Source: Sphaerochaeta sp. (GTDB lineage Bacteria; Spirochaetota; Spirochaetia; Sphaerochaetales; Sphaerochaetaceae). Taken from it: 64,000 nucleotides of DNA. Shown here piece after piece: positions 1 through 64,000 of this stretch. The first letter of the stretch is position 1. Each line of letters starts with the position of its first letter. Both the position numbers and the translations under genes were made by a program. The stretch is taken from assembly GCA_022482495.1 (NCBI GenBank), contig JAKVPA010000004.1:62001-126000 (forward strand), given 5' to 3'. The notes below the pieces were generated by a model. The model did no database searches. It was not told where the DNA came from and was given only the letters and a program-made list of their open reading frames with translations.

Positions 1-616
1 CTCGTTGCCGTCTTCCCCATTTGGTTTCCCGCTGACGTTCCGTGGAATGCCGATGACCGGGAAAAACACGGAGACGATCCGTCCGACAAAGACGAACGGG
101 CTTGCCACCACCCGGTCATGCAGGCTGTTGTAGCAGACCGGAGCGGAGATGGAGACCAGACCGTCCGGAGCCTTGTCCGTTCCGCTGTATGTCTCGCCGA
201 TCCTCAGGGTGATGGTCCCTCCCATGGAAAGGCCCAGGACGAACACCTGCTTGTAGCGGGCGCGGAGACTCTCGTACACCCGGGCGATGTAGTCGTACCA
301 CTGGGCGAACGAGGTGTGTTCCAGATCCTTGGGGCTCGGTGCCGAAGCCGGGGATCAACGGGGCGCGGACGTCGTAGCCCGCCTTGGAGAAGTAATCGGC
401 GAAGTACTCGAACACCTGGGGGCAGGAAGGGAAGCCGTGGACCATCAAAATCACCCGGTCGCCTCCGCCTTCCTTGATGATGGATCGGCACCGCGGGCTG
501 AAACACTTGGATTCGTCCGGTGCGGGAAGCGGTTTGGTGTATGGTTCATGATAGAACCAGAAGTTCCAGTTCCACAGGAGCAGGAAGATGATGATGCCTG
601 TGATGATGATGGCCAT
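1..616 (-). pseudogene. alpha/beta hydrolase, 3' end outside window, one frameshift
   Basis: This is a second copy of the hydrolase just upstream in the same operon. It has an N-terminal membrane anchor, the shared APDESKCFSPRCRSIIK segment, the oxyanion-type HGFPS motif and, in the second frame, the nucleophile elbow GLSMGG. The frame breaks near 330, where the coding strand has CCCC and the paralogue has CCC. Removing one C restores EPKDLEHTSFAQWYDYI and an open frame to base 1. I chose the ATG at 616 because the longer frame needs a TTG start ahead of the anchor. The substrate is unknown; carboxylesterase or lysophospholipase is plausible. The frameshift may be a sequencing error, in which case the gene is intact. 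Confidence 0.75.
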
Positions 617-655
617 ACATCCCAATGTGGCACAATGCGTCGGCAAAGACAAGCA

Positions 656-1555
656 TTACAGGTCACGGAGGAACAAAGAAATGGAGGAGGCGAGCTCTTT
701 TTGGACGGAGCGGTACATCGGCAGGTTGTGGCGGGTGTGGGAACGCTTGCCCATGTCCATTTCCCAGACCTGGAAACGCTCGCTCTGCTGCAGTTTCTCG
801 ATGGTTTTCAGGCTGGAGAACGGCACCGTCTTGTCCCCTTTGTCCTGTACGGCGTAGAACGGGACGGTGAGGGAAGGAATACCTTTCCGGATCTGGGGAA
901 GATTGGCGATCAAGGAAAGACCGGCGCGCGGGAATATCCCTCCGTATCCCGTCCATTCTTCCTGGCCGTCGTCCCGATCCTGGTGGCTTTGGGTGAACGT
1001 CCCATAGGATGGCTTGATGGCGGCCAACGTGCGGACGAACAGCCTGCTGAGCTTCCGGTAGGAGACCACGGCGGAGATGGACACCAAGGCATCAGGACGT
1101 TGGTCCGTTTCTTGGAATTCCTCTGCCAGCTTGATGGCCAACGCCCCGCCCATGGAGTGGCCCATGATGATCACCGTACCATATTGCTTGCGCAGTTTCA
1201 GATAGTACGAACGGATGTATCCGTACCATTGGTTGAACGAGGTGCGTTCCAGATCTTTGGGATCGGTGCCGAAGCCGGGAAGAAGCGGGGCGTACACATC
1301 GTATCCTTCCTGGAAAAAGTGGTCGGCGAAGAAGGTGTAGAGATATGGGGTGGAAGGAAAGCCGTGGATCATCAAAATCGCCTTGTCGTTGCCCCCTGTT
1401 TTGATGATGGACCGGCACTTCGGGCTGAAACAACGTGACTCATCCGGCGCGGCGAGGACGGAGGTGTATGGCTCCCGGTAGCCGGGGAGAAAGAGGTTCC
1501 AGCAGACCAGCAGGACAAGGAAGAGAAGAATGATGGGGCGGATGATTCGTTTCAT
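656..1555 (-). CDS. membrane-anchored alpha/beta hydrolase (esterase/lipase type)
   Basis: The protein has 299 residues. Residues 1-25 form a single hydrophobic anchor after MKR. The HGFPS oxyanion segment lies near residue 68 and the nucleophile elbow GHSMGG near 134 (Ser nucleophile). A late DKTVPF segment and a C-terminal His-rich stretch (KRSHTRHN) fit the Asp and His of the triad. It lies 61 bp downstream of oadB on the same strand and is followed by a tandem paralogue, so it probably reads through from the oad operon. The family is known for carboxylesterases and monoacylglycerol lipases; the substrate cannot be read from sequence. Confidence 0.8.
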   Translation of the reverse strand: MKRIIRPIILLFLVLLVCWNLFLPGYREPYTSVLAAPDESRCFSPKCRSIIKTGGNDKAILMIHGFPSTPYLYTFFADHFFQEGYDVYAPLLPGFGTDPKDLERTSFNQWYGYIRSYYLKLRKQYGTVIIMGHSMGGALAIKLAEEFQETDQRPDALVSISAVVSYRKLSRLFVRTLAAIKPSYGTFTQSHQDRDDGQEEWTGYGGIFPRAGLSLIANLPQIRKGIPSLTVPFYAVQDKGDKTVPFSSLKTIEKLQQSERFQVWEMDMGKRSHTRHNLPMYRSVQKELASSISLFLRDL

Positions 1556-1616
1556 AGGGACGAAAACGACCCGGCTTGCACCGGGTCGTCATTCAAGCAA
1601 ATCGATGCATCAAGGC

Positions 1617-2825
1617 TTACAGCTGTTCCATGAAGGGCACGATGGCCAACATGACACCGGCTGCAACGGCGGAACCAATGACACCTGCCACGTTCGGTCC
1701 CATGGCGTGCATCAGCAGGAAGTTCTGCGGATCGGCTTCCTGGCCTACCTTGCTGGAGACACGGGCCGCCATCGGAACGGCGGAGACTCCCGCCGAACCG
1801 ATCAACGGGTTGGTCGGGTGCTTCGGGTCGAGCTTGTTCATCAGCTTGCCCAGCAGTACACCACCGGCCGTGCCCAGAGAGAAGGCGATCATGCCGAGGA
1901 GCAGAATGCCCAGCGTGTTCAGCGTCAGGAAGTGGCTGGCCTCCATCTTCGATCCAACGGAGAGTCCGAGGAAGATGGTCACCGTGTTCATCAACGCGTT
2001 CTGCGCCGTATCGGACAGACGCTTGGTGACGCCGCTTTCATTGAGCAGGTTGCCGAACATAAGCGAACCCATCAGCGGGGTGGCGGACGGGAGCAAAATG
2101 GCGTTGACCAACAGTACGGTCAACGGGAAGCAGATCTTCTCCAGTTTGGAAACCGGGCGAAGCTGTTCCATTTTGATCTTCCGCTCTTCCGGCGTGGTGA
2201 GCGCTTTCATGATCGGCGGCTGGATGATCGGTACCAGAGCCATGTAGCTGTACGCCGCGACGGCGATCGGACCCAGAAGGTTCGGTGCCAGTCGTGTCGT
2301 CACGTAAATGGCCGTAGGACCATCCGCGCCTCCGATGATGCCGATGGACGCGGCGTCATGCAACGAGAAATGAATCCCCGGAATGAACGAGAGCAGCAAC
2401 GCTCCGATCAAGGCGGCGAAGATTCCCAGCTGCGCGGCAGCTCCAAGGAGCAACGTTTTCGGGTTGGCGATAAGCGGTCCGAAATCGGTCATCGCTCCGA
2501 CACCCATGAAGATCAGGATGGGGAACAGACCGGTGTTGATGCCGCTGTCGAACAACACTTTGATGAATCCCGCGGCTCCGATCCCACTGGTGTTTGTCGG
2601 ATCAATCCCAGAGATGTAGGCCTGCGGAATATTGGACAGGATACAGCCAAACCCGATCGGGATCAGGAGCAATGGCTCGAATCCTTTCTTGATGGCCAAG
2701 TAGATCAGCAACAGGCCCACACAGATCATCACGGCATTGCCCCAGCCAAAATCGCTGCCGGCAAAGCCTAAGAATCCATACAGACCGGTTGACTCCCACA
2801 ACTTACCAAATGCTTCTCCAATCAT
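1617..2825 (-). CDS. oadB: oxaloacetate decarboxylase, beta (Na+-pumping) subunit
   Basis: This 402-residue polytopic membrane protein has the OadB/GcdB/MmdB family layout. An N-terminal helix pair is followed by the conserved [10 protein letters not shown] region, a central GGADGPTAI segment (residues about 165-173) containing the Asp known to bind Na+, and a C-terminal [11 protein letters not shown] motif. In this family the subunit decarboxylates the carboxybiotin carried by the alpha subunit and couples this to Na+ export. It sits directly after oadA (12-bp gap) and oadG, so the full decarboxylase is encoded here. Its length is normal for the family. The closely related glutaconyl- or methylmalonyl-CoA decarboxylase beta subunits are excluded mainly by the neighbouring alpha subunit. 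Confidence 0.95.
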
Positions 2826-2837
2826 GCCAGGACTCCT

Positions 2838-4656
2838 TTAGGCGATGGTGATGAGCGCATCACCCGTCTGCATCTGCTGGCCTTGCGTGACGGGGATCTT
2901 GGTGACCGTGCCATCGCTGGGGCTGTAGATTTCATTTTCCATCTTCATGGCTTCCATGACGAGGACACACTGGTTCTTCTTCACCACATCGCCCACTTTC
3001 ACGTTCAGGCGGAGGATCAGACCAGGCATCGGTGCCTTGATGGTTGTTCCGGCTCCGGTGGGAAGCGGTGCGCCAGTGGCGGCGGCAGGGAGCGCTCTTC
3101 GCGATAGCTGCCTCATCGATGCCAAACGCCACGGAAAGCGGATACTCCGTTCCATTAACGGTGGCTTCGTTGGCGGAAAGCTTCACGCCGAACGCCTTGC
3201 CGTTGACGGTGACGGTGTACTCACCAGCCTTGCGGGCGGCGACTTCCTTCGGATCAATCTTCCGGACGCCGTTGACTTTGCTCTTGCCGGTCAGGAACAG
3301 AATGCCCTTCTCCTTGCAGGAAGCGGCGATGAAGATGTTCTCATCCGTGATGGGGACGCCGGCGTCCTGCAGCATCTTGGTCGCGGCCTTGATGCCCTTG
3401 GTCGGATCGGCGTCGTTGATGTCGACGACTTTCTTGGTGGTCGGCTCAAGATGCAGCTGCTCGCTGGCCAACTTGACGACTTCCGGATCGGGCGCGACCG
3501 GGGTCTTGCCGAAATAGCCAAGCACCATCTTGCCGTATCCTTCGGCAAACTTCTTCCACGGTCCGAACATGACGTTGTTGAACGCCTGCTGGAAGTAGAA
3601 CTGGGAAACCGGGGTGACGGAGGTTCCGAAACCGCCCTTGGCGACGGTCTCTCCCATCGCTTCGACAATCTGCGGATACTTGTCCATCAGGTTGTTGTCC
3701 CGGAGCATCTGGGTGTTGGCCGTAAGGGCTCCACCGGGAAGCGGGAAGAACGGGATTTCCGGATTGACGCGCTGTGCCTCTGGCGGCATGAAATAATCCT
3801 TCATGCAATCCATGAATACGTTCTCAGCCTCGCGGATCTTGTGGATGTCGACGCCGAGGTCATAGTCCGTGCCGCGAAGGGCGTGCCACATCGTCAGGAT
3901 GTCCGGCTGGCAGGTACCGCCGGATACCGGCTGCATGGAGAGGTCAACCTGGCTGGCGCCGGCTTCCAGAGCGGCAAGATACTGGGCGATGCAGCAGCCC
4001 GCCGTATCATGGCTGTGGAATACGATGTTCATATCGGGTCCGAGCAGTTTGCGTGCCCGTTTTACGGTCTCATATACGGTGTGCGGGGTGGAGGTGCCGC
4101 TGGCGTCCTTGAAGCAGACGGACTCAAACGGAATGCCCGCATCGAGAATGGATTTCAGTACTTTTTCGTAGAAATCAGGATCATGGGCGCCGGTTACCTT
4201 CGGAGGAAGGCTCATCATGGTGACGGTCACCTCATGGCGAAGTCCTGCGTCGTGAATGGCGCGGCCGCTGTCGATCAGGTTGTTGACGTCGTTCAACGCG
4301 TCGAAGTTTCTGATGGTGCTCATGCCGTGTTTCTTGAACATCTTGGCATGCAACTTGATGATGTCTCTGGGCTGGGAATCCAGACCGACGACGTTGACGC
4401 CGCGGGAGAGGGTCTGCAGGTCTGCATCCGGTCCGGCGACCTTGCGGAACTCATCCATCATGGCGAAGGCGTCTTCGTTGCTGTAGAAGTACAGCGCCTG
4501 GAAGCGGGCGCCACCGCCTGCCTCAAAATGGGTGATGCCAGCTTCCCGCGCAGCGGCGACGGCTGGCATGAAATCTTTGGTGAAGACACGGGCTCCATAG
4601 ACGGACTGGAAACCGTCACGGAATGCCGTGCACATGAACTTGACTTGCTTTTTCAT
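2838..4656 (-). CDS. oadA: oxaloacetate decarboxylase, alpha subunit with biotin domain (1-bp frameshift)
   Basis: The N-terminal carboxyltransferase domain is an HMGL-like TIM barrel. It shows FRDGFQS near residue 12, FKDASG near 183 and a metal-binding HSHDTAG near 219. A PYC/OadA conserved domain and a Pro/Ala linker follow, and the C-terminal biotinyl domain has the EAMKM biotinylation motif. The frame breaks at 3088-3090 in the linker. Removing one base from CCC on the coding strand gives ...KSAPAAATGAPLPTG and joins the two parts, so this is probably a sequence error and not two genes. The protein transfers CO2 from oxaloacetate to biotin, giving pyruvate. The start at 4656 has an AGGAGG just upstream, and oadG ends 19 bp before it. 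Confidence 0.92.
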
Positions 4657-4675
4657 AACAAGGACCTCCTAGGTG

Positions 4676-4951
4676 TCACTTCTTCTTTGATTGGACAAAC
4701 GCTGCGGCGATGGCGGCTGCAATCTCAGCATCATTGCCTGCAGACGGCGCAACGCTTTCCACGACGGGGCTGGTTGCGGCTGGCTGTTCTTTCGGGGTGA
4801 CTTTTCTGACGATCGAGGACATCCCTTTGGTCAGAAAGACGAGAAGCGTAAGAAACACAAACACTGTTCCCATGCCCAAAAGCAGAAGGATCAGACCATC
4901 CTGCAGGGTGGTAACAAGCAGCGTGTGTTCGGCAGCGGTGAGAAAAGTCAT
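4676..4951 (-). CDS. oadG: oxaloacetate decarboxylase, gamma subunit
   Basis: This small (91-residue) protein has a single transmembrane helix (about residues 16-42, LILLLLGMGTVFVFLTLLVF) and a charged, Ala/Pro-rich tail ending in SKKK, as expected for OadG. The gamma subunit tethers alpha to the membrane beta subunit and helps assembly. I chose the ATG at 4951 because AAGGAG stands 8 bases upstream; a longer frame from 4984 lacks this. It is the first gene of the gamma-alpha-beta operon. Confidence 0.88.
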   Translation of the reverse strand: MTFLTAAEHTLLVTTLQDGLILLLLGMGTVFVFLTLLVFLTKGMSSIVRKVTPKEQPAATSPVVESVAPSAGNDAEIAAAIAAAFVQSKKK

Positions 4952-5111
4952 ATACTGATCTCCTTCAACAAACGACAGGACCATTGGCGCACACTACACC
5001 ATGGTATTTACCCCATTATATGGGAAATGATGAGAAAGTATCAAGCAAGGCAAACTTATTGGACTCAAAAGAATATCATCCGTCAAAACACCCGCTGGAA
5101 GACGTCTGATA

Positions 5112-5140
5112 TTGTCTGTTTGCATATTTACGGATATGTT
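5112..5140 (+). promoter_or_regulatory. putative sigma70-type promoter for mrp
   Basis: TTGTCT (5112-5117) and TATGTT (5135-5140) are separated by 17 bp. They lie 18 bp upstream of the mrp ATG in the divergent space between oadG and mrp. This is pattern-based only. Confidence 0.4.
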
Positions 5141-5157
5141 TGGAGCTAGGAGTGAGT

Positions 5158-5985
5158 ATGCCGGAAGGAATTGATTTTGAACAACAGATCGCCCAGGATC
5201 GGGCGATCAAGGAACATATGGATGCCATCGGGAAGAAGATCCTGGTGATGAGCGGCAAGGGCGGCGTGGGGAAGACCACGGTGACGATCAACCTTGCCAA
5301 CGCATTGGTGGACAGCGGACGGACGGTGGGCATTCTGGACACCGATCTGCACGGCCCCAATGTGGCCAAGATGCTGGGGTGCGAAGGCGCCTCGCTGGTC
5401 AGCAACGACGAAGGAAAGACGTTCGAACCGGTTCAGGTCCGTCCCGGTCTGAAGGTGATGAGCCTGGCGTTCGCCACCCAGGAGGACCAGCCGATCGTCT
5501 GGAGGGGCCCGATGAAGATGAGCGCCATCCGTCAGTTCCTGGAACAGGCCAACTGGGGACCGCTGGACTATCTGTTGATCGACTCGCCTCCGGGGACGGG
5601 GGATGAACAGTTGACCGTCTGCCAGTCGATCCGTTCGATGACTGGCTCGATCATCGTCACCACGCCACAGGACGTGGCCATTCTGGACGCCCGCCGCTCG
5701 GTGAATTTCTCCAAACAGTTGAAACTCCCCGTGCTGGGGGTCGTCGAGAACATGAGTGGTTTGATCTGCCCGCACTGCGGAGAGGAGATCGACCTGTTCG
5801 GCAAGGGTGGCGGGAAGAAGCTTGCCGAGGAGACGGGAGTGCCGTTCCTCGGTTCGATCCCCATCGAACTACCGGTGCGGGAGGATGAGGACAAGGGGAC
5901 CAGCGTGCTGAAGGACAAACCGCAGAGCGCGTCGACCAAAGCATTCCTTGCCATTGCCGCCCAGATTGACGGGAGCAAGGCATGA
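5158..5985 (+). CDS. mrp: Mrp/NBP35-type P-loop ATPase, iron-sulfur cluster carrier
   Basis: The protein has 275 residues. The deviant Walker A GKGGVGKTT is near residue 35 and is followed by the MinD/ParA-fold Asp motif (DTDLHGPNV). The DSPPGTGDE switch II segment is near 142. The Mrp-specific CPHC pair near 203-206 can bind a bridging [4Fe-4S] cluster. In the family this dimer carries Fe-S clusters to apo-proteins, which fits a genome encoding an [FeFe] hydrogenase and its ferredoxin-like subunits. The start is ATG 5158 behind AGGAG; GTG 5152 is an in-frame alternative. The stop overlaps the next ATG, so it is translationally coupled to the NUDIX gene. Confidence 0.92.
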   Translation: MPEGIDFEQQIAQDRAIKEHMDAIGKKILVMSGKGGVGKTTVTINLANALVDSGRTVGILDTDLHGPNVAKMLGCEGASLVSNDEGKTFEPVQVRPGLKVMSLAFATQEDQPIVWRGPMKMSAIRQFLEQANWGPLDYLLIDSPPGTGDEQLTVCQSIRSMTGSIIVTTPQDVAILDARRSVNFSKQLKLPVLGVVENMSGLICPHCGEEIDLFGKGGGKKLAEETGVPFLGSIPIELPVREDEDKGTSVLKDKPQSASTKAFLAIAAQIDGSKA

Positions 5986-6608
5986 GCGATCCCTTCGGCG
6001 TCGGTGACAGCAAGGATACTTCCCACCTGGTGTGGAAGGATGTCTCTCCGGTCCGTGTTTCCTATCATGGCCCGATTTTTGACGTGGCGTTGGTGGATCG
6101 TCTGTCCACCGACGGGCGCAAGGGAACCTTCGTCGAGGTGCTCTGTCCCGAGTGGATCACCGTAATTCCCTGGTACCGGGCTTCGGACGGCAGGCCGATG
6201 TTCATCATGGAGCAGCAGTTCCGGCATGGGGCTGCTGCCGTTACCAGGGAATTTCCCGCAGGGCTGGTGGAGAAGGGGGAGGATCCCAAGGACGCCGCGC
6301 TGAGGGAGTTGATGGAAGAGACGGGGTGCACAACCCGCACGATCACCAAGCTTGGGGACATCAATCCGAACAGCGCGTTCATGTCCAACCGGGCGAATTT
6401 CTTTCTTGCCGAGGGCTTGGAGCCGGTTTCCGGCCAACATCTGGACAAGAACGAGCAATTGGATGTCCTGTCCGTCCCGGTCGAAGAGGTGATGCGGGAC
6501 ATCGGGACGGGTATGTACGACAACGGCATCATGATGATCGCCATGGGGTTCTTTTTGAAGGAATCCCGGAAGCGACCGGAGTTGCTGCCCCAAGGAGGGA
6601 ACAGATGA
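5982..6608 (+). CDS. NUDIX hydrolase, ADP-ribose pyrophosphatase-like
   Basis: The 208-residue protein contains a complete Nudix box (G-x5-E-x7-REL-x-EE-x-G) from about residue 94 to 116, preceded by the EFPAG segment typical of ADP-sugar and ADP-ribose pyrophosphatases. It would hydrolyse a nucleoside diphosphate linked to another moiety, with Mg2+ held by the Glu residues of the box. It overlaps mrp by 4 bp and the following lipoprotein gene by ATGA, so the three form one transcript. The exact substrate is not readable. Confidence 0.88.
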   Translation: MSDPFGVGDSKDTSHLVWKDVSPVRVSYHGPIFDVALVDRLSTDGRKGTFVEVLCPEWITVIPWYRASDGRPMFIMEQQFRHGAAAVTREFPAGLVEKGEDPKDAALRELMEETGCTTRTITKLGDINPNSAFMSNRANFFLAEGLEPVSGQHLDKNEQLDVLSVPVEEVMRDIGTGMYDNGIMMIAMGFFLKESRKRPELLPQGGNR

Positions 6609-7318
6609 GACGGATACGCACAGCCATTGTGGCTTTGCTCGCCATCGGAGCTCTGGTGCTGGCCGGATGCGCCACCACCGAAGCGGTGCAGGGGACGATC
6701 ACCGTAACCGGAAGCGGTACGGTGGAGGTGAAGCCGGATATGGCCTCGTTCCGTGTCACGGCGAAGGAGACGCGGGATACCACCAAGGAAGCGCAGAACG
6801 CTACCAACGAGAAGGTTGCCCAAGTGCTGGCTCTCTTGCGCGCCCAAGGCGTGGCGGAAGATGACATCACCACGCAGAGCCTGAATCTGTACACCGAGTA
6901 TACTTGGGAGAACAACAAACAGCAGAAAGTGGGGGAGAGTTGCTCCCAGACCCTCTCCGTCAAGCTTCGCGATCTCTCCCAGCTGGGCAGTGTGCTCGAC
7001 CAGCTTGGCGGCATCGACTCCTTGTCGCTGGATTCCATCCAGTTCGACAAGGCGGATAAATCAGCGGAACTCGCCGAAGCGAGGAGAAAAGCGGCTCTGG
7101 ATGCCAAGCAGAAAGCCGGCGTGTATGCCGAGACCTACCATATGATCTTGGGCTCTCCGCTTTCCGTCACGGAAGGCACCACGGCTACCCAGCCGGTGTA
7201 CCGCAACGCGAAACTCGCCTTGGCCGTCGCTTCCGAAGCGATGACGGCGACGGAAGCACCCAGCGGTGTCTTGTCTCTCAACGCGGTAGTAACGGTGGTC
7301 TTTGGGGCGGGAAACTGA
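6605..7318 (+). CDS. SIMPL (DUF541) domain lipoprotein
   Basis: The 237-residue protein has a lipoprotein signal peptide ending in LVLAGC (Cys 20). The rest is a SIMPL/DUF541 domain starting with the typical ITVTGSGTVEVKPD segment, followed by a helix with repeated lysine and alanine and a C-terminal beta strand (LNAVVTVVFG). Members sit in the envelope of many bacteria, and some form oligomeric channels or react to oxidative stress; no catalytic function is known. It is the last gene of the mrp operon and a strong terminator follows. Confidence 0.85.
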   Translation: MRRIRTAIVALLAIGALVLAGCATTEAVQGTITVTGSGTVEVKPDMASFRVTAKETRDTTKEAQNATNEKVAQVLALLRAQGVAEDDITTQSLNLYTEYTWENNKQQKVGESCSQTLSVKLRDLSQLGSVLDQLGGIDSLSLDSIQFDKADKSAELAEARRKAALDAKQKAGVYAETYHMILGSPLSVTEGTTATQPVYRNAKLALAVASEAMTATEAPSGVLSLNAVVTVVFGAGN

Positions 7319-7342
7319 CCCAAATTTGTTCGCCGTTCAAAC

Positions 7343-7391
7343 AAAAGGGATTCCCGGAAGAAAAATTCCGAGTGAATCCCTTTTCTTTTTT
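7343..7391 (+). terminator. Rho-independent terminator after the mrp-NUDIX-SIMPL operon
   Basis: The arms AAAGGGATTC and GAATCCCTTT enclose a loop with an extra CGGAA/TTCCG pairing and are followed by TTTTCTTTTTT. Confidence 0.85.
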
Positions 7392-7394
7392 CCC

Positions 7395-7558
7395 CGAAAG
7401 TGGTATATCTGCAGTGTCGGTGAAGTTTGTTTATCAGTGACTCCACCCGTTTCCGAAACGTTGTTTTCCCCCTCATGCAAATGAGGTGACGGTCCGGAAA
7501 CCTCCCCCGCTTCATGCGGAACTCCTACAAGGGTGCAAGCTTGTGGGAGCTTTTTTTT
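7395..7558 (+). ncRNA. candidate small structured RNA ending in a terminator
   Basis: About 165 bases lie between two terminators with no convincing protein. They contain GTTTCCG paired with CGGAAAC at a distance, an inner CTCAT-GCAA-ATGAG hairpin, a CCGC-TTCAT-GCGG hairpin, and finally a strong terminator (7520-7558: ACTCCTACAA/TTGTGGGAG plus eight T). A TATATC at about 7402 could be a -10 box, but no good -35 is visible. The gene that follows runs the other way, so the terminator has no coding partner on this strand. I checked for SRP RNA, 6S, RNase P and common riboswitch signatures by eye and found none. Confidence 0.35.
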
Positions 7559-7712
7559 CCTCCGGTGACGTCGGCATTTGGGCGGATAAGAGAGGAAAAC
7601 ATGTCCCATTCTTTGACCGTTCTTCCTTCAACGAAGCCTTGCAACTGCCGATCCAAGAACCAACAGCAAAGTGTTTGTCTCTTGTTGTCTTGCAGGGAAT
7701 GAGGAAAGCCAA

Positions 7713-8336
7713 TCAGTTCTCTTCGTCCGGGAGAAGATCCTTGTACCCAACTCCCAGCGGAGGGGCGAGCTTCTTCGCCAGGTTGACGCCCAGGTGCCGC
7801 TTCCCATGCTCCAGCAGGGAAATCGTCTCACGCCTCACGCCTGCCTGTTGGGCAAGCTGCTGTTGGGTGAAGCCCTTTTTGTTCCGGAAGACGAACAGCC
7901 GGTTGCCGGGAATCTGCAAGAGTCGTTTCCCTTCCTGGTATACGGGGGACTGTTCCATGGCGATCAGCTCATCTTCATTTTCGTTTTTCTCCAAAATAAT
8001 CGCATTGGGATAATGCTCCTTGATAATGGGGAGAAGGAGCTTGCTCCCCGAGTTGATGGTGATGTCAATATGGTGCGTTTTCTCTCCTACCCGCATACGA
8101 TACCTCGAAAATGATTGTTCCTTGCTTCCAGGTCCAACATGCCACCCAACGAGAGGTGAGATGACAATGGTACCTGCCTTCTCCCAACATGGAATAGTTA
8201 TGCCATCCCTGTTGTTCCGGATCTTTTTTGCGAGATCATCAAGCAATTGCGCGAAGGTTGCCTTCACGTTTTGTAGCAACTTGTACAGCTTTCTGGGTTC
8301 TCTTCGACATATAATACATGTTACGTTAAGGCACAA
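7713..8336 (-). CDS. HTH (XRE-type) protein with uncharacterised N-terminal domain
   Basis: The open frame has 207 residues. The last 55 form a Cro/CI-type helix-turn-helix (KKGFTQQQLAQQAGVRRETISLLE and onwards). The first 145 residues contain KAKK-rich helices and beta-rich patches (TIVISPLVGW, HHIDITINSG) that I do not recognise. Having the HTH at the C-terminus is unusual for simple XRE repressors and recalls proteins in which a toxin or ligand domain is fused ahead of it. The start is uncertain: 8336 is a TTG, and a GTG at 8267 would give a protein starting KATFAQLL. Promoter-like TTGTGC and TTATAT lie inside the first codons of the longer form, favouring the shorter one. Confidence 0.55.
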   Translation of the reverse strand: MCLNVTCIICRREPRKLYKLLQNVKATFAQLLDDLAKKIRNNRDGITIPCWEKAGTIVISPLVGWHVGPGSKEQSFSRYRMRVGEKTHHIDITINSGSKLLLPIIKEHYPNAIILEKNENEDELIAMEQSPVYQEGKRLLQIPGNRLFVFRNKKGFTQQQLAQQAGVRRETISLLEHGKRHLGVNLAKKLAPPLGVGYKDLLPDEEN

Positions 8337-8441
8337 TATCTTATTTATATCTTTTTTGTGGTGAAATTGTGATTGGGAATATGTGGCTGGTGACTTGTAA
8401 AGAGGAATGTCCTGATACTTGATCCTGATGTTTAGAGCTCA

Positions 8442-8905
8442 TCAACCAGCCTCCATGATACTGCATTTTGATGGTATGAGACCGAACTCCTGCCTGAACC
8501 TCTCCAGGGGTGTGGAACCGTCGAGGATCCTTCTGGGGTAGGCGTTCATCCAGCGCTGGATTTCCCGGACGGTCCTGTCCGCCACCCGGGCGAAGTCGGT
8601 ACCTTTGGGGAGGAACCTGCGGATGATGCCGTTGTGGTTCTCGTTGGCCCTCCGCTCGCAGGAGCAGTAGGGGTGGGCGAAATACAGCGTGGGGCCCCTG
8701 GCACGAGCCCTCCATCCCGCTGACGTCGGAGAACTCGCTGCCGTTGTCGAACGTGATGGACCGGAAGACATCACGGAACCTGGCCGCGCTCTGGTTGGGC
8801 ATCCTGGGCATGATCGCGTAGCGGGTCTTCCTCTCCACCAGCGTGGGCAGGCGGCTCCGGGACCCGTCCTTGGAGCTGTAGACGGTCTCCCACTCCCAAT
8901 GGAAA
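8442..8905 (-). pseudogene. IS30-family transposase, C-terminal remnant with frameshift
   Basis: Two frames together give the C-terminal half of an IS30 transposase: EWETVYSSKDGS, then FDNGSEF carrying a catalytic Asp, then YFAHPYCSCERRANENHNG with the catalytic Glu in the typical IS30 setting, then FLPKGTDF. The frames join at about 8690-8700, where a G4C4 run has one base too many. The N-terminal DNA-binding part is absent. The 5' side abuts an unrelated plus-strand gene fragment, suggesting insertion into or deletion of that gene. Confidence 0.8.
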
Positions 8906-9168
8906 AGAAAACCCTGTATGAGGTGCTTGATAGGGTGAGTGAGGAATACTGCCTGCATGAGGATGATGTGAAATACGCGGCGCATTGCTATCATAATGAG
9001 CAGGACGATATCCCGAACTTCGAGGTGATCAAGAGGGATGCCGATCCTGTGGCCTATGGAGAAAAAATAGGCGAGAAGATCAACCGTCTTGACTACAGCA
9101 TCCGGCTCAAAGCTGCGCTTAAGCGGATCTTCGACGAATATGTGTTGCCTTTCAAGGATGTGAACTGA
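8899..9168 (+). pseudogene. 3' fragment of an unidentified gene cut by the IS30 remnant
   Basis: The frame starting MEKKTLYEVLDRVSEE and ending YVLPFKDVN reads like a genuine, charged, helical protein of about 89 residues. It has no ribosome binding site, and its upstream sequence is the IS30 remnant. It is therefore probably the tail of a longer gene. I cannot assign a family; a loose resemblance to restriction-enzyme subunit segments is from memory and weak. Confidence 0.4.
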
Positions 9169-9184
9169 ACCGTTGCAGAGACTT

Positions 9185-10204
9185 TCAGAAGGTGAATGCT
9201 TCATCCGTCATCCGGGGAATCGTCCCGGTGGGTTCGGGGTCGGATTCCAGCACATCGGTGACGTACTGGTTGGTGTTCTCTTCTTCGTACAGGAGCCGGT
9301 ACAGCGCCTGGACGATGGGGAAGTCATCGGCTACGCCCTTCTCCCGGGTCATCTCTCCCATCAGCTTGATCGTCCGGTATCCTTCCACGATGGTGGAGGA
9401 AGTACCGCTCTGGTCCAACGTGAAGCCTTTTCCGATCAACAGACCCATGGTGCGGTTGCGGGAAAGATCGTTCAATGAGGTCAGTCCCAGGTCCCCGATG
9501 CCACAGTAGCGAAAGATTGCCTCTTCCTGGCAGCCGAACAGCTGGAGGAACCTGCGCATCTCTCCGACGCACTTGGTGTAGATCAAAAAGTCGACGTTCG
9601 GGCTGTTGTACTTGCCGGAGACCACGCCGATGGCGACGGCATACATGTTCTTCAGAATACTGAGCAGCTCCACCGCCCGGATGTCCGACGTGTAGTCCAT
9701 CTGGATGCTGGTCCCGGCAAGGATCTGCTTGCGGAACTGGTCGTAATCCTCTTTCTTTCCGCCAAACGTGAAGGCGGTGGGAAGCCCGTTGAGCACTTCG
9801 ATGGCGAACGACGGCCCTTTCATGCTGGCCGTCCGGCTGAACGGGATCCGTTCGGTGATGAACGCTCCGTCATCACTCATCCCTTTGGCGAAGTTCACCA
9901 CCAAGGCCTTCTCATTGGCGATCCCTTTGATCGCCTTGGCGAACGGGACGATCACCTTGGACGGAATGACCAGGAGAATCTGGTCGGCGTAGGCGAAAAT
10001 ATGGAGGTCTCCGGTCGCCCGGATGGAGGTACTGAGAATATGGGTCGGGAAATAGGCGCTGTTGCGGTGCTCCTTGTTGATCTCATCCACCACCGATTTG
10101 TCACGGTCGTACAGGATGACGGTATTGGAGACGTTCCAGCACAGGCGTTCGGCAAGCGCGGTCCCGAATGTCCCCGCGCCGGCGATGATGACGGTGTTCT
10201 GCAT
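9185..10204 (-). CDS. gpsA: NAD(P)+-dependent glycerol-3-phosphate dehydrogenase
   Basis: The 339-residue protein has the Rossmann motif GAGTFGTALAERL at residues 7-19. The NFAKGM segment near 101 is followed by the KGPSFA substrate loop, and the GDLGLTSLNDLSRNR region near 240 carries the catalytic Lys/Asp neighbourhood and the conserved SRNR. It makes sn-glycerol 3-phosphate for phospholipids from dihydroxyacetone phosphate. The ATG at 10204 sits behind AGAGGAAAT; a longer frame from 10249 would start in the divergent promoter region. The length is normal. It is divergent to the FAD oxidoreductase with only 83 bp between. Confidence 0.93.
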   Translation of the reverse strand: MQNTVIIAGAGTFGTALAERLCWNVSNTVILYDRDKSVVDEINKEHRNSAYFPTHILSTSIRATGDLHIFAYADQILLVIPSKVIVPFAKAIKGIANEKALVVNFAKGMSDDGAFITERIPFSRTASMKGPSFAIEVLNGLPTAFTFGGKKEDYDQFRKQILAGTSIQMDYTSDIRAVELLSILKNMYAVAIGVVSGKYNSPNVDFLIYTKCVGEMRRFLQLFGCQEEAIFRYCGIGDLGLTSLNDLSRNRTMGLLIGKGFTLDQSGTSSTIVEGYRTIKLMGEMTREKGVADDFPIVQALYRLLYEEENTNQYVTDVLESDPEPTGTIPRMTDEAFTF

Positions 10205-10287
10205 GATTTCCTCTTTTTCCACTATATCGATGGTGGCGGGAAGAGACAAGGTTGCAAACGGAACGACTTGGCGTTATCGTTGAGGAT

Positions 10288-11394
10288 ATGAGTAGTAGAA
10301 CAATCATCATTGGAAACGGCATCGCCGGATTTACCGTAGCGTCTGCGCTCGCCAAGGCGGGGAAGGACGTCATTCAATACAGTGAGGAACCCTGTGGGTT
10401 CTACAGCAGGATCAAGCTCCCCCAGGTGCTGTGTGACGAAGACGCCATGGAAAAACTCCCCGCCGCCCAGTGTCCTGTCTATTTGAAACAAGGGAACGTC
10501 ACCGCCTTCGATCCCGTGGCGAAAACCGTCACGTTGAAAGACGGCCAGACGGATCGGTATGATAATCTGGTGCTTGCCACCGGCTCGCGGGGCAGGAGCC
10601 TCCCGATCTTCTCCGGGGTGAATGGCGTTACGACGCTTCGTACGCTTGCCGATGCCAAACTGCTCTCCCATGAGCTGAAGGATCCGGTGTGCGTGCTGGG
10701 CGGTGGATTGCTTGGCGTGGAATCGGCCAGAGCCATCGCGTCCAAGGGCTTTTCCGTCACCGTACTGGAAGGTGGGCCGCACATTCTCTGCCGGCAGTTG
10801 AACGAGGATGCGGCGGATATTCTTCGTGCGAAACTCAAGGCGGATGGCCTTGGCATTGAAGAAGCGTTTGCCGTCGATTCGGTGGAACAGCAGGACGGAA
10901 ACATCACCGCCGTGGTGTCCAAGGAAGGCAAGCGGGTGCCATGCCGCACCATGCTGCTGTCCGTTGGCGTCAACCCGGAAGTGACGCTGGCCCGGAACGC
11001 GGGCCTCAGGGTGGAGCGTGCCATCGTGGTGGACGACCACCTGCGAACCTCGGCCCCGGATGTCTATGCCATCGGGGATTGCGCCCAGTATCAGGGCATG
11101 GTGCCAGGCATCATGCCGGTGGCCATGGGAATGGCCAACACCCTCACCCAGATTCTTCTGGGGAAGGATGCGACCTACGAACCACCCCAGTTGATGACAC
11201 GGCTGAAGGACACGTCGTTTGATTTGATCAGCATCGGTTCCATTGAAGGGAAGGCGATCGAACAGACAGACGGGGACCGTCACATTTTCCTGTTCACCCA
11301 TGACGGAATCCTCTGCGGCGCCATTCTGCTGAATGCTGCCGACCAGCTGGCCAAGGTGAAAGAAGGGATGGGAAAGCCGTTCAGTGCTTTTTGA
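10288..11394 (+). CDS. FAD-dependent pyridine nucleotide-disulfide-type oxidoreductase (rubredoxin/NADH reductase-like)
   Basis: The 368-residue protein has an FAD-binding GNGIAGFT at residues 9-16, a second Rossmann motif GGGLLGVESA near 141 for NAD(P)H, and the C-terminal FAD motif VYAIGDCAQ near 264. There is no redox-active CxxxxC, so it belongs with rubredoxin reductase, NirB-N-terminal and ferredoxin reductase-like proteins, not disulfide reductases. The C-terminal 60 residues form a small alpha/beta cap. A role in delivering electrons from NAD(P)H to rubredoxin or oxygen/peroxide detoxification is likely but not shown. Its stop overlaps the convergent alpha-galactosidase gene by 14 bp. 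Confidence 0.82.
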   Translation: MSSRTIIIGNGIAGFTVASALAKAGKDVIQYSEEPCGFYSRIKLPQVLCDEDAMEKLPAAQCPVYLKQGNVTAFDPVAKTVTLKDGQTDRYDNLVLATGSRGRSLPIFSGVNGVTTLRTLADAKLLSHELKDPVCVLGGGLLGVESARAIASKGFSVTVLEGGPHILCRQLNEDAADILRAKLKADGLGIEEAFAVDSVEQQDGNITAVVSKEGKRVPCRTMLLSVGVNPEVTLARNAGLRVERAIVVDDHLRTSAPDVYAIGDCAQYQGMVPGIMPVAMGMANTLTQILLGKDATYEPPQLMTRLKDTSFDLISIGSIEGKAIEQTDGDRHIFLFTHDGILCGAILLNAADQLAKVKEGMGKPFSAF

Positions 11395-13726
11395 TCACAT
11401 AAAGCCGTGACCCGAAGTCTCCCAAGAGACGGGTCTCGCCATCAAAGCCGGTACCGCTGAACTGTTGGTTCAGTTTGATGCCGGCGTATTTCAGCACGCT
11501 TCCGCTTACCGTATAGTGTTCGAGCTCCCCCGGCAATGACACGTTGTCTGCGGCAAGGTTCCGCACCGTTTCGTTCTGGCTTCCCGGAATTCCTGACCGT
11601 TTGATCAGGGAGCCGAATACGGACAACGGGATGCGTTGCTGGCGGGGGAATACGTCGTAGATGACGCCTTCCTTCGCCTGAGGGACCAGCAGAAGATCAT
11701 TGCCGGTATTTGCCGGATTGAGGCTTTGGAACCACAGGACGAGCAACGTGTTTCGATCCGGGCTGGCGCATATCCATTGGATGATGTCGTCATGGCGGAT
11801 CCTGCTGAACGAGCCGAACTGGAAGATGGCGCGGAACTGCCGGTAGAAGGCGATCTCTTCCGCGATCTCCTGCTTTTCCTCATGACTCAATGTCGTGACA
11901 TCCAGTTCATATCCAAGACTGCCAAAACAGGCGACGTTGAACCGGCTTGCCAGTGGGGTGACACGGAGCGTCTGGTGGTTGGGGCACTGGCTGACATGGC
12001 ATCCCATCGTCGAGGGCGGATACCCGTAGCTGGTACCTTCCTGGATGGAGAGCCTGCTGTAGGCGTCGGTGTTGTCGCTCACCCAGATCTGGCTGCAATA
12101 ACAGAGCATTCCCAGGTCGAACCGGTTGCCACCGGAAGCGCATCCCTCGAACAGAACATTGGGGAATGCCTTGGTGAATCGGTCAAGGAGTCGGTACAGG
12201 GAGAGCACATACCGGTGGGAATATTCCCCGAGGTTGGCAATCTCCTTGTTACGGGAATCAATGTCGGAGAAAACCCGGTTCATGTCCCATTTGACGTAGT
12301 TGACATCACACTGCTGGAACACGTCGGAGATGGTGTCGAACAGATACTCGCGCACTTCCTTGCGGGTAAGATCCAACAGGTACTGATGCCGGCCGACGGA
12401 CGGCTCCCGTCCGTTGATGGCGATCATCCAGTCGGGATGCTCTCGATACAACTGGCTGTCCTTGTTGACCATCTCCGGTTCCACCCAGAGTCCGAACATC
12501 ATGCCAAGATTGTGGATCTTCTGCGCCAGTGTGGAGAGACCGGAAGGAAACTTGTTCAAGTTGACGTGCCAGTCTCCTAGGCTTGTGGTGTCATCATCAC
12601 GGGAACCAAACCAACCATCATCCAGGACAAACAGCTCCACACCCAGAGAGCTGGCCTGCTTGGCCAGTTTGAACAAGGAATCCTCGGTGAAATGGAAGTA
12701 CGAGGCTTCCCAGCTGTTCAGGAGGACGGGACGCTCCCGGAACTTCCAGACGCCACGGAGAATATGATTGTTGACGAATGCGTGGAACTGGGCGCTGGCT
12801 TGGCTGAAGCCGGCGGCGCTGAACGTCAGGACGGCTTCCGGGCTGGTGAACGATTTTCCGTCTTCCAATTTCCAGCTGAACAGATCAGGGTTGATGCCGG
12901 AAAGAAGCCGGGTTTTGCCGAACGGACTGACTTCCACCGATTCCCGATGGTTGCCACTGTACACCAGGTTGCATCCGATCACATTACCGAAGTTTTCCGT
13001 GGCTTCAGGGCGGGAGAGGAACACCAGCGGGTTGTGTTCCGCCGACGAGACGCCGCTGCGGCTTTCGTTGACCATTGTTCCCGGAAAGATCGGGCGGGTA
13101 TCCTTCTCCCGTTCCCTGGCCCACGCCCCATGGAACGTGGTGAGGTTCCAACGGTCATCAAACAGGTCCAGCTGGAGGGACGCAAGGTTATGGACGACCA
13201 TCAGTTTGTCCGTATGGTTGGTCACCGTGGCGGAGCGGGCGATCACATCACAGGCATCGAACGTGGTGTAGGTCAACGTCAGGGCCACGTCCAGCACACG
13301 GTCTTTCAAATGGACGCTCAGCGTCTGGCATTCCTCAGGAGCTCCATAGGATTGCGCCCCGATGCCGGCGATCACCGGTTTCCCTTTGATGATCTCCCCA
13401 TCCTGTTCCTGATAGACGAAATCCAACGTACGTTTGCCGTTTCCGTAGGCGATGGAGACCATCGGGATACGGTAATCCCCTTTGCCTTCGGTGGAATACT
13501 CCATGCAGAGGTTTTCCAGAAACAACGTGTCATGATCATTGTCGTACGCGACACCCGTACCGATGCCCAGGTGGCGTTTTTCCCGGATGGCGTCAAGGTC
13601 GCCTTCCGTCAGGGAAAGACGCGGACCGTAGTACAGATGTTCCAGATGTCCCGTCTCGTTGACGCGAAACAAATATGTGGTAGAGTGAGTAGAGAGCGTG
13701 AAGACGTTGTCAGTTTTCTCGATCAT
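11381..13726 (-). CDS. alpha-galactosidase, glycoside hydrolase family 36
   Basis: The 781-residue protein has the GH36 layout: an N-terminal beta-supersandwich (residues about 10-320), a TIM barrel and a C-terminal beta domain. Within the barrel, ELFVLDDGWFG and the nucleophile motif VKWDMNR are clear. The acid/base region reads CASGGNRFD...WVSDNTDA. It should hydrolyse alpha-1,6-galactosides such as raffinose or melibiose inside the cell, since no signal peptide is present. ATG 13726 is preferred because an upstream extension to 13804 runs through the divergent promoter. No transporter for the product is adjacent. Confidence 0.93.
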   Translation of the reverse strand: MIEKTDNVFTLSTHSTTYLFRVNETGHLEHLYYGPRLSLTEGDLDAIREKRHLGIGTGVAYDNDHDTLFLENLCMEYSTEGKGDYRIPMVSIAYGNGKRTLDFVYQEQDGEIIKGKPVIAGIGAQSYGAPEECQTLSVHLKDRVLDVALTLTYTTFDACDVIARSATVTNHTDKLMVVHNLASLQLDLFDDRWNLTTFHGAWAREREKDTRPIFPGTMVNESRSGVSSAEHNPLVFLSRPEATENFGNVIGCNLVYSGNHRESVEVSPFGKTRLLSGINPDLFSWKLEDGKSFTSPEAVLTFSAAGFSQASAQFHAFVNNHILRGVWKFRERPVLLNSWEASYFHFTEDSLFKLAKQASSLGVELFVLDDGWFGSRDDDTTSLGDWHVNLNKFPSGLSTLAQKIHNLGMMFGLWVEPEMVNKDSQLYREHPDWMIAINGREPSVGRHQYLLDLTRKEVREYLFDTISDVFQQCDVNYVKWDMNRVFSDIDSRNKEIANLGEYSHRYVLSLYRLLDRFTKAFPNVLFEGCASGGNRFDLGMLCYCSQIWVSDNTDAYSRLSIQEGTSYGYPPSTMGCHVSQCPNHQTLRVTPLASRFNVACFGSLGYELDVTTLSHEEKQEIAEEIAFYRQFRAIFQFGSFSRIRHDDIIQWICASPDRNTLLVLWFQSLNPANTGNDLLLVPQAKEGVIYDVFPRQQRIPLSVFGSLIKRSGIPGSQNETVRNLAADNVSLPGELEHYTVSGSVLKYAGIKLNQQFSGTGFDGETRLLGDFGSRLYVIKKH

Positions 13727-13739
13727 GGCGGACCCCTTG

Positions 13740-13768
13740 TTGCATTGGGATGTGGCTATAAGTATAAC
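13740..13768 (+). promoter_or_regulatory. putative promoter for the DUF4432-like gene
   Basis: TTGCAT (13740-13745) and TATAAC (13763-13768) are 17 bp apart and end 53 bp before the next plus-strand ATG. Confidence 0.5.
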
Positions 13769-13821
13769 GGTTAGGGGGAAAAAGAACAGTCTCCCCGGGA
13801 TCATTTTTTGAGAGGTTTGGA

Positions 13822-15081
13822 ATGGACGTACGGAGAATACAGCTTTTCGGTGGACGGACGGCGACCCTGTTGGACAACAATCTGGTCCGGTGCGTCATCG
13901 AAGACCAAGGGGGGATGGGTGTGGAGCTTTCCGCCATCAACCTTTCCGGAGGACGGGAAAACAGCGCCTATCTTTCTTCGTTCCGTTCCTGTGGATGTTC
14001 GGAAGGTGAAACGGAGGAGTCCAGTTACTGGAAGGATACCCCGATATGGAAACATCTGGCGGGAAGCACGTTTGTGTTTCCCAACTACGGGCCGGCCTGC
14101 GTGGTTGAGGATGAACCGCTTCCCCGTGGTGGGGTCACCGCCGTGCAGGACTGGATGGTACAGCGGTACGGAACCGACGCCAAAAGCGGTGGGGTGTGGA
14201 TGCTCTCTTCGATGCGCAATCGAATGGGTGGGTATCTGATCCGCAAGATCGACCTGTTGCTTCCCGGACAGAACGTCCACTATACGGCGACCAGTGTGAC
14301 CAACCAACGGGAGCGGCCGATCAAAGGGAACGCCGTATGGACCAATCATGTCGGTGCTCCGTTTCTGGAAACGGGGTGTGTGGTCAACGCGTGCGCCAAG
14401 ACGTGGATGACCCAGCCGGATTGGCGGGAAAACCTGGGAAACCATGGGTTTGACAACGGTGTCCAGTTTGATGACCTTTCCCATATTCCCGCCCAAGGGG
14501 GAAAAACGCTGGACTACACCGTCGTGCCTCCTCCCAACGGCTTCACCGATTTGATCACCGGTCGCGTCCCCCGGGATTTGTACGTCGGCTGGTCCAGTGT
14601 GATCAACCCACGCCAGCAGATGCTGTACTTCACCTTCTTCCCCGGCCCGATGGCGTTGGAAGAGGGTGACATGCCGGTGAACTTCAACAATTTCCTGTTC
14701 AACTATGGCGGAATGGACGAAACACCGTTCGTAATGTACGACAAAGGATCCAGCCAGTCGTTCAGCCTGGACTGCGGTTCGGGAACCGGCATGCTTTCCC
14801 TGGGGCTGGAGGAGTCGCTGAAGAAAGAGACCTTGATGGGGGTGGACACCAACGTGACCATTCCTCCCGGAGAAACCCGTACGATGTACTACGCATCAGC
14901 GTTCCTTCCGTTTGAAAACCCCAGGATCGGATTGAACTTCTTCACCGCCGAAGAGAGTGAAGGGGGGATGGTCGTCAAACGGACGAAGAGCTGGGCGTTC
15001 ATCGCCAGCGACACCCGTTTCTCCGCAATTCGAAGGCTCAGGAAAGAACTTATCGGAGAGAAAAGCGGATCGGGTATCTGA
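13822..15081 (+). CDS. DUF4432 / aldose-1-epimerase-like carbohydrate-binding protein
   Basis: The 419-residue soluble protein is beta-rich and reads like the galactose-mutarotase superfold. NHVGAPFL near residue 176 recalls the conserved His segment of mutarotase-like proteins, and repeated aromatic strands (YTVVPPPNGFTD, YFTFFPGPMAL) follow. I do not recognise a specific enzyme. Its position divergent to a GH36 alpha-galactosidase suggests a role with the same sugars. The last 31 bp overlap the end of the convergent tonB gene. Confidence 0.55.
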   Translation: MDVRRIQLFGGRTATLLDNNLVRCVIEDQGGMGVELSAINLSGGRENSAYLSSFRSCGCSEGETEESSYWKDTPIWKHLAGSTFVFPNYGPACVVEDEPLPRGGVTAVQDWMVQRYGTDAKSGGVWMLSSMRNRMGGYLIRKIDLLLPGQNVHYTATSVTNQRERPIKGNAVWTNHVGAPFLETGCVVNACAKTWMTQPDWRENLGNHGFDNGVQFDDLSHIPAQGGKTLDYTVVPPPNGFTDLITGRVPRDLYVGWSSVINPRQQMLYFTFFPGPMALEEGDMPVNFNNFLFNYGGMDETPFVMYDKGSSQSFSLDCGSGTGMLSLGLEESLKKETLMGVDTNVTIPPGETRTMYYASAFLPFENPRIGLNFFTAEESEGGMVVKRTKSWAFIASDTRFSAIRRLRKELIGEKSGSGI

Positions 15082-15868
15082 TCATCACCGCAATGGGTTT
15101 CCCGTTTCTCATCGCTGGCTCTCCTTTGAGTCCGAGAAACGCGACCTTGGCCGCTTCCCCGAATCCATATCCGGGGTCTTCCAGGATATCCACCCGGTCA
15201 ACCATCCCGGTATCGGAAATGTACAGCACCAGCAGGACGTCCCCGGTGATCCGCTGCCGCTTGGCCGCCGGGGGATAGACAATTCGTTTGGAAAGCTCTT
15301 TGGTGTTGAACGTTGGAGCAGTGGTGTCCCCATCCATCTCGGCGTATCCCACCGATACGTTTTCCACTTCATCTGTGGGGGTGGACGCGATGCGCTCGGC
15401 GGAAGCGGTGTCAGGGACAGGATTCGTAACGGTTTGTTCCCCAGGTTCTTCTGGTAATGACGGAGCATCCGTTCCTGCATCTTCCGGCTCTCCGGCCTCA
15501 ATTGTTTTCTCTGGTGCTGCTGGCGTATCGGAGGGAGTGGGAAGCGGGGGAAGCAGTGCGGAAAGTTCCGTGATGGTGGGAACCGGAAGGTCAGCTGGAG
15601 GAGCCGGTGCCTTGAGTGCACGAAGCGGGAGCAATGCTTTATCCGGGGTTGGGAACGGAGCGGGAGATGGAGGTATCATTTTCTCCACTGGCAGGGAGAC
15701 CGTCTTCGCCTCTGATGCCTGGGACGCGGGAGACGCCAGGTGGATGACCGCCTGGTCGGCATGGGCGAAGGTCGCCTCTTCATAGCGTCCCGGGAGGGGA
15801 AGCCAGAGGAGCGTGATGCAAAGGAGAACGGTGAGGGGAATGACCCCATACCTCCAGTTAGCGCGCAT
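15050..15868 (-). CDS. tonB: TonB energy-transducing protein
   Basis: The 272-residue protein has an N-terminal membrane helix (about residues 10-26). A long proline/alanine/glutamate-rich periplasmic spacer of about 150 residues follows, then a C-terminal TonB domain starting at IVYPPAAKRQRITGDVLLVLYIS. It links the ExbBD proton-driven motor to the receptor encoded at the head of this operon. Its ATG overlaps the stop of the second exbD gene, so the two are translationally coupled. It is the last gene of the cobalamin-riboswitch operon. Confidence 0.88.
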   Translation of the reverse strand: MRANWRYGVIPLTVLLCITLLWLPLPGRYEEATFAHADQAVIHLASPASQASEAKTVSLPVEKMIPPSPAPFPTPDKALLPLRALKAPAPPADLPVPTITELSALLPPLPTPSDTPAAPEKTIEAGEPEDAGTDAPSLPEEPGEQTVTNPVPDTASAERIASTPTDEVENVSVGYAEMDGDTTAPTFNTKELSKRIVYPPAAKRQRITGDVLLVLYISDTGMVDRVDILEDPGYGFGEAAKVAFLGLKGEPAMRNGKPIAVMIRYPIRFSLR

Positions 15869-16214
15869 CCTCTGCCTCCACCAGCAGGTGCAGGGTGGTC
15901 ACCCCGTTTTCCTTCAGCTGGGTGATGACCGGTTCGACGAGCGAGAATGGGGTGGCCTTGTCCGCCATGAGATTGGCTTCCGGGACGGAAGGCAACTGCT
16001 CTGGCGTGATCATCTGTTCCTGGTAATAGATGGTTCCATCGGAAGCCAGATAGACGGTCGGATAGGTTTCGGTGAGTTGTTCATAGGTGAGGCTTTCCGC
16101 TTCATCAATCTGCGCCGGAACGGTTTTGGTGGTGATGGCGAACACCAGGAAAAAGAGGAGCAGGAGGAATGCGATGTCCCCCATGGATGTTTGTGGGACG
16201 TGCTTATGTTCCAT
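15858..16214 (-). CDS. exbD: ExbD/TolR-type biopolymer transport protein (second copy)
   Basis: The 118-residue protein has one N-terminal membrane helix (IAFLLLLFFLVFAITT). The preceding MGD supplies the conserved membrane Asp of the ExbD proton path, and a periplasmic domain follows. It overlaps the first exbD by 11 bp and tonB by 11 bp. Two consecutive ExbD-like genes after a single ExbB are common in some Gram-negative TonB operons and probably form a hetero-oligomeric motor. Confidence 0.87.
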   Translation of the reverse strand: MEHKHVPQTSMGDIAFLLLLFFLVFAITTKTVPAQIDEAESLTYEQLTETYPTVYLASDGTIYYQEQMITPEQLPSVPEANLMADKATPFSLVEPVITQLKENGVTTLHLLVEAEDAR

Positions 16215-16548
16215 GGATCGATACCTCCGTACCGGTTTGGTTGGCGAGGGAAAGCAGGTCCACCACGTTCTGCCAGGGGGTGGTGTCTTGGATGGAGATG
16301 TCCGCTTGCTTCACCGTAGCAAGCAGGTTTTCCAAATTTGTTCCCGTGAGGGGTGTTCCTTGGTACCGGACGGAACCGTCCGCTTCAAGGACCAGGGAAA
16401 TGGTGGTCTCCTGGGAAGAGGCTGTGGCGGTGGATTGTCGCAGCGTCAATGCTTTGGAAGATTCCAGACCGGCAAGGAGCAGGAAGAAGAAGATCAACAG
16501 GAAAGCGATGTCGCTGGACTGGGCTATTTCTTTGGGTCTTCGTCGCAT
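16204..16548 (-). CDS. exbD: ExbD/TolR-type biopolymer transport protein (first copy)
   Basis: The roughly 114-residue protein starts MRRRPKEIAQSSDIAFLLIFFFLLLAG. The Asp just before the hydrophobic helix is the family's proton-path residue, and a periplasmic domain of about 85 residues follows. I chose the ATG at 16548 over TTG 16563. It overlaps the end of exbB by 25 bp, which implies coupled translation. Confidence 0.85.
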   Translation of the reverse strand: MRRRPKEIAQSSDIAFLLIFFFLLLAGLESSKALTLRQSTATASSQETTISLVLEADGSVRYQGTPLTGTNLENLLATVKQADISIQDTTPWQNVVDLLSLANQTGTEVSIHGT

Positions 16549-16943
16549 AGGCTGTCCAACCAAAGGCCGAGCAGGTGGCTGGCCAGAGTCGTGATGACGG
16601 CGATGATCAGGCCGAAGGCAGTGGTGTACAACGCTTCGTACAAGCCGGATGCCACCACCTGCAGTTGTACTGTTGCGGCGTTGCTCACCGCCTTGAATGC
16701 GTTGATCATCCCCGTCACCGTCCCGAGGAATCCCAGGACGGGACTGATCATGGTGATGAGGTCAAGAAGGGAGAGCAGGCGTTCCGCCTTGGTGCGATCC
16801 AGCACGGCCCTTTTTCCGCTCACCAACGCAAACGTGATGACCCGCTCGACGATCACCACGACGGCAAGCGCCAACAGGCCGAAGAGCGGCCACATGACCG
16901 CACCTCCGGCATACATCAAGGACAGGAACGTCGTCTGCTCCAT
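16524..16943 (-). CDS. exbB: ExbB/TolQ/MotA-type proton channel protein
   Basis: The 139-residue protein is short for the family and has three membrane helices, with the conserved LGFLGTVTGMINAFKAV segment near residue 70 and a C-terminal helix pair (ALYTTAFGLIIAVITTLASHLLG). It forms the pentameric stator around ExbD. AGGAGG precedes the ATG at 16943, and only 9 bp separate it from the receptor gene upstream. Confidence 0.88.
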   Translation of the reverse strand: MEQTTFLSLMYAGGAVMWPLFGLLALAVVVIVERVITFALVSGKRAVLDRTKAERLLSLLDLITMISPVLGFLGTVTGMINAFKAVSNAATVQLQVVASGLYEALYTTAFGLIIAVITTLASHLLGLWLDSLCDEDPKK

Positions 16944-16952
16944 GCCGACCTC

Positions 16953-18908
16953 CTACAGGGTGTACGTCCCGCCCAGGCGGATCTTCATGCCGGGCATCGG
17001 GTAGTAATTAGCATAGTAATACTCGGTATCCAACAGGTTGTCGATGGCAGCATACACTTCCAGTTTCTCCATCACCTGGGCCTTGACGCTGATATTCATC
17101 AAGAAAATTGACGGATATGCCTGTTGGTATGTCGCTCCCAGATATTGCCCGTCGAGGGAGAAGGTAAACATCTTGAACACATAGCTTGCCGAGAATTTTG
17201 CGGTGTGCTTGCGGATGCCGCTCACCTCGATTCCATCATCGATGGTCTGCCCATAGGACAGGTCATAACTTTGGTTGAGCAGGTAACTCGCGGTAAGGGA
17301 AAGACCTTCAAGAGGCGTGACCGTAATGGCTTGTTCGGTGCCGAAGTACACGCTGTTTGCGATATTCTCTGGCCAAGATTGGGATGTTGTCGCGTCATAC
17401 CCGGACCAACTGATCGCATCCACCATGTATTTGGTGAACACAGAACCTTCATAGGTGAGGTTTTGGGTTTTGTAGGTAACCCCCGCTTCTCCGTTCACCC
17501 CTCTTTCCTTCTTGAGATCTGGATTCCCATGCATGCCCCATGAGTCTAATACCCAGTACAAGTCACTGAATGTCGGCAGGTTTTCCGCATAACTTACCGA
17601 TGCTGATACGGAGAGTGGAGACGAAACGGTATACACCGTACCAAGCGAGGCATTGGCAAGGAACGTGTTTGGCGATGTCGCATATCCAAGGTTTACGGCT
17701 GGATAGACGCCAAGTTTTCCATCAAGGAAATAAAAGGCGCCATTTGCGTATGCATGAGGCTCGATGCGGCTGTGCGTTCCGACGACATTGCTGTCGACGA
17801 AATCGATTGAGAGCGTCTCGCCCGTTTTGATATTGGCATTCTCTCCCAGGGACCATGATTCCTCAAACCCAAGATTTCCTTTGTGTTTCATATGTCTGCT
17901 ATCGATTTGAGAAGCCGTAGTATCGTGATACCACAGCGGGGTGAACAGGTAAGAAAGAGAAGCTTTGATGTTGGAGAAGGTGATGGTATTATTCGTTGAA
18001 AGCGTCAAGGTTTGCTGGTAATTGTCTGGTGTGAGATAGGTATTCCATGAACCATAAGAGTAGCCATAACCGCCCGGAACGCGATAGTACTGATAGGAGA
18101 TGAGGTTATCTGACTGATAGCTGATCTTATCGGTAATCTTTCCATTGAGGTTGATCATGCTGTGAACATCGGTCAAGCTGTTGTTTTCCCTGAGAAGACG
18201 TGCGCCTGTTTCGGGATGGCTGTACGTATATCCGTTCTGAGCATAGGTTCCCCCTACCGTTGCAAGCAGGCTCAGCTTGTCACTGAACGTGTTGGAGTAG
18301 GTGACATCCAGCTTTTGGCTGTCAACCAACGATCTCCAGTCCTGGTTGGTGGTGGTGCCATCAGTGTACGTCTTGGGAAGGAACGAACCATTCTCAAACG
18401 AGATGGTCGTGGTGGGTTTGTCCTCTGTGGCTTTCTTGGTGACGATGTTGACGATGCCGCCGAACGCTACTGCTTTGCCAAGGTTGCCCGTTCCATTCTT
18501 GATGATTTCGATGTGGTCGATGGCCGAGACGGGGATGGTGGTCAGGTCAACCGTTCCTTGGTGTGCCGTATTGAGCAGCTCTCCATCGAGATACACAAGC
18601 GTTTTGTTGGAACTGAATCCTCGGACGCTCACCGTTTGGGCTGCGCCAAGCGCACCCGTTGAATTGTAACTTGTCCCGATGGCTTTGCCGATCAGATCCG
18701 CAGTGGATTCGGCGTTGTATGCCGCGATCTGTTCACTGGTGATCACCGTGACGGTGCTGGCGGTGTTCGCCTGGGCGTCACTGAGTTTTTCTTCGGTCAC
18801 TTCAAGGGGTTGTGCCGTGCCGAGATCCGTGTATTGTTCCGTCGCCGCGAACGCCAAGGTCGCAGAGAGGGCCAATACCAGTACGAAAAAGAAACCGCGC
18901 TTCTTCAT
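16953..18908 (-). CDS. btuB: TonB-dependent outer-membrane receptor (BtuB-like, cobalamin/corrinoid)
   Basis: The 651-residue protein has a Sec signal peptide (KKRGFFFVLVLALSATLAFA). A plug domain with TVTVITSEQI, SVRGFSSNKTLVYLDG and HIEIIKNGTGN follows, then a 22-strand-type barrel rich in alternating aromatic strands, ending in the terminal beta-signal GGTYTL. ATG 18908 lies behind AGGAGG; longer frames read through the riboswitch. The cobalamin riboswitch directly upstream makes vitamin B12 or another corrinoid the likely ligand. The symbol btuB is by function and context, not by close homology that I could check. Confidence 0.85.
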   Translation of the reverse strand: MKKRGFFFVLVLALSATLAFAATEQYTDLGTAQPLEVTEEKLSDAQANTASTVTVITSEQIAAYNAESTADLIGKAIGTSYNSTGALGAAQTVSVRGFSSNKTLVYLDGELLNTAHQGTVDLTTIPVSAIDHIEIIKNGTGNLGKAVAFGGIVNIVTKKATEDKPTTTISFENGSFLPKTYTDGTTTNQDWRSLVDSQKLDVTYSNTFSDKLSLLATVGGTYAQNGYTYSHPETGARLLRENNSLTDVHSMINLNGKITDKISYQSDNLISYQYYRVPGGYGYSYGSWNTYLTPDNYQQTLTLSTNNTITFSNIKASLSYLFTPLWYHDTTASQIDSRHMKHKGNLGFEESWSLGENANIKTGETLSIDFVDSNVVGTHSRIEPHAYANGAFYFLDGKLGVYPAVNLGYATSPNTFLANASLGTVYTVSSPLSVSASVSYAENLPTFSDLYWVLDSWGMHGNPDLKKERGVNGEAGVTYKTQNLTYEGSVFTKYMVDAISWSGYDATTSQSWPENIANSVYFGTEQAITVTPLEGLSLTASYLLNQSYDLSYGQTIDDGIEVSGIRKHTAKFSASYVFKMFTFSLDGQYLGATYQQAYPSIFLMNISVKAQVMEKLEVYAAIDNLLDTEYYYANYYPMPGMKIRLGGTYTL

Positions 18909-18984
18909 AGAAGGCCTCCTGGTGAAATTTGCCGGCTTCTTGTGGGGAAATAAGGATAAGATGATCGCTGTTTCTTTCTCCACG

Positions 18985-19165
18985 AAGAATGCAAATCTGG
19001 AGACGTCTCCTGGCTTACGGCGTTTCCTACTCCGAACCCTTCTCATCCCAGTGGACAATGGATTGTTCGTTTCGTACCGTTTACAGTGGCGGGACCGCCG
19101 GGGATTCTCACCCCGTTCCGTGATTCCAGACCCAGCTGGGTTCAGTATGGGGAAGCGTGGCGGTT
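18985..19165 (-). promoter_or_regulatory. cobalamin (AdoCbl) riboswitch
   Basis: On the minus strand the leader carries the B12 box (GTAAGCCAGGAGAC, 19005-19018). Upstream of it is the conserved core GGTGAGAATCCCCGGCGG then TCCCGCCACTGTAA, with flanking CCCAGCTGGG and GGAACGGGG pairing elements. This matches the cobalamin element and lies just upstream of the TonB-dependent receptor gene. The boundaries are approximate. Binding of the cofactor should switch off the downstream receptor-exbB-exbD-exbD-tonB genes. Confidence 0.93.
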
Positions 19166-19225
19166 TGGTCAATCTGGCAAGGGATACGTGTTCTCTGTTA
19201 TGATAATGGGGAAGAAGGAGCGACT

Positions 19226-19927
19226 ATGAGTCTGCATATCGGAGCGAAGGATGGGGCGATCGCAGAGAAGGTATTGTTGCCGGGGGATCCCCTCAGGGCG
19301 AAATACATCGCAGAGCAGTTTCTGGAGAATCCTGTCTGTTATACCACCATCCGCGGAATGCTGGGGTTCACCGGAACCTACCAGGGAAAACGGGTCAGTG
19401 TGCAGGGGACGGGGATGGGCATCCCTTCCATTTCGATCTACGTGAATGAGCTGCTCCAGTCGTATGGCGTCAAGCGCCTCGTCCGGGTGGGGACATGCGG
19501 TGCCATGACAAAAGGCCTCAATCTTCGTGATCTGGTCATCGCCAACGGCGCGACAACGGACAGCGCGGTGAACCGAGAGCGGTTCGGATCGATCGCCTTC
19601 GCCCCGGTTCCTGATTTCTCCTTGTTGATGGCCGCCTACACCGAAGGAGTGAAGCGGAACATGCCGGTACACGTCGGACAGGTGTTCACCAGCGACTTGT
19701 TCTATGATGACCACCTGAAGGAAAAGACCGATCTCCTGGCGTCCTATGGCGTGCTTGCCTGTGATATGGAAACGGCGGAACTGTATACCTTAGCGGCGAA
19801 ATTCCATGCCCAAGCGCTTACCATCATGACGGTCAGCGACTCGCTGGTCACCGGTGAGGCCGTGCCGCCCGCAGAGCGGGAGACGACGTTCCGTGACATG
19901 ATGCGGTTGGCGTTGGAGATTATTTGA
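19226..19927 (+). CDS. deoD: purine-nucleoside phosphorylase, DeoD type
   Basis: The 233-residue protein has the hexameric PNP signature. [14 protein letters not shown] at 17-30 binds phosphate and is followed by [12 protein letters not shown] near 62. RVGTCGA is near 87, CDMETAEL near 178 holds the ribose-binding Met/Glu, and VSDSLVTGE near 202 carries the catalytic Asp. It cleaves purine (deoxy)nucleosides with phosphate. GAAGGAG precedes the ATG. It is transcribed divergently from the B12 operon. Confidence 0.95.
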
Positions 19928-20012
19928 AAGGAAAGGGAAGAAGGAGTTTCGATTGTGTTCGGATCGGACTTTGAAAAATCTTGTGATATTCCATTTTCCT
20001 GCGGTCATACTG

Positions 20013-20035
20013 GAGACAATTGCTGGAATTGTCCC
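20013..20035. repeat. short inverted repeat in the deoD-tRNA gap
   Basis: GACAATT and AATTGTC flank a 5-base GCTGG spacer. There is no T run on either strand, so it is more likely an operator or RNA hairpin than a terminator. The rest of 19928-20134 is AT-rich and shows nothing else I can name. Confidence 0.35.
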
Positions 20036-20134
20036 CAATAAGAGGAAATCAAAAACATTTTCCAGATTTGTAAGAAGTTTATATCATCATGTATGATATG
20101 TAGTTGATTGCGTCTTGGAAAAAGTGCATGAGTT

Positions 20135-20207
20135 TGGGTCCGGAAGGATTTGAACCTTCGACCCAAGGATTATGAGTCCTCTGCTCTAACCGCTGAGCTA
20201 CGGGCCC
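20135..20207 (-). tRNA. tRNA with CAT anticodon (Ile2 or elongator Met)
   Basis: The 73-base cloverleaf has acceptor GGGCCCG/CGGACCC, D arm GCTC-AGCGGTTA-GAGC, anticodon stem GAGGA/TCCTT around CTCATAA, and T arm GAAGG-TTCAAAT-CCTTC. The CCA end is not encoded. The short D loop and C4-C5 in the acceptor resemble tRNA-Ile2 (lysidine-modified CAU), but an elongator Met tRNA cannot be excluded by eye. One acceptor position (C4 against A69) is mismatched. Confidence 0.9.
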
Positions 20208-20332
20208 GGAAAACTCCGCGTATGTATGTATAACGGTTTGCGCTGATCTTTTCAAGGCGAAGGGGGATTTCACGGAAAAAACATTGGTGAGGAAGGCCTT
20301 GATGCGTTATGATACAGACCAGAGGTGGTTGT

Positions 20333-21513
20333 ATGCATAAACGGTTGACGCTGGTGCTGGTGTTGGTTCTGCTTGGTGCGATGGTGTTTGCCGCCGGGGA
20401 CTGGCGGTACGTGTTCTGGAATCTTGACCAGCATCCGGAAATCCTCGGAGGATTCCTTCCCACCCAGATCGGCATGGGCGCCGGTTGGAACGGGCTCCAC
20501 TTCATCCCTGACCGCCGCACGGAGATCCAAATGCTTGCCGGTGGCGGGTACTACCAACGCAAGATGTGGCAGAATCCCACCAATGGCCTTCCGTTGGAAG
20601 AGGATACAAATCCTCTGATCTACGACGTCATGGAGTATGAGTGGCGCCTTCGTTTCTCCCAAGGGTTCCTGCCTTCCAACGTGGAAGGAAAAGATCTGTG
20701 GACGGTGTACGCCGGCTACGACGGGTTCTTTACCCGAACGATGGACTCCATGGTGACGGGAGCGTCAAGATCCAACAATGGAACGCATGATGTTGCTTCT
20801 GTTGCGGATTGGTTCTCTCGTACCGTCTTACTACCGCGAACAACGCCTATTACACCGACATGGGGGATTCTCTCCTTACCGTGTTCTTTGCCGGGATCAA
20901 ATGGGACCGGATGGATGACAAACAGACCACCCAGGATGGCATCTATTCCGACCTGAAGGCGGAATACGCGCCGCGGGCGTTGAACAGCGCACTGGATGGG
21001 ACGGCGGAATACTACAGCGTCACCAGCAACACGGTGGTGGCCAAGACGTTGTACGCTTTGGATAACGGAAAAGGAAAGAACCAGTTCTCCATCGTCGCGG
21101 TGGACCGGGTCCATTTCAACTGGACGGATGGGGATGCGGTGCCGATGAAGGCGCAGAAGTCCATTACGCTGGGACGTATCGTGCGGGGGTTCAACTCATT
21201 CTCCTACAACTATCAGTTCACATCGGTGAACAACTTTGACCTTCGTTTCTGTGGCCCGGAAGTCATCCCCAACATAAAAGGGATCCTGCCGCGGATCAAC
21301 CTGTTCTTTGATGCCGGCTATGGATTCGGAAACTACCTGAACACCGATGTATGGGGAGAACAGTTTCTCTCCTCCACCGGCGTACAGGTCACGGTTTCGT
21401 TCTTTGATTTCATCGACCTTGGCCTGCAGTACTCCTATCTGTTCACAGGAACAAACTTCGTGCATTACGGAGACAACCTGGTGATGAGCTGGACGTTCTT
21501 CCTGGATTTCTGA
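20333..21513 (+). CDS. outer-membrane beta-barrel protein, 1-bp frameshift
   Basis: A Sec signal peptide (KRLTLVLVLVLLGAMVFAA) is followed by about 370 residues of alternating aromatic and polar beta strands, with a terminal stretch ending WTFFLDF (final aromatic) as in spirochaete outer-membrane proteins. The frame changes near 20800: one missing base in VASVAD gives the second frame VLSYRLTTANNAYY. No specific family is recognised. It precedes the two-component system and ABC importer by 10 bp, which suggests a porin or surface protein for the same glycan. Confidence 0.65.
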
Positions 21514-21523
21514 GCGCAGGAAT

Positions 21524-23342
21524 ATGCTCCATCGAATGAAAGATCGGCTGGCGCGTTTTTTCAACAATAAGCCGATCGTCTGGAAGTTCATCGTATTGGT
21601 CGCCTGTATCGACGCGTTGGGCTGCTTCATCACCGGTGACATCTACTACCGGTACGCCTCTCGGACGATCCTGCAGAATTCCTCGGACAGCCTCTCCCGG
21701 GAGACTGCCATCGTGGGGGATTACCTGCAGGAAAAGGGCTCGATGCTGCTGACCTCGCTGTTCAGTCTGGTTACCAACAACACGCTCCAGAACAGTGTCT
21801 CCCAGTATTGCTCCGCTCCGACCGGAGAGAACACCACCCGGTTGGTCGCTGAATTGAATGATGACTTGAAACAGACGACGTTCATCAACGGCGGATTCCT
21901 TCGCGGCGTGGTGATGTTCATCAACAACCAGATGTTCTATGATTTTTCGCTGGCGCGAAAGAAACCGGTGGATTTTTCCTCTACGGATTTATACCAAACG
22001 TTCCAGCACCAATCAAAGGGATATTATCTGGGGTTTCCCGCGATGGAGGACCCCTTTTTCATCAAGAATGGAAACGTCATTCCAATTGTGTTCCGTTATG
22101 AGATGCACGAACAGGAAGTGTATGTGGTGGCGTTGGTGGAACAGTCGTATCTTACCTCGTATTTGGAGTCGTATCGTGATCTGACCTTTTTCATCGCCAA
22201 TGGGGACGGCTCCCCGGTGATTCCCTGGGGGTCGGTGTTTGATGGCGTGGTCGGGAAACGGGTGAATGGGAGTGGAGACGTTTCCACAGAGAAACTCAAT
22301 GGGGAACGATATCTTGTCTCCAATACGACCATCCCGGCGTTGGACTGGCATGTGGTGGCCTTTCAAAGCACCCAGGCGATGGTGGAGAAACAACGGGGGT
22401 TGATGCTGTTCGTCATTGTGATTCTTGGGTTGATCAACGCCGTGGGGCTCGCCGTCGTCATCGCGATGAGCCGGACCATCACCCGACCATTGAATCAACT
22501 GGTGGCGTTGATGGAAAAGCCTACCGAGGAGCGGTTCTCCTCCAGTTTCGAGTATCCGTATTCCAATGAGATCGGCAAGCTTTCCTCCCGGTACAACACG
22601 ATGATGGAGGAGATCAAAGATCTGGTGGCCCAGCTGAACGAGAAGATTGAGGATTTGAAAGAAGAGGAAGCTCGGGTGCAGTGGGAGGAAAAACAGCGGG
22701 AACGGGCGGAGTTCAACGCGCTGCAGGCGCAGATCAACCCACACTTCCTGTACAACACGTTGAACTCAATCTCGTGGCTTGCCATGGAGCACAAATCAGA
22801 GGAAGCGGCGATGTTGGCAACTTCGCTGGGACGGTTCTATCAGATCAGCCTGAGCAACGGACGGGAATTCATCACCGTGGGGGAGGAACTGGACCATGTG
22901 ATGCACTACCTAACCATCCAGGGTAATCGGTTCAAGGATGTGTTGTCTTCTGCCATCCAGGTGCCGGAGGAAATGAAGGCGTACAGCATCCTGAAGATTT
23001 TGCTGCAACCCCTGGTTGAAAATGCCATTACCCATGGGATAAAACCATTGGGAAGACAGGGGCATGTCGTGGTTGCGGGAAGTGAGATGAACGATCAGTT
23101 GGAATTCCGAGTGATGGATGACGGAGTAGGAATCTCCGCGGAGCAACTTGAGGTGATCAACGCCCATCTGGAAGCGGGCTTGGCCGATGGCTCCCAGGGA
23201 TACGGGATGTTCAACGTGAACGCCCGGATCAAACTGACCTATGGGAGTGCCTTTGGCGTCCGATTGGAAAGCACCGTGGGCGCCGGGGACGATCGCCATC
23301 GTCCGGATTCCCAAGCGTTCTCCCCAAGAGGAAGTAAGATGA
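21524..23342 (+). CDS. sensor histidine kinase, YesM-like (HPK7), 1-bp frameshift near 3' end
   Basis: An N-terminal transmembrane helix (about 18-40) precedes an extracytoplasmic sensing domain of about 240 residues. A second helix (about 288-308) is followed by HAMP, a coiled coil rich in Glu/Arg, and the His_kinase domain with the phospho-acceptor in QAQINPHFLYNTLNSI. ATPase motifs include LLQPLVENAITHG and DDGVGI. The frame breaks at the G4 run near 23286. Dropping one G gives GAGTIAIVRIPKRSPQEEVR and a TGA at 23340-23342 that overlaps the regulator ATG. Without this correction the two genes look like one fused protein. It is expected to sense an extracellular or periplasmic saccharide. 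Confidence 0.85.
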
Positions 23343-24940
23343 TGCGCATCGTAGTGGCGGATGATGAAGTGGAAATCCGGCGTCTGGTGATCAACAACCT
23401 CAACCAGACGGGCCGGTATATGGTGGTTGGGGAAGCCGGTACGGGTGAGGAAGCGCTTTCCGAGATTCTCCGGACCAAGCCGGACGCGCTGGTCACCGAT
23501 ATCTGCATGCCCCACATGGATGGACTTGAGTTGACCGCAGAACTGGTTCGTCGGGAGATCCCTATCCGGGTGGTTATTGTCAGCGGGTACGATGATTTCA
23601 CCTACGCCAAGAAGGCCATCACCTACGGGGTGGATGATTACCTGCTCAAGCCGTTTCTTCCTTCGGAGCTGTACACCGTGCTGGATGCCATCGCGACCAG
23701 TCTGGCACAACGGCAGTACTGCAACCTGGACCGTGACGCAGCCCGGAAGAAGTTCCTGCAGGTCCTGGCCACCGAAGCGATGGACGCGGCGAAGATCAAG
23801 GAAGGACTGACTTCCCTGGACATCAATCTGACCGGCTACTATTACGTGGCGGGGGTGTGCCGCAACTATGGGGACACCTGCCTCTCGGATGAACAGGCCG
23901 AGCAGCTCTGGTCCGCTGTTTCCTCATGGTTTCCCCAGGTGGAACAGACAGGCTTGCATTGCCAGGGGTTTCTCCTTCCCAACCGGCAGTTCGCTTTGGT
24001 TTGTTCCTTTGAAGGAACCCAGGTGGAAGCGTTCCGTACGGCGTTGGAGGGTATGATCTCCACGCTGTCGGCGAAGATGGAGCGGCAGATGTGCCGGAAG
24101 CTGTGGTGTGGGTTCAGCGAGTTTTATACCTCGCTGACCAAGACTCCGATGGCCAAGGAACAGGCGGAACGGGTGTGGAAACAGTACTACCGGTTCACCC
24201 GCTTCTGCCGCTTCTTTGATGAAGCCCACCCGGAGACGCTGGAGGAAGATCGTATCCGTGAAACCATGAAGGCCGCCATGGAAGTGGTCCGTCAGAAGAC
24301 CTTGACGGCCGATGAGACAGTGTTCGGCAGCATCGAGGTGGTGTTCCAACAGCTCTCCTCCCTTGCCAGGATTGACATCAATGCCATGGAACTCCAGCTG
24401 ACCGGTTTTCTGCTCAAGGTTTCTTCGTTGATCCACGAGGAAGGCACAGGAACCGGAAGCGCCCAGGAGATGCGGCTGTTGGATTACCTCAGGCATGGGG
24501 ATTCCTTTGGCAGCCTGTACGAGGCCCACGAGATCCTGTGCGGCGCCGTCCGGCAATATCTGGACAAACGGGAACGGGACAGACGAAGCGCGCCGCAGAT
24601 CATCGTGGCGTTGGTGAAGAAAAACATCGGAGAGCATCTGGCGGATACCGATCTGGATGTCCGCAAGGCCATCGAAGGTTTGGATTTCAGCGAGAGTTAC
24701 ATCCGCCATGTGTTCAAGCAGACTGAGGGGATGAGCATCAAGGATTATCTGATCAAAACCCGGATGGAGGCGGCGAAACGGCTTCTTGCCGACTCTACCA
24801 CAAAAGTCCAGTATGTATCCCAGCAGACCGGGTTCAAGGACCAGTGTTATTTCTCCCGGGTGTTTTCCGAGTACGCTCACTGTTCTCCTACGGAATACCG
24901 TGAAACAGCAACACGCACGAAAAAGCCGTTTTCTCCATAA
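23339..24940 (+). CDS. response regulator, YesN-like (receiver plus AraC-type HTH)
   Basis: The receiver domain (residues about 2-120) shows the acidic pair in VADDE, the phospho-accepting Asp in ALVTDICMPHMDG and the switch Lys in DDYLLKPF. A middle region of about 260 residues is undefined. A C-terminal AraC-type DNA-binding domain begins near residue 430 and shows FSESYIRHVFKQTEGMSIKDYLIKTR and YFSRVFSEYAHCSPTEYR. It pairs with the upstream kinase and most likely activates the SBP-permease-permease-lyase genes downstream. AGAGGAAGT precedes the ATG pair; either ATG 23339 or ATG 23342 may be used. Confidence 0.88.
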   Translation: MMRIVVADDEVEIRRLVINNLNQTGRYMVVGEAGTGEEALSEILRTKPDALVTDICMPHMDGLELTAELVRREIPIRVVIVSGYDDFTYAKKAITYGVDDYLLKPFLPSELYTVLDAIATSLAQRQYCNLDRDAARKKFLQVLATEAMDAAKIKEGLTSLDINLTGYYYVAGVCRNYGDTCLSDEQAEQLWSAVSSWFPQVEQTGLHCQGFLLPNRQFALVCSFEGTQVEAFRTALEGMISTLSAKMERQMCRKLWCGFSEFYTSLTKTPMAKEQAERVWKQYYRFTRFCRFFDEAHPETLEEDRIRETMKAAMEVVRQKTLTADETVFGSIEVVFQQLSSLARIDINAMELQLTGFLLKVSSLIHEEGTGTGSAQEMRLLDYLRHGDSFGSLYEAHEILCGAVRQYLDKRERDRRSAPQIIVALVKKNIGEHLADTDLDVRKAIEGLDFSESYIRHVFKQTEGMSIKDYLIKTRMEAAKRLLADSTTKVQYVSQQTGFKDQCYFSRVFSEYAHCSPTEYRETATRTKKPFSP

Positions 24941-25018
24941 AACACAATCGTTTCCCCAATGTACGGTTTGGTCAGGCGGTCTACGCTGAAACTACCAACT
25001 TTCAAAAAGGAGAGGGAT

Positions 25019-26392
25019 ATGAAGAAAGTGATTTTGGGCGTGCTGTGCTTCTGCATGGCTGTGTCGTTGGCGTTCGCCGGCGGCGCTTCGGAATCCACTT
25101 CCGGTACGGATCAGGCTTCCACGAAGAAGACGGTGGTCCGTTTCTGGACGATCGACCGGCATGACGCCGCCTTCTGGCAGCCGAAGTTCGATGAATTCAA
25201 TGCGACGAATACCGATAACATTGAGGCGAAGTATGAGATTTACTCGGACAACTACATCGCCGCGGTGGATATGGCGTTCCAGACGGGAGAAGCCCCGGAC
25301 ATGATGAAACTGGATGTTGGCTTCTACAACAAGTACCTGGCGCAGGGCAAATTCGAAGACCTGTTCCCCTACATGGATGACGACACCAAGGCGATGATCC
25401 AGACGGTGTTGTTCAAGGGGTACAACTACATCGATGGAAAATGCTACTACGTTCCTACGGGCAACTCCTGTTTCCGTCTGTTCTACAACAAGGCGATCTT
25501 CGACCGGCTCGGCCTGAAGGTCCCCACCACGCTGGATGAGATGGTCCAGTGCGCAAAGACTATTACGGAAAAGCTCAGCGGAGAGGGAATCTACGGCTTT
25601 GCCTGCAACCTGAAGAGCCCGACCAGCGGTTTGAAACGGTCGTTTGAGCCGATGAGTGAGCTTTCGTTGGATTTGGCGCTGGGATTTGATTTCTCCACCG
25701 GCAAATACGAGTTTGAGCGTCTGAAGCCGATTGTCAGTGCCTGGAAGGAAATGATGAAGTACGCCTTCCCCGGATGCGAGTCGCTGGACATCGATCCGCT
25801 GCGCACCCAGTTCGCAGCCGGAAAGATCGGTATGTACATTTCGTACACCCATGCCGAGCCTGGCGTGTACGCCTCCCAGTTCCCGATGGCCGATGGCCAG
25901 GATTGGGGCTGCGCCTACATCCCCATCCTGAATGGTGAGTATCAGGGGAAGTCCAACTTCACCGCCACCCCGGCGTTCCTGATGAACTCCGCCAGCAAGA
26001 ACAAGGATGCCGCGTGGAAAGCGTACAAGGCCGTGATCCTCAATCCGGTCAACCTTCGCCAGCACTACGAGCAGGGCTATGGCATCGGTTTGATCCCCGC
26101 AGCCGTCAATGGCGCCGTACCGGGAAAGAAGTACCAGGAGTATCCGGCGTTGCTCAGAAGTGACCATGATTCGTTGTGGCCGTTGACCCCGACAGAGAAA
26201 TACCCCCAGGGTATCATCATCGAAGGGTTGAGCTACTACGATACCATCGCGTCGTTGATCGCCGGTCAGGGGGATATCGACAAGGGACTTGCTGATCTGT
26301 CCAACCGATACAACACCGCCTATCAGAAGGCGATCAAGGATGGACTCGCAACGGATCTGACCATCGCGGGATTCACCAGCAGGGATCTTTGA
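25019..26392 (+). CDS. sugar ABC transporter substrate-binding protein
   Basis: The 457-residue protein has a signal peptide ending in SLAFAGGAS, without a clear lipobox cysteine. A family-1 extracellular solute-binding fold follows, with VVRFWTIDRHDAAFW, APDMMKLDVGFYNKYL and the mid-domain SYTHAEPGVYASQFPM. It captures an oligosaccharide for the two permeases that follow. AAAGGAGAGGG precedes the ATG. No ATP-binding subunit is encoded here, so a shared ATPase elsewhere (MsmK/UgpC type) is expected. Confidence 0.9.
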   Translation: MKKVILGVLCFCMAVSLAFAGGASESTSGTDQASTKKTVVRFWTIDRHDAAFWQPKFDEFNATNTDNIEAKYEIYSDNYIAAVDMAFQTGEAPDMMKLDVGFYNKYLAQGKFEDLFPYMDDDTKAMIQTVLFKGYNYIDGKCYYVPTGNSCFRLFYNKAIFDRLGLKVPTTLDEMVQCAKTITEKLSGEGIYGFACNLKSPTSGLKRSFEPMSELSLDLALGFDFSTGKYEFERLKPIVSAWKEMMKYAFPGCESLDIDPLRTQFAAGKIGMYISYTHAEPGVYASQFPMADGQDWGCAYIPILNGEYQGKSNFTATPAFLMNSASKNKDAAWKAYKAVILNPVNLRQHYEQGYGIGLIPAAVNGAVPGKKYQEYPALLRSDHDSLWPLTPTEKYPQGIIIEGLSYYDTIASLIAGQGDIDKGLADLSNRYNTAYQKAIKDGLATDLTIAGFTSRDL

Positions 26393-26409
26393 TTCCTGTC
26401 TCTTCATTC

Positions 26410-26450
26410 GGAAGGAGGTCGCTCACGCAGATGCGTGGGCGATGCCTTCC
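26410..26450 (+). promoter_or_regulatory. intercistronic RNA hairpin between the binding protein and permease genes
   Basis: GGAAGG (26410) pairs with CCTTCC (26445-26450), with an inner CACGCA/TGCGTG stem and TCGC/GCGA pairing between. There is no T run, so this is not a simple terminator. Such hairpins can protect the upstream mRNA and lower permease expression relative to the binding protein. Confidence 0.55.
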
Positions 26451-26467
26451 TGCTTCTTGAGGTTATC

Positions 26468-27382
26468 ATGCAGACAAAAACACTGAGAAAACTCCGGGAT
26501 TCCCGTGAAGCGTACAGCTTGTTGTTGCCAAATCTGATCCTGTTCGGATGCTTCACGTTGTTTCCCGTCTTCTGGACGCTGAAATTCATGTTCTACCGCT
26601 ACGGCGGCGCGGGGACGACACCCGTCTTCATCGGACTCCAGAACTTCGCCCGGGTACTCCGGGACAAGCTGTTCTGGTCGGCGGCGTTGCACACGTTGAT
26701 CTACGCGTCAGGGAAGATCCTCATCACCATTCCGCTTTCCTTCGCGCTGGCGTATATCCTGAACACCAGACTGAAAGGGAGGGGCATGTTCCAGAGCCTG
26801 GTGTTTTTGCCCACCATCATGAGTTCGGCGGTCATGGGCTTGGTGTTCTACCTGCTGTTCAATGTGTACAACGGAGACGTCAACCGTTTTTTGATGGCGG
26901 CCAAGGTCATCAAGGCGCCGATAAACTGGTTTGACAAGGATCATGCGATGATGACGTTGATCCTCGTCGCTGTCTGGGGAGCTTTGGGAAACTACATGGT
27001 CTATTTCATCGCAGGTCTCCAGCAGATTCCCACGGAGACGCTGGAAAGCGCCGCGATGGATGGCGCGACGGGATTCAAACGCCTGTGGTACATCACCATC
27101 CCGATGATGGGACCGGTGGTCAAGATCATTTTGATGCTCGCCATCGCCAACGCGTTCAACGACATCAACATAGTGCTGGTCCTAACCGAAGGCGGGCCGT
27201 ACAACTCCACCATGGTGATGACTCTGTACGCCTACATGTTCTTCTTCCCGGTTTCCAGTTCGACTATCCCGATGACCCAGTATGGGTATGGTGCCAGCGT
27301 CAGCTTCTCCTCTGCGGTGATCGCCGCTCTGGTGACATTGCTGTTCTTCCGCTTCTCCAAGAAATTGGAAGACATTTATTGA
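26468..27382 (+). CDS. sugar ABC transporter permease, MalF/UgpA type
   Basis: The 304-residue protein has six predicted membrane helices and the EAA loop reading TLESAAMDGATGFKRLWYITIPMMGP at about residues 195-220, the contact for the ATPase. ATG 26468 follows TTGAGGTTATC. It forms the translocation pore with the next gene. The EAA motif and order (SBP, MalF-like, MalG-like) are standard for CUT1 importers. Confidence 0.92.
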   Translation: MQTKTLRKLRDSREAYSLLLPNLILFGCFTLFPVFWTLKFMFYRYGGAGTTPVFIGLQNFARVLRDKLFWSAALHTLIYASGKILITIPLSFALAYILNTRLKGRGMFQSLVFLPTIMSSAVMGLVFYLLFNVYNGDVNRFLMAAKVIKAPINWFDKDHAMMTLILVAVWGALGNYMVYFIAGLQQIPTETLESAAMDGATGFKRLWYITIPMMGPVVKIILMLAIANAFNDINIVLVLTEGGPYNSTMVMTLYAYMFFFPVSSSTIPMTQYGYGASVSFSSAVIAALVTLLFFRFSKKLEDIY

Positions 27383-27392
27383 GGTGACTGAC

Positions 27393-28241
27393 ATGGTGGA
27401 AACAAAGAAAAACAACTTCCTGTACTATCTGCTCAGTTACTTGTTCGTGCTCCTGATGGTCTGCTTCACCTGCTATCCGATCCTGTACACCATCATCGGG
27501 TCATTCAAGACCAACGCGGAGCTTACCCAGGGTGGCCACTTCTTCCCCAAAACCTGGCACCCGGAGAACTACGCCAGGGCATTGGGGGAGGGAAACTTCC
27601 TCCGTTATGCGCTGAACAGCATCATCGTCAGCCTCTCGGTGATGGCATTGGCCGTGGTGACCACGTCGATGGCAGGTTATACGTATGCGCGCAAACAGTT
27701 CATCGGCAAAAAGGTGTTGCTCTGGCTGTACACCTCGTTGGTGTTCATCGCGTTGGGCGCGGTGACGTTGTATCCTACCTACCGGATCCTGATGCTGACC
27801 CATCTGAACAAATCGTTGCTTGGCTTGATCTTCGCCTTGGTCGGTGGTCAGATTCCCAACGTGCTTCTGGTGATGGGCTTCGTCAAGACGATCCCTTCAT
27901 CCATCGATGAGGCGGCGATTATCGACGGGTGTACGCCGTATGCGGTGTTTTTCCGGATCATTTTGCCACTCCTCAAGCCAATCTTGGCCGTGGTGGCGTT
28001 GTTCACGTTCCGCTCGTCGTGGAACGACTATTTGATCAGCTTCATCCTTTCCATTTTCTCACCGAACATCAAGACGTTGACGGTGGCGGTCGTCCAGCTG
28101 AAGTACGCCACCAACGCCGCGGCGGAATGGCACATCATGCTGGCCGGCGCGTCGCTTTCCATCATCCCGATTCTCATCCTGTACACCTTCGCCCACAAGC
28201 AGTTTATCGGTGGCTTGACGGTGGGCGCGGTAAAGGGCTGA
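27393..28241 (+). CDS. sugar ABC transporter permease, MalG/UgpE type
   Basis: The 282-residue protein has six helices, with the EAA loop SSIDEAAIIDGCTPYAVFFRIILPLLKP near residue 172. ATG 27393 lies 8 bp after GAGG and 10 bp after the upstream permease stop; a GTG at 27384 is possible. It is the partner permease of the CUT1-type importer. Confidence 0.92.
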   Translation: MVETKKNNFLYYLLSYLFVLLMVCFTCYPILYTIIGSFKTNAELTQGGHFFPKTWHPENYARALGEGNFLRYALNSIIVSLSVMALAVVTTSMAGYTYARKQFIGKKVLLWLYTSLVFIALGAVTLYPTYRILMLTHLNKSLLGLIFALVGGQIPNVLLVMGFVKTIPSSIDEAAIIDGCTPYAVFFRIILPLLKPILAVVALFTFRSSWNDYLISFILSIFSPNIKTLTVAVVQLKYATNAAAEWHIMLAGASLSIIPILILYTFAHKQFIGGLTVGAVKG

Positions 28242-28262
28242 GCGGGCAAGAAGGAGCATGGT

Positions 28263-30263
28263 ATGATTCAGTTCACTGAGGCGCAGATCAAAGATTTCCG
28301 GAGCAGGGGTGACACAAAAGATGCGATGGTGGCGTGGCTTCGTGGCGACACCCGGTTGGTCCGGGAACACCAGCTGGTCATCCCCCAGACGGGAATCGCC
28401 ACATGGGAGTTGTTTTATTTCTGTCCGGATTGTTCCGTTCACTTGACCTTTGATATCGACAAGCCGGAGGACTATGAGTGTCCGCACTGCCACAAGGTGT
28501 TCCATGGCGAGCCGTACCGCGGTGCCTGGTGGCGGCAGGTCAACACGGTGAACTTCGTCGGTGCGTACCATCTGGGGTTGCTGTATCTGCTGACGGAGGA
28601 CCATACCTACGCGCTCCGGGCCAAAGAGATCTTGTTGGGCTACGCCAAGGTGTATCCCAGCTACCAAATCCATGGGGACATACCCTACAACAACCCGGGA
28701 AAAGCGAATGCCCAGACGCTCTGTGAGGCGATTTTCCTTCGCAATTTCGCCTGTTGTTATGATTTGATCGAAGACACGCTGACGGAAGAAGAGAAGCGTC
28801 TCGTCAAGGAAAACCTGTTCCGCCCCGGTTCCGAAGTACTGATGAAGTACCGGAAGAACCATCTGCATAACCATGAGGTGATCGTCGATTCCTCACTTGG
28901 TGTGCTTGCGTTGATCCTTGATGACAAAAAAATGCGGGATTTCGCCTTGTACGAGAAGTATGGCCTGTACTACCAACTGGAGCACGGCATGCTTGACGAT
29001 GGTTCGTGGTTCGAGTGTTCCACCTGCTACCATTTCTTCGCCGTGCAGAATTTCTTTGATTGGGAGCAGTTCGCCCTGAATACCCCATACGGGAACATCC
29101 AGCATCCCAACTACCGGAAGATGATCCTGTTCGCCCTGCATCTGCTCAAACCGGACTACACCTTCCCGTTGTTGAATGACAGCCAGTTGCACCAAGGGAA
29201 TCTCAATGCCTATGGGTTGTTTGAGTTCGCCTACGCCCAGTTCAAGGATGACCAGCTCCTTCGGGTGCTGCACATCATCTATCAGACGTCCTCCCGGTGC
29301 GATCTGCAGTCGTTCTTCTACGGGGTCAGAAACCTTCCCTTGGGGGCTGCGGAACTTTCCCTTTCCGATTACCACGATGATACGGGGTCCGGCCTTACCG
29401 TCCTGCATCAGTCACGGGATCAGTATCTGGTGTTCCGCCATGGCCCATTCGGCGGTGAGCATGACCATTACGATCGGCTGGGCATCTCCTACGCCTGTGA
29501 AGGCCAGCCGGTGTCGGAAGACATGGGGACGACGGGATATGGCGCCATCCTCCACTATGACTACTACAAGAACACCGGAACGCACAACACGGTAATGCTG
29601 GATGAGGAGAACCAGGCGCCATCCAGGGGGAGGGTGCTCCGCTATGAACCGTCTCCATCGGGGACATTGGTGGATGCCCAGGTGAATTGGGATGGTTCGT
29701 ATCAGGTTCCGGATTCGTTCACCATCCGCCAGTGGAGCGAGAATGCCTACCGCGGTGCGAAGATCCGCAGGCAGTTGCTGTTCACCGATGCCTATCTCGC
29801 CGATGTGATCGTTGTTTCCTGTCCTGAGGAACGGAAGATCGACAACGTGTTCCATTTCGGGGGAACAAGGATCTCCGGGGTGCCTGAAGGGGCTACGGAG
29901 ATACAGATGGAGTCGGTACTGAGCAAGAAGAAACCGTTCAGCCATCTTTCCGATGTCACACGGTTTTCCTTTGACCAGATGATGGAAACGCGTTTTGCCG
30001 TAGGCGATGTCCAGACCGAGCTGTATTCTTTCCTCCCGGATGGGGAGACGGTGTATGCCCAAGGCCTGGATAATCCGTCTACGAGGAAGATTCCGTTCTT
30101 CGTGGAACGGAAGAGGGGTACGACGGCGTTGTTCGTCCATGTGCTTTCCAGCCACAAGGGGACCACGCCGTTGATCGATGAGGTGTCGGTCCGTTTTCAT
30201 GGACGTGATGTCATCATCATCGTGGATGGCGCCTCCCATCGGTTTGAGGGCTATTGCCTTTGA
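28263..30263 (+). CDS. heparinase II/III-family polysaccharide lyase
   Basis: The 666-residue protein has no signal peptide, so it likely acts on imported oligosaccharides. The N-terminal half carries CPDC...CPHCHKVF (residues about 59-82), a probable metal-binding ribbon, and then an alpha/alpha toroid with HNHEVIVDSS near 204. The C-terminal half shows the heparinase II/III signature GGEHDHYDRLGISYACEG near 400, with the His and Tyr residues used in beta-elimination, then a beta-sandwich. The likely substrate is a uronic-acid-containing oligosaccharide (alginate, heparin/chondroitin or similar); the family does not fix it. It ends the ABC operon. Confidence 0.85.
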   Translation: MIQFTEAQIKDFRSRGDTKDAMVAWLRGDTRLVREHQLVIPQTGIATWELFYFCPDCSVHLTFDIDKPEDYECPHCHKVFHGEPYRGAWWRQVNTVNFVGAYHLGLLYLLTEDHTYALRAKEILLGYAKVYPSYQIHGDIPYNNPGKANAQTLCEAIFLRNFACCYDLIEDTLTEEEKRLVKENLFRPGSEVLMKYRKNHLHNHEVIVDSSLGVLALILDDKKMRDFALYEKYGLYYQLEHGMLDDGSWFECSTCYHFFAVQNFFDWEQFALNTPYGNIQHPNYRKMILFALHLLKPDYTFPLLNDSQLHQGNLNAYGLFEFAYAQFKDDQLLRVLHIIYQTSSRCDLQSFFYGVRNLPLGAAELSLSDYHDDTGSGLTVLHQSRDQYLVFRHGPFGGEHDHYDRLGISYACEGQPVSEDMGTTGYGAILHYDYYKNTGTHNTVMLDEENQAPSRGRVLRYEPSPSGTLVDAQVNWDGSYQVPDSFTIRQWSENAYRGAKIRRQLLFTDAYLADVIVVSCPEERKIDNVFHFGGTRISGVPEGATEIQMESVLSKKKPFSHLSDVTRFSFDQMMETRFAVGDVQTELYSFLPDGETVYAQGLDNPSTRKIPFFVERKRGTTALFVHVLSSHKGTTPLIDEVSVRFHGRDVIIIVDGASHRFEGYCL

Positions 30264-30272
30264 ATTTCAGAG

Positions 30273-30302
30273 AACGGGGGGCGAATTTGCCCCCCGTTGT
30301 TT
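30273..30302 (+). terminator. terminator after the lyase gene
   Basis: AACGGGGGGC and GCCCCCCGTT flank a GAATTT loop, followed by a short T-rich stretch (GTTTCATTT). Confidence 0.7.
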
Positions 30303-30744
30303 CATTTGCCATGAACAGAAGATCATCATGATCTCTGCGCAAAGGACAGGGGAAAGCATTGCGTCTTTTTTCCTATGGACAAACACTCATTCTTTACTTG
30401 CAAAAAATGTGTTTTCCTATTAGGTATTCTTACCAATAGAGGATGAAGCGCAAGGAATTGTGAGTGATGTGCATCTGTTGCTTGGCGATTCCTCTCTGCT
30501 GATATCCATAGCCGGGAACGTCTCCGAAGTACCTAGGCGTTCGGTCTGAATTTCAGATCAGTTCGCCGGTATGTTGGGGATGTCTTCCCCCGAAACAACA
30601 CGTTTGGGATGTCTCTCTCCGCTGTATTGCATTGCAGTGGACGAAAAGGTCCCTTTTGGGAGACGAAATGGAAAACTTCGTCGGTTTCGGTTTATGGTTT
30701 CTTGGAATGGGGAAACAGCAACGTTTGCGGGGGAGTGTCGAGGA
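30303..30744. other. intergenic region without a supportable gene
   Basis: This stretch of about 440 bases is AT-rich at first. The frame of the next gene stays open back to 30571, but that part shows no domain and no ribosome binding site. I looked for a c-di-GMP aptamer before the GGDEF-EAL gene and did not find the core sequence. Confidence 0.4.
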
Positions 30745-33260
30745 ATGGTCGGTAGGATTCTCTTTGTCGGGAAAGATGACGGTACGTGTAAGGAGGTGGA
30801 ACGGCTCTTTGGACGGACCGTGCAAGTCCGAAGGGCATGCGAGCGGGTTGAGATGGGGGAGGTGCTTCGAAAGGGGGCTTTCCCGGTATCGGCCGTCGTG
30901 CTTGATCTTCTCCATTCGATCGACGGATGGCGGAATATTCCCGATCAGATACGAGCTCTTGTGGGCTCTTCCTGCATCCCTATCATCGCGTTGGTAGGGG
31001 AGGAAGATGATGTTCTGCCGATCATACAGGCGGGAGCTTCTGCATTCATCAGGACTCCACGGGATTTGCCCTCGCTTCCTGGGATCGTCAACAACCTGCA
31101 TACTACGGTCGCCACTGATTCCTCAATCCGCATTGACCGCCGTACCGGCCTGCTCAATCGGGAAACGTTCTTTTCCCTGGCAGAGGAAATGATCTTGTCA
31201 AAGCCTGCCGGATACTATGTTCTTTCCTGCCTGAATATCGACAGTTTCAAGGTCGTTAATGAGCAGTATGGGGAGGAGCGGGGCAATGAGGTGCTCTGGC
31301 ATGTGGGGAAAGCCTTCTTTGCGTTCGTTGATCCCATCGGGGGGATCTGCTGCAGGTACTCCGCGGACAAGTTTTCCGCAATCTTTCCCGTATCGTTCCT
31401 GAAATCCCAGGAAATTCTCCAGTGTCACCAGAAAGCGGAGAATCCGCCGTGTCTGCCCAGTCGTATCCGTATCCGGATCGGTCGATGCATCATCGATGAT
31501 CCGACGCTTCCCATCGGAAACATCTACAACCGCGCCGTCCTTGCCGAGGAATCACTGCATGGGCGCTATGACATCTCTATCGCCCAGTTCGAGCAATCGA
31601 TGATGGATGATCTGCTGTACGAGCAGAAGATTGTCGCCCAGATGCATGACGCGCTTGCTGGCGGGCAGTTTGCGCCGTGGTACCAGCCGGTCTACAATCA
31701 TGCGACCGGAGCGCTCATCGGTGCGGAAGCGCTGGTGCGCTGGCACCACCCGACCGAAGGGTTGATCCCTCCCAACAGGTTCATCCCTGCATTCGAGCGC
31801 AACGGCTTCATCTATGAGATGGACATCTCGGTCTGGCGACAGGTCTGCGAACAGTTGCGGCAGTGGATTGATCAGGGACGCAATCCGCTTCCCGTATCGG
31901 TGAATGTATCCCGTATCGATATTCTCAAACAGGATTTTGTCTCGGTGCTGACCGGTCTGATCGACCAATACCGTCTCCCCATCGAGCTGTTGCGCCTGGA
32001 AATTACGGAATCTGCCTTTTCCCAGTATCCCGAACGGATCACCGCCGTCATCAGGCAACTGGTTGAGATCGGATTCACCGTTGAGACCGACGACTTTGGT
32101 TCCGGCTATTAATCATTGAACAGCCTCAAGGATGTTCCGGTCCAGGTGGTGAAGCTTGATATGAGGTTCCTGGGGGACGTGGGGAATACCCCGACGGGGA
32201 GGAAGCATCCTGGAATCCGTCGTACGTATGGTGAAATGGCTCGACATGGCGGTCATCGCAGAAGGCGTGGAAACGCTTGAGCAGGCTGATTATCTGAAGT
32301 CGATCGGTTGTTTCTATGTGCAGGGATATTTCTATGCCAGGCCGATGACTTCTCAAGACTATGAGAAACGCTTCATCGGAAGTTCGAGTGAGCGGACGTT
32401 GGAATGCATCCGGACCGTACGGAATCTTCGTACCCAGTTCCTTCTGGGATCCGGATAGTCTGGATTCCTTCATCTTCAACAACTACCTTGGTGGGGCGTG
32501 CATTCTCGAGGTCCGCGGAGCGCGGGTCGAAGTGCTCAGGGCCAACGATAAGTATCGGCAGGTAATCGGAACGACCGGAATTGCCATCGACGACGCCCTA
32601 CGGGTCGACTGGGCGATGTTCATGGATGCAGAGAGCAGGTCCAGATTTTTTCCTGCCCTCCAACGTTCCGTGGAAACCGGTGACGAGATTGGCGGGGAAT
32701 ATCAGTTCCTTGACCTCCCTGGATGCGCCCATCAGGTGTTCCTGCATGTGAGCATCCGGGCGATCGCCACCAGCCGGGAACGCATTCTGGTCTACTGCAT
32801 GGTGGAAAACACGACCAATCTGCACATTGCCCAGCAACGGGAACAGGAGATCACCCATCAGATGGGAGAGATCCTCCGTAATATGGACGGAGGCGTAGCC
32901 GCGACCACGTTTGTCGATGGGAAACTGAACTACCTGTATGTGAATGAGCAGTATCATGGGATGCTGGGGTTTACGAAGGAGCAGTTTGAGCAGGAACTTC
33001 CCAACGGACTGCGTGATCTCGTGGAACCCTCCTTCCTTCCCCAGTTGCAGCAAGCGATCGCCACAAGCGAGCATGCCGGAATTCCTGTCTCCATTGAATT
33101 CCGCGCGCGCACCCGTGAGGGAAGATACCTCTGGCTTCATGGCAGCGGCATGAGCTGTATCTTCGATGGGATCGAGGTACCGGTCCATGTCTCCGTCATC
33201 ATCGATATTACCCGACAGAAGGAGGAGGCCGAACAGTTCCGCTTTCTCAATGAACTATAG
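30745..33260 (+). pseudogene. decayed receiver-like/GGDEF-EAL-PAS signalling gene
   Basis: The start is an ATG behind CGAGGA. Residues 1-115 resemble a receiver domain (GRILFVGKDD) lacking a clear Asp site. A degenerate GGDEF domain follows, with YSADKF where GGDEF is expected. The EAL domain shows EALVRWHHP and TDDFGSGY, where TAA replaces a Ser codon (32110-32112). A further frame then gives IAEGVETLEQADYLKSIGC...QGYFYARPM. After another frame change, two PAS-like segments follow (LNYLYVNEQYHGMLG) and end abruptly at FRFLNEL. One nonsense codon and two 1-bp shifts (near 32200 and 32440) break it. It probably once bound or hydrolysed c-di-GMP. It stands at the edge of the mobile region. Confidence 0.75.
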
Positions 33261-33301
33261 TTCCCTGTAAAAAATTCTAACTACCAACCAAAACAGAGAC
33301 G

Positions 33302-33338
33302 ACCAACTTTGCGCATAACCGCCAGGGTTGGTTTTTTC
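33302..33338 (+). terminator. possible terminator after the decayed GGDEF-EAL gene
   Basis: ACCAAC and GTTGGT flank a loop of about 19 bases and are followed by six T. Confidence 0.5.
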
Positions 33339-33439
33339 TTCGTTGTTTGCCCTTTTCCCCTCATATCCCCTTGCTCTCCATGACGAAATGCTGTAGTATG
33401 TAATTAGAATATTTAATATGTAATTACAAGGGGTTCGCC

Positions 33440-33976
33440 ATGTACATAGGCTATGACGTGAAGGGCGGGATCAGATATGCGAAGCTGTGCGTCTCCGAAC
33501 GGGTTGGCGGAAAAGTGAGGACGACCCAGAAGAGCCTCGGCCGTGTGCTCGACGAGGGGAAGCACATCTACCAGAGCAGGGAGCGCGGCGTCTTCACCTA
33601 TGACCTGGCAACGGGGGAATACGGGAAGCCGGACCCGTCCGACATCCCGAGCGTGAGGAGGTGGAACCACAGGGAGAGCCTGATACTCGATTTCGGGGAC
33701 GCCTACCTCATCGACAAGGTCATCGACGGTTTCGGACTCTACAAGGCGACCGACGCCATGGACTACGGCAACAACGACTCCGTCCGGGCGATGCTCATGT
33801 TCTACATCCTCAGCCAGTCCGCCAACTGTTATGCCCAGGACTGGTACGAGGGGAGCTACGCCAGGATCCTTTTCCCGAAGGCCAACCTCGAGAGCCAGAG
33901 GATAAGCGACATCCTCTCCGCCATCGGCGACGAATGGTCGTACAGGGAATTCTTCAAGGAATATGTTTGCCTATAG
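33440..33976 (+). pseudogene. IS1634/IS4-type transposase, N-terminal fragment
   Basis: The 178 residues starting MYIGYDVKGGIRYAKLCVSERVGGK match the N-terminal part of IS1634-family transposases as I remember them (RTTQKSLGRVLDEG, then the pre-DDE segment). The frame stops just after FFKEYV, where unrelated sequence begins, so roughly the last two thirds are missing. The first 20 bases of the element (TATGTAATTA repeats at 33399-33429) may be its left end. Confidence 0.65.
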
Positions 33977-33989
33977 CTTTTGATACAAA

Positions 33990-34040
33990 GAAACGAAACT
34001 CTGAACAGGTGAAACGAAACCCTGAGTAGTGAAACGAAAC
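33990..34040. repeat. three direct repeats of GAAACGAAAC
   Basis: GAAACGAAAC occurs at 33990-33999, 34011-34020 and 34031-34040, each followed by a CTGA/CGGA-like spacer. They begin directly after the IS1634-type fragment is cut. Regular short repeats at a junction look like transposase-binding sites at the end of an element whose body is gone. Confidence 0.55.
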
Positions 34041-34207
34041 TCGGAAGGGTGTCACATTTTGGTTTTTAAACTAAATAGTTTACTTTATTTCTAGAACTTC
34101 TTTTGAAATATGCTTTCTTTTTGTGTTTCGCAGAAATTGTTCTATAGGGAATTTATAACAAGAAGAAAAGGAGTCAACTATAAACAATGAGTAATCCAAG
34201 AAAAAGA

Positions 34208-34670
34208 TTAGACTTTTTCCTCGCAGTACTTCTCTCCTCTGGTCAAGAGGATAAAAAGAGTGCGTATGAGTTTGTTCATTGTTGCGACCATAGCCTTTCG
34301 ATGAGGAAAGCCTTCCTCTCGTTTTTTGTGGTAGTACGCCTTGAAGACAGGGTTCCAATTGATGCTACCCTGAGCCATGAGGTAGACATACTTCCTGAGG
34401 CTGGCGTTGCCACGCTTGGTGATGTGCCCATGCCTCTCGCTCTCTCCGGACTGGTAGATGCTTGGATCCGTTCCCATGAACGCGATGAGCTTCTGGTAGG
34501 TGGCGAAGCGGCTGATGTCCTCTACCTCTGCCATGAACTGGGCTGCGGTAATCGGGCCGATGCCCGGCATGGAGGAAACGATGTCGACCGCTTCCTTATG
34601 GAGGCTGTTCTCGATGTCCAGGAGAGACTTGGTAAGTGCCTCTGTATGGTACCGTGTAAATACCTGAAAT
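34208..34670 (-). pseudogene. IS110-family transposase, C-terminal fragment
   Basis: This reads FQVFTRYHTEALTKSLL and then PGIGPITAAQFMAEV, the helix-hairpin-helix-like Transposase_20 domain of IS110, with the conserved FMGTDPSIYQSGES and GNASLRKYVYLMA segments. The frame runs straight into the left end of the IS21 element at 34671. The missing N-terminal part lies about 4 kb away beyond the IS3 element (38740-39489). Confidence 0.85.
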
Positions 34671-34782
34671 GGTAGTGACCTTTTCCCTATTCTGGTTGTG
34701 AAGAAGAAAGGGACACTTGCAACAGTAGTCCCATCGCATCTACCTTCTTGTCAGCTAAAACGACAAGGAGATCAACCGGAGT

Positions 34783-36291
34783 ATGTTGAAAATGTCCCAG
34801 ATAGAGAATATCAAGAACATGTGGAGAGAAGGAAGCAGCATAGCTGAAATCAGGGAGGTTACCGAGCTGGATCGGAAAACAATCAGCAAGTACATCCAAC
34901 AGGAAGATTTCAGCAAAGAACCTGAACAGTATGCAAAGGACATCAGGCCGAGCAAGTTGGATCCGTACAAACCAGTCATTGACGACCTACTGGAAAAGCA
35001 GAGCGAGTATTATCACAAGCAGCGATTCACAGCCACGAGAATGCATGAATATTTGGTCAAGGAATGCGGGGCGAAGGAACTGGAACACTCCTACATCCTG
35101 GTTCGCAAATACATGAAAGCATGGAAGAACGGGAGAAGACGCAACAACGGTCCCGGTACATTGAAGCTGGTTTGGTATCCAGGTGAGGCCCAGGTAGATT
35201 TCGGTCAGGCCGATTTCATCGACACCGACGGCAGCTATGTACGCAAGCATTATCTGGTGATTTCCTTCCCCTACAGCAATATGGCCGTCTATGAGATTCT
35301 ACCCGGGGAGAACGGGGAGTGTGTATGCCAAGGCCTGCTGGACTTCTTCATGTATCTGGGCGGGGTTCCCTACAACATTGTATTCGACAACGCAACCGGG
35401 ATTGCAAAACGGTATGCAAACATCATCCAGCAATCGGAACTCTTCACCAGGTTCAGGCTTCACTACGGTTTTATCGCACGATTTGCGAACATACATGCCG
35501 GATATGAAAAGGGCTGCGTCGAGAACAAAGTGGGCGCGCTACGGCGCAATCTTCTGGCCCCTCCGATGAAGCTTGCATACCCGATTCAGCAATTCAACAA
35601 GGAAGTGATGATTCCTCAATCCTTTGCCTTCCGTGCAGACGAGTTGCATTACGAGAAAGGAATCACCGGCACGGAGCTGTTCGAACTGGACAGGAAAGCC
35701 TTGGGCCCCTTGCCGAAGAATACCTTCCACGTTGCCAGGATCGAGTCCATGAGGACGAACGGAACAGGCAGTTTGACCCTGGAGTCCAACCACACCTATG
35801 TACTTGGGCCTGAACGATCCAATGATTCGGTGCTGGTCTCAAAGGGAGCTTGGGAGATTTCCGTCTACACCAGGGACGGCGCATTCATCAAGACTTTTCC
35901 CAGAGCCTACGGCAAGGAGCCTACCACCACGTATGACATCGAGGCAATGCTTTCCGCCAGCATCTACAAGCCCAACGCATGGATGAACAGCCCTGTCAGG
36001 GATGTGATGGAGGACGGGGGTTTCAAGCAATATCTTGATGAAATTGATAGTGCCGGACGCAGGAGAGGCCTGTACATGCTCAATGAATGCGCGGAACGCT
36101 ATGGTTTCGGAATTGCCTCCGTAGCGGCAAACCGGTTGTGCAAGGATGGCAAGGTCCCTTCCAAGGAAGACTTGATAGTACTATGCAACAGATTGGTATC
36201 CTTTCCTATCGAGGCGAGCGACAATGCTACCAACGTGAGCCTCGGTGCCTACGATGCATTGCTGAATAAGGCCAGAGGTACTGTATCATGA
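34783..36291 (+). CDS. istA: IS21 transposase IstA
   Basis: The 502-residue protein has an N-terminal HTH (IAEIREVTELDRKTISKYIQQ). The rve catalytic core shows the first Asp in EAQVDFGQAD near residue 145, the second Asp in IVFDNATG near 200 and the Glu in YEKGCVENKVGALRRN near 240, so DDE is complete. A Mu-transposase-like C-terminal domain follows. GGAG lies 5 bp before the ATG. It cuts and joins the IS ends with IstB. Confidence 0.95.
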   Translation: MLKMSQIENIKNMWREGSSIAEIREVTELDRKTISKYIQQEDFSKEPEQYAKDIRPSKLDPYKPVIDDLLEKQSEYYHKQRFTATRMHEYLVKECGAKELEHSYILVRKYMKAWKNGRRRNNGPGTLKLVWYPGEAQVDFGQADFIDTDGSYVRKHYLVISFPYSNMAVYEILPGENGECVCQGLLDFFMYLGGVPYNIVFDNATGIAKRYANIIQQSELFTRFRLHYGFIARFANIHAGYEKGCVENKVGALRRNLLAPPMKLAYPIQQFNKEVMIPQSFAFRADELHYEKGITGTELFELDRKALGPLPKNTFHVARIESMRTNGTGSLTLESNHTYVLGPERSNDSVLVSKGAWEISVYTRDGAFIKTFPRAYGKEPTTTYDIEAMLSASIYKPNAWMNSPVRDVMEDGGFKQYLDEIDSAGRRRGLYMLNECAERYGFGIASVAANRLCKDGKVPSKEDLIVLCNRLVSFPIEASDNATNVSLGAYDALLNKARGTVS

Positions 36292-37082
36292 TTGCAACCC
36301 AGAAGAAACAGGGATTGCTGACTGCATCCCTGTCCACTCAGTTGAGACAGTTCTTCTTCTCCCAGGAAGGCATTCGGGATGCCATCGAGACCGGAACCCC
36401 GAAACAGTTGGAGTACCTGGACAGGCTGCTGGGAGCGGAACTGCAACGGCGGGCGGAAACCAGGAAGTCCCGGATGGTGCAGCATGCAGGCTTTCCGAGC
36501 ATTAAGAGCATCGACGACTATGATTTCTCCCATACACGGTTCCCCGCCCTGATGGGCAAGGACGAAGTGCTGTCCCTTGAATTCATCACCCAACGGCGCA
36601 CCCTGATATTTTATGGAATTTGTGGCAGCGGAAAGACGATGCTCTCGGTCGCATTGGGCATTATGGCATGCAACCAAGGGTATAAGGTGAAGTTCATGAC
36701 CATGAGCCAGCTAATTGCCCGCCTGGTAAAGGCACGTTCGGAGGAGCTTCTGGAACGGACCTTGCTGGAGCTGAAGAAACTCGATCTTTTGATCATCGAT
36801 GAATGGGGGTATTGCCAGATTAGCCGTGAGGATGCCCAGCTCCTGTTCAGGGTGATAGCAGACAGTTATGAGACGAAGTCATTGATCGTCACTACCAATC
36901 TTCCATTCAGTGAATGGGGGAAACTGATGACCGACGAACAACTGGCTACTGCAATCATTGACAGGTTGGTGCACTACGGACATCTCATAGATACCGGCTC
37001 GAAAGACTGGAGACTTGAGCATTCCCTGATGAGGGACCAGGTGGTAAAGATTTCCAAGGAAAAGGAGACAAAAAAGATATAG
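36288..37082 (+). CDS. istB: IS21 helper ATPase IstB
   Basis: The 264-residue AAA+ protein has Walker A GICGSGKTMLSVAL near residue 107 and Walker B LDLLIIDEWGY near 166, followed by sensor TTNLPFSEWG. Its ATG overlaps the istA stop (ATGA), the usual coupling in IS21 elements. IstB remodels target DNA and activates IstA. Confidence 0.95.
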   Translation: MIATQKKQGLLTASLSTQLRQFFFSQEGIRDAIETGTPKQLEYLDRLLGAELQRRAETRKSRMVQHAGFPSIKSIDDYDFSHTRFPALMGKDEVLSLEFITQRRTLIFYGICGSGKTMLSVALGIMACNQGYKVKFMTMSQLIARLVKARSEELLERTLLELKKLDLLIIDEWGYCQISREDAQLLFRVIADSYETKSLIVTTNLPFSEWGKLMTDEQLATAIIDRLVHYGHLIDTGSKDWRLEHSLMRDQVVKISKEKETKKI

Positions 37083-37135
37083 AAAATTGAGACCTGTTCT
37101 GATGAAAACCAAAATAGGGAAATCTCACTATCATT

Positions 37136-38729
37136 TGGGGGTGCGGACGTTTTCTTGGACGATTCAGATTACGATACCCAGGCTTTTTCGGTAAGCCATG
37201 GGACTCCTGTTGCCCAATGAAACCTTGATTCTGGAATTGTTATACCATACAAGATATCCTTCAAGGATGTCCATGAACCGTTCCCTGCTGACTCCTTTCC
37301 AATCCCTCCCGTAAAACATCTCGTTCTTCAGCCTTCCGAAGAATCCCTCGCAAGCCGAGTTGTCCGGCGAGCATCCCTTCTTTGACATTGACCGAACAAG
37401 TCCTGCTTCGTTCATGCGCTGGATCCAGCCTGGCCACCGGTAATGGCAACCGCGGTCGGAATGGATGATCGGATGTTCTCCAGCCTTCAGGCATCCCGTC
37501 GCGCAGTCGAGCATTCCATTGACGAGTCCGGCGTCGGGGGAGACGCCCATCGCCCAACCGTTCACCATGCCATCGAAACAGTCGATGATTGGTGAAAGAT
37601 ACACCTTGCCGGCAGGAATGGAGAATTCCGTAATATCGGTCAGCCACTTCTCGTTGGGCCTGCCGGCATGGAAGTCCCTCTTGATGAGATTCTCCACTCC
37701 TGGGGATATCTCTCCCATGTACGAGTTGTATCGTTGTTTCCGTTTCACCGGCCTGGCTACATGTTCCTCGGCCATGATCCGCCTTACGACTTTCTCGGAT
37801 ACCAGGATCCCCTCGCTGGCAAGGATGGCATGTGTCCGGCGGTATCCATAACATCCATAGTTGCTCGTGGAGATGGCCCTGATCCTGATGCGGAGTTTGA
37901 CATACTTATCTCGAGTCCTGGCCTTCCTTTGGTAATAATACGTGCTCCTGCACAGGGCCAATGCGGACAGTATCTCCTGCAAGGGAAACTCGTTCCTCAG
38001 GGCATCCACCAGAATGATCTTCTTGCCGTTCGGCAACATGTCCGGTGCGATGCCCACCGCTTTTTTTAGCAAGGCCTGTGTCCCTTCCAATATCGCCACG
38101 TTGAGTTCGAGCCGGTGCTTCTTGAGCTCCAGTTCCCCAATCTCTTCTGCCAGTGCGGCGACATCCTTGGTGTCCTTTGGCGTCTGGTCCTTCATCTCGG
38201 ATTCCTCCTTTTGCGCGGGCAGCATCCTGCGCTTGAGGACGTAGAGATGCGACCTGCTCACCTCGTGCTCGTCCGCAACCGTTTGGGCCGTTCCCTCGCG
38301 TTCGCAGAGGTCCCCGACCATTTCCGCCTGCTTCCGATAGGGCAATGCTATTCCTGTCCTGCGGATTTTCCTAGCCCCGGGTGCCAGCTCGTCTATCCAG
38401 GAAACAAGGATCTCATGGGAAGGGTATCCCATCTTCCGGATTGTGCCTTTCAGGCTCTTGCCATGCCCCAGATAATAGTCCACCGCATCCATCTTCTGGA
38501 CCTGGGAATACTTCGTGAGCTTCGGCTGGAAAGGTATCCCTGTCTTTTCCTCCTCAAGACGGTCCTCATACCAACTGTACAGTGATTTCCTGTCAGGATA
38601 CCCAAGTTCCCTTGTCACTGCCGATGCGTGCAGGTCGTACCGTATGTACAGGTCAACCGCTTCCTTTCTCTGTTCTTTTGAATACACCTTCTTCCCGCCA
38701 TTCTTGTCCAACTTTTTGTCCGCATCCCC
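37136..38729 (-). mobile_element. IS3-family insertion sequence
   Basis: The ends carry matching inverted repeats: GGGGGTGCGGAC...TTGGAC from 37136 and, reading inward from the right side, GGGGATGCGGAC...TTGGAC from about 38729. One long transposase frame fills the element. It abuts IS21 on the left and the IS110 N-terminal fragment on the right. The exact terminal bases and any duplication are unresolved. Confidence 0.75.
37164..38711 (-). CDS. IS3-family transposase, single continuous frame
   Basis: The 515-residue protein has two N-terminal HTH segments (KEQRKEAVDLYIRYD and VQKMDAVDYYLGHGKS), a coiled-coil Glu/Leu stretch near 200, and a rve core. The core shows WLTDITEF (Asp), IHSDRGCHY (Asp) and SPDNSACEGFFGRLKNE (Glu), so DDE is complete. 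Most IS3 transposases are split in two frames joined by -1 frameshifting; here OrfA and OrfB are one frame. The start is TTG 38711 near the element end. Confidence 0.92.
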   Translation of the reverse strand: MDKNGGKKVYSKEQRKEAVDLYIRYDLHASAVTRELGYPDRKSLYSWYEDRLEEEKTGIPFQPKLTKYSQVQKMDAVDYYLGHGKSLKGTIRKMGYPSHEILVSWIDELAPGARKIRRTGIALPYRKQAEMVGDLCEREGTAQTVADEHEVSRSHLYVLKRRMLPAQKEESEMKDQTPKDTKDVAALAEEIGELELKKHRLELNVAILEGTQALLKKAVGIAPDMLPNGKKIILVDALRNEFPLQEILSALALCRSTYYYQRKARTRDKYVKLRIRIRAISTSNYGCYGYRRTHAILASEGILVSEKVVRRIMAEEHVARPVKRKQRYNSYMGEISPGVENLIKRDFHAGRPNEKWLTDITEFSIPAGKVYLSPIIDCFDGMVNGWAMGVSPDAGLVNGMLDCATGCLKAGEHPIIHSDRGCHYRWPGWIQRMNEAGLVRSMSKKGCSPDNSACEGFFGRLKNEMFYGRDWKGVSRERFMDILEGYLVWYNNSRIKVSLGNRSPMAYRKSLGIVI

Positions 38730-38739
38730 TTTTATCCTT

Positions 38740-39489
38740 TTTTACTTGACCAAACACAAGTGCCTCGTCACGAGTAGAGCATTCCACCACTTTCTTGGCG
38801 CTGTCCTTAACCAGGACACCATGGGAGGCGACTCCTATGGACGTGTCTGCAAGCTCCCTGATCCTGGAGATGGTTGCCGCATGGCTGCGTCTGCCTCTGA
38901 CAACACAGAGAGCGGACTCAAGTTCTTCATCGCTGGCTTCAAGGACTTCCTTGGCACATCCGAAGCGGCAGAGAAAGCCCAGCATGGATTTGGTAAATAC
39001 ATCCAGCCCAAGGAGTTCGGGAAATGCGACGGAGAGGTCCCCCTTGAGGATGGTCTTTGCTTTGGCAAGCTCCTCGGCATTCTGCTCTCTTCTTCTGGCA
39101 AAGACTTTGCTTTGCGTGTCCATGTTCGTCCCTCCCCAAGGAAGCCTCACGGAAGGATCCGCTGCATACATGGCGATGGCCATGGCGTCAAGCTTGTCAG
39201 TCTTGGTCTTGCGGATCGTTATTCCCTTCTGATGCTGCTTGATAAGCATCGGGTTTATGATAAGAGCCTTCCTGCCGTGATTCAAGAGCCAGTTGTACAA
39301 CGGAAGGTGCTACTTGCCCGTGGACTCCATGACAAAAACGTCGGATTCGGCAACGCAGTGAGAAGCAATGAAAGCCTCGAATCCTTTGCTGTCCATAGTG
39401 AACTCATTGTTGGTGGAAACGAACCCTCTGCTGCCAAGAACCGCATAGTTGGCAGACCTGCTCGCTACATCAATTCCTACGATACTCAT
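38740..39489 (-). pseudogene. IS110-family transposase, N-terminal fragment with a stop codon
   Basis: The frame from ATG 39489 starts SIVGIDVASRSANYAVLG (DEDD-type RuvC-like fold), has MESTGK, then a TAG at 39310-39312, and continues LPLYNWLLNHGRKALI and KTKTDKLDAMAIAMYA. It runs to ...CSTRDEALVFGQV and is cut by the IS3 element. With the C-terminal fragment at 34208-34670 it makes one IS110 transposase. The TAG may be a real inactivation, since a tyrosine is expected before HLPLYNW. Confidence 0.85.
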
Positions 39490-39730
39490 GAAACAACCTC
39501 CAGGTTAAGAAATGGATCCCCTTTTCCAATCTCCCGCGTGAATGAAGCTCCGTGGCTTAATCAACCGATAGGGAAAACCGGGACCGAGGACAGACTCCTT
39601 TCGAAGTTCAAAGACTTAGATAATATGAGGTCCTCTGTCCCAGAAATATATCACTTTAGTTCTCCTTATGGAGAGCATATCACCCAATACAACACCTATT
39701 ATATGGTGAATTATTCTTAGGAGGTTGTCT

Positions 39731-40135
39731 ATGGACATTAAGGAATATTTGAGTCAGGCCTTTTATCTGAACAAGCAGATCAAGGCAAAGGAAAAGAGAT
39801 TGGAATGGCTCAGGGACATTGCTCCCGGTCCTTCCATGAGATTCAGTGAGGAAGCCAAGGTACCGGGCAACCCTAGGGCTTCTGCTGTCGAGAATGCAGC
39901 CATCAAGGTTGTTGCTCTCGAGGAGGAGATTGCGACCGATATCCTTAGACTTGTTGATGTGGTCAAGGATATCGAGAAGACCATTAGCAGAGTCGATTCC
40001 ATAGAGTGCAGGACAATCCTTGAGTGCAGGTACCTCGGCTATATGTCATGGGAGGAGATTATCGCAAGGATGGGGTATGCTAGAAGCTATGTCTTCAAAT
40101 TGCATGGAAAAGCATTACGCATGATTCATATTTGA
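39731..40135 (+). CDS. phage-type DUF1492-like small protein
   Basis: The 134-residue protein has an N-terminal coiled coil (KQIKAKEKRLEWLRDIA) and a C-terminal sigma-region-4-like helix-turn-helix (YMSWEEIIARMGYARSYVFKLHGKAL), a layout known from phage DUF1492/ArpU-like late regulators. AGGAGG lies 6 bp before ATG 39731. No other phage gene is next to it, so it is a lone remnant or a captured regulator. A GCGGGC/GCCCGC hairpin follows. Confidence 0.6.
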   Translation: MDIKEYLSQAFYLNKQIKAKEKRLEWLRDIAPGPSMRFSEEAKVPGNPRASAVENAAIKVVALEEEIATDILRLVDVVKDIEKTISRVDSIECRTILECRYLGYMSWEEIIARMGYARSYVFKLHGKALRMIHI

Positions 40136-40138
40136 AAA

Positions 40139-40155
40139 GCGGGCATCCTGCCCGC
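40139..40155. terminator. short hairpin between convergent genes
   Basis: GCGGGC and GCCCGC enclose ATCCT, followed by CTTCCTTT on the plus strand. Confidence 0.45.
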
Positions 40156-40166
40156 CTTCCTTTATG

Positions 40167-40997
40167 CTAGTAAATACTCCATTCTCCAGTTTTTCTATAA
40201 GAACTGAAATAATAAGAATAAATATTATAGCCAACTCTCTGGTTTACGCCATCACAAGCAAGAAAGAACCTAACTTTGATACTTGACCCATTTTCCGATT
40301 CAAATTCCTTAAGTTGGAAAACTTTCGAAAGACTTTGAGCATAAGAATTGATTTCAGATTTTCTGTATGAATCATCACCTATCAGGAATCGTTGAGGAAC
40401 CAATACTTCTAGCATCACATCTATTTGTTTAGTTGGTTCGTAGTTGTAAGTCTCTTTAAGAAGAACAAGTTCGGTTCCACTCATTGCTGTTTGAAGAGCT
40501 TTTTTCATAGAACTTATTTTCTCTTCAATTTTTGCTTCTTTTGCCGCTTCAGCTTCAATGGCATCTAAATCCTTTAACTCCTTTGGTTTTGGAGGTTCTG
40601 GTTCTTGTTCTTGATGCTCAAGCAGGTACTCTGCAAGGGAAAGTGCATCCTTATCTAGTTTCTGCTGCTGTTCCAGTGCCAGGATTTTCTCAGCATCCGA
40701 TACTTCTTTGTTATATGGGCGTTTAAGGGTAATCTGCTGGTCACCACCTATGGTACCCGTAATATCAATAACCTCCCAACCATGCTGTCCAAGGACATCC
40801 AGACTTTTCTCTATGCTTTTTGCTTCCTGAACATCTGAACGAATTCCTTCATCGAGGTAGGCGAGAGCACGAACATTGTAGTCTGAAAAATAAGACTTAC
40901 CAAAAGAAACCACCATGTATTCCCATTTCTCCGAACTAGCAAAAACAGTTGCTAAGGAACAAGCAATCAAAAGAACGAAAATTAATTTTTTTTTCAT
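40167..40997 (-). CDS. exported hypothetical protein, AT-rich
   Basis: The 276-residue protein has a clear signal peptide (KKKLIFVLLIACSLATVFAS). A domain starting WEYMVVSFG and ending QQITLKRPYN resembles DUF4177. A coiled-coil Glu/Lys stretch (about 105-165) is followed by a C-terminal domain with VRFFLACDGVNQRVGYNIYSYYF. The base composition is clearly more AT-rich than neighbouring core genes, suggesting acquisition with the mobile region. The function is unknown. Confidence 0.6.
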   Translation of the reverse strand: MKKKLIFVLLIACSLATVFASSEKWEYMVVSFGKSYFSDYNVRALAYLDEGIRSDVQEAKSIEKSLDVLGQHGWEVIDITGTIGGDQQITLKRPYNKEVSDAEKILALEQQQKLDKDALSLAEYLLEHQEQEPEPPKPKELKDLDAIEAEAAKEAKIEEKISSMKKALQTAMSGTELVLLKETYNYEPTKQIDVMLEVLVPQRFLIGDDSYRKSEINSYAQSLSKVFQLKEFESENGSSIKVRFFLACDGVNQRVGYNIYSYYFSSYRKTGEWSIY

Positions 40998-41323
40998 TTT
41001 TCTCTCCTAGTTCTTAGCTTAGCGCTTTTTAACGTTGTTTTCAAAAGAATTGGAAAGAAAAAGGAGACAAAAGGAGACTTGAAGATACTTCTTGACATTA
41101 GATACACTATAATTACAAGGAACCCGGCGAAAGAGAGTCGGGTCTTTCTATTGGAGTTCAAATGAGTAGAGGAATGCCAGTGGCAGTAACATTCAGGGAT
41201 AGTGTAGGCTCCAGGATTAAAGGAATAGGAAACGGGTAAAAATCCCAGGAATGAATTGCCACATTGAAGGAAGGATCATAGAATTAAACGACTTCAATGA
41301 GGAGAAAAAATTGAAGGGGGGTC
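40998..41323. other. gap holding a gene fragment and the left flank of the three-gene transposon
   Basis: A hairpin with AACCCG/CGGGTT-like arms and TCTTTCT (41121-41150) could be a terminator. A frame at 41251 (MNCHIEGRIIELNDFNEEKK) with an upstream AGGA looks like the beginning of a real protein that stops where the transposon starts (about 41311). TTGAAGGGGGG (41311) and CCCCCCCTCAA (41343) can pair as a long hairpin at the boundary. Confidence 0.4.
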
Positions 41324-41362
41324 TGTACTTTGGACGGTGCGGCCCCCCCTCAACGCAACCTA

Positions 41363-41920
41363 ATGCCCGTACAGTGTGGACTGTCCATCGAAGAATTTCA
41401 AGAGGAAAAGATGTCCGGAGCATACCGGACGGAACTGCTTGCGCGCTGCCGTCCGGCCCGCTGTCCTTCCTGCGGCGAATACGGCCGGATGCACGGCCAT
41501 GGGTTCGTCCGCCGCTATGCCATCATCCCTGACGGGACGACCCTCACACTTCTCGTGCCGGTATACAGATGCGCCCAGTGCGGGCGGCACATCCGGGTGC
41601 TTCCCCATGAAATGCACAACGGCTGCTGCCATGTGGCCCGGACCATCGTCAGCCTGCTTTCCCACAGGATCCGCACCGGCCACCACAAACGTTGCATGGT
41701 GCCGCGTTTCCTCCAGCACGCATGGTGGACCCGTTTCCTCATGAGGGTCCAGGATGCGGCGCTGGTGATGGACAATCTCCAGGGCGCTCTGGATTCCCTT
41801 CCGCCCTTTTCCCTCCTGTACCGGAAAACCTACCGGAGCGTGTACCAGGATGAGCCGCCGCCGTCCCGGCGTGCATCCCCACGGATTCTGCCTCTGGTGG
41901 TCTGCCTCGGCCATGGGTGA
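41363..41920 (+). CDS. DUF6431-like zinc-finger protein of the transposon
   Basis: The 185-residue protein has a CPSC pair near residue 36, a YRC-AQC pair near 70 with a GRH after it, and a following helical region (HEMHNGCCHVARTIVSLLSHRIRTG). Two CxxC pairs suggest a zinc ribbon. I know this type of protein mainly as a companion of rve transposases. The role is unproven; DNA-end or target binding is a guess. An ATG at 41411 behind AAGAGGAAAAG is an alternative start. Confidence 0.6.
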   Translation: MPVQCGLSIEEFQEEKMSGAYRTELLARCRPARCPSCGEYGRMHGHGFVRRYAIIPDGTTLTLLVPVYRCAQCGRHIRVLPHEMHNGCCHVARTIVSLLSHRIRTGHHKRCMVPRFLQHAWWTRFLMRVQDAALVMDNLQGALDSLPPFSLLYRKTYRSVYQDEPPPSRRASPRILPLVVCLGHG

Positions 41921-41957
41921 CACTTTCCCCGCACGCATGTGCGAAGGAGAAGACACC

Positions 41958-43190
41958 ATGGCGTTGACCAAGGAGGAAGAGAAGGCGCTCTTCCGCTTCA
42001 ACATCATCTTCCCGCTGCAGAACCTCAGCGGGAAGGACGGCTCCCTGTCGGCGAAGATACGGGAGATATGCTCGAGGGAATATCGCATCCCCCATTCCAA
42101 GAAGACGACCATCTCCCCGGGTACGGTGTGGAAATGGCTCCGCGCCTACCAGAAGACGGGCACCATCGACAGCCTCGCCCCGGCCCACCGGAGCGACCGT
42201 GGCAGGAGAAGATCAATCTCCGGGGAGACGGAGGATGCGCTGCTGCAGCGGTGGAAGGCGAATCCGGAGAAACCGCTGACCACCATCGTGAAGGAGATGG
42301 AGCGTGACGGCGTCTTCGGACCGGAAGACCGTGCGGGCATGGCCACCATCTATACGATCATCAACAGGGAGAAGAACGGCTGGGACCCGAAACAGCAGGA
42401 CCGGAGGGCGTACCGCGCCCCGTCCATCAATGACATGTGGCAGTCCGACGCGCTCCACGGCCCCATGGCCGTGATGCCCGACGGCAGCCGCCGCACCGCC
42501 ATCCTGTTCGTCTGCATCGACAACAAAAGCCGCCTGGTGTGCCATGCCGCATGGTATGGTGACGAGAGCGCGGACAGCTACCTTGACTGCCTGTGGCAGG
42601 CTTTCCGCCTGCGAGGACTTCCCAAGACGGTGTTCGTCGACAACGGGGCGTCCTTCCGTGACGACCGTCTCCGGCTGGGGTGCGCCCAGCTGGGGGTCCA
42701 CCTCATCTTCGCACGGCCCTATTCCCCAGCCTCGAAGGGTGTGGTGGAGCGCTGGAACCGCACGGTAAGGCAACAGTTCCTCTCCATGCTCCCCCGCGAG
42801 CCGCTGACGGTCACCGAGCTGAACATCCGCTTCGCACGATGGATCGACGAGTACAACCACCGGCCCCACATGACGCTGGACGGAATCTCGCCCCTGCAGT
42901 GTTATCTGGGGGAGCTCAAGGCCATCCGGCCGGCGCCCGACAACCTGCCCCTGTATTTCCGCAGGCAGGACACCCGTCTGGTCAACGCCGACAGGACCAT
43001 CCGTTTCCAGGGAAATCTGCTCGAGGTCCCCATCGGCTACGCCGGCAGGAAGATCGAGATACGCTGGTTCGGCGACGACCCCCTGCACACCTGCGAGGGG
43101 TTCTTCAACGGGGCTTCCATCGGACTTCTCCGGCCGGTTGACCGGACGGCGAACTATTTCGCCCGCCGTTCCCAAGGGGGTGTGCGATGA
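41958..43190 (+). CDS. DDE integrase-type (rve) transposase
   Basis: The 410-residue protein starts MALTKEEE behind GAAGGAG. The N-terminal HTH is of the IS481/Mu style (TISPGTVWKWLRAYQKTGTIDSL). The catalytic core shows MWQSDALHGPMAV (Asp), VFVDNGASF (Asp) and ASKGVVERWNRTVRQ (Glu). A C-terminal Mu-type beta domain follows (IRFQGNLLEVPIGYAGRKIEIRW). DDE is complete, so it may be active. Confidence 0.9.
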   Translation: MALTKEEEKALFRFNIIFPLQNLSGKDGSLSAKIREICSREYRIPHSKKTTISPGTVWKWLRAYQKTGTIDSLAPAHRSDRGRRRSISGETEDALLQRWKANPEKPLTTIVKEMERDGVFGPEDRAGMATIYTIINREKNGWDPKQQDRRAYRAPSINDMWQSDALHGPMAVMPDGSRRTAILFVCIDNKSRLVCHAAWYGDESADSYLDCLWQAFRLRGLPKTVFVDNGASFRDDRLRLGCAQLGVHLIFARPYSPASKGVVERWNRTVRQQFLSMLPREPLTVTELNIRFARWIDEYNHRPHMTLDGISPLQCYLGELKAIRPAPDNLPLYFRRQDTRLVNADRTIRFQGNLLEVPIGYAGRKIEIRWFGDDPLHTCEGFFNGASIGLLRPVDRTANYFARRSQGGVR

Positions 43191-44077
43191 GCCCGTCCAC
43201 CCAGCGGAACGCCAACGTCCCCATGACCCAGTTCTTTGAACTCCGCCGCCAGCCGTTCCCCCAGACGCTCCATCCCAAGGAGATGTACGCGCTGCCCCAG
43301 ATGGAGGCCGTCAGCGGCATGACCGAGTTCGCCTTCCAGAACAGCATGTTCTACGCCATCATCGGCGCGGTCGGATGCGGCAAGTCAAGCGCCTTGCGCT
43401 TCGCCTGTGACCGGCTCGCCCAGCACCAGGCGATGGTGCTGGAGGTAGTCGGTGGCATCTGGTCCTTCACCGAGTTCCTCCGCCAGATCCTCGCCGCCCT
43501 GGGCATCGAGTTCAAGCCCTACCAGCCGTCGGTCATGGTCAGACTCATCCAGGAACGGCTCATCGCCATCCAGAATGACGGCAAGAAGTGCATTCTCATC
43601 GTCGACGAGGCGCATCTGCTGCGCGGCGATGTGTACGCCCAGCTTCACATTCTCTCCCAGCATCCGGAGGCGAAGCGTCCGCTTTTCTCCCTGATGCTCT
43701 GCGGGCAGGAGGAGCTCGCCGAGAAACTCTCCTATCCCCAGGCAAGGCCCCTGATGAGCAGGATCGCCGAAGGCTTCTACATGCAGCCGCTTGGCAGGGA
43801 TGACTTCGACGGGTACATCGGCCACCACATGCGCCTCGCCGGCGCGAAAGGGCAGGTATTCGACGCCATGGCCCTCGACGCACTCTGGCAGTGCTCCAAC
43901 GGGAACCTCCGTTCCATCGGAAACCACGCCCTTTCCGCGCTCCAGTATGCCGCCAACACGGACTGCCGCATGGTGACCGCGGAATGCGTACGCAAATCCC
44001 AGCGGGCGCTCTGGGGCCAGCCGGTACAGCCCGTGACGGACCCGTCAGCCATGGTGCAGGCCAGACCCGGATGGTAG
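43187..44077 (+). CDS. ExeA/TniB/MuB-like AAA ATPase of the transposon
   Basis: The 296-residue protein begins with the ExeA-style FFELRRQPFPQTLHPKEMY. Walker A GAVGCGKSSALRFA is near residue 62, Walker B KKCILIVDEAHLL near 135 and the arginine-finger region RPLMSRIAEGF near 187. These ATPases select targets and activate a DDE transposase. Its ATG overlaps the transposase stop. Confidence 0.88.
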   Translation: MSPSTQRNANVPMTQFFELRRQPFPQTLHPKEMYALPQMEAVSGMTEFAFQNSMFYAIIGAVGCGKSSALRFACDRLAQHQAMVLEVVGGIWSFTEFLRQILAALGIEFKPYQPSVMVRLIQERLIAIQNDGKKCILIVDEAHLLRGDVYAQLHILSQHPEAKRPLFSLMLCGQEELAEKLSYPQARPLMSRIAEGFYMQPLGRDDFDGYIGHHMRLAGAKGQVFDAMALDALWQCSNGNLRSIGNHALSALQYAANTDCRMVTAECVRKSQRALWGQPVQPVTDPSAMVQARPGW

Positions 44078-44145
44078 AGCGGACCGTTTGATCATCATCC
44101 CAGCCCCGGTGCCGGTTGGCCGCCGGGGCTTCACTTTCCCCTCGC

Positions 44146-44222
44146 TTGTCCGTTTATTCCTGGAAGATAGCGCCCCTGTTTATTCTTACGAAAACCCGTG
44201 CCTGTTTATTTCTCAATTCGCA
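44146..44222. repeat. three 26-bp-spaced repeats at the right end of the transposon
   Basis: GTTTATT occurs at 44152, 44178 and 44204, each within a longer similar unit (TGTCCGTTTATTC, CCCTGTTTATTCT, GCCTGTTTATTTC). This is like the repeated transposase sites at Tn7/Tn5053-type ends. Confidence 0.65.
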
Positions 44223-44229
44223 TGTCCGA

Positions 44230-44496
44230 ATAATGTTCGACTCTACACTGGCCATCAGATTCGCCAACTCGGCGGTCATGGAAATCCGCAAGTTTGCACA
44301 GTGCCTGACAAGGAATGCGGTGGAGATTCTTAACTACTTCCAGACCCTGAGGACCAATGCAATCCTGGAGGGGTTCAACTCGAAGATAAGCATCATCAAG
44401 AGCCGTGCGAGAGGCTTCAGGAACATGAGGAACTTCATGAACATGATCTACTTCGTCTGTGGAGAATTGTCTCTCCCCCTGCAGCCAATCATGTAG
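44230..44496 (+). pseudogene. ISL3-family transposase, C-terminal fragment
   Basis: The frame reads SAVMEIRKFAQCLTRNAVEILNYF and then RTNAILEGFNSKISIIKSRARGFRNMRNF, the end of the ISL3 DDE domain including the catalytic Glu. The N-terminal part is missing on the left, where the three-gene transposon ends. Confidence 0.8.
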
Positions 44497-45113
44497 AGCT
44501 ACCCACTATAAACAGCGAAAGGCCACGAGTGAATAGAAATCTTCCGGGAAAATGAGTAGATATGTGGAATGGGACGAAATAGAGTATTCTGATGAATTTG
44601 GAGACAAATCGAGAGACTCTACCGTGGCTATCATGGGCTTGTCATACTGATTAACAAGGACAATTTCTGGCATGAAAGTGGTGAAAAAAAGGCCGGCTGA
44701 CAGCCTGATAATGTTGTGAGGGAAATTAATCTTGCAAGTATTATTTTCTTCATACATCATACCTTGATTTTATAGTTTGCCGGTGAGTATTTGTTGACCA
44801 GAGGTAAAAACAATGGAAGAGACAACTCATTTTGAAACCCTCAGTAATGGAGTATTTGCAACATTGTCGTTCTTTGAGAGATGGCGTATGTTTTTTTCTG
44901 TGAACAGGACAATACCATGTTTGGATAAGTCGGATGGGAAGATGCGGAGGCAAGAAAGCTCCATGATGCTCGTATGATTCTTGGATTGTTTGAGACGAAG
45001 TATGCCCCATCGGTGTGTGACCTCCTGTTGCTGGGAGGGGAAATCAACAAAAGGTATTGGTGTGGGAGATGTACGGTCTCCCGTTTTTCATCTGCAACGG
45101 AAAGGACTTGTAA
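44497..45113. other. non-coding or degenerate stretch
   Basis: There are no convincing genes. A short plus-strand frame at 44552 (MSRYVEWDEIEYSDEFGDKS, 32 codons) and a longer minus-strand frame at 44506-44760 show no recognisable domain. The stretch is AT-rich and probably made of leftovers of inserted elements. Confidence 0.4.
45064..45088 (+). terminator. terminator-like hairpin upstream of the DUF4143 gene
   Basis: GGGAGA and TCTCCC enclose TGTACGG and are followed by GTTTTT. Confidence 0.55.
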
Positions 45114-45224
45114 TCGGAAGTTCTGTGTAATGTGCATGAAGTTCCGAATGGAGGTTGCCTTTGGCGGAATCGTGTGATAGTATGTATTCGGAAGTTTTGT
45201 GTAAATGTGCATAATTTCCGAATG
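45114..45224. repeat. two copies of a long dyad repeat before the DUF4143 gene
   Basis: Copy 1 (45114-45150) and copy 2 (45188-45224) both read TCGGAAGTT, then TGTGTAA-ATGTGCAT, then TTCCGAATG, so each has TCGGAA and TTCCGA arms around a shared core. The copies are 74 bp apart, and the second ends 10 bp before the likely start codon. They are candidate operator sites or a mobile intergenic repeat. Confidence 0.7.
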
Positions 45225-45233
45225 AGGTCTTGG

Positions 45234-46529
45234 ATGATCTGTACCAGAGAAAGCTATATCGACGCATTGAAACAAAGCAGGTTCAACGGGTTGGTCAAAG
45301 TACTTACCGGTATCAGACGGTGCGGGAAGAGCTTTCTTTTGTTCAAGCTCTATCATGATTTTCTGATTTCGGAAGGAGTCAAGGAAGATCACATCATCAT
45401 GATCGCTCTTGATCGGATAGAGAATGAACGTCTTTGTGACCCGCATGAGCTCTATCAGGCCATCATGCAGAGGATCATCCATACGGATCAACCATATTAT
45501 GTGTTCATCGATGAGGCCCAATATGCCATTTCCAAGGAGGAACTGGCAGTGAAGGACAAACCGTTTGGGCTGTATGGTGTGCTCAACAGCCTGCTGCGGA
45601 TGCAGAATGTGGACGTGTATGTGACGGGAAGCAACTCACGGTTTCTCTCCACCGATGTGATGACCGAATTTCGGGGAAGAGGGGATGTGATCCCTGTGTA
45701 TCCGTTACGCTTTTCGGAATTCTTTTCGTGCGTTGGAGGCGACAAGGCTGATGCCTATGAAAGCTATGCCCTGTATGGAGGCATGCCGTATGTACTCAAT
45801 CTGGATCAAAACGAAAAGAAGCAACGGTATCTCTCCGGATTATTTGAGGAGATTTACTTCAAAGACATTGTGGAACGATATGGAATCAAGTACCAAGCCG
45901 CGCTTGGCATGATCACCGACGCGCTCTGTTCTTCCATCGGCTCCCTGACCAATGCAAGCAAAATCTCCCGGACATTGACCAGCGCATTGGGGAAGCGCAT
46001 CGATGCAGAAACCGTTTCATCGTATCTCAGGTATCTGTCCGATTCGTTCCTGTTCTGCGAAGTGAAACGGTATGATGTGAAAGGAAAACGATATTTTCAG
46101 TATCCGAGCAAGTATTTCTGTACCGATGTGGGGCTGCGGAACGCCAGACTCAACTTCCGCCAGCAGGAAGAAAGTCATCTGATGGAAAACATCATTTTCA
46201 ATGAATTGGTCGCACGGGGCTACCATGTGGATGTTGGTGTGGTCAACCATTCTGAGAAGGGGGCGGACGGAAAACAGGTGAGAAAGAACCTTGAGGTTGA
46301 CTTTGTGGTCAATTTGGGGATGGACCGCCTGTATATCCAGTCCGCTCTGTCCGTCGACGACGAAAAGAAAAAACTCCAGGAAAAGCGATCATTGCTGGCG
46401 ATCCGTGATGGGTTTCGGAAAGTCATCATTACAAAAACCCGGGCAAAACCGTGGCTGGATGAAGATGGGATTCTCCGGCTTGGACTGTACGATTTTCTCC
46501 TGGATCAAAACAGTTTGCGGAGTTGGTGA
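45234..46529 (+). CDS. AAA ATPase with C-terminal DUF4143 domain
   Basis: The 431-residue protein has Walker A GIRRCGKSFLL near residue 24 and Walker B YYVFIDEAQY near 89. VYVTGSNSRFLS near 124 is typical of the family, and the C-terminal DUF4143 nuclease-like fold shows ENIIFNELVARGYHVDVGV and KNLEVDFVV. These proteins are widespread, often in many copies, and their role is not settled. ATG 45234 is chosen because family members begin just before YID; 45222 is possible but lies inside the dyad repeat. Confidence 0.9.
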   Translation: MICTRESYIDALKQSRFNGLVKVLTGIRRCGKSFLLFKLYHDFLISEGVKEDHIIMIALDRIENERLCDPHELYQAIMQRIIHTDQPYYVFIDEAQYAISKEELAVKDKPFGLYGVLNSLLRMQNVDVYVTGSNSRFLSTDVMTEFRGRGDVIPVYPLRFSEFFSCVGGDKADAYESYALYGGMPYVLNLDQNEKKQRYLSGLFEEIYFKDIVERYGIKYQAALGMITDALCSSIGSLTNASKISRTLTSALGKRIDAETVSSYLRYLSDSFLFCEVKRYDVKGKRYFQYPSKYFCTDVGLRNARLNFRQQEESHLMENIIFNELVARGYHVDVGVVNHSEKGADGKQVRKNLEVDFVVNLGMDRLYIQSALSVDDEKKKLQEKRSLLAIRDGFRKVIITKTRAKPWLDEDGILRLGLYDFLLDQNSLRSW

Positions 46530-46589
46530 TTCTGTCTCCTCCTAGGATTTTGGGGAATGGGATGGATTGGGGGAAAAGCGCACCGTTTT

Positions 46590-47963
46590 TCAGGATGCGT
46601 TTCTGCTGGTGCTGAAGATCCGCTTCGCCTGGGTGGCGAACAGGATGGCAGTGAAAGTGACGGCAAGGATGTCGGCGATCGGTTCGGCAAGGAATACCGC
46701 GGTGGTTTTGTCTTTGGCAAGGAGGTGAGGGAGCAGGTAGATCAACGGAATGAGCAGCACCAGCTTGCGAACCGACGCGACGATGATGGATTCCTTGGTC
46801 CGGCCCAGGGAGACGAACGTCGTCTGGCATGCCATCTGGATGCCGATCAAGCCAAGGCCTCCGAAGTAGATCCGCGCGGCGCGTTTGGTGAATGCCGTCA
46901 ACGCGGGATCGGTGGTGAAGATACCGGTGAACAGTCCGGGAAACAGCTGTACCACCGCCCAGAACCCCATCGACCAGAGCAGGCTGGTCCGTAGCAACAG
47001 ATGGAACGTCCGTTTTACCCGGGGAATATTGCCGGCGCCATAGTTGAAACTCATGATCGGCTGGGCGCCTTGTCCGACTCCCTGCAGGGGAAGCACAAGG
47101 AACAGATTGACGCTGGAGATGATTGTCATCGCCCCCACGGCGATATCCCCACCGTAACGGAGCAGGGAGCTGTTGAAACAGACCATCAAGGCACTTTCCG
47201 TCACCTGCATGACGAAGGTGGACAGACCGAGGGCCAGCGAGGGAAGGATGACGGAAGCCTGGAGCGGCAGGTTGCGTGACGTAAGGTGGAGTTCCGTCCG
47301 CTTCCCCCTGAGAAACTTCATGATCCAGAAGGTGGAAAGGGCCTGGGAGAGAACGGTGGCCCAAGCCGCCCCCCGCACCCCCATGTGGAAGACGAAGATG
47401 AACAGCGGGTCGAGCAGACAATTGGAGACGGCTCCGATCACCACGGAGAGCATGCCGGTGGTGGTGTATCCTTGCGCGATGATGAAAGCGTTCATCCCCA
47501 GCGTCAGCTGGACGAAGACCGTTCCCCATGCGTAGATGGAAAGGTACGCCTGGGCGTACGGCATGGTGTTGCCGCTTGCGCCGAACAGCGTGAGGATTGC
47601 ATTCCCCCGCCATTGGAGCAGGATGGTGAGGATGACGGAAATGAACAGCAGGACGGTGCAGGATTGCCCCATCACCCGCTCAGCGTCCTCTCTCCGACCT
47701 TGGCCGAGCAGCATGGATGCTTTGGGCGCGCCACCACTGCCCACCAAGGCCGCGAACGCCGCGATCACCATCAGGGCCGGCATGCAGACGCCAACTCCCG
47801 TCAAGGCGAGCGGACCTTCGTTTGGGATGTGGCCGATGTAGATCCGGTCAACCACGTTGTACAGCATGTTGATCAACTGGGCCGTCACTGTGGGAACGGC
47901 CAGGCGGAACAGCAGGGGACCGACCGGCGCGGTGGCCAGGAACTTTGAGTCATGGTTCGTCAT
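46590..47963 (-). CDS. MATE-family multidrug/Na+ antiporter
   Basis: The protein has about 457 residues and 12 hydrophobic helices in two homologous halves. It starts MTNHDSKFLATAPVGPLLFRLAVPTVTAQLINMLYNVVDRIYIG, the typical MepA/NorM-like N-terminus, and its second half shows GQGAQPIMSFNYGA. It would export cationic compounds in exchange for Na+ or H+. ATG 47963 is preferred over an upstream start at 47999 because family members begin close to this segment. Confidence 0.9.
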   Translation of the reverse strand: MTNHDSKFLATAPVGPLLFRLAVPTVTAQLINMLYNVVDRIYIGHIPNEGPLALTGVGVCMPALMVIAAFAALVGSGGAPKASMLLGQGRREDAERVMGQSCTVLLFISVILTILLQWRGNAILTLFGASGNTMPYAQAYLSIYAWGTVFVQLTLGMNAFIIAQGYTTTGMLSVVIGAVSNCLLDPLFIFVFHMGVRGAAWATVLSQALSTFWIMKFLRGKRTELHLTSRNLPLQASVILPSLALGLSTFVMQVTESALMVCFNSSLLRYGGDIAVGAMTIISSVNLFLVLPLQGVGQGAQPIMSFNYGAGNIPRVKRTFHLLLRTSLLWSMGFWAVVQLFPGLFTGIFTTDPALTAFTKRAARIYFGGLGLIGIQMACQTTFVSLGRTKESIIVASVRKLVLLIPLIYLLPHLLAKDKTTAVFLAEPIADILAVTFTAILFATQAKRIFSTSRNAS

Positions 47964-48011
47964 CTGGAACACGATACCCCCGCCGGGAGGTTTGGACAAT
48001 CCTGTCCGTGC

Positions 48012-48654
48012 TCATTTGTACGGATTGACTTCGCTTTTCTTCAGGATCTTTGTTTGGTCGAATCCCAGCTTGGAGAGGGTTTTCATCACTGTTTCCAGCT
48101 GGTACTGGGGAACCCAACGGGCAGACAGGCGAACCAGACCACCGTCCAGGAAGCTCTGCGTACGGCCTCAGTCCTGCTTGTCGCATCTGCTCGTAACGAA
48201 CCAGCGCGGTGGAAGGGGAAGAGAACGCCCCTACCTGCAGCAGATACCATCCGGTGTCCCCCGCCCGGTTGTATTTGGACTCCGGCACTTCCGGTTCATA
48301 GACGATGGTGAGCGTCACCGGTGAGATGCCCGCCTCCAGCATGCCGATCGCCTGGGCCGCCTTCGGAGTCAGGTCGATGATCCTTCCCTCGACGAACGGA
48401 CCACGGTCGTTGATCTTCACTTCAACGCTTTTGCCGTTCTTGGTGTTGGTCACCTTGACGATGGTGCCGAACTTCAGCGTCTTGTGGGCTGCGGTGAGCG
48501 CCTGGGGGTCGAATGCCTCGCCGTTGGCGGTAAGGCTCTCGCTGTTGTCCGAGGTGTACCAGGAGGCGATTCCGGACAGTTCGTCATCCTCGGCGGCAAG
48601 CACCGGGAAGAGGGCAAGACAGATCAGCGTAACGATACACAGAAGGCGTTTCAT
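48012..48654 (-). CDS. rlpA: RlpA-like septal lytic transglycosylase with SPOR-type tail, 1-bp frameshift
   Basis: A signal peptide (KRLLCIVTLICLALFPVLA) is followed by the RlpA double-psi beta-barrel. It shows SGIASWYTSDNSESLTANGE, the catalytic-type Asp/His surroundings in AAHKTLKFGTIVKVTN and INDRGPFVEGRIIDLT. A C-terminal SPOR-like repeat (WYLLQVGAFSS) changes frame near 48160, and restoring it gives FLDGGLVRLSARWVPQYQLETVMKTLSKLGFDQTKI and a TGA at 48012. The protein cleaves denuded glycan strands at division sites in other bacteria. The shift is probably a sequence error. Confidence 0.85.
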
Positions 48655-48693
48655 GCCTCAAGTATACGCCCCCGCCATTTGAAATTGCAACAG

Positions 48694-48722
48694 TTGTGTG
48701 TTTCCTTTTCATTCACTATACT
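48694..48722 (+). promoter_or_regulatory. strong promoter for lysS
   Basis: TTGTGT (48694-48699) and TATACT (48717-48722) are 17 bp apart. The -10 box ends only 9 bp before the lysS ATG. Confidence 0.75.
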
Positions 48723-48731
48723 ACGGGTACT

Positions 48732-50318
48732 ATGAGCGACAAGAACGAACAGAATGCGATGCATTGGGCGGATGTGTATGCCGATAAGATCATTCGCGAG
48801 AAGGGTGACAAGGAGTTGTACACCTGCGCGAGCGGCATCACTCCGTCCGGCACGGTACATATCGGGAACTTCCGGGAGATCATCTCGGTTGATCTGATCG
48901 TCAGGGCCCTTCGGGAACGGGGCAAGAAGGTGCGGTTCATCTACAGCTGGGACGACTATGATGTGTTCCGCAAAGTACCGAAGAACATGCCCCAGCCGGA
49001 GCTGTTGGAGCAGTATCTGCGCTTCCCCATCACCATGGTGCCCGATACCACCAAGCGGGCGGACAACTATGCCCGTGGAAACGAGTTGGACGTGGAGCAG
49101 GTGCTTCCCGAAGTAGGCATTTTCCCGGAGTACCTGTATCAGGCCCAGCGGTACCGCAGTGGCATGTACGCCGAGGGGATCCGCAAGGCGCTGGAGAACC
49201 GGGACGCCATCAAGAAAATCCTGGACGAGTTCCGCACCGAGCCGCTTCCCGATGACTGGTATCCCGTCTCCGTCTTCTCTTCGTTCACCAACAAGGACGA
49301 CACCAAGGTGATCGGCTGGGACGGGCAGTGGGGCCTGACCTACCGGGACGAGGATGTGGGCAAGGAAGAGACCATCGACCTGCGCACCACACCCAACGCC
49401 AAACTCCCCTGGCGGGTTGACTGGCCGATGCGCTGGAGCCGGGAACACGTCGATTTCGAGCCGGCCGGCAAGGACCACCACAGCGAAGGCGGGTCGTTCG
49501 ATACCTCCCGGAAGATCGTCGAGTTGTTCGGCTGGCACGCTCCGGTGTCGTTCCAGTATGATTTCATCTCCATCAAGGGGCATGGCGGAAAGATCTCTTC
49601 GTCCAGCGGGGACGTCATTTCCCTGCCGGATGTCCTGGACATCTACACGCCGCAACTGACCCGCTATCTGTTCGCCTGCACCGTACCCAACCGGGAATTC
49701 GCCATCAGTTTCGATTTGGATGTACTGAAGCTGTACGAGGATTACGACAACTGCGAACGGATTTATTTCGGCGTGCTTCCCGTCAGCGAGAAGCGCAGGG
49801 CGTATGAGAAACGGATCTACGAGCTTTCGCAGATCAGCGAGGACGTGCCGAAGATGATCGGCTACCAGGTGCCGTTCCGCCATCTGTGCAACCTGCTGCA
49901 GATCCACGAGCTGGATGTGGCAGAGACGATCGCGTCGCTGTCCGACGTCAAGCCGGAGCAGATGGATCGCTTGGTTGCCAAGGCGACCTGCGCCAAGCAT
50001 TGGCTGGAAAAGTACGCCCCGGAGGATTTCCGTTTCCACCTGGCCACGTTGGACCAGGAGAACGTGGCGCTGGGGCCACAGGAACAGAAGGCGGTCGCCG
50101 CGCTGGCCAAGGTGGTGGAGGCGATGGATGACATTTCCCCGGATGAGTTCTCCACCCGGATGTACGCCTGCGCCAAGGACAATGACCTGCAGACTCCTGA
50201 TTTCTTCAAGGCAGTCTACCAGGTGTTGATCGCCAAAGACCGTGGACCGAAGCTTGCCGATTTCATCCATTCCTGCGGGAAAGCCAAGGTCCTTCCCATT
50301 TTGCAGAGGTATTGCTGA
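48732..50318 (+). CDS. lysS: lysyl-tRNA synthetase, class I
   Basis: The 528-residue protein shows the class I HIGH-type motif in GTVHIGNFRE near residue 40 and the KMSKS-type motif in GGKISSSSGD near 290. The fold is the class I LysRS (LysK) of archaea and spirochaetes, not the class II LysU type. It attaches lysine to tRNA-Lys. The alpha-helical anticodon-binding region fills the C-terminal 170 residues. There is no ribosome binding site between the -10 box and the ATG at 48732. Confidence 0.96.
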   Translation: MSDKNEQNAMHWADVYADKIIREKGDKELYTCASGITPSGTVHIGNFREIISVDLIVRALRERGKKVRFIYSWDDYDVFRKVPKNMPQPELLEQYLRFPITMVPDTTKRADNYARGNELDVEQVLPEVGIFPEYLYQAQRYRSGMYAEGIRKALENRDAIKKILDEFRTEPLPDDWYPVSVFSSFTNKDDTKVIGWDGQWGLTYRDEDVGKEETIDLRTTPNAKLPWRVDWPMRWSREHVDFEPAGKDHHSEGGSFDTSRKIVELFGWHAPVSFQYDFISIKGHGGKISSSSGDVISLPDVLDIYTPQLTRYLFACTVPNREFAISFDLDVLKLYEDYDNCERIYFGVLPVSEKRRAYEKRIYELSQISEDVPKMIGYQVPFRHLCNLLQIHELDVAETIASLSDVKPEQMDRLVAKATCAKHWLEKYAPEDFRFHLATLDQENVALGPQEQKAVAALAKVVEAMDDISPDEFSTRMYACAKDNDLQTPDFFKAVYQVLIAKDRGPKLADFIHSCGKAKVLPILQRYC

Positions 50319-50887
50319 TGAAAGTATTGATGTTGAACGGCAGCCCCCATGAGAAGGGGTGCACCTTCACCGCGATGAGCGAGGTGGAGTCGTCATTGAA
50401 GAAGGCGGGGATCGAGACGGTGTGGTTCCACATCGGAAACACCGGGGATTCGTTCTCGCCCGATCGGATCAAAGCGTGCGGACACTTGATGGAAACTTGT
50501 GACGGCCTGGTGGTCGGTTCTCCCGTCCACTATGCCGCCTGCACCGGTGTCTGCTCGGCGTTTCTTGACCGGTTGTTTTCCGAGTTCGGCTCGGCGATGC
50601 GCCTGAAGCCGGCATGCTGCGTCGTCTCCTGCAGACGGGGCGGAGCCAGCGCGACGTTTGATGAGCTGAACAAGTATTTCACCATCAGCCAGATGCCGGT
50701 GGTCTCCTCCCAGTACTGGAACAGCGTCCATGGCAACACGCCGGACGAGGTTCGTCAGGACAAGGAAGGGATGCAGGTGATGCGGGTGCTGGGCGCCAAC
50801 ATGGCGTGGCTGCTCTCCTCCATCGCCAAGGCGGATCTTCCCAAACCGGTGGAAGAGAAGAAGGAACGTACCAACTTCATCCGGTGA
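50318..50887 (+). CDS. NAD(P)H-dependent FMN reductase / flavodoxin-fold protein
   Basis: The 189-residue protein has the flavodoxin-like NADPH-FMN reductase start VLMLNGSPHEKGCTFTAM, with the FMN phosphate loop GSPH-KGCT, and GSPVHYAACTGVCSAFLDRL near 66. Its ATG overlaps the lysS stop (TGATG), so it is probably co-expressed. The acceptor is unknown. The CxxC-like cysteines in ACCVVSCRRGG may matter or may be chance. Confidence 0.85.
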   Translation: MKVLMLNGSPHEKGCTFTAMSEVESSLKKAGIETVWFHIGNTGDSFSPDRIKACGHLMETCDGLVVGSPVHYAACTGVCSAFLDRLFSEFGSAMRLKPACCVVSCRRGGASATFDELNKYFTISQMPVVSSQYWNSVHGNTPDEVRQDKEGMQVMRVLGANMAWLLSSIAKADLPKPVEEKKERTNFIR

Positions 50888-50908
50888 CGGATTGGTGGTT
50901 GGCAAGAA

Positions 50909-50936
50909 GGCCGGACGGAGACGCCCGGCTTTTTTT
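50909..50936. terminator. bidirectional terminator between the FMN reductase and era
   Basis: GCCGG and CCCGGC flank ACGGAGACG and are followed by seven T. On the other strand the run is not as long, so it mainly ends the plus-strand operon. Confidence 0.8.
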
Positions 50937-50937
50937 G

Positions 50938-51817
50938 TTACAGGATCCTGCTGAGGATCTGGTCGTTCTTCCGCCACTTGGGCTGGGCTTTGACTCTGAG
51001 ATCCAACTGGAGTTTCCTGCCGGGGAAGATTCCTTTGATCTCCTTGAACGCCGCCACGCGGATATCACGGATGTTCCGGCCGCCTGCGCCGATGACGATG
51101 CCTTTCTGGCTGTCCGTCTCCACCACGATGAACGCCCGGATCCAGATGGTGTTGGTCTCTTCCTGGTTTTCCAGGTCGGCCAATTCCACATAGATGGCGT
51201 GGGGGATTTCCTGGGTGACGGTGGCGATGGCTTTCTCCCGGATGATCTCGGTGATCCGGAATTCCAGGCTCTGGTCGGTCCGTTCGTCTTCCGGATAGAG
51301 CAGTTTCCCCTTCCTTGGCCAGGTCGAACAAGGCGATGAGGATTTCATCGACGCCGTTGTCCTCCTTGGCCGATGCATGGAGTCGTTTGGCCTGGGGGAG
51401 GTTGGTGGTGAGGAAGGATTCGGCTTCCAGCATTTCCATGCCGCTTGCGATATCGCTTTTGTTCAGCACGGCGACCACCGGTGTCTTGATCGCGCCCAAC
51501 AGATGGGCGATGGCAAGCTCCTCTTCCCCTCCCTTGCGGGTGGGGTCGATGACGTACAGGACGATGTCCGTTTCCTCAAGGCTCGCCTTGGCCGTCTCCT
51601 GAAGCTTCAGGTTGAGCTTCTGTTCGGAGAGGTGGTAGCCCGGGGTGTCGGTGAAGATCAACTGGCCTCGTTGGTCGGTGTAGATTCCTCGGATGGCGTT
51701 GCGGGTCGTCTGCGGAGTCGCTGCGGTGATGGAGACTTTCATTTCGCAGATCGTGTTGACCAGCGTGCTCTTTCCTGATGACGGTCGTCCGATGACGGCC
51801 ACGGTGGCGCATTTCAT
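50938..51817 (-). CDS. era: GTPase Era, 1-bp frameshift
   Basis: The GTPase domain shows P-loop GRPSSGKSTL near residue 10, switch II DTPGYH near 57 and NKSD near 119. The C-terminal KH domain, in the second frame, reads ITEIIREKAIATVTQEIPHAIYVE and GIVIGAGGRNIRDIRVAA. The frames join near 51307-51312, where GGGG is one base too long; removing one G gives LAKEGKLLYPEDE. Era binds the 16S rRNA 3' end and helps 30S assembly. GGAGGGGA stands before ATG 51817. An essential gene with a break points to sequence error. Confidence 0.92.
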
Positions 51818-51848
51818 GCTTTCCCCTCCCATATCCCGTTGAGTATAG

Positions 51849-51877
51849 TTGTCCCCACGTCCCTTTTCAATTATACT
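51849..51877 (+). promoter_or_regulatory. putative promoter for clpP
   Basis: TTGTCC (51849-51854) and TATACT (51872-51877) are separated by 17 bp. AGGAAGGA follows before the ATG at 51898. Confidence 0.75.
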
Positions 51878-51897
51878 TCCACAGGAAGGAACAACAA

Positions 51898-52476
51898 ATG
51901 GCTGAAGAACAAGAAAAGAAAGCCCCTGTACAGGATCCATCGTTGGGGGAAAAATTGCTGAAGACCCGTTCCGTCGTGGTCAGCGGAGAGATCAACAAGG
52001 ACAGCGCCGATGCGTTCATCAAACAACTGTTGGTGCTGGACAGTGAGGGAGACGGGAAGATCACCGTGTTCATCAACAGCCCCGGCGGGGACGTGGATGC
52101 CGGTTTCGCCATGTTCGACACCGTCCGGTTCATCGCTTCCCCCGTGGTGATGGTCGGCTGTGGCTTGGTCGCTTCGGCCGCGTCGCTCCTGTACGTCGCC
52201 GTTCCCCGGGAGCGGCGGTTCGCGTTCCCCAATTCCACCTATCTGATCCATCAGCCGATGAGCGGGATGAAGGGAGTCGCCACGGACATCCAGATCCATG
52301 CCGCCCAGTTGGAACGGCTTCGGACCAAGCTTGATCATCTGATCGCCGAACAGACCGGAAAGGACATTTCCGTCGTCTCCAAGGATACCGAACGGGATCA
52401 CTGGATGACCAGCGAAGAGGCCCTGACCTATGGTTTGGTAGGACACATCATCACAAGCAGGTCGGAACTGGCCTGA
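51898..52476 (+). CDS. clpP: ATP-dependent Clp protease proteolytic subunit
   Basis: The 192-residue protein has the ClpP fold: ITVFINSPGGDVDAGFAMFD near residue 58, nucleophile Ser in GLVASAASLL near 98-107, His in YLIHQPMSG near 124 and Asp in KDTERDHWM near 173. The catalytic region differs slightly from the common GQAASMGA, so this may be a second, divergent ClpP. The MFS gene starts 4 bp after its stop. Confidence 0.9.
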   Translation: MAEEQEKKAPVQDPSLGEKLLKTRSVVVSGEINKDSADAFIKQLLVLDSEGDGKITVFINSPGGDVDAGFAMFDTVRFIASPVVMVGCGLVASAASLLYVAVPRERRFAFPNSTYLIHQPMSGMKGVATDIQIHAAQLERLRTKLDHLIAEQTGKDISVVSKDTERDHWMTSEEALTYGLVGHIITSRSELA

Positions 52477-52480
52477 GTCC

Positions 52481-54709
52481 ATGCCGTTCACCAAATATCT
52501 CAGCGAGACCGAGAAGCAGTACGGCCGCAGGTGCATGGTCATTGAGGAGAGCATCAACGGGATCGCGTTCCCGCTCCTCGGCGACACGTTGGTCTACCTG
52601 CTGGCCGTTGCGTTCCAAGCGGGGAACTTCGCGCTGGGATACATCTCCTCGGCGGCATACATCGGCGGCATCGTGCTGCCGATCGTCCCGCTGATCTTCC
52701 AGGGAAAGAACCAGATCAAATGCCAGGCGTTCGCCTGGTACGCCCGTTCCCTCTGCTCGCTGGGGTACCTTGCCGTCCTGTTTCTCAATCCTCAGTGGGC
52801 GCGCATCGTCCTGCTGGTGGTCTTCACGTTGTTCTGCGTGTTCCGGATGATCGGGATCGCGTTCAACGACTTTACCGTCAAGAGCATCTCATCCGTCTCC
52901 AACCGGGGGCGTGTCGTCTCCGAGGTGAACATCGCCTACCAGCTTTCCTCCATGTTCTTTCGTTTGATCACCAGCGTGGTGCTGACCCTGCAGTTTTTCG
53001 CCACCGTGCTGGGCATGGTCAGCCTGCAGATGTTCGGCGTGGCGGCCAACCTGGTCTCCTCCCGGTTCGTCGGAAAGATTCCGTGCCGCAGTACGGTGCA
53101 GTACACCAAAGGCCATGGCGTCACCTATCAGGTGCGTGCCTCGATGCGGAATCCTTCGCTGCGCCGCCGCCTGTTCCTGCGGTGGTTCTCCACCGTGGCG
53201 ATCATCGTATTCAACATGACCGTGCCGTATCTCAGGGTGGTGCTTCACCTCTCCTCCAGCTGGGTAATGTTCTATTCGGTCACCCTGGGGCTGGCCGTGG
53301 TGTGTGCCGGCCTTGCCACCAAGGATCTGGCCGACCGGATCGGTTCCAAACCGCTGGTCTTCATCTCTGGGGTGGCGTCGTTGTTCTGCCTGTTCCTCTG
53401 GGCGGTTTTTCCGGTGAACGTCGACCCTCTGTGGTACTATTTTCTGGGGTTCGTCACCAATTTCTTCCTTTCGTCGGTCAACCTGCTGGTGGTGCGCCTG
53501 ATCGCCCAGGTGATGCCGGATGATGATGCCGTGCCGTTCAACGCCATGGTCAACTTCGTCATCGCCCTGTTCGCCTTGGCGGCCGGTTTCCTTTCCGGAT
53601 TGATGGCCAATTTCTCCTCCTTGGCGGAGAACATATTCGTGCTGGGTGGCAAGAGCGCGGGGAACCCCTACACGTTGGTCTTTTTGTTCGCCATGGTGAT
53701 GGATCTTGTGGTGGTGGTGATCTCCACCCGGCTTCAGGAGGTGGGGTCGTACAGCACCAAGGATGCCGCCGGGGTGGTCTTCTCCCTGCATGGGATCCAG
53801 GCCGTCTCGATGATCGAGCGATTGCAGAAGACCAAGGATCCGACCAAACGACGGGAACTGTTGCTTTCGTTGGGCAGCAACCTGAACAACCTGGCCACCA
53901 GCGAGCTGAGGGAAATCCTGGCCAATCCGTTTTCCCCGGATACGGAGGATGCCATCCGAAGCTTGGGGGAGAAGCCCCGGCCTGCGTTGCTGGACGATTT
54001 GATACGGATCGCCGAGGATGACGATTCCTACGTGCAGCTGAACGCCATCGGCGCGTTGGGGTCGTATCGTGGACCGAAAGCCCGTACCGCGCTGGAAGGA
54101 CTTCTGGAAGGCCACTGGTCGTCGGTGCGCTCCATGGCCAGCCGTTCCCTGGCCCGCCAGAGCGGCGGGGATTCCCGGTATCTGGACATCATCACCAGGC
54201 TTTCCCTGAACACCCGTCACATCGATGAAGAGATCGACTATCTGATCGCCAAGCGGGAGATCGACAAGGAGGGGACGTTCTACCAGGATTTCTTCCTGTC
54301 CGTCACCCAACAGCGCAGCGCGACGTTCCGTCAGACCCGGTACGCCGTCCTCGCCAGTTTCCTGAAGTTCGGCTCCCCCCGGCTTGCCTACCTGTATGAG
54401 TTGATGAACAACGGGGACGTGGATGACTTCCTCTCCGATTTCCTCACTGACGCGCGGGATCTGTCCGCCATCGACCAGCACTACAACGATATCTTCGAGA
54501 TGTTCGAGACGGAGAACTGGATGGATGTGCGTACCTTCTGCCTGTCTCTTCTGGATGATTGTGATGTCACGTATAATCCTCGGTTCGAGAACCTCAGAAA
54601 GGGACTCCTCAAGGCGCGGGAGATGGATATCGCCCTGTTTGACGTGCAGGACGCGCTTGCCGAACTGTACTTCTGTTATTCATTGGAAAAGAACTCCCAT
54701 TCCGCCTGA
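52481..54709 (+). CDS. MFS transporter with C-terminal HEAT-like repeat domain
   Basis: The 742-residue protein has about 12 hydrophobic helices in residues 20-430, with the MFS-type KDLADRIGSKPLVF loop near 270. A soluble tail of about 300 residues follows, with repeated helical units such as REILANPFSPDTEDAIRSLG, DDSYVQLNAIGALGSYRGPKA and SSVRSMASRSLARQSG that resemble HEAT/PBS-lyase repeats. The substrate is unknown. It is co-transcribed with clpP (4-bp gap). The family pattern (transporter plus HEAT tail) is known but uncommon. Confidence 0.75.
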   Translation: MPFTKYLSETEKQYGRRCMVIEESINGIAFPLLGDTLVYLLAVAFQAGNFALGYISSAAYIGGIVLPIVPLIFQGKNQIKCQAFAWYARSLCSLGYLAVLFLNPQWARIVLLVVFTLFCVFRMIGIAFNDFTVKSISSVSNRGRVVSEVNIAYQLSSMFFRLITSVVLTLQFFATVLGMVSLQMFGVAANLVSSRFVGKIPCRSTVQYTKGHGVTYQVRASMRNPSLRRRLFLRWFSTVAIIVFNMTVPYLRVVLHLSSSWVMFYSVTLGLAVVCAGLATKDLADRIGSKPLVFISGVASLFCLFLWAVFPVNVDPLWYYFLGFVTNFFLSSVNLLVVRLIAQVMPDDDAVPFNAMVNFVIALFALAAGFLSGLMANFSSLAENIFVLGGKSAGNPYTLVFLFAMVMDLVVVVISTRLQEVGSYSTKDAAGVVFSLHGIQAVSMIERLQKTKDPTKRRELLLSLGSNLNNLATSELREILANPFSPDTEDAIRSLGEKPRPALLDDLIRIAEDDDSYVQLNAIGALGSYRGPKARTALEGLLEGHWSSVRSMASRSLARQSGGDSRYLDIITRLSLNTRHIDEEIDYLIAKREIDKEGTFYQDFFLSVTQQRSATFRQTRYAVLASFLKFGSPRLAYLYELMNNGDVDDFLSDFLTDARDLSAIDQHYNDIFEMFETENWMDVRTFCLSLLDDCDVTYNPRFENLRKGLLKAREMDIALFDVQDALAELYFCYSLEKNSHSA

Positions 54710-54744
54710 ACGACCAGCTGGGGGAATCCGGTGGTAGGGAATGC

Positions 54745-55737
54745 ATGCGTCTGTTGCTGCTTGCCCTGTTTTGCTCCCTGTTCTTCTCCTGTGGCGCCGA
54801 AACCCCGGCGCCGCAGTTGTTCACCATCGTTTCGTACAACGTCCAGAATCTGATGGACGCCCATCTGGATGGAACGGAGTATTCCGAGTATACCCCGGAT
54901 GGCGGGTGGACGGATGCCGCGTACAAGGCGCGCCTGTCCCGTCTTTCCCAGGTGCTTCGCACATCGGAAATCCGTGATGCCGACGTCCTGGTCCTCCAGG
55001 AGGTGGAACATCGGGGCGTAATGGAAGATCTGATGCGCCTCCATCTCTCCCGCTCTGGATGGACGTACTTTGCCGTGGTCAAGGATCCCTCCTCTCCGAT
55101 CGGCATCGGCATCGCCAGCAAGGTTGAGCCGGAGTTCGTCCGCTCCCATCATGGGCACACTGGACGCCCGATACTGGAGGCTTCCTTTTCCGTGGGGGGG
55201 CAGCGGATCATCCTGTACGGGGTGCATGGCAAGAGCCAGATTGGGACGGATACGGAGGAGGCGAGGATTGACATGGCGCGGACCGTGGCGTCGGCGGCAT
55301 CAGAGTGGAACGACGCGCTGGTGGTGGTCTGCGGGGATTTCAATGAGGATCCGGATGTCTCACGGACGGCAGGGGAGCAGACGGCGCTGGTGCTGCTGGA
55401 TCTTCCTTCCACGGCGCTGTACACCCAAAACGGGTCGCTCCCCGTGACCGGCAACCGGAGCCGGGTTTCCGGGCCGGTGTGGTACAGTCCGTATCTGGAT
55501 TCCTCATTGGATCTGGGGAAAGGCTCCTACGTCTACCAGTCCGTCTGGCACCGGTTCGACCAGATGCTGGGGCAGGGAGCGCTTTTTGACGGTAAAGGCT
55601 GGGATTTCCTGGATTTCTCCATTCTCTCCCAGCCTCTGGTGTGCAACGCTGATGGAACGCCGTTTGCCTGGGACAGGACGCTCCTGTCCGGCTACAGCGA
55701 TCATTTCCCCATCAGGATTCGATTGATCGGGACTTAG
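54745..55737 (+). CDS. endonuclease/exonuclease/phosphatase-family lipoprotein
   Basis: The 330-residue protein has a lipoprotein signal (LLLLALFCSLFFSC). The EEP fold shows VSYNVQNLMD with the first metal Asn, DVLVLQEVEHRGV with the metal Glu near 92, VVVCGDFNEDP with the catalytic GDFN near 207, and a final YSDHFPIRI with the SDH motif. It probably cleaves a phosphodiester, such as extracellular DNA, at the outer surface or in the periplasm. Its 3' end overlaps the convergent rex gene by 26 bp. Confidence 0.87.
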   Translation: MRLLLLALFCSLFFSCGAETPAPQLFTIVSYNVQNLMDAHLDGTEYSEYTPDGGWTDAAYKARLSRLSQVLRTSEIRDADVLVLQEVEHRGVMEDLMRLHLSRSGWTYFAVVKDPSSPIGIGIASKVEPEFVRSHHGHTGRPILEASFSVGGQRIILYGVHGKSQIGTDTEEARIDMARTVASAASEWNDALVVVCGDFNEDPDVSRTAGEQTALVLLDLPSTALYTQNGSLPVTGNRSRVSGPVWYSPYLDSSLDLGKGSYVYQSVWHRFDQMLGQGALFDGKGWDFLDFSILSQPLVCNADGTPFAWDRTLLSGYSDHFPIRIRLIGT

Positions 55738-56371
55738 ACGCCTGCGGCGGGAACTTCAGTTCGTAGAAGATCTGCTCCAGTTCCAGCGCGATGTTGATGT
55801 TGTGGACGACCGGTACGCTGCCATCTTCCTGCTTTTCCGGTTTGAGGGTCACCGGGCTGAAGTTCAGCACGCCACGGACGCCGGCTTTCAGCAGACGGTC
55901 GTAGCTTTCCTGGGCTGCGATCTCCGGAACGGTGATGATCCCCACCTGGACCTTCAACGCGCTGACAATCTCTTCCAGACGGTTCAGAGAGTACATCGGG
56001 ATCGGGCTGGATGCATCCGTATATACATTGGGATCGTTGTCGAATCCCGCGACGACTCGGATGCCATCCGGCTCGAACCCGGCGTAGTGCATCAACGCCT
56101 TTCCAATGCGTCCGCATCCGATGATGATGCAGTTCTGCGGTTTGCCTTTGCCCAGGATCTTGCCCAGCACGGCGACCAGTTCGGGGATCTCATACCCACC
56201 CCGTTTCTGTCCGTGGATGGACAATTGGGAGAAATCCTTGCGCACAATGGCGGGGCTGACGCCTGCGGCGTCGGCAAGGTTATGCGCAAACACTTTTTCG
56301 AGACCGATGGTCCGGAGTCTATTAAGGGCCCTGTAGTATCGGGTGATTCGTACAAGTTGCTCGTTATTCAC
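55712..56371 (-). CDS. rex: redox-sensing transcriptional repressor Rex
   Basis: The 219-residue protein has an N-terminal winged helix (RYYRALNRLRTIG...ADAAGVSPAIVRKDFSQLS) and a Rossmann domain with GCGRIGKALMHYAGF near 85, typical of Rex. It senses the NADH/NAD+ ratio and leaves DNA when NADH is high. The start is GTG 56371 behind AGGAGG. It is divergent to the hydrogenase operon, which fits a role in controlling NADH-dependent H2 production. Confidence 0.95.
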   Translation of the reverse strand: MNNEQLVRITRYYRALNRLRTIGLEKVFAHNLADAAGVSPAIVRKDFSQLSIHGQKRGGYEIPELVAVLGKILGKGKPQNCIIIGCGRIGKALMHYAGFEPDGIRVVAGFDNDPNVYTDASSPIPMYSLNRLEEIVSALKVQVGIITVPEIAAQESYDRLLKAGVRGVLNFSPVTLKPEKQEDGSVPVVHNINIALELEQIFYELKFPPQASKSRSIES

Positions 56372-56475
56372 GTTCTTGCCTCCTGTTTATGTGAATCATA
56401 TTACATGAAACTGAAAAAACGGTCAATAAAATTCGAAGTTATTTCGCTGTAGGAAAATATGAAGGCGGAAATCAG

Positions 56476-56518
56476 TGTACAAAACCGTTTTGTTTTTGAT
56501 ATACTACCACAAAACCGT
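56476..56518 (+). promoter_or_regulatory. hydrogenase promoter with candidate Rex operators
   Basis: TGTACA (56476-56481) and TATACT (56500-56505) could be -35 and -10. ACAAAACCGT occurs twice exactly 30 bp apart (56479 and 56509), and the first copy continues TTTGT to make a near-palindrome between the two promoter boxes. The AACA/TGTT-like arms resemble Rex sites loosely. Confidence 0.55.
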
Positions 56519-56541
56519 GTAGTATCGCATTGGGAGGTTTC

Positions 56542-57015
56542 ATGTCAGAAAACACTGCAGAAAAGTTCTCTCCAGTGTTGGTGAATTACATCAACAGTTG
56601 GAAAGACAAACCGGGCAATCTGGTCATGGTGCTTCACAAGGTCCAGGAAGAGCAGGGATATATTTCTCGGGAGGCCGCCAACCAGGTTTCCGAGATGCTT
56701 TCCGTGCCTCTTGCCAAGATCTGGGGAGTCATCACGTTCTATCATTTCTTCAAGTTGACGAAGCCCGGCAAGCACAACATCCAGGTCTGTCTGGGGACTG
56801 CTTGCTATCTGAAGGGCAGCCAGATTCTCATCGATGAGCTGAAATCGTCGATCAATCTGGATGTGGGTGGAGTTACGGATGACGGTCTGTTTTCCTTGGA
56901 TGCCGTCCGTTGCCTGGGGTGCTGTGGGCTTGCGCCATGCTTGACCATCAGCGGAGAGGTGTACGGCAAAGTGACCAAGGACCAGCTTCCAGGCATCCTG
57001 GCAAAATACAGCTGA
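56542..57015 (+). CDS. hndA: NADH-linked hydrogenase subunit, NuoE/HndA-type [2Fe-2S]
   Basis: The 157-residue thioredoxin-fold [2Fe-2S] protein has the NuoE-type cysteine pattern: CLGTACYLKGS near residue 84 and later CLGCCGLAPC near 123-132. The N-terminal helices (LVMVLHKVQEEQGYI) are typical. It is the first gene of the operon, with GGGAGG before the ATG. Electrons pass from the NuoF-type subunit through this cluster. Confidence 0.93.
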   Translation: MSENTAEKFSPVLVNYINSWKDKPGNLVMVLHKVQEEQGYISREAANQVSEMLSVPLAKIWGVITFYHFFKLTKPGKHNIQVCLGTACYLKGSQILIDELKSSINLDVGGVTDDGLFSLDAVRCLGCCGLAPCLTISGEVYGKVTKDQLPGILAKYS

Positions 57016-57022
57016 ACGATGC

Positions 57023-57631
57023 ATGCACGTCTTCATCTGTGACTTCCTGCTGGACATCGTCCAGAATTCCTTTGAAGCGGGAGCCGTCCATGTCACGTTG
57101 GTCCTGAAGGAATCGGACCAGTTTCTGGATTGCACCGTCAAGGATGACGGGAAGGGGATGAGCGAAGAGGTGCAGAAGCGGGTGCTGGATCCGTTCTATA
57201 CGGACGGGATCAAGCACGCAAAGCGGAACGTCGGGCTTGGGTTGCCGTTTCTCTCCCAGACCGTACTTGAGACGGGAGGGACGTTCGATCTGCAATCCAA
57301 GGAAGGCAAGGGGACGGTGGTCAGGTTCGTGTTCGATCTTGACAACGTGGACACCCCGCCGATGGGGGATCTGCCGGGAACGTTGCTTCTGCTGTTCAAT
57401 CATCCAGGTGCCAAGGAATTTTCCGTGGAACGGAGTCTCTCCACGGTGAAGGGTTCCGGGTCGTACCAGGTGGGCAGAGGGGAGCTGGTCGAGGCGTTGG
57501 GAAGTTTGACGGACAGTGGTTCGCTGGTATTGCTTCGGCAGTTCCTGCAATCACAGGAAGACGCGCTGAAACCGTACATGGTGGATCATCCGCTGGAACA
57601 ATGGGAAACAAAAGAGGAGACAAGAAGATGA
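57023..57631 (+). CDS. HATPase-domain protein within the hydrogenase operon
   Basis: The 202-residue protein has the GHKL ATPase motifs: N box DIVQNSFEAGA near residue 11, DDGKGMS near 41, GLGLPFL near 72 and GKGTVVRF near 91. It has no phospho-acceptor His domain and no membrane helix. A C-terminal part of about 90 residues is unassigned. Genes of this kind are known in HndABCD-like clusters, with unknown role; control or maturation of the complex is a guess. It overlaps the next gene by ATGA. Confidence 0.82.
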   Translation: MHVFICDFLLDIVQNSFEAGAVHVTLVLKESDQFLDCTVKDDGKGMSEEVQKRVLDPFYTDGIKHAKRNVGLGLPFLSQTVLETGGTFDLQSKEGKGTVVRFVFDLDNVDTPPMGDLPGTLLLLFNHPGAKEFSVERSLSTVKGSGSYQVGRGELVEALGSLTDSGSLVLLRQFLQSQEDALKPYMVDHPLEQWETKEETRR

Positions 57632-58011
57632 CGCTTGAGGAATTGAGAAAGTTGCGTGAGGACAAGCAGAAGGCGATGGAGAAGCGGGACACCAGTGGAA
57701 AGGATGTCCAGGTCATCGTCGGTATGGGCACCTGCGGGATTGCCGCCGGGGCGAAAGTGGTGCTTGATACCTTTCTGACGGAATTGGACAAGAAGAACAT
57801 TTCCAACGTGTCCGTCACCCAGACGGGGTGCATGGGGCTTTGCTATGTGGAGCCGACGGTGGAAGTGATCGTTCCGGGAATGCCTGATGTGATCTATGGC
57901 AAAGTGGATAGGGCGATGGTCGACAAGATCATCGACGAGCATATCATTGGCAAGCAGTTGATCTCTGATCATATCTATGACCGGCCAGCTGCCGACATCA
58001 TGAAAAAGTAA
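57628..58011 (+). CDS. hndB: [2Fe-2S] ferredoxin-domain subunit, HndB-type
   Basis: The 127-residue protein has an N-terminal helix (TLEELRKLREDKQKAM). The thioredoxin-like [2Fe-2S] fold has Cys in GMGTCGIAAGA near 34 and in TQTGCMGLCYVEP near 70-74. A longer frame from 57601 exists, but ATG 57628 overlaps the upstream stop and follows GAGGAG. It is an electron-carrier subunit of the NADH-linked hydrogenase. Confidence 0.9.
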   Translation: MTLEELRKLREDKQKAMEKRDTSGKDVQVIVGMGTCGIAAGAKVVLDTFLTELDKKNISNVSVTQTGCMGLCYVEPTVEVIVPGMPDVIYGKVDRAMVDKIIDEHIIGKQLISDHIYDRPAADIMKK

Positions 58012-58023
58012 CGGGGGCAAGGA

Positions 58024-59811
58024 ATGGCGTTCAGAAACTATATTCTGGTGTGTGGTGGCAGCGGTTGCGAATCCAGCCACTCAGACCAGATCTACCAGTC
58101 ACTGGTGGATGAGAGCAAGGCGCAGGGGGTCGCGGATGCGGTCCAGATCGTCAAGACGGGATGTTTCGGTTTCTGCGAGCAGGGGCCGATCGTCAAGATT
58201 CTCCCCGAGGAAGCGTTTTACGTGCATGTCAAGCCGGAGGATGCCAAGGAGTTGATCAGCGAGCACATCATCAAAGGCCGTGAGGTCAAGCGGCTTCTGT
58301 ATGACAAGTCGCAGAGCCAGGCCCATGCCAAGGTGGAGGACATCAAGTTCTACCAGAAGCAGTTCCGCATCGTGCTTCGCAACTGCGGGTTCATCAACCC
58401 GGAGAACATCGACGAGTACATCGCCCGTGATGGATTCAAGGGGTTGGAGAAGGCATTGTTCTCCATGACTCCGGATGACATCATCAACGAGATGAAGATT
58501 TCCGGACTGCGTGGCCGTGGCGGCGCGGGCTTCCCCACCTGGATGAAGTGGAACTTCACCAAACAGGCGCCGGGAGACGTCAAGTACGTCGTCTGCAACG
58601 CGGATGAAGGGGACCCGGGCGCGTACATGGACCGTTCCACGCTGGAAGGCGATCCGAACAGCGTCCTGGAAGCGATGATCATCTGTGGCAAGGCGATCGG
58701 AGCCCATCAGGGGTACATCTACATCCGCGCCGAGTATCCGCTTGCCATTCATCGTCTGGAAGTGGCGATGAAGCAGTGCCACGAATACGGCTTGCTGGGC
58801 AAGGATATTCTGGGCAGTGGCTTTGATTTCGACATCGAGATCCGTTTGGGCGCAGGCGCGTTCGTCTGCGGTGAGGAGACGGCGCTCCTGCAGTCCATCA
58901 TGGGCAAGCGTGGCATGCCGCAGCCTCGTCCGCCATTTCCTGCGACCAAAGGTCTGTGGGGCAAGCCGACGGTGATCAACAACGTCGAGACATGGGCCAA
59001 CGTGCCGGTGATTATCGACAAGGGTGGCGCATGGTTCGCAAAGATCGGGACGGCGGACAGCAAGGGAACCAAAGTGTTTGCTGTTACCGGAAAGATCGCC
59101 AACAGCGGCCTGGTGGAAGTCCCGATGGGCACGACGCTCCGTGAGATCATCTTCGATATCGGCGGCGGTATCGCCCATGGCAAGAAGTTCAAGGGCGTGC
59201 AGACCGGAGGTCCTTCCGGCGGTGTGATCACCGAGGAATATCTGGATACCCCGATCGACTACGGCGCTCTGACCAAGTTGGGTTCCATCATGGGATCCGG
59301 CGGCATGATTGTCATGGATGAGGATGACTGCATGGTGGATGTGGCCAAGTTCTATCTTGGGTTCACCGTGGATGAGTCCTGCGGCAAGTGCGCGCCGTGC
59401 CGTATCGGCGGCAAGTCGATACTGGCGTTGATGGAGAAGATCACCAACGGAGCGGGAACGATGGACGATGTGGAGGCGATCAAGACGATTGGGCACGCAA
59501 TGCAGCGTGGCTCGCTGTGCGCGTTGGGTCAGACCAGCCCCAACCCGGTGTTGTCCACCATGAAGAACTTCCCTGAGGAGTATCGGGCGCACATCATCGA
59601 CAAGAAGTGCCCTGCGGGCAAGTGCAAGAAGTTGATTACCTATGTGATCAACCCGGACAAGTGCATCGGTTGCGGAGCCTGTTCCCGCAAGTGCCCGGTC
59701 GGAGCCATTGCCGGCGCCGTTCGGGAAAAGCATGTGATCGATCCGAAGGTATGTATCCGCTGTGGCGCTTGCCGTGAGACCTGCAAGTTCGGCGCGATCC
59801 TGGTCAAGTAG
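58024..59811 (+). CDS. hndC: NADH-binding flavoprotein subunit, NuoF/HndC-type
   Basis: The 595-residue protein has an N-terminal [2Fe-2S] thioredoxin-like region (CGGSGC, CFGFC near 10-52). The NuoF core has the NADH/FMN Gly-rich motif GLRGRGGAGFPTWMKW near 161 and CNADEGDPGAYMDR near 190. A SLBB-type region follows, then the [4Fe-4S] motif ESCGKCAPCRIGG near 452 and CALGQ near 500. Its C-terminal extension carries two ferredoxin clusters (CIGCGACSRKCPVG, CIRCGACRETC). It oxidises NADH or reduces NAD+ and exchanges electrons with the hydrogenase. Confidence 0.95.
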   Translation: MAFRNYILVCGGSGCESSHSDQIYQSLVDESKAQGVADAVQIVKTGCFGFCEQGPIVKILPEEAFYVHVKPEDAKELISEHIIKGREVKRLLYDKSQSQAHAKVEDIKFYQKQFRIVLRNCGFINPENIDEYIARDGFKGLEKALFSMTPDDIINEMKISGLRGRGGAGFPTWMKWNFTKQAPGDVKYVVCNADEGDPGAYMDRSTLEGDPNSVLEAMIICGKAIGAHQGYIYIRAEYPLAIHRLEVAMKQCHEYGLLGKDILGSGFDFDIEIRLGAGAFVCGEETALLQSIMGKRGMPQPRPPFPATKGLWGKPTVINNVETWANVPVIIDKGGAWFAKIGTADSKGTKVFAVTGKIANSGLVEVPMGTTLREIIFDIGGGIAHGKKFKGVQTGGPSGGVITEEYLDTPIDYGALTKLGSIMGSGGMIVMDEDDCMVDVAKFYLGFTVDESCGKCAPCRIGGKSILALMEKITNGAGTMDDVEAIKTIGHAMQRGSLCALGQTSPNPVLSTMKNFPEEYRAHIIDKKCPAGKCKKLITYVINPDKCIGCGACSRKCPVGAIAGAVREKHVIDPKVCIRCGACRETCKFGAILVK

Positions 59812-59824
59812 TGGGAGGAAGAAA

Positions 59825-61576
59825 ATGAGTGTGCATGTGAAAATCAACGGTGTTCCCGTCGAAGTCGAAGAGGGCACCAGTGTATTGAACGCCGCAAAGA
59901 AGGCAGGTGCGAAAATTCCGACGCTTTGCTACCATCCGGACCTGAAGGCGTTTGGCAGCTGCGGCATGTGTATCGTGAAACAGGAGGGCAACTCGAAGAT
60001 CCTTCGCGCCTGCGCCTCCCCGGTTGCTGAAGGGATGTCCATCATCACCAACGATCCGGAACTGTACTCTGTACGGAAGACGATCCTGGAGTTGACGCTC
60101 TCCACCCATCCGTCCACCTGTCTTACCTGCATCCGTAACGGGAAATGCAGTCTGCAGGACATGGCGGCGGAGTTTGGCATCCGCGAGCAGCCGTACCAGC
60201 CCAGGGTGAACATCCAGGCGCCGGTGGACGACTCAACCCCGTCCATCGTGCTGGATCCGAAGAAGTGCATCAAGTGCGGTCGGTGCGTCCAGGTCTGCCA
60301 GGACCTGCAGGGAACCTTCGCGTTGGAGTTCATCGGTCGTGGGTCCAACACGGTGATGGCGCCGGCAGCGATGCTTTCGCTGAATGACAGCCCGTGCATC
60401 AAATGCGGACAGTGCGCCGCGCACTGCCCGGTCGGAGCGATCTATGAAAAGGATGACACCGGCAAGATGATCTCCGCCGTCGCCGATCCCGAGAAGATCG
60501 TGGTCGCCGAGATCGCGCCGTCCGTCCGTGTCAGCCTCTCCGAGGAATTCGGCTTGAGGCCGGGAACGCTTTCGACGAAGAAGATCTACACGGCGCTCCG
60601 CAGGCTTGGGGTGGATTACGTGGAAGACACCAACTTCGGCGCGGATGTCACCATCATGGAGGAAGGGTACGAGCTGGTGCATCGGCTGACCACTCCGGGA
60701 AGCGTGCTTCCCCAGTTTACCTCCTGCTGTCCGGCATGGGTGGACTACGCGGAGAAGTACTATCCCGATTTGATCGAGAACCTTTCCTCGACGAAGAGCC
60801 CGATGCAGATTCAGGGGCCGATCACCAAGACTTATTTCGCCAAACAGAAGGGAATCGATCCCGCGAAGATTTATACGGTGGCCATCATGCCGTGCACAGC
60901 GAAGAAATTTGAGGCGGTGCGGGATGATCACATGTATTCCAGCGGGTATCAGGATACCGATCTGGTGCTGACCACCCGGGAGCTTGCCCGGATGATCAAG
61001 GCGGCGGGAATCGACTTCAACAATCTTCCGGAGACCGAGGCGGATGATCCGCTTGGGGAATACTCTGGCGGAGGCACGATCTTCGGAGCCACCGGTGGTG
61101 TGATGGAGGCTGCGATCCGCACGGCGTACTACGCCGTCACCGGAGAGAACCTGAAGGACGTCAACGTCACCTCGGTACGTGGCATCAAGGAAGTGAAGAA
61201 AGGCGAAGTGGACATCAAGGGACGGAAGGTTCGGGTGGCGGTCGTCCATGGCATGGTAAATGCCCAGGAAATCCTCGAGGAAGTGCGGGAGTGCAAGAAA
61301 GCCGGCAAACCGGCGCCGTATGACTTCGTGGAATTCATGGCGTGCCGTGGTGGATGTGTGGCTGGTGGCGGACAACCGTACGGTGCGGATGATGAGGTGC
61401 GCAAGGAGCGCGCGGCGGGTCTGTATCAGGATGATACGGATGATCCGGTACGCTGCTGCCATGACAACCCCTCCATCAAGAAGCTGTACAAGGAGTTCCT
61501 GGGCGCTCCGCTTTCCGAGTTGAGCGAGAAGTATTTGCACACGGCATACAAACAGGTGCCTGTGTACAAAGCGTGA
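59825..61576 (+). CDS. hndD: [FeFe] hydrogenase catalytic subunit, HndD/HydA type
   Basis: The 583-residue protein has an N-terminal [2Fe-2S] ferredoxin domain (CYHPD, CGMC near 35-49), a His/Cys [4Fe-4S] site (HPSTCLTCIRNGKC near 95), two [4Fe-4S] clusters (CIKCGRCVQVC, CIKCGQCAAHCPVG), and the H domain. H-cluster motifs are TSCCPAW, MPCTAKKFE and FMACRGGCVAGGGQP. The first has Ala where most have Gly, and the third has Arg after Cys. Such M3-type enzymes can bifurcate electrons between NAD(H) and ferredoxin in complexes like this. Maturases (HydEFG) are not in this window. Confidence 0.95.
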   Translation: MSVHVKINGVPVEVEEGTSVLNAAKKAGAKIPTLCYHPDLKAFGSCGMCIVKQEGNSKILRACASPVAEGMSIITNDPELYSVRKTILELTLSTHPSTCLTCIRNGKCSLQDMAAEFGIREQPYQPRVNIQAPVDDSTPSIVLDPKKCIKCGRCVQVCQDLQGTFALEFIGRGSNTVMAPAAMLSLNDSPCIKCGQCAAHCPVGAIYEKDDTGKMISAVADPEKIVVAEIAPSVRVSLSEEFGLRPGTLSTKKIYTALRRLGVDYVEDTNFGADVTIMEEGYELVHRLTTPGSVLPQFTSCCPAWVDYAEKYYPDLIENLSSTKSPMQIQGPITKTYFAKQKGIDPAKIYTVAIMPCTAKKFEAVRDDHMYSSGYQDTDLVLTTRELARMIKAAGIDFNNLPETEADDPLGEYSGGGTIFGATGGVMEAAIRTAYYAVTGENLKDVNVTSVRGIKEVKKGEVDIKGRKVRVAVVHGMVNAQEILEEVRECKKAGKPAPYDFVEFMACRGGCVAGGGQPYGADDEVRKERAAGLYQDDTDDPVRCCHDNPSIKKLYKEFLGAPLSELSEKYLHTAYKQVPVYKA

Positions 61577-61597
61577 CAGGAAAGAAGCAAGATATTG

Positions 61598-61626
61598 GGG
61601 CTGCCGATCGGCAGCCCCTTTTTTGA
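61598..61626 (+). terminator. terminator after the hydrogenase operon
   Basis: A perfect 22-base palindrome (GGGGCTGCCGA and its complement) is followed by six T. Confidence 0.9.
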
Positions 61627-61643
61627 TCACGCTGACTGAGGTG

Positions 61644-63764
61644 TTACTCGGAATCCGTTGGGATGCGGAGCACCCAAAGGGTGTCGGAACTGTCGCTGGT
61701 GAGCAACATGACCGATTGGTCGGCGGAGAGCACCATTTCGTTGGGGACGAATGAGCCGAGTGAGATGGAACCAAGGAATCCCAGCTCTCCGTTGGCATAC
61801 CTGCATGCCAGCAGGTTTCCGCTGCCGGTTGCCAGGACATACAGTGTTTCTCCATCCGGGGTCTGGAGCAGTTGGGTGACCCCTTGCAGGGCTTGGCCCC
61901 CAAGCTCGGAATCTCCACCCATATAGAGATTTCCATTGGAGAATCCCGTAATGGGGGAGGAGAAATCGGCGTTAATCATCGTCAACGTCGTTTCGGTTCC
62001 TACAAGGAGCGTGGTGGAGTCGACCATCGTCGCCACCGTAATGTCTTCCAGACCGAGGAGTCCGTTGTGGAAGGTGGAGAGGGGTTGCAACAGAAGGGAG
62101 AGGATTTCTTCGTACCGTTTGGAAACGATCACCAGGTCCTTGGAGGTGTCCACCGCGGTCAAAAAGTTGTTGTCCGCGGATACATTCACCTCATCAAAGG
62201 ATGAAGGCCGCATCGTCTGGGTCTTGTCCACATTGGAAACGTCTTTTGCCCAATAGGCGGATGTATAGAACATCGTCTCTGTGGTCGTTGCGTCCGGATG
62301 ATAGACGGTGGTGACATTGGGCTCTGCCGGGGTGGTGTTTGGTGTGGAAAGATAGACGAAACCATCTTTCCGGTCGATGGCGATGCGTCCCAGTTCCACA
62401 ATCGTATCAAACGGTCCGGTACTGTTTGGATACTCCCATGCGTTGTTGTTGGACTCGCAGATTTTCGTCAGCGTGGACGAGGTTGGGGAATAGGAATACT
62501 TGGTGACTTTGGGACCGTTGTTGTCGGCAATGTACACGTAATCCCGGTCGGTATCCACCGCGATGTCCACGATGTTGGTCAGTGTGAAGGTGCTGTTCGA
62601 GGCGGAATAGGTGGTGACTACCTGGACATCATTGCGGTTGAGCTGGCAGAGCTGCAACGTGTTGGTGTCTTCAGACCAAACCAGGAACTTTCCGTCGGAG
62701 AGGAATGCCGCTTGGGTTTTGCCGCCGATCTTCAGATTGTCTGTCCCATTGGCGATCTGCTTCATCAAGACCGGCGCTCCTGTGGTTCCCTGCAGTACGG
62801 CGTTGAATTCAATGCCTGCCGAACCGGTGGATCCCAGCAAAGCACCCTTGGCCATCACGTCCAGCCGATGGGGGCCGAGTTCCGGGGTGAACGTATAGGT
62901 GGAACCCGTTCCTACCGTCTCTCCGTCCAGAAACCAGGTGATGTCCAGCGGTTCGTCACCGGTGGCGTTGACGGTTGCCGTCACCGGAACGCCGGCTGCC
63001 ATCTCACTGTCGATGCCAGAGATGGTACATTCCACCGGCGTCCCCGCTTGGTTGACCAGCGTAATGGTTGATGGTACGTTGTTGGTCTTCTGCAGGTTGA
63101 CGGTGATTTCCGCGACGGCACTCACTCCATCCACCACTCTGACCGCTTCGGCGAACCCTGCGATCTTCTGGGTTCCCGAGTACAGTTTCCCTGATACCTG
63201 GTAGGAACCGGCTGCCAGCGTCGTGCTGAGGAAGCGAATGTATCCGCTCTCCAGCGTCGAGGTGTCCAGTGTCGGTACGGTGGTGGCGCCATTTTGGCTG
63301 GTGATGGTCAGTTCAAATCCCGGATTGCTGATCAACGAAGCGTCCCAACTGATCGTCAGGTCGATGGCTCCGGTACCTTTCAGTGTATCGAGCGTCAGCG
63401 TCGCCGTGGTCGCTTCCGGTTTGAGTTGCAACATGGTCGATCCTTCCACGATGTCCACACCATCTTCGTTCTGTCCCACGGCGGTGATCGTCCATTGGCC
63501 GATCAACAGGCCGCTGACCGTCACCGATGGTTTGGTGGTCGTGGTGGAGAAACGTGAATTGTCTGGTCCGTTTCCTCGTATTACAAACTGGGTGACTTCC
63601 AGCGGAACATCCAACGGAGCGATCGTTTTCGCTGAATACGCACTGGTTTCCATGTGCAGGGTCAGCGTCGAACGCTCCTCCACTTCGGATGAGCATCCAA
63701 AGAAGACGAGCAGGGTGAGGGCGAAAAGCGCCAAGGCTGTTCGCAAGCGTTTGTTTCGTGTCAT
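61644..63764 (-). CDS. large spirochaete-type lipoprotein, probable beta-propeller
   Basis: The 706-residue protein has a lipoprotein signal (LALFALTLLVFFGC). Ig- or beta-sandwich-like segments follow in residues 30-330 (VTVSGLLIGQWTITAVGQN; ITWFLDGETVGTGSTYTF). The C-terminal half has repeats such as IAVDTDRDYVYIADNNGP, IAIDRKDGFVYLSTPN and LQTPDGETLYVLATGSG, suggestive of a WD/YVTN-like beta-propeller. It is a surface or periplasmic protein of unknown function, probably species- or genus-restricted. The stop lies just after the hydrogenase terminator. Confidence 0.65.
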   Translation of the reverse strand: MTRNKRLRTALALFALTLLVFFGCSSEVEERSTLTLHMETSAYSAKTIAPLDVPLEVTQFVIRGNGPDNSRFSTTTTKPSVTVSGLLIGQWTITAVGQNEDGVDIVEGSTMLQLKPEATTATLTLDTLKGTGAIDLTISWDASLISNPGFELTITSQNGATTVPTLDTSTLESGYIRFLSTTLAAGSYQVSGKLYSGTQKIAGFAEAVRVVDGVSAVAEITVNLQKTNNVPSTITLVNQAGTPVECTISGIDSEMAAGVPVTATVNATGDEPLDITWFLDGETVGTGSTYTFTPELGPHRLDVMAKGALLGSTGSAGIEFNAVLQGTTGAPVLMKQIANGTDNLKIGGKTQAAFLSDGKFLVWSEDTNTLQLCQLNRNDVQVVTTYSASNSTFTLTNIVDIAVDTDRDYVYIADNNGPKVTKYSYSPTSSTLTKICESNNNAWEYPNSTGPFDTIVELGRIAIDRKDGFVYLSTPNTTPAEPNVTTVYHPDATTTETMFYTSAYWAKDVSNVDKTQTMRPSSFDEVNVSADNNFLTAVDTSKDLVIVSKRYEEILSLLLQPLSTFHNGLLGLEDITVATMVDSTTLLVGTETTLTMINADFSSPITGFSNGNLYMGGDSELGGQALQGVTQLLQTPDGETLYVLATGSGNLLACRYANGELGFLGSISLGSFVPNEMVLSADQSVMLLTSDSSDTLWVLRIPTDSE

Positions 63765-63847
63765 AGTGAGCCTCCGATCCCACTACCACCAAACCTGTGT
63801 GGATGCTTGAGATTTTTTACCGTCCATGATACAAGAGGAAGGAACCC

Positions 63848-64000
63848 ATGAAAACTCTTGCCAAAGCGATCTTGTTGGTCTGCGTGTTCGCCGTTACGTT
63901 CTTCACTCCTGCGAAGATCGGGACGGTGCTGTATTTCAGTCTGTTTGGCGTGATGTTCCTTTGCGTCTGGGTGTGGTTTCATGTGGGATATGCCGTATCT
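63848..64000 (+). CDS. small membrane protein, 3' end outside window
   Basis: The frame begins MKTLAKAILLVCVFAVTFF behind AGAGGAAGGA and encodes two hydrophobic segments within the 51 codons visible. It is divergent to the lipoprotein gene. No family can be assigned from this part. Confidence 0.6.
   Translation, partial: MKTLAKAILLVCVFAVTFFTPAKIGTVLYFSLFGVMFLCVWVWFHVGYAVS

What the first reader, a model, noticed from the sequence alone, without database searches (positions are those of the whole stretch)
45114..45233. Duplicated long dyad immediately before a DUF4143 ATPase
Two near-identical 37-bp units with TCGGAA/TTCCGA arms and a TGTGTAAATGTGCAT core are 74 bp apart, the second touching the start region. 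DUF4143 ATPases occur in many copies in spirochaetes. If other copies have the same dyad, it could be a shared operator, a recognition site for the ATPase or its partner, or a mobile repeat that spreads these genes.
Basis: partly seen in the sequence, partly recalled or inferred. Interest (0 to 1): 0.55.

Follow-up and report, generated by a model that had tools for sequence, protein, structure and literature searches.

The report
ATPase gene carries private DNA lock
A very common but uncharacterised bacterial ATPase, listed as a candidate antiviral gene, appears to recognise a DNA palindrome of its own in front of its own gene, and two or three of its amino acids predict what that palindrome looks like.

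Summary
The duplicated dyad is real: O2 at 45112-45149 and O1 at 45186-45223, 74 bp apart, bracketing a sigma70-like promoter, with O1 just before the ribosome-binding site of an intact AAA_14/DUF4143 ATPase gene (PADLOC candidate PDC-S01). Its sequence is not shared; it occurs at one place in its genome. The design is shared: DUF4143 relatives from several phyla carry, at the same place, their own different nested dyad, often as O2-promoter-O1.

The dyad co-varies with the protein. Residue 259, at the start of the winged-helix recognition helix, tracks outer-arm base 15. Residues 340 and 350, on a beta-hairpin of the nuclease-like domain, track inner-arm bases 4 to 7. A rule learnt on 88 genes (N to A, E to G, K to C, P to T) was right in 34 of 35 well-resolved new genes (shuffles: mean 12, maximum 20). 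The domain lacks the catalytic lysine in all 74 proteins aligned.

Best reading: each ATPase reads its own promoter as a private operator, most likely to repress itself. Binding, repression and any antiviral role are untested.

The parts
45112..45149 (+). O2, upstream operator-like nested dyad; outer arms 45112-45119 and 45142-45149, core 45124-45137 with one base missing
   Evidence: sequence and coordinates; pair with O1 at lag 74
45155..45160 (+). -35-like hexamer TTGCCT
   Evidence: sequence; homologues have promoter matches at this offset from O1 (90 of 142 at >=9/12 against 6-8 of 142 in shifted windows)
45178..45183 (+). -10-like hexamer TAGTAT, 17 bp after the -35
   Evidence: sequence; offset -27 from the O1 centre, within the modal -28 to -25 of homologues
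45186..45223 (+). O1, operator-like nested dyad at the expected transcription start; outer arms 45186-45193 and 45216-45223, core 45198-45212
45223..45228 (+). ribosome-binding-site-like TGAGGT
   Evidence: sequence
45234..46529 (+). AAA_14 / DUF4143 ATPase gene, 431 aa, intact
   Evidence: PADLOC PDC-S01 model E 5.6e-108
45879..46088 (+). winged helix-turn-helix, about residues 216-285; recognition helix 258-270
   Evidence: AlphaFold2 model, pLDDT 89.6; fold neighbours
46008..46010 (+). codon of Glu259, which tracks outer-arm bases 15 and 16
   Evidence: covariation z 12.0 and 9.5; held-out test
46251..46253 (+). codon of Ser340, which tracks inner-arm base 4
   Evidence: covariation z 8.2
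46281..46283 (+). codon of Arg350 on the beta-hairpin of the nuclease-like domain, which tracks inner-arm bases 6 and 7
   Evidence: covariation z 7.1 and 6.3

Best explanation
The two dyads are the private operator pair of the ATPase gene that follows them. The ATPase binds each 38-bp dyad, probably as a dimer or higher oligomer, with two readers per half-site: the winged-helix recognition helix (residue 259) reads the outer arm and a beta-hairpin of the DUF4143 domain, a PD-(D/E)XK-like fold without its catalytic lysine, reads the inner arm (residues 340, 350). Bound at O1 (transcription start) and O2 (next to the -35), possibly bridging them across about seven helical turns, it shuts its own promoter. 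The AAA+ part, whose nearest solved folds are archaeal SSO1545-type ATPases and then STAND proteins such as NLRs and CED-4, would be the nucleotide-driven switch that releases or rearranges the complex. Shown here: positions, architecture across homologues, the promoter between the sites, covariation and its held-out prediction, lack of the lysine, absence of other sites in the genomes tested. Inferred: direct binding, oligomeric state, repression rather than activation, looping, and the signal.
For: Direct repeat at lag 62-79 (score >=20 of 30) in 39 of 92 non-redundant homologues against 2 of 236 control genes of the same loci; dyad score before the start Mann-Whitney p 6e-15. Promoter match >=9/12 between the sites in 90 of 142 against 6, 8 and 6 of 142 in shifted windows. 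Clear O2 in 51 of 142, median lag 74. Covariation in 88 genes: residue 259 with base 15 z 10.0, residue 350 with base 6 z 7.5; 200 permutations of base 15 reached at most 6.0 and 36 decoy positions at most 5.8. In 142 genes the five highest of 6,498 residue-base scores are 259/15 (12.0), 259/16 (9.5), 340/4 (8.2), 350/6 (7.1), 350/7 (6.3); decoys at most 6.0. Residue-base pairs (259 N to A 42 of 45, E to G 22 of 23, K to C 17 of 20; 350 R to G 72 of 80, Q to T 15 of 18, both half-sites agreeing) fit textbook contacts (recalled): Asn-Ade, Glu-Cyt and Lys-Gua on the opposite strand, Arg-Gua, Gln-Ade. Held-out test for 259: 34 of 35 at dyad score >=10, 54 of 69 with no threshold. Disjoint closest pairs: p 7.6e-6 for 259/15, best of the 342 columns, and 5.1e-5 for 350/6. 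The window obeys it: E259 with G15, R350 with G6 and T7.
Against: No binding or expression data exist. In 82 of 224 close genes the symmetric model calls no dyad at score >=9.5, and the cross-validated detector passes the 95% control level in only 57 of 125. On the leftover genes outside the first 88 the rule did worse: 259 right 20 of 38 with no threshold, 7 of 9 at >=9.5; 350 right 13.5 of 33 and 3 of 7. On the held-out set residue 350 alone is barely above shuffles (24 of 28; mean 20.3, maximum 25.5). Stem mismatches lean to G/T over A/C (13 against 4), as an RNA hairpin would show. O1 to O2 lags of 64-70 (10 of 51) do not fit whole helical turns. Covariation shows recognition, not its outcome: activation is not excluded.
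Confidence: 0.8

Rival explanations
1. The dyad works as an RNA hairpin in the 5' leader: the ATPase, or a ribosome-level effect, controls translation of its own mRNA.
For: O1 lies at the predicted 5' end of the mRNA right before the ribosome-binding site; stem mismatches are 13 G/T against 4 A/C.
Against: O2 lies upstream of the promoter and would not be transcribed from it (51 of 142 genes have a clear O2; promoter between). In the distant subfamily dyads lie upstream of or overlap the -35.
Confidence: 0.07
2. The dyads are ends or integration sites of a mobile cassette that carries the ATPase gene, and their gene-specific sequence is the cassette's recombination specificity.
For: 12 of 140 homologues have a further copy within 300 nt behind the stop codon, against 0 of 138 control stretches; some sit 7-50 nt behind it. 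The genes occur on plasmids and viral contigs and once on a 2,630-bp circular record.
Against: 128 of 140 have no such copy. The main pair lies on one side of the gene around a promoter. One of the further copies (L134) starts a partial tandem duplicate of the gene. No recombinase domain was seen in the protein. An empty site could not be found for the window.
Confidence: 0.06
3. A host regulator, not the ATPase, binds the dyads.
For: Operators normally bind separate regulators; no direct test exists.
Against: The sequence changes from gene to gene while the position stays, and it tracks residues of the ATPase itself; no constant neighbour gene exists (8 of 80 loci at most share one).
Confidence: 0.05
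4. The site is an activating or origin-like site: the AAA+ protein with winged helix acts like Orc1/Cdc6 or a plasmid Rep, and autoregulation is secondary.
For: Orc1/Cdc6 are among the fold neighbours (2qby Z 13.2); direct repeats beside the own gene resemble iterons (recalled).
Against: Most copies found are on chromosomal contigs as single genes; the sites coincide with promoter elements. The only tiny circle matches a restriction-cassette arrangement on a large replicon in another strain and may be an excised or misassembled piece.
Confidence: 0.04

Closest known systems
PADLOC candidate defence family PDC-S01 (AAA_14/PF13173 + DUF4143/PF13635; COG1373 is recalled)
   Same: The window protein matches it (PDLC04787 E 5.6e-108).
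   Different: Described in print as an ATPase fused to a PD-(D/E)XK member, with experimental validation pending for most PDCs of the core set (PMC12988326, passages seen). No operator or sequence recognition is mentioned in the passages seen.
Autorepressors with paired operators around the promoter, and BrxR/CapW-type winged-helix regulators of defence loci (both recalled)
   Same: Palindromic operators bracketing or overlapping the promoter of the controlled gene.
   Different: Here regulator and candidate effector would be one polypeptide with an AAA+ core and two DNA readers, and each gene has its own specificity.
STAND regulators such as MalT and mycobacterial IniR
   Same: ATPase core of the SSO1545 type with a DNA-binding domain; IniR is reported to resemble SSO1545 and to bind the iniBAC promoter (PMC5760070, passages seen).
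   Different: IniR is longer, has a sensor-like domain and controls a separate operon; here the only sites found lie before the own gene.
Archaeal ATPases SSO1545 (2fna) and PABY2304 (2qen)
   Same: Nearest solved folds over residues 1-307, Z 17.6 and 17.8.
   Different: 20% identity; I found no open paper giving them a DNA target (listing; the SSO1545 paper is not held).
Phage repressor/operator heteroimmunity (recalled)
   Same: Diverged repressor-operator pairs, each private.
   Different: No lysogeny module; a single free-standing gene.

Membership tests
PDC-S01 / DUF4143 ATPases | AAA_14 and DUF4143 domains | tested here: met
   PF13173 E 4.4e-26, PF13635 E 7.6e-17
PDC-S01 / DUF4143 ATPases | match to the PADLOC PDC-S01 models | tested here: met
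   six models, best E 5.6e-108
PDC-S01 / DUF4143 ATPases | anti-phage activity | not testable with these tools
   no assay; called pending for most PDCs in PMC12988326
Active AAA+ ATPase | Walker A, Walker B and sensor residues conserved | tested here: met
   G31, K32, D93, E94 and N134 invariant in 26 of 26 and 55 of 55 aligned proteins
PD-(D/E)XK nuclease | fold | tested here: inconclusive
   domain model alone (pLDDT 80.7): best matches are PD-(D/E)XK proteins (Cdn1 Z 8.9, McrC 8.8, Can2 8.6), Foldseek E only 1.9e-3 and above
PD-(D/E)XK nuclease | catalytic lysine of the (D/E)-X-K motif | tested here: not met
   column 371 is A or S in 40 of 40 close and A, S, T or C in 34 of 34 distant proteins, never K; a lysine from elsewhere is not excluded
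STAND NTPases | NTPase core plus winged helix in STAND arrangement | tested here: inconclusive
   fold neighbours include NLRs, CED-4 and Apaf-1 besides the archaeal ATPases
Autoregulator with paired operators | two cognate-looking sites bracketing the own promoter | tested here: met
Autoregulator with paired operators | the protein binds the sites | not testable with these tools
   supported indirectly by covariation
Autoregulator with paired operators | binding represses transcription | not testable with these tools
   inferred from position only

The most novel reading that the evidence does not exclude
PDC-S01, reported as the fourth most common defence family of prokaryotes, is, at least in the subfamilies examined, not a family of nucleases but of self-contained gene-operator units: a STAND-like AAA+ switch whose former nuclease domain has become the second half of a bipartite DNA reader. 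Each copy has its own private site, written by a short residue code. Specificity diversifies between paralogues as in phage heteroimmunity, so that each copy controls, or excludes, only copies of itself and of incoming elements that carry the same site.
Probability: 0.4. Interest if true: 0.9.

Novelty: new variant of a known kind. Interest (0 to 1): 0.77.

Why it matters
PDC-S01 is counted by the thousand (9,986 in archaea and 29,494 in bacteria, PMC12988326; most frequent single locus in a rumen survey, PMC13356809), yet the passages on it that I read in two of the three papers that name it in the library searched give no mechanism. A private operator plus a residue code gives a handle: binding is directly testable, specificity should be swappable with one residue, and the 'nuclease' label becomes doubtful. 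It also offers a natural collection of AAA+-linked DNA readers with readable specificity.

Tried and rejected
Same-sequence search: the core is found next to a DUF4143 gene only in the window, which nearly ended the case; looking at homologues' own upstream DNA changed it. Whole upstream DNA as query in 61 genomes: only the own copy. Two operator patterns in viral contigs, exact match: no hit, so no sign that the sites mark phage targets, though only two patterns were tried. Genome-wide search in other genomes: the L021 pattern in two genomes finds only its own O1/O2 and the orthologue's O1; the L083 pattern in four genomes finds only its own two sites. Constant partner gene: none; a Fic-like protein lies in 8 of 80 loci. 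Empty site for the window: relatives' flanks too diverged. The leftover-set test was weak, partly because these were mostly the genes without a clear dyad and because odd-centred dyads shift the inner register; the register rule was written into the script before the new set was scored. Literature: DUF4143 in 1 paper, PDC-S01 in 3, COG1373 in 7, and a combined search on ATPase, operator, winged helix and phage defence gave 1 review, not read; none of the listings or passages seen describes an operator for this family. Most subscription papers are not in the library.

Full report
Observation. O2 spans 45112-45149 and O1 45186-45223; centres are 74 bp apart. Between them lie TTGCCT (45155-45160) and TAGTAT (45178-45183), 17 bp apart, a plausible sigma70 promoter. 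O1 is followed by TGAGGT and the ATG at 45234 of a 431-codon gene that encodes AAA_14 and DUF4143 domains and matches PADLOC's PDC-S01. O2 has lost one base of its core. The direct repeat exceeds the 99th percentile of shuffles; the dyad of O1 alone does not.

The sequence is private. The core occurs once in the own genome with up to 2 mismatches. The full nested pattern with up to 3 mismatches gives O2, O1 and one poor hit. In 101 genomes (own and relatives) 13 core-like sites other than the window's were found and none stands directly before a DUF4143 gene. The same genome holds a broken homologue (two internal stops) with a different dyad.

The architecture is shared. I read the DNA upstream of homologues found by protein search: 30 loci from the own phylum and the best 80 of 575 confirmed loci from species genomes, by record title Spirochaetes, Clostridia, Bacilli, Actinomycetota, Bacteroidales and Lentisphaeria. 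Of 110 loci 92 were non-redundant. A direct repeat at lag 62-79 scored at least 20 of 30 in 39 of 92 against 2 of 236 control genes from the same loci; over all lags tried the real hits cluster at 66-77. The dyad before the start scored at least 12 in 30 of 92 against 9 of 236, Mann-Whitney p 6e-15. With 80 more loci 189 of 190 had a usable gene; 159 were non-redundant, 125 close (at least 42% identity) and 34 distant. A cross-validated dyad model passed the 99% control level in 37 of 125, the 95% level in 57 and the 90% level in 72: the feature is common but not always recognisable by symmetry. From the centre outwards the pairs form an inner arm (best at position 6, 89% paired), a weak, often A-rich spacer (positions 8-11) and an outer arm (positions 12-17, 71-88% paired).

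Promoter. In the 142 genes with a dyad score of at least 9.5, a -35/-10 pair with at least 9 of 12 consensus letters lies in the expected window left of O1 in 90, against 6, 8 and 6 in three shifted windows; the -10 mostly starts at -28 to -25 from the O1 centre. A clear O2 exists in 51 of 142, median lag 74; 39 of these lags are 72-77, 10 are 64-70 and 2 are 84-85. O2 therefore touches the -35 and O1 covers the expected start of transcription.

Who reads it. I asked which protein columns change together with which operator bases, after removing overall protein distance. With 88 of the 125 close genes (37 dropped for a low dyad score or an outlying position; the choice used symmetry only), residue 259 scored z 10.0 with base 15 and residue 350 z 7.5 with base 6. 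In 200 permutations of base 15 the maximum was 6.0, and 36 decoy bases reached at most 5.8; the left and the right half-site gave the same residues separately. With 142 genes, the five highest of 6,498 scores are 259/15, 259/16, 340/4, 350/6 and 350/7, at 12.0 to 6.3, and decoys reach 6.0. In 68 disjoint closest pairs the base at 15 stays the same in 35 of 39 pairs with the same residue 259 and changes in 18 of 29 pairs with a different one (p 7.6e-6; 259 is the best of 342 columns); for 350 and base 6 it is 38 of 41 and 14 of 27 (p 5.1e-5). Two proteins 88% identical differ N/K at 259 and A/C at base 15.

Held-out test. From the first 88 genes I fixed N to A, E to G, K to C, P to T (259, base 15) and R to G, Q to T (350, base 6). 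Then I fetched new genes, mostly from the family of a Butyrivibrio genome: 144 loci, 143 usable, 99 non-redundant in upstream DNA against the earlier genome loci. At dyad score at least 10 the rule for 259 was right in 34 of 35 (label shuffles mean 12.0, maximum 20 of 1,000); with no threshold 54 of 69 (20.9, 30). For 350 it was 24 of 28 (20.3, 25.5), weak because R and G dominate there. An earlier test on leftovers and viral contigs was poor (259: 20 of 38, or 7 of 9 at score >=9.5; 350: 13.5 of 33, or 3 of 7). Label shuffles do not correct for relatedness; the closest-pair test does in part.

Structure. The AlphaFold2 model (pLDDT 89.6) puts residue 259 second in helix 258-270, the recognition helix after helices 221-233 and 241-252 and before a beta-wing (274-281). 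Residues 340 and 350 lie on the two strands of a long hairpin (331-342, 348-361) of the C-terminal domain, near its tip. Bases 6 and 15 are 9 bp apart, nearly one turn, so both readers could sit on one face of the DNA (inference). Residues 1-307 resemble archaeal ATPases 2qen and 2fna (Z 17.8, 17.6), then plant NLRs and CED-4, with Apaf-1 in the Foldseek list. The C-terminal domain alone matches PD-(D/E)XK nucleases (Cdn1, McrC, Can2, Card1; Z 8 to 9). Its motif E354-x-D356 ... Q369 is kept in 74 of 74 aligned proteins but the lysine position is never lysine.

Distant subfamily. Of 61 non-redundant distant genes (under 42% identity, including viral contigs) 34 have a 26-bp dyad of score at least 9 against 69 of 243 controls (p 3.4e-5). 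Several have outer arms of the type AGTTT...AAACT directly upstream of the -35 with different inner letters, so private operators may hold beyond the close subfamily, with another layout. No covariation was run there.

Mechanism. The most economical reading is an autorepressor with a private operator pair. The protein reads outer and inner arms with two modules, sits on the start site and next to the -35, and its AAA+ core acts as a switch. Recognition by the ATPase itself is supported strongly; repression, looping and signal are inferences. RNA-level control is less likely because O2 lies upstream of the promoter, though the mismatch bias of 13 G/T to 4 A/C leans that way. A mobile-cassette role is kept open by a third copy behind the stop codon in 12 of 140 genes against 0 of 138 control stretches; of nine such places looked at closely one is the start of a partial tandem copy of the gene (L134), and in the others I saw no second copy of the gene right behind it (by eye).

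Known or new. The family is known as a defence candidate. An operator for it appears in none of the texts I saw (full-text library of open papers only, listings and passages, not whole papers). I rate it as a new variant of autoregulation: one protein that is AAA+ switch, candidate effector and bipartite DNA reader, with specificity that diversifies gene by gene and can be predicted in part from single residues.

Noticed in passing
L134, L094, L169, L149, L158, L130, L032, L138, L146, L128, L124, L286 (downstream of the gene): A third copy of the gene's own dyad lies within 300 nt behind the stop codon in 12 of 140 homologues against 0 of 138 control stretches; in L134 it starts a partial tandem copy of the gene. 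Terminator, third operator or cassette end is open.
   Followed up: partly
L270 (NZ_CP133466.1, 2,630 bp) and L419: A Prevotella nigrescens circular record holds only a DUF4143 ATPase and a TaqI-like specificity domain; in another strain the same gene lies between two Eco57I-type methylase genes beside an Mpi-type serine recombinase, as if excised from an invertible restriction cassette.
   Followed up: partly
L004 (own genome, contig 3): A second close DUF4143 homologue of the same genome is broken by two in-frame stops and keeps a different dyad (CTGTAAT...ATTACAG) before its start.
   Followed up: partly
window 41850-44077: An rve-type transposase and an AAA_22 ATPase in tandem just upstream suggest an element with transposase plus ATP-dependent helper beside the DUF4143 gene.
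   Followed up: no
L052, L062, L081, L090, L101, L113, L120, L122: Eight of 80 DUF4143 loci share a neighbour that looks like a Fic protein (by eye, not searched), another defence-island class.
   Followed up: no
L181, L182, L187, L209: In distant DUF4143 genes a dyad seems to enclose the -10 hexamer itself (for example TTTGGA-ATATAA-TCCAAA in L181), by eye.
   Followed up: no
PLSDB plasmids: 221 plasmid records carry a homologue, 171 of them Acinetobacter.
   Followed up: no
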